Positions 1-11,416 of a stretch of 11,416 nucleotides of DNA are shown piece after piece. The position numbers were made by a program, and so were the translations under genes. Within the stretch, counting starts at the first letter, position 1. Each line of letters starts with the position of its first letter. Origin of the DNA: Actinomycetota bacterium (GTDB taxonomy: Bacteria > Actinomycetota > Humimicrobiia > Humimicrobiales > Humimicrobiaceae); the NCBI GenBank assembly GCA_023380915.1, contig JAMCSM010000036.1:1-11416 (forward strand), in the 5' to 3' direction. The notes below the pieces were generated by a model that saw nothing but the letters and a program-made list of their open reading frames with translations, ran no database searches and was not told the origin of the DNA.

Positions 1-184
1 TAAAATTTACATAATGACAAAAGGTGGTCCGGATTTTGCAACCGATTTAATCACAATTCGAAATTATACTATTGCTTTTAAGGAGTTCAATATCGGTGTT
101 GGTTCAGCATTCTCAGTAATAATTCTTATTTTAATGATAGGATTGGGTACGGTATTGATAAGAAATATCAGAAGGACTTATTAA
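1..184 (+). CDS. Sugar ABC transporter permease, MalF/UgpA type (C-terminal fragment)
   Basis: Only the last 60 codons are present; the gene runs off the left edge, and the frame begins with the codon at 2-4. The fragment reads IMTKGGPDFAT, which matches the conserved periplasmic loop of MalF/UgpA-type permeases (usually L/IMTxGGPxxAT) before the last transmembrane helix. Then comes a segment resembling the usual YxxAF motif (NYTIAFKEFNIGVGSAFSV), one strongly hydrophobic helix (about residues 37-53 of the fragment) and a basic tail (RNIRRTY). By family knowledge this is one of the two inner-membrane subunits of a carbohydrate importer that pairs with the permease at 278-1114. The EAA loop that contacts the ATPase lies outside the window. 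The substrate cannot be told from this piece. Confidence 0.9.
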   Translation, partial: KIYIMTKGGPDFATDLITIRNYTIAFKEFNIGVGSAFSVIILILMIGLGTVLIRNIRRTY

Positions 185-277
185 TTCAAAAATAATTTTA
201 AAATATTTTTATATATATGAATCTTTATTAAAAACTTAAAAAAATAACATTTTATTTTTAAGAAAGGCTTATAAAAA

Positions 278-1114
278 TTGAAACCAAAAGGTATTTTAAC
301 TTTTTTTAAATACTTCATTCTTATAATTGCATTAATACTCTTTTTATTTCCTATTTTTTTCCAGATAATAAATGGATTTAAAACAGTTGGACAGATATAC
401 GACCCTGCAAAAATAGTATCTTTTAACGGTTTATCCCTGGCAAGCTGGAAAGATGTAATTTCCAAACAGCATTTTCTGACATATATAAGAAATACGGTGG
501 TAGCGTCTATTAGTTCAACTTTTCTTGTGATGTTATTTGCAATTTTTGCGGGTTATGGGCTTGCCAAGTTAAAAATGGGAAAAAGGATGAGAGAGAACCT
601 TTCTTTTGAATTCCTGACAATGAGAATGCTGCCAGGAATTGCTGTTATTATTCCTATTTTTCTCATATATAAGAGAACAGGATTACTATATACATTACCG
701 GGCTTGATCCTTATATATGTAGTATTTAATATACCCCTTGCTGTCTGGCTGCTTGAAGGATTTTTCAGGGAAGTTCCGAGTGAGATTGTAGAGGCGGCAA
801 GAATAGATGGAGCAAGTACAAGGCAGGAGCTTTTTAATATTGCCATTCCATTGGCAGGTCCTGGTATAATGTCTGTTGGAATTTTAACTTTTATCTTCAC
901 ATGGAATGAATATATGTTTGCTTCAATACTTACAACAGATGCAACCAGGACATTACCTGTATGGGCAGCATACACAACTTATCAGCATTATATAATTAAT
1001 TATGCAACCCTGGGAATTGCATCTGCAGTTATGATAATTCCGGTAATAATTTTTGCAATGTTGATGCAGAAATATCTTGTAAGAGGCCTTTCACTCGGTG
1101 CTCTTAAGGAGTAG
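278..1114 (+). CDS. Sugar ABC transporter permease, MalG/UgpE type
   Basis: A 278-residue inner-membrane subunit of a binding-protein-dependent carbohydrate importer, the usual length for the MalG class. About six hydrophobic helices are visible, the first at residues 10-32. The EAA motif that docks on the ATPase is intact at residues 172-191 (EAARIDGAS, then IAIPLAGP). It is followed by the typical FTWNEYMFASILT segment and an RTLPV stretch, and the C-terminus LVRGLSLGALKE is family-typical. The start is TTG: an in-frame stop sits at 272-274 and no ATG lies near the N-terminus, while AGAAAGG at 261-267 serves as the ribosome binding site. It follows the other permease after a 93-base AT-rich gap, longer than usual between partner permeases. 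The ATPase and solute-binding protein are not in this window. Sugar specificity is unknown. Confidence 0.95.
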   Translation: MKPKGILTFFKYFILIIALILFLFPIFFQIINGFKTVGQIYDPAKIVSFNGLSLASWKDVISKQHFLTYIRNTVVASISSTFLVMLFAIFAGYGLAKLKMGKRMRENLSFEFLTMRMLPGIAVIIPIFLIYKRTGLLYTLPGLILIYVVFNIPLAVWLLEGFFREVPSEIVEAARIDGASTRQELFNIAIPLAGPGIMSVGILTFIFTWNEYMFASILTTDATRTLPVWAAYTTYQHYIINYATLGIASAVMIIPVIIFAMLMQKYLVRGLSLGALKE

Positions 1115-1174
1115 CTTAACTATTATAATTGAGAAAATAATAAAAGTTAAAACCTAAAATAGAAAGGAAATCTA

Positions 1175-2095
1175 ATGGAGTATAAAGAAAAATATAATTT
1201 TGGTGGATGGCCGAATTGTATACGAATATCCAATGGGGATATTGATCTCGTATCAACAACGGATGTCGGTCCAAGAATAATGAGGTTTGGTTTTGTTGAG
1301 GAGCAGAATTTACTTCTTGAGATTGGGGAAGAATTAGGAAAAATCGGCGGCGACAATTATAGATTATATGGCGGCTCAAGACTCTGGCATTCACCTGAAG
1401 CCAGCCCAAGATCTTATTATCCTGATAATATTAAAGTCGACCATAACTGGGATGGAAAATGTTTGAAGTTGATGCAGCCTGTTGAGACCACTACCGGAAT
1501 GCAAAAAGAGATTAATCTCATTCCTTCCGATTCTGGTGCTAGTATAGAGGTAATTTACAGAATATATAACAAGAATTTATGGCCAATAAAATATGCACTT
1601 TGGGCACTAACTTTAATGGCTAAAAATGGAAGAGTAATTATACCCCAGGAACCATCTCAGAAATGGGAAGAAAATTTGCAGCCGGTAAGACCGTTAGTTT
1701 TATGGGCATATACAGCAATGGATGACCCCAGATGGATATGGGGTAAAAAATATATACAACTTAGGCAGGATCCTAAATCGGATAATCCTCAAAAGGTGGG
1801 TTTACTTAACAAGTTAGGTTGGCAAGCCTATTACTTGAATGGGCATGCTTTTATAAAAAGATATAGTTTTGATTCTATGGCTGAATATCCGGATTTTCAG
1901 TGTAATACACAGGTTTATTCTGATCCGAATTTATTTGAATTTGAAACTCTTGGCCCCTTAAAAGTAATAGAACCTGGGGATTATTCGGAATATAAAGAGA
2001 ATTGGTATTTATTCAAGGTCAAATTAGAGGAAAATGAAGATTCAATAGATAAAAATCTTCTTCCCCTGATTGAAAAAACTGAAATACCGAAATAA
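1175..2095 (+). CDS. DUF4380 family protein, aldose-mutarotase-like fold
   Basis: A 306-residue soluble protein with no signal peptide. The N-terminus GGWPNCIRISNGDIDLV, then TTDVGPRI (28-35), YGGSRLWHSPE (65-75) and the late FEFETLGPLKVIEPGDY block (254-270) are hallmarks I recall for DUF4380, a family related to the galactose mutarotase (aldose 1-epimerase) fold. In mutarotases the late acidic residue before a GP pair lies at the active site, and E257 is the candidate here; this is an alignment by eye. The ATG is preceded by AGAAAGGA at 1161-1168. It sits 60 bases after the permease gene and before an aldolase, which fits a role in handling the imported sugar, such as anomer interconversion. 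No biochemical role is firmly established for DUF4380 to my knowledge, so the activity is inference. Confidence 0.8.
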   Translation: MEYKEKYNFGGWPNCIRISNGDIDLVSTTDVGPRIMRFGFVEEQNLLLEIGEELGKIGGDNYRLYGGSRLWHSPEASPRSYYPDNIKVDHNWDGKCLKLMQPVETTTGMQKEINLIPSDSGASIEVIYRIYNKNLWPIKYALWALTLMAKNGRVIIPQEPSQKWEENLQPVRPLVLWAYTAMDDPRWIWGKKYIQLRQDPKSDNPQKVGLLNKLGWQAYYLNGHAFIKRYSFDSMAEYPDFQCNTQVYSDPNLFEFETLGPLKVIEPGDYSEYKENWYLFKVKLEENEDSIDKNLLPLIEKTEIPK

Positions 2096-2243
2096 CTGAA
2101 TATCGGAATAGTCCCGGTGTATGATTAAACTTTTTAATTATGTAATTTCGTGAAAAAGTAAATTGGAAATAAGCAACAAAAGTAATAAGGGTACAGGTAA
2201 TATTGGATAAAATAAATAATAATTAGGGAAAAGGAGATTTTTG

Positions 2244-3053
2244 ATGTCAGGAATTGATCTAAGGATAAAGAAGTTGTTTAAAGATAAAAAGAACCTTGTA
2301 ATTTCTGCAATAGACCATGTTTTGGAATACGGTGATCAGCCTGGAATAGAAGATTCCAGAGCCGCTATAGAAAAATGTATGGATACAGATGCCTTACTTC
2401 TTTCGAGATTTTCACTTAAAAGAAACTGGGATCTTTTTGCTGCAAGAAGAGCTCCAATTCCTATTGTAAGAATTAATTGGTCTTCAGCGTTTTATTATCC
2501 TTTGGAATACAGGAAGGGTTTTACAGAAATAGCGACAGTTGTGGAAGAGGCTGTTGAATCAGGTGCGGAAATAGTTATTTGTTCACTGTTTTTAGAAAAT
2601 GGTGACGAAGAGATGGAAACTATAAATGTAGGTATCTTTTCTGAAGTGGTTAGGCAGAAAGAAAAACTGGGGATCCCATTAATTGGCGAGTGTTATGTAA
2701 TAGAACATAAAGAGATAACCCATGATAAACTACATTTAAAAGTTAAGAGAATCTCAAGGATTATGGCCGAACTAGGTGCTGACCTTATTAAAGCATTTTT
2801 TACATACAATTTTGCTGAAGTGGTTAATAATACTCCAGTACCTGTATTTTCAATTGGCGCAGAAAAGTTAAAAAGAGACATTGATGTATTAAAAAAAGCT
2901 TATGAAACTGTAAATTGCGGAGCAAAAGGTATTATTTTCGGAAGAAACATATTCATGGCGGAAGAACCTTCCAAAATTGTTGTAGCACTTAATGATGTGA
3001 TGAATAATGGAATGAAACCCGAAGAAGCTGTTGTCAAATACAAATTAAATTAA
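2244..3053 (+). CDS. Class I aldolase, DhnA/FbaB (archaeal-type FBP aldolase) family
   Basis: A 269-residue TIM-barrel aldolase. Visible features are the strand-1 motif SAIDHV with D24, the Schiff-base segment ELGADLIKAFFTYNF with K183 as the expected catalytic lysine, and the phosphate-binding loop GAKGIIFGRNIF (226-237). This is the DhnA/COG1830 pattern seen in archaeal-type fructose-bisphosphate aldolase and LsrF-like enzymes. Y151 in the GECYVIEH strand lies near the position of the Tyr acid/base of the Thermoproteus enzyme (approximate). The phosphate loop argues for a phosphorylated ketose-like substrate. AAGGAG at 2231-2236 lies 7 bases from ATG 2244 but only 4 from the in-frame TTG at 2241, so ATG was chosen. 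It follows DUF4380 by about 150 bases with no clear promoter. The catabolic setting argues against a housekeeping glycolytic enzyme; the real substrate is unknown. Confidence 0.85.
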   Translation: MSGIDLRIKKLFKDKKNLVISAIDHVLEYGDQPGIEDSRAAIEKCMDTDALLLSRFSLKRNWDLFAARRAPIPIVRINWSSAFYYPLEYRKGFTEIATVVEEAVESGAEIVICSLFLENGDEEMETINVGIFSEVVRQKEKLGIPLIGECYVIEHKEITHDKLHLKVKRISRIMAELGADLIKAFFTYNFAEVVNNTPVPVFSIGAEKLKRDIDVLKKAYETVNCGAKGIIFGRNIFMAEEPSKIVVALNDVMNNGMKPEEAVVKYKLN

Positions 3054-3155
3054 TTTTAACCCTTTTCTTTACAGAGTTAAAAAGTTGTAGTTTCCATAAC
3101 GGATTTTTCGATAAAGTTGTATCTTTACACGCTTTTTAATTATCGATTAGTGGGG

Positions 3156-3298
3156 ATGAACTATCTGGCTGATATACTTAAATCTTCTGACATAAATAAT
3201 TATTAGGGCCGGAATAGGATGTTGTGCTGCGAGCTTTTTTATCTAAAAGTGGTTACGGAGTATTAATTATTGAACAATGTACTGAATGGAATTCATAA
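3156..3298 (+). pseudogene. Decayed N-terminus of an FAD-dependent oxidoreductase
   Basis: This lies in the 275-base gap between the aldolase and SDR genes. Three reading-frame pieces join into one recognisable Rossmann FAD-binding start: MNYLADILKSSDI (3156-3194), IIIRAGIGCCAAS (3196-3234) and FLSKSGYGVLIIEQCTEWNS up to the stop at 3296-3298. The joined sequence matches the dinucleotide-binding pattern xIIIGxGIGGxAA(18 or so)E, with Arg for the first Gly and Cys for the last. The breaks fall at an AAA run (3194-3196) and a T6 run (3235-3240), each a one-base shift. No remainder of the enzyme follows, because the SDR starts 30 bases later. The match is by eye and short (about 45 codons), but the order GxG, helix, beta-strand VLIIE is specific. 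It suggests the pathway once had another redox enzyme here. Confidence 0.6.
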
Positions 3299-3328
3299 AA
3301 ATTAATAATATTTAAAAAGGGAATCAAA

Positions 3329-4120
3329 ATGGATGAATTTAAAAATCAGTCAATAATAGTTACTGGAGGAGCCAGTGGAATAGGTAAAGCAACAGTGGAG
3401 CTTTTTGCATCTAATGGGGCACAAGTTTATATGGCTGATATAAATGAAAAAGATGGTATACGTTTGATGAGTGAGTTAAATGCTAAAAATCAGAAAGTCA
3501 TTTTTATAAAAACAAATGTCACAAAGTTTGACGAACTTGAAATTTTGATAAATAAAGTTATTACAGAATTTGGAAAAATTGACATTATTTTTAATAATGC
3601 AGGTTTTGAAGGAAGAGTTAAAAAAATCCAGGATACATCTCCGAAAGAATGGGATGAAGTTATGGATCTGAATGTGAAAGGCTGTTTCATGGCTTGCAAA
3701 CTTGTAATTCCGCATATGGTAAAAAATGGCGGCGGATGTATTATAAATATAGGTTCAGAACTGGGTCTTTCATTCAGATTCGCTGAAAATTATGTACCTT
3801 ATTCGACTTCAAAGGCTGCAGTTATTGCATTTACCAAAGCGCTGGCAATAGAACTTGCTGCTTATAAAATAAGAGTCAATTGTGTTTCGCCAGGTTCAAT
3901 TAACACTCCAATGGTTGAAAGAGAAGTACAGATGTGGTTAGAGAGAGGTCTTTATAAAACCAAAGAATATGCAATGAAAGCCATTATAAGTGCGTACCCT
4001 GCAGGGAATATTGGTGAACCTGCCGATATTGCAAATGCTGTAGCATATCTGGCTTCTGACAGGGCTAAATTTATAACCGGCACAGTGCTTTGCGTAGATG
4101 GTGGAGGTGCAATAATATAG
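3329..4120 (+). CDS. SDR family NAD-dependent oxidoreductase
   Basis: A 263-residue classical short-chain dehydrogenase/reductase. All family landmarks are present: TGGASGIG cofactor loop (12-19), Asp37 at the end of strand 2 (favours NAD over NADP), NNAG (89-92), N115, catalytic S143, Y158 and K162 (YSTSK), the VSPGSINTPM segment (187-195) and the C-terminal ITGTVLCVDGGG. Length is normal and no catalytic residue is missing. ATG with AAGGGA at 3317-3322. It probably oxidises a hydroxyl, or reduces a keto group, of a sugar-derived intermediate in the same pathway as the flanking aldolase and aminotransferase. The substrate cannot be assigned, and names such as 3-oxoacyl-ACP reductase that automated tools often give this family would not be supported by context. 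Confidence 0.92.
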   Translation: MDEFKNQSIIVTGGASGIGKATVELFASNGAQVYMADINEKDGIRLMSELNAKNQKVIFIKTNVTKFDELEILINKVITEFGKIDIIFNNAGFEGRVKKIQDTSPKEWDEVMDLNVKGCFMACKLVIPHMVKNGGGCIINIGSELGLSFRFAENYVPYSTSKAAVIAFTKALAIELAAYKIRVNCVSPGSINTPMVEREVQMWLERGLYKTKEYAMKAIISAYPAGNIGEPADIANAVAYLASDRAKFITGTVLCVDGGGAII

Positions 4121-4228
4121 TATATTACAGTTAAGAAGAACTGATTTTAAAATAAAAGAAGTTTTGCTGCAAATGTCTAAGATTTATATTTTAATTTAAA
4201 TAAAATAATTTATCTTTAAGAGGTTTTT

Positions 4229-5473
4229 ATGAATTTTTTTGAATCTGAAAGACTATTCGAAGAAGCACAATCAATTTCTCCTGGAGGTGTAACCAGTGAG
4301 AGGCAACCTTCTAAATTTATACCAGGAAAATATCCGATTTTCTTACAGAAAGGTAAAGGTTCTCATGTCTGGGATGTTGATAGCAATGAATTTATAGATT
4401 GGGTTTGCTCTTATGGGCCATTAGTTTTGGGTCACTGCAATGAAAATGTGGACAGCGCTGTTATCGAGGATATAAAAAATGGTTTTTGCTTTACTTTATT
4501 TCATCCCGTTCACAATACTCTTTGTAAAAAATTGATTGAAATAATCCCATGCGCCGAAATGGTAAAAATTGTGACAAGTGGCTCAGATGCTACAGCAGCG
4601 GCGATTAGAATGGCAAGAGTTTTTAGTGGCAAAGATAAAATTATAAGGTGGGGATATCACGGATGGCATGACTGGAGTTATGGCGGTGCTGGTACTGATA
4701 GAATTGCCTATGGTGTTCCTGATAGTGTTAAGCAAGGCATTCTTACTTTTGAATATAATAACCTGGATTCTGTTGAAGCTGTTTTTAAGGAAAATAAAGG
4801 GAGTGTTGCTTGTGTAATAATGCAGCCATTTGAAGCTTCAAAGGAATTACCTGAAAAAAGTTTTCTCGAAGGAGTGAAAGAAATTACCCATCAAAATGAT
4901 GCAGTGCTAATTTTTGATGAAATAAGGTGCGGATTCAGAGTAGCTCTAGGTGGTTCGCAAGAATACTTCAATGTGATTCCTGATATGGCCTGCTTCAGCA
5001 AAGCAATGGGTAATGGCTATCCGATATCTGCAGTAGTTGGGAAAAAAGAAATAATGCTTCCAAGCCAGAAAACAAGAATTTCAGCTACATTTTTCCCGAA
5101 TACTTTTCCGATGGTGGCAGCGCTTGCTACAATCAAAGAAATTGAAGATAGAAAAGGTATAGAATTCATGTGGAAACAAGGCAAAAAAATAGCAAATGGT
5201 CTAGAAAAACTAATAAATGATTTTAATATTGAAGCAAAAATGATCGGTTTGCCCGTAATCCCTATGCTTAAATTTACCTATAATAATCCTGACCTAAACA
5301 ATAAATGCAAAGAGATATTTTTTGGGGAAATGATCGAAAGAGGAATATTCTTGCATCCAAGCCATCACTGGTTTTTATCACTTGCTCACACAGATGAAGA
5401 TGTTGACGACACTTTAAATGCAGCAGAGTTTTCTTTTTCAAAATTAAAGAAATCGATAAATATCAAGAAATGA
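4229..5473 (+). CDS. Class III PLP aminotransferase, glutamate-1-semialdehyde-mutase-like
   Basis: A 414-residue fold-type I PLP enzyme. Motifs in order: N-terminal SISPGGVTSERQP as in the GSA-mutase group, phosphate-binding SGSDAT (117-122), YHGWHDW (143-149), D230-E231 in FDEIRCGFR binding the pyridine nitrogen, and PLP lysine K258 in FSKAMGNGYPISA. ATG with AAGAGG at 4218-4223. It resembles HemL, but no other haem gene is nearby and the neighbours are sugar importer, aldolase and dehydrogenases. A GSA-like aminotransferase acting on a keto sugar, cyclitol or aldehyde is therefore more likely; class III enzymes of this type (for example the 6'-aminotransferases of aminoglycoside pathways) are known to act on sugars. 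Direction and substrate are inference. A 108-base AT-rich gap separates it from the SDR gene. Confidence 0.88.
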   Translation: MNFFESERLFEEAQSISPGGVTSERQPSKFIPGKYPIFLQKGKGSHVWDVDSNEFIDWVCSYGPLVLGHCNENVDSAVIEDIKNGFCFTLFHPVHNTLCKKLIEIIPCAEMVKIVTSGSDATAAAIRMARVFSGKDKIIRWGYHGWHDWSYGGAGTDRIAYGVPDSVKQGILTFEYNNLDSVEAVFKENKGSVACVIMQPFEASKELPEKSFLEGVKEITHQNDAVLIFDEIRCGFRVALGGSQEYFNVIPDMACFSKAMGNGYPISAVVGKKEIMLPSQKTRISATFFPNTFPMVAALATIKEIEDRKGIEFMWKQGKKIANGLEKLINDFNIEAKMIGLPVIPMLKFTYNNPDLNNKCKEIFFGEMIERGIFLHPSHHWFLSLAHTDEDVDDTLNAAEFSFSKLKKSINIKK

Positions 5474-5484
5474 AGAAAATATAC

Positions 5485-5518
5485 TTTGTATTTAAGTATA
5501 GAATCCTTATAATACAAA
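5485..5518 (+). repeat. Imperfect inverted repeat spanning a promoter
   Basis: TTTGTATT (5485-5492) is an exact inverted copy of AATACAAA (5511-5518). The symmetry continues inward as TAAG (5493-5496) against CTTA (5506-5509) with one unpaired T, leaving a 9-base loop. The arms overlay the -35 and -10 boxes of the promoter at 5486-5513, so a dimeric repressor bound here would block RNA polymerase. It could alternatively fold in RNA read through from the upstream aminotransferase gene, but no T-run follows, so a terminator role is weak. Confidence 0.5.
5486..5513 (+). promoter_or_regulatory. Sigma-A-type promoter for the Gfo/Idh-DeoR pair
   Basis: TTGTAT (5486-5491), a 16-base spacer and a perfect TATAAT (5508-5513). 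The predicted transcription start is near 5520, giving a leader of about 70 bases before the ATG at 5591. It lies just after the aminotransferase stop codon, so the last two + strand genes can be expressed apart from the transporter genes. The -10 hexamer begins a region shared with the promoter at 10214-10241. Confidence 0.65.
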
Positions 5519-5557
5519 TTAATTCATAAATAAGCTGTTATTGATTGTTTTTGAATA
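5508..5557 (+). promoter_or_regulatory. Shared promoter-leader element, copy A
   Basis: Fifty bases from the -10 box to about +38 match the - strand stretch 10219 to 10170 at 40 of 50 positions with no gap. Conserved blocks are TATAATACAAAT, then ATTCAT, CTG, TGATTGT and TTGAATA. The inverted repeat ATTCA (5522-5526) with TGAAT (5552-5556) has the same 25-base spacing in both copies. A small hairpin seen here (AATAA-GCTG-TTATT, 5529-5542) is not kept in the other copy, so DNA binding by a regulator is more likely than a conserved RNA fold. Confidence 0.6.
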
Positions 5558-5590
5558 TTAATTAAAAAAAATCAAGGAGTAGTAAAAGAA

Positions 5591-6601
5591 ATGTTAAAAA
5601 AAATAGAAAATCTTGAGGTAGGTATGGTTGGATCCGGGTTTGCTGCTCACCTTCGTAGTTTTTCTATTGTAAAACTTGATAGTGATAGGGTAAAAATAAT
5701 TGGAATATATGACAAAGATTTAGAAAATTCAAAAAAATTTGGGGAAGAATTTTCTTTAAAGATTTTTAAATCCTTCGAAGAAATGCTTGAGAGTAATGAT
5801 ATAAATACCATAGCAGTATGTGTACCAAATAAATTTCATTATGGACTTATAAAGGAATCCTTAAAAAATGGGAAACATATAATTTGTGAATATCCGCTAG
5901 TTGTTGATGATTATAATAAGGCTGAAGAGCTTTTTAAAATGGCGGATAAAAACAATTTATTTATTCATGTGGGCCAGACTATGGATTTTGACAGCGACCT
6001 TTCTTTTGTACTACTTCATAAAGATAAACTCGGGAAACTCTACATGGGATACAAATATATGACTTTTGGCAAGACTGGTTCCTGGTTTAGTTTTTCAGGT
6101 TCTAAAGAAAAATTTAATAATCTTGGTGAGTGGTATGTTGACCGTAATCTTACCGGCGGGTGGATGGTAACTTCCTGCTACCATGGTATTCAGATATTAA
6201 GAAAAATTTTTGGAGAAGTTTCACGAGTCAGTGCGGTTGATTCAAGTGACGGGAAGGTTGGAGCAGGCTCAGTTATTCTGGAGCATTTGGATGGTTCAAG
6301 TAGTGTTGTTCAATGGGGTTTATCAATTCTTGGTAAAACCTTCAATACTCTTATAATTACAGGTTCAGAAGGTTCAGTCGAAATAGATGAAGGGAAATAT
6401 TTAATTCATACTTCAGAATTTAAAGGAAGTGGCTCGCTTCAGGAAAAAGATACATTTTATGATGATTCCAAATTATTGCTGGATAAAATCAATGGTATTG
6501 CTGATTTTGATAAATCAAATAATGATATGTTAATGAATTTAAAAATTTCACTTCTTGCACAAAAATCTGCAAATGAAGGCAGAGAATTTAAAATTCAATA
6601 G
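5591..6601 (+). CDS. Gfo/Idh/MocA family protein with non-canonical active site
   Basis: A 336-residue two-domain protein: N-terminal Rossmann fold (VGMVGSGFAAH, 10-20) and C-terminal alpha/beta domain. The family's usual EKP motif reads CEYP at 99-102, putting Tyr101 in place of the catalytic lysine. In the GGxxxDxxxH motif (GGWMVTSCYH, 189-198) Thr194 replaces the usual Asp while His198 remains. The first change recalls biliverdin reductase, which also has EYP in this family. It may therefore reduce or bind a different substrate, or work without the Lys-Asp pair of sugar dehydrogenases. AAGGAG (5574-5579) lies 11 bases before the ATG. It is cotranscribed with the DeoR gene 19 bases downstream from the promoter at 5486-5513. 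Binding of NAD(P) is likely; the reaction is unknown. Confidence 0.88.
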   Translation: MLKKIENLEVGMVGSGFAAHLRSFSIVKLDSDRVKIIGIYDKDLENSKKFGEEFSLKIFKSFEEMLESNDINTIAVCVPNKFHYGLIKESLKNGKHIICEYPLVVDDYNKAEELFKMADKNNLFIHVGQTMDFDSDLSFVLLHKDKLGKLYMGYKYMTFGKTGSWFSFSGSKEKFNNLGEWYVDRNLTGGWMVTSCYHGIQILRKIFGEVSRVSAVDSSDGKVGAGSVILEHLDGSSSVVQWGLSILGKTFNTLIITGSEGSVEIDEGKYLIHTSEFKGSGSLQEKDTFYDDSKLLLDKINGIADFDKSNNDMLMNLKISLLAQKSANEGREFKIQ

Positions 6602-6620
6602 AAAGGAACCAGAACACAAT

Positions 6621-7385
6621 TTGTTAGGTGAAGAAAGAAGAGAATATATATTAAATCTGGTTAATAAAGCAGGGAGTGCTGCTGCTATTGATATTGCCAG
6701 AGCTTTAAATGTATCTGAAACAACTATCAGAAGAGATTTAAACAAGCTTTCAAAAAAAGGACTTATCAGAAGAACTCACGGAGGCGCAATAAACAAATTA
6801 TCGGTAGGCCAGGAGATGAAATTTGAAGTTCAAAAAGAAAAATTCATTGAAGAAAAAAAGAAAATAGCACTGGCGGCAGCAGAACTTATTGAAGAAGGTG
6901 ATGTAATTCTTATCGAGGCAGGCACTACTGGATTACAGACTGCATTGAATATTACCAGCAGGAAACAGCTTACAATAGTGACAAATAGCTGCGACATTGC
7001 AGTTCTGCTTGGTAAGACTAATCCCGGATATTCGATAATTCTAAGCGGCGGCATATTAAAAACTGATACTCATTCCCTCGTAGGACCAATTGCAGAACAA
7101 ACTTTCAGGCATATAAATGTGGATAAAGCTTTTATCGGCATTTCAGGACTGGATATTGAAAAGGGAATTACTGCAGCAGACCAGATTGAAGCGAAAACTA
7201 AAATGAATATCATAGGTTGTGCAAAAAAAGTAATAGCCTTATGTGACCATTCGAAGATCGGGCATGTTTCCATGAATTTTGTTGCACCAATTCAAAAGAT
7301 AAATGTTCTTATAACTGATTCAGAAGCCGATAGGGAATTTCTGGAAAAAATAAAAGAGCTTGAAATAGAGATTATAATAAAATAA
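6621..7385 (+). CDS. DeoR family transcriptional regulator
   Basis: A DNA-binding repressor of the sugar-phosphate-responsive DeoR/GlpR type. From TTG 6621 the protein is 254 residues, the normal family length, and begins MLGEERREYIL, the usual DeoR start; longer frames reaching back into the previous gene add atypical sequence. GAAAGG at 6601-6606 is a plausible, rather distant ribosome binding site. The winged helix-turn-helix carries the signature VSETTIRRDLNKLSKKGLIRRTHGGA (31-56, quoted in part: TTIRRDL, IRRTHGGA). The effector domain shows EAGTTG (99-104; Asp is usual at the first position), TNS (121-123), SGG (142-144), FIGISGLD (171-178) and CDHSKIGH (208-215). DeoR-family effectors are typically phosphorylated sugars. 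It is the obvious candidate to control this locus and itself through the shared promoter element; that link is inference. Confidence 0.93.
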   Translation: MLGEERREYILNLVNKAGSAAAIDIARALNVSETTIRRDLNKLSKKGLIRRTHGGAINKLSVGQEMKFEVQKEKFIEEKKKIALAAAELIEEGDVILIEAGTTGLQTALNITSRKQLTIVTNSCDIAVLLGKTNPGYSIILSGGILKTDTHSLVGPIAEQTFRHINVDKAFIGISGLDIEKGITAADQIEAKTKMNIIGCAKKVIALCDHSKIGHVSMNFVAPIQKINVLITDSEADREFLEKIKELEIEIIIK

Positions 7386-7415
7386 AGCCAAATATTTGTT
7401 ATTGTCTTTTATACA

Positions 7416-7446
7416 ACTTTAAGTTTAAACCCCGAATTTAAAGTTT
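7416..7446. terminator. Weak AT-rich hairpin between convergent genes
   Basis: AACTTTAA (7416-7423) and TTAAAGTT (7439-7446) form an 8-bp stem around a 15-base loop containing CCCCG. It lies in the 114-base gap between the converging DeoR and Gfo/Idh genes, where a bidirectional terminator would be expected. The stem is almost all A/T and no clear T-run follows on either strand, so this is only a candidate. Confidence 0.25.
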
Positions 7447-7499
7447 ATGATTATTAATGTTATTTATTTTATAATCAGAATTTCAATGTTATTTTATAA

Positions 7500-8651
7500 T
7501 TATAATTTTAAAGGCAATTCTATCCACTTTTTATCTTTATCAGAAACCACTGCTGCTTCAATTACTTCCTGGACTTTGTAGCCTGCGTGCATATCTGCTT
7601 CAGGTTTTCTGCCTTCTGCAATGTTGCTTATAAAATCATATGCAAGACCGGTGTGATATCTTATCCAGCCAATCGAAAATTTAGGGCCCGGAAAAGCAAG
7701 GGCAGGCTTCGGATATCTCTGGACAGTTTCCAGTGCCTTAAAACCTCTCCGGCCCCCAATCGGCTCTTCGGCATCCCTTGTATCATAAGCTTCAAGGAAG
7801 TTTGGCTGCATGCTGTTAAACATCAATGCTCCTTTATCACCATGTATTTCAAGCCTCACCTCATCATTTGCACCGGTAGCCACCTTTGTTGCTTCCAGCG
7901 TTCCAAGAGCACCATTGTACATTTCAAAGATAAGTATAGCTGTGTCATCTACATCAACCTCGCACATTTCGCCAGGGCTTCCCGCAATCGGCCTCTCTTT
8001 TACAAATGTTTCTAGCTTCGCAAATACTTTTTTAAAGTCTCCAAGCAGAAATCTTGTAAGATCTATAACATGGGATGCAAGATCGTAAAGTGACCCTCCT
8101 CCACAGAAATTTTTTTGTATTTTCCAGTAGGAAGGTCTTGACGGATCTGAATTTCCTGCATGAAGGTATGCTGACCTTATGCTGTAGACTCTTCCAAGAA
8201 AGCCTTCATCTATCAACTGTTTTGCCCTCATTATTGCAGGCATATAGCGGTATTCAAAACTAATCTGGCAGATGAGTTCGGGATGTGATTCTGCAGCATC
8301 CAAAATCTCTTTAGCTTCTGTTAGATTCATCGCAAGAGGTTTTTCACAATTAACATGCTTTCCTGCTGCCAATGCATCAAGTATTATATCTTTATGGACA
8401 TAATTAGGCGTACATACTTCTATTATATCTATGTCATCCCTGGTTATTAAATCTTTGTAATTTTCCGTTGCAAATCCAAAATCTGCCTGGCCAATGCCTT
8501 CTTCTGCATCTGAAATCGGGGTTGAGCACACTCCAATCATTTTAAGCTTTGCGGGGACTGGCTTATAATAAAAAGGAAGATTAAGATACGAAAGCGTATG
8601 CACTTTTCCAATAAAACCGTAACCAACCATGCCGATACCCAGAGTTTTCAT
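7500..8651 (-). CDS. Gfo/Idh/MocA family dehydrogenase (canonical active site)
   Basis: A 383-residue NAD(P)-dependent oxidoreductase of the glucose-fructose/inositol dehydrogenase family. N-terminal Rossmann motif VGYGFIGKVH (9-18), CTPNYVH (80-86), intact catalytic EKP (CEKPLAMN, 102-109; K104), and GGGSLYDLASHVIDL (184-198) with Asp190 and His194 of the DxxxH pair. C-terminal segments HGDKGAL and GWIRYHTGLAYDFISNI are typical of sugar or cyclitol dehydrogenases such as IolG/YcjS-like proteins. A very good GGAGG at 8661-8665 lies 9 bases from the ATG. It is the second gene after the aminotransferase at 8756-10117, separated by 104 bases. It probably oxidises a sugar or cyclitol hydroxyl to a ketone that an aminotransferase could then use, or acts in the reverse direction. 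Exact substrate unknown. Confidence 0.93.
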   Translation of the reverse strand: MKTLGIGMVGYGFIGKVHTLSYLNLPFYYKPVPAKLKMIGVCSTPISDAEEGIGQADFGFATENYKDLITRDDIDIIEVCTPNYVHKDIILDALAAGKHVNCEKPLAMNLTEAKEILDAAESHPELICQISFEYRYMPAIMRAKQLIDEGFLGRVYSIRSAYLHAGNSDPSRPSYWKIQKNFCGGGSLYDLASHVIDLTRFLLGDFKKVFAKLETFVKERPIAGSPGEMCEVDVDDTAILIFEMYNGALGTLEATKVATGANDEVRLEIHGDKGALMFNSMQPNFLEAYDTRDAEEPIGGRRGFKALETVQRYPKPALAFPGPKFSIGWIRYHTGLAYDFISNIAEGRKPEADMHAGYKVQEVIEAAVVSDKDKKWIELPLKL

Positions 8652-8696
8652 ATGATTTAACCTCCAAAATTATTTTCTAATTTATTTAAAAATTAA

Positions 8697-8727
8697 TTTA
8701 AAAAAGTATCTTAAAACTTTTTTTAAA
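8697..8727 (-). terminator. AT-only hairpin between aminotransferase and dehydrogenase genes
   Basis: AAAAAAGT (8700-8707) pairs with ACTTTTTT (8716-8723) around an 8-base loop, and TTT/AAA (8697-8699, 8725-8727) extends the stem past one unpaired T. Read on the - strand it follows the aminotransferase stop and ends in A/T-rich sequence. It might attenuate transcription into the dehydrogenase gene. The stem has only one G:C pair per side, so it may be a by-product of base composition. Confidence 0.25.
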
Positions 8728-8755
8728 ATTCCATTTATTTATTAGCTGGTAAATT

Positions 8756-10117
8756 CTATATATATCCGAATTCCTTTTCTGCAATTGTTATGGATTCATC
8801 AATTATATCAAGAGCTTTTTCTGCAATATCTTCCTCCATAATGAGAGGCGGTGACATCCTCAGGTTATGGTTTGCGGGTATCCATGCAAGGCCTTTGGAA
8901 AATGCTGCCTGGTAAACTCTTTTTCCTGCTTCGGTAAATGGTTCTTTTGTATTTTGATCTTTTACAAGCTCCATTCCAAGAAGACATCCTTTGCCCCTAA
9001 CCTCACCGATTATTTTATGCCCGTCTTTCATTTTAACAAGTCTTTTCATTATAAAATCTCCAAGGCTGGCGGACCTTTGAACTATATTTTCTTCTTCTAT
9101 TACTTCAAGAGATGCAAGTCCTGCTGCAGCTGCCATGGGGTTTCCGCCGTAGCTGGTTGAGGCTGATATCTTATCCATAACTTCGGTATATTCTTCCTTT
9201 ATTGCAAATGCCGTTGCCGGAAAACCATTTGCCAGCCCTTTTCCAAGCACTAAGACATCTGGTATTACACCGTAATGATCCACGCAGAACATTTTACCGG
9301 TTCTTGCGCAGCAGGTAAGCACTTCATCAACAATAAAAAATATTTTAAGCCTGTCACAGAGTTTCCTTATTGCAGGGATAAAGCCATCCGGATATACAAC
9401 AGAGCCTGACCATCCCTGTATAGGTTCCATAACAATTGCGGCAACATTGCCTGTACCTTCCATCTTTATCTGTTTTTCAAGCATATCTACGCAAAAGAGA
9501 TTGCACTCCGGGTATTTTTTTTCATAGGCGCATCGATAACAGTGCCCATTTGGAGCGAGGTGAAAGCCTGATGCTCTGGGACCTGATGTAAAATCTGCAA
9601 CCTGGGTTAAAGACACAGATGCCATAGTTTTACCGTGAAAGTCGCCATAAAATGAGAAAAATTCATATTTTTTTGTATAGGCTCTTGCAGCTCTCATTGC
9701 AGCTTCTACTGATTCCGTACCTGCACAGTACATCTGTATTCCATTCAAGCTGCCGGGTGTAATTGACGCAAGTTTTTCAAGAAAGAGTGTTTTAACTTCA
9801 GTTGTAAAATCGTGGCAATTCATAAGCCTGGCAGCATATTTTTGCACATATTCCACAACTTTTGGGTGGCAGTGGCCTAGGTTTGTTACATATATACCTG
9901 AGGAAAAATCAATGTACCTGTTGCCGTCAGCATCAGTTAATGTTACGCCATGACCTGATTTAAAAGCTACAGGAAAAAGTTTTACTTGTGATGAATAACC
10001 CTTCATATACTTTTCTGCTCTTGCATGAAGTTCCTTTGATTTTGGTCCCGGCGGCGGTATTTTAATGTACGGTACGGTTGCCGGATCGATTTTAGCCCAA
10101 TTCCTGTCATAGTTCAT
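8756..10117 (-). CDS. Class III PLP aminotransferase (4-aminobutyrate aminotransferase-like) with cysteine cluster
   Basis: A 453-residue fold-type I PLP enzyme. Motifs: DADGNRYIDFSSGIYVTNLGHCHP (62-85, in part), CAGTESVEAAMRAAR (131-145; phosphate binding), FYGDFHGKT (156-164), D264-E265 in IVDEVLTCCARTGK, and PLP lysine K293 in LGKGLANGFPATA. Two oddities: Leu-Thr-Cys-Cys-Ala replaces the usual Gln-Thr-Gly-Phe-Gly after DEV, losing the Gln that normally contacts PLP; and residues 193-209 hold four cysteines (C-x2-C-x8-C-x3-C). I recall a similar CYRC insertion in Pyrococcus aminotransferase/racemase relatives, so it may be a family trait. AAGGAG (10125-10130) is 7 bases from the ATG. First gene of the - strand pair, transcribed from 10214-10241. 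The GabT name is only a family label; in this setting an amino-sugar or omega-amino substrate, or a racemase activity, is equally possible. Confidence 0.9.
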   Translation of the reverse strand: MNYDRNWAKIDPATVPYIKIPPPGPKSKELHARAEKYMKGYSSQVKLFPVAFKSGHGVTLTDADGNRYIDFSSGIYVTNLGHCHPKVVEYVQKYAARLMNCHDFTTEVKTLFLEKLASITPGSLNGIQMYCAGTESVEAAMRAARAYTKKYEFFSFYGDFHGKTMASVSLTQVADFTSGPRASGFHLAPNGHCYRCAYEKKYPECNLFCVDMLEKQIKMEGTGNVAAIVMEPIQGWSGSVVYPDGFIPAIRKLCDRLKIFFIVDEVLTCCARTGKMFCVDHYGVIPDVLVLGKGLANGFPATAFAIKEEYTEVMDKISASTSYGGNPMAAAAGLASLEVIEEENIVQRSASLGDFIMKRLVKMKDGHKIIGEVRGKGCLLGMELVKDQNTKEPFTEAGKRVYQAAFSKGLAWIPANHNLRMSPPLIMEEDIAEKALDIIDESITIAEKEFGYI

Positions 10118-10169
10118 TTAATTTCTCCTTATTTGAATTTTCAAAATCATATTTTTCTTGTAAATAAAG

Positions 10170-10219
10170 TATTCAATTACAATCAGTATCAGTCTAATAA
10201 TGAATATATTTGTATTATA
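10170..10219 (-). promoter_or_regulatory. Shared promoter-leader element, copy B
   Basis: Read on the - strand from 10219 down to 10170, this begins with the -10 box TATAAT and matches 5508-5557 at 40 of 50 bases with no gap. It includes the same ATTCA-N25-TGAAT inverted repeat (arms 10201-10205 and 10171-10175). The centre also has a direct repeat CTGATACTGAT on the - strand. It covers the start of the leader of the aminotransferase/dehydrogenase pair. A common operator for one regulator is the simplest reading; the DeoR protein encoded at 6621-7385 is the nearest candidate. Confidence 0.6.
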
Positions 10220-10241
10220 TAGCTTTATAAACCATAGTCAA
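10214..10241 (-). promoter_or_regulatory. Sigma-A-type promoter for the aminotransferase/dehydrogenase pair
   Basis: On the - strand, TTGACT (10241-10236), a 16-base spacer and perfect TATAAT (10219-10214). The predicted start is near 10207, giving a leader of about 90 bases before the ATG at 10117. It is the best match to consensus in the window. Its -35 box is 13 bases from the -35 box of the + strand promoter, so the two promoters stand back-to-back. Confidence 0.7.
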
Positions 10242-10254
10242 TACCAATTAAGGG

Positions 10255-10282
10255 TTGATTTTATACTTTTTAAGGTTATAAT
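10255..10282 (+). promoter_or_regulatory. Sigma-A-type promoter for the 3D-domain gene
   Basis: TTGATT (10255-10260), a 16-base spacer and perfect TATAAT (10277-10282). The predicted start is near 10289, giving a leader of about 80 bases to ATG 10372. This placement shows that the in-frame TTG at 10285 would lie upstream of, or at, the transcript start and is not the true start codon. The leader contains nothing else recognisable. Confidence 0.6.
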
Positions 10283-10371
10283 CTTTGAAAATTCAAAATC
10301 AAAATAGAATTGCAATAATCCAAATAATTTCAAAAATAATATTATTGTTGCAATTACGAAATGGAGTTGGA

Positions 10372-10908
10372 ATGTTAAAAAAATATAATATTGCTGTAAA
10401 CGTATTGTTCTGGATTATTATAGCAATGGTTATTACTATAGTTATTTTTTGGTTTGCAGTACCCGGATTTAAAATCCCTTCTTATTTATTTGCCCAGGGA
10501 AATGCAAATACGCTAAATACCTCAAACACACCACCAGTCGAGAAAGTTCCCATAATAGTTACAAAATATCTGCCTGTGGAGAAAAATGTGGAATGGTTTT
10601 ATTTCGTTGCTACTGCCTATACGAAAAATGATGATGGACAGGGTACGTCGAATAAAACTTCTACAGGCAAAAAACCTTCGGAGGGAATAATAGCTGTTGA
10701 CCCTGAAATAATTCCATATGGAACAAGAGTTGAAATCAAAAATATGGGGTTTTTTGTAGCTGAGGACTGCGGAGGCAAAATAAAGGGAAATAGAATAGAT
10801 ATATATTTCGATACGATAGAAGAGGCAAAAAAATTCGGGAAAAAAGGTTTGTGGCTCAGATTTGTTGATAGCCCAATGATGCTGGCTGAAGAGAACTTTA
10901 TTTTTTAA
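10372..10908 (+). CDS. Membrane-anchored 3D-domain protein (cell-wall lytic enzyme-like)
   Basis: A 178-residue protein with one N-terminal membrane segment (about residues 11-31, LFWIIIAMVITIVIFWFAV), a short linker rich in Asn, Thr and Pro, and a C-terminal 3D domain (about 77-166). The domain shows FVATAYT (78-84), the partly kept TSTGKKP, and the three aspartates that name the family: D110 in IAVDP, D132 in AEDCGG and D143 in GNRIDIYF. The 3D domain has the double-psi barrel fold of MltA and is found in peptidoglycan-acting proteins such as YocH/YabE-type proteins of Firmicutes. The role is thus probably extracytoplasmic cell-wall remodelling, unrelated to the sugar genes. Start ATG was chosen because GGAG (10363-10366) lies 5 bases upstream and the membrane segment follows directly. 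No G5, LysM or SH3 domain is present, making it a minimal version. Confidence 0.85.
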   Translation: MLKKYNIAVNVLFWIIIAMVITIVIFWFAVPGFKIPSYLFAQGNANTLNTSNTPPVEKVPIIVTKYLPVEKNVEWFYFVATAYTKNDDGQGTSNKTSTGKKPSEGIIAVDPEIIPYGTRVEIKNMGFFVAEDCGGKIKGNRIDIYFDTIEEAKKFGKKGLWLRFVDSPMMLAEENFIF

Positions 10909-11267
10909 ATTGTTTTGTTTTGCCCGATAATACTGGTTAAAATTTTGTAAAACTCTTTTGCAGAATTTTTATTTATTCTTTTTATATCGAAAGTTTCTTT
11001 TTTGTTTTTTATAATTAAAGAGGAACTAAGTAATCCTTCCTTTAATTCTGCTGAAACTATGTATGGATAGGTGGCAATGAATGTTTTATCTCTGGAAATA
11101 TTGCTTACAAAGAAAAAAAACAATTTTTTGTCTGTCAGAACCAGTTGTCCGGAAAGCCTGTCATCCAGGACGCCCGCTGCCTCACAGATCAGTTTTTCAT
11201 CGGGTCCAATAAATAGCAAAAAACTGGAACCTTTGGGTGTTGAGGAAGTTTCTTTTGATATTGCCAT
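10905..11267 (-). CDS. Small PH-like (bPH/GRAM-type) domain protein
   Basis: A 120-residue soluble protein without signal peptide or membrane helix. The pattern GPDEKLICEAAGVL, SGQLVLTDKKLFFFFVSN (39-56), a strand pair ending in IVSAELKEGLLSSSLIIKN, and a C-terminal helix (NSAKEFYKILTSII, 101-114) is that of bacterial PH-like domains (bPH/YokE-type), which in this form carry the phrase GxLxLTDxRLxF. I cannot assign a function; members occur as lone domains in many bacteria. CGGAG (11276-11280) lies 8 bases before the ATG. Its last codons overlap the 3D-domain gene by 4 bases tail to tail, so the two transcripts must converge. Function unknown; assignment to the fold is by pattern only. Confidence 0.7.
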   Translation of the reverse strand: MAISKETSSTPKGSSFLLFIGPDEKLICEAAGVLDDRLSGQLVLTDKKLFFFFVSNISRDKTFIATYPYIVSAELKEGLLSSSLIIKNKKETFDIKRINKNSAKEFYKILTSIIGQNKTI

Positions 11268-11294
11268 TAGTAATTCTCCGGTTATTATAAATTT

Positions 11295-11323
11295 ATTATA
11301 GAAAACAAAGTTTATTATATAAA
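11295..11323 (-). promoter_or_regulatory. Possible promoter for the PH-like gene
   Basis: On the - strand, TTTATA (11323-11318), a 17-base spacer and TATAAT (11300-11295), about 28 bases before the ATG at 11267. The surrounding 130 bases are almost pure A/T, so such matches arise easily by chance. The rest of the tail to 11416 shows no gene; GAAAGG near 11408-11413 could be a ribosome binding site for a + strand gene beyond the edge. Confidence 0.3.
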
Positions 11324-11416
11324 ATTAAAATTCATAAAAAAAGAAATTATTTTGAAATAAAGATGAAATATTATATTATTTAAAAACTATTAAGGTTAAT
11401 TATCTCGAAAGGCAGA

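Follow-up and report, generated by a model that had tools for sequence, protein, structure and literature searches.

A predicted DeoR-type operator at two opposing operons of an uncultured actinobacterial lineage

Gene content and paired promoter elements

The window, that is, the whole stretch of 11,416 nucleotides analysed here, carries two opposing gene blocks. Its forward strand encodes an ABC permease and a DUF4380 protein, the latter closest in NCBIfam to the TTE1925-type mutarotase at a score below cut-off. The same strand also carries a DeoC/LacD aldolase, an SDR, the class-III aminotransferase AT1, which ends at 5473, a Gfo/Idh/MocA oxidoreductase (GFO1; 5591–6601, PF01408) and DeoR (6624–7385). 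The reverse strand encodes a second class-III aminotransferase (AT2; 8756–10117, PF00202), followed by the Gfo/Idh oxidoreductase GFO2 (7500–8651), whose best NCBIfam match, levoglucosan dehydrogenase, was below cut-off. The translation of AT2 is GABA-transaminase-like except for a cysteine-rich insert, HCYRCAYEKKYPECNLFC (window 9490–9560), possibly a metal site. Region 10372–11267 holds a 3D-domain protein gene that diverges from AT2 and, beyond it, a small conserved ORF in the opposite orientation. This pair also adjoins AT2 or its promoter in genomes G035 and G027 and the LacD–DeoR operon in G002; in G011 a 3D gene adjoins the GFO1 homologue.

The product of 6624–7385 is a DeoR/GlpR-family transcriptional regulator, scoring above cut-off both for the N-terminal helix-turn-helix (PF08220, 64.2 bits) and for the C-terminal DeoRC sensor domain (PF00455, 157.8 bits). 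None of the named NCBIfam DeoR subfamilies (GlpR, AgaR, SrlR, UlaR and others) was matched above its curated cut-off; the best was haloarchaeal GlpR at 206.5 bits (cut-off 300), and AgaR gave 179.8 (cut-off 260).

Two copies of a 50-base element stand at the heads of the downstream operons: copy A (5508–5557, forward strand) upstream of GFO1–DeoR, and copy B (10170–10219, reverse strand) upstream of AT2–GFO2. Both begin with a TATAAT −10 box, at 5508–5513 on the forward strand and at 10214–10219 on the reverse strand, where the promoter scan also found it. A spacer of 16 bases separates each from its −35 region. For copy B this is TTGACT (10236–10241, reverse strand), which completes the best promoter-like match of the window at 11 of 12 consensus positions; for copy A it is a weak TTGTAT (5486–5491, forward strand), below what the consensus scan listed. 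The first-pass annotation, made from the sequence alone, had reported that the copies agree without a gap at 40 of 50 positions, that they share a 12-base exact block, TATAATACAAAT, and that the likeness sets in at the −10 box, the −35 to −10 spacers being dissimilar. We recovered all of this: the likeness covers the −10 to about +40 but neither the −35 nor the spacer, and the flanks of the two copies are dissimilar. The annotation had further called the downstream genes unrelated, which needs qualification. Both operons contain a Gfo/Idh oxidoreductase and both blocks a class-III aminotransferase, yet these are only distant paralogues, as GFO1 or AT1 queries matched GFO2 or AT2 orthologues of other genomes at about 21–32% identity.

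The pair does not arise by chance. Copies A and B form the best 50-base pair of the window, direct or inverted, and, neighbouring registers of the same pair aside, all remaining pairs of 50-mers stayed below 38 matches in either arrangement. In 60 dinucleotide shuffles, applied block by block to the whole window, the best pair had 37 matches, and the maximum over 5000 shuffles of the two promoter regions was 36, with 0/5000 reaching 40. Because the scan listed no terminator-like site between AT1 and GFO1, GFO1–DeoR may also be transcribed from the upstream operon.

Conservation of the element across the class

We compared the locus with 40 genomes of one class, that of G001. Searches with DeoR returned 566 homologues at E ≤ 0.001, some of them from Actinobacteria metagenome-assembled genomes (MAGs) and one from Candidatus Humimicrobiaceae, so the class is probably Candidatus Humimicrobiia. 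Among 21 DeoR loci found in genome contigs, eight had 62–75% identity, all from Actinobacteria/Actinomycetota MAGs. DeoR was present in 16/40 class genomes (E ≤ 1e-50) and full-length AT2 orthologues (75–84% identity) in 13/40. The two co-occur: DeoR was found in 12 of the 13 genomes with a full AT2 versus 4 of the 27 others, namely G002, G007 (partial AT2), G010 and G034. In the thirteenth full-AT2 genome, G028, only about 750 bp of contig remain beyond AT2. More distant DeoR paralogues, at about 43–44% identity, were seen in G007 (L154, contig G007:C176), G001 (G001:C137) and G011 (G011:C13), and the one in G007 follows a P-II–glutamate dehydrogenase (GDH) unit.

The first-pass annotation had proposed comparing orthologous upstream regions, and there the element is kept: it is anchored at the −10 in 10 of 13 AT2 promoters (G001, G003, G004, G005, G006, G008, G011, G028, G035 and G036), and G002 carries it upstream of a LacD–DeoR operon. 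The AT2 promoters of G012, G013 and G014 had no matrix match, though DeoR is present there; this clade has the more distant form of it (62–63% identity). Those of G012 (L079) and G013 (L080) share GTGCAACAAT, which also occurs in a site at a contig end of G004 (G004:C108). A LacI-family regulator is divergent from deoR in G012 and G014 and could have taken over control there; a comparison of the DeoR helix-turn-helix residues with the divergent promoters of G012–G014 gave no clear link.

From these 11 sites (10 AT2 promoters and G002 LacD–DeoR), none of them from the window, we built a matrix. Applied to the window, it ranked copy A first (32.2 bits) and copy B second (29.7 bits), the next place scoring 5.9. 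The sites of the first matrix had been chosen by visual inspection around the −10 of AT2 promoters, and leave-one-out and non-training-site tests were therefore added. With window sites kept in and the close relatives G001, G004, G008 and G028 left out together, the top-scoring place was the element itself at 10 of the 11 loci. Among those ten, G001, G004 and G006 gave the match on the opposite strand of the element, as expected for a near-palindromic sequence; in G028 the element came second to a P-II promoter site. Outside the matrix, the element was found at the second copy of AT2 that G001 has (33.2 bits), at the P-II–GDH promoters of G001 (26.2 bits) and G028 (23.5 bits) and at a G027 promoter divergent from a 3D-domain gene, as in the window (25.3 bits; the downstream gene is off the contig and was assigned by synteny). 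The G004:C108 site scored 25.2 bits and has no gene assigned to it. A weaker non-training site at the G034 LacD promoter (15.7 bits) keeps C8, C18, T35, G36 and T45 (numbered from the first T of the −10 as position 1) and has lost G46. A further match at G001:C136 was set aside because its letters are identical to the end of C192, the two contig ends overlapping.

About 674 kb of class loci, some of them overlapping and all retrieved on account of regulon genes or model matches, was scanned, and the best places in it other than recognised elements scored 22.6 and 17.0 bits. The higher one (G035:C97) was set aside, since an unrelated gene has its 3′ end there and the sequence looks like a terminator hairpin. 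The other (L083:4140–4189, on G006:C210) is followed after about 90 bases by a class-II fructose-bisphosphate aldolase gene, itself a neighbour of AT2, and no clear −10 fits it. Occurrence at many unrelated promoters, which the first-pass annotation had named as grounds for abandoning a shared operator, was not seen among the matches listed for the class genomes (150 first-look candidates per genome). Genomes lacking this DeoR gave weak matches of at most 19.8 bits among those listed, the G027 and G028 promoters aside, and 5 of the 9 such places retrieved lie inside open frames. DUF4380 mutarotase loci served as a negative set; 16 of the 23 places found were scanned, and scores there peaked at 10.1.

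We then asked which genes follow the element. Of the 17 genomes that have this DeoR, the window counted among them, 5 show the element at the head of the operon that contains the regulator: the window, G002, G011, G035 and G036. In G010 and G034 the start of that operon falls off the contig. In G005, DeoR is divergent from an element-led operon. The element thus stands at operons that contain or adjoin the regulator gene. In the other element-bearing genomes it lies at AT2, and deoR is either close by or on a different contig; in G027 and G028, where the contigs break at this point, DeoR was not found. Upstream of the separate deoR genes (G001, G003, G004, G006, G007, G008, G012, G013 and G014), no site of at least 7 bits was present, except a weak one of 12.5 in G001; autoregulation through the element is therefore not general. 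LacD loci carry the element in 2 of 13 cases (G002 and G034; the G031 locus has no upstream DNA), and standalone P-II–GDH units in 2 of 8, of which G026 has only 88 upstream bases. The element as a mark of GFO1 was considered and dropped: the sole GFO1 homologue of the class (G011, 54%) lies away from DeoR and lacks the element, which indicates that the element follows the AT2 genes and DeoR, not GFO1.

P-II and GDH are physically linked to the same pathway. AT2–GFO2–P-II–GDH form one gene run in G005 (L088), G013 (L080), G014 (L078), G035 (L075) and G036 (L077), and the same row extends as far as the contig does in G034; in G001 and G028, P-II–GDH lies apart with an element of its own. The run packages the aminotransferase/dehydrogenase pathway together with nitrogen sensing and glutamate oxidation; in G035 and G036 it ends in DeoR.

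A ladder of half-sites with a ten-base period

The conserved unit is a repeat with a period of 10 bp. Autocorrelation of the element matrix gave r = 0.64 at lag 10 and 0.39 at lag 20, with all other lags to 25 at or below 0.31, and the lag-10 value was reached by 0/5000 column permutations. Nine positions are invariant in the 13 aligned sites: A5, T6, C8, C18, T35, G36, T45, G46 and T52. C8 and C18 belong to inverted half-sites (ATACAA and NNNCAN), and G36 and G46 to direct half-sites (NTGNNN). The inverted half-sites overlap and then follow the −10, and the direct half-sites come after them.

In order, copy A reads as ATACAA (5512–5517), which overlaps the −10, and ATTCAT (5522–5527), both inverted and on the reverse strand; then AAGCTG (5532–5537), the least conserved, where the orientation switches; then TTGATT (5541–5546) and TTGAAT (5551–5556), both direct and on the forward strand. 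Copy B, transcribed from the reverse strand, repeats the order: ATACAA (10210–10215) and ATTCAT (10200–10205), as read on the reverse strand, are inverted relative to transcription and so lie on the forward strand, AGACTG (10190–10195, reverse-strand reading) marks the switch, and CTGATT (10181–10186) and TTGAAT (10171–10176) are direct, on the reverse strand. The middle half-site (24–30) is direct in G002, G003, G006, G011, G035 and G036 and inverted in G001, G004, G005, G008 and G028.

Symmetry follows from this arrangement in several registers. Palindromic centres lie at 22, 27, 32 and 37, the best being 27 (r = 0.71) and the next 32 (r = 0.67). The inverted repeat ATTCA-N25-TGAAT described in the first-pass annotation is present and corresponds to centre 32; it is one among several repeat relations, which the 10-bp ladder underlies. 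In G011 both arms at centre 32 have changed together, to GTACA-N25-TGTAC.

The layout resembles operators known for this family. IolR of Bacillus subtilis is a DeoR-family repressor with tandem direct repeats of 11-mers; the element shares the tandem repeats and differs in its period of 10 and its mixed inverted and direct arrangement. For the DeoR-family RhaR of rhamnose regulons, the motifs described consist of a direct repeat in two imperfect copies, with a 10–11 bp period (PMC3870299). The element is like them in having imperfect direct repeats of that period upstream of sugar-catabolic operons with a local DeoR-family regulator; it differs in its roughly five half-sites, its orientation switch in the middle, its overlap with the −10, and its genes and lineage. 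In Caldicellulosiruptor bescii, the reported DeoR-family sites lie in 5′ UTRs or over promoter elements, which was taken as repression, and the AxgR site has a tandem-repeat structure (PMC8579813). Their placement is that of the element, while the regulators and pathways are different and the ladder here is longer. In sum, the element contains direct repeats within the 10–11 bp range and runs from the −10 downstream, over a promoter element and into the 5′ leader (start site assumed).

The resident DeoR as the probable binder

Relatives keep the element on the same pathway genes, so the two opposing operons of the window are very probably one regulon. The first-pass annotation had suggested a common operator joining both blocks, and the recurrence of the element at AT2, LacD–DeoR, LacD and two P-II–GDH promoters, and at the head of DeoR operons, agrees with that suggestion. 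We put the probability at roughly 80% that copies A and B are operators of the DeoR repressor encoded at 6624–7385, which would bind them and block initiation.

Each copy would present a ladder of about five half-sites, weaker in the middle, that starts at the −10 box and, with the start site that we assume, extends to about +37; their spacing of about 10 bp would place them on one face of the helix. DeoR, probably as at least two cooperating dimers, would bind this ladder and cover the −10 and the start site, thereby blocking RNA polymerase at the GFO1–deoR and AT2–GFO2 operons, which at the former would amount to autoregulation. Inducers of DeoR-family regulators are expected to be sugar phosphates or pathway intermediates. 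Such a compound would release DeoR, so that the aminotransferase and dehydrogenases are made when substrate is present. The link of the aminotransferase, Gfo/Idh and LacD genes to P-II and GDH hints that the amino group of the substrate ends on glutamate: the aminotransferase may pass it there and GDH may release it.

The main rival accepts an operator common to both operons and assigns it to another binder, for example a further paralogue of DeoR or a nitrogen-metabolism regulator, the latter proposed because P-II and GDH are linked to the same genes. Two P-II–GDH promoters carrying the element are in line with this, as are the DeoR paralogues of G001, G007 and G011, one of which adjoins P-II–GDH, and the presence of the element in G027 and G028, where no DeoR was detected. 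However, it is this DeoR and no paralogue that the element-led operons of the window, G002, G011, G035 and G036 contain; it is this DeoR that co-occurs with AT2; and the 10-bp direct-repeat geometry is of the kind reported for DeoR-family sites (PMC3870299). We therefore regard a different binder as unlikely.

A recent promoter duplication would make the likeness of A and B meaningless for regulation, and the 40 of 50 matches between them do exceed those of either copy with the ten element-bearing AT2 promoters (25–36 of 50). Yet a LacD promoter of another genome matches the two copies at 36 and 37 of 50, nearly as close as A is to B, so plain duplication fits less well; the element is kept across genomes at AT2, and the likeness, confined to the −10 to about +40, leaves out the −35 and the spacer. 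The mismatches between A and B also favour low-information positions, weakly (707 of 20,000 permutations gave as low a value, 1472 of 20,000 without the −10). This explanation thus seems very unlikely, while a duplication followed by selection on the operator may lie behind the pair. The shared leader might instead act as RNA, as a riboswitch, attenuator or leader hairpin, since the greater part of the element follows the presumed start site. But the window has no Rfam match at gathering score, the folds of the leaders are unremarkable (z = −1.36 and 0.09), and what is conserved is a ladder of 10-bp period reaching into the −10 itself; of the readings weighed here, we give this one the least credence.

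The resident DeoR thus stands as the preferred binder, and the predicted DeoR-type operator and regulon are well supported by the comparisons above. They are of a familiar type and new in this uncultured lineage, and the ladder is long and mixed in orientation. A search of the literature by the class name Candidatus Humimicrobiia returned no title on gene regulation.

More tentatively, and with the odds somewhat against it, the mixed orientation itself (two inverted, one switchable and two direct half-sites, about one turn apart) may mark an array of several DeoR dimers straddling the −10. Such an array would co-control the sugar dehydrogenase/aminotransferase pathway and P-II–GDH, so that a carbon-source repressor sets the release of nitrogen from an amino-sugar-like substrate. 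For the lineage, the finding amounts to a predicted assignment of regulator, operator and regulon, which would be useful mainly as a regulon map for a group that is uncultured.
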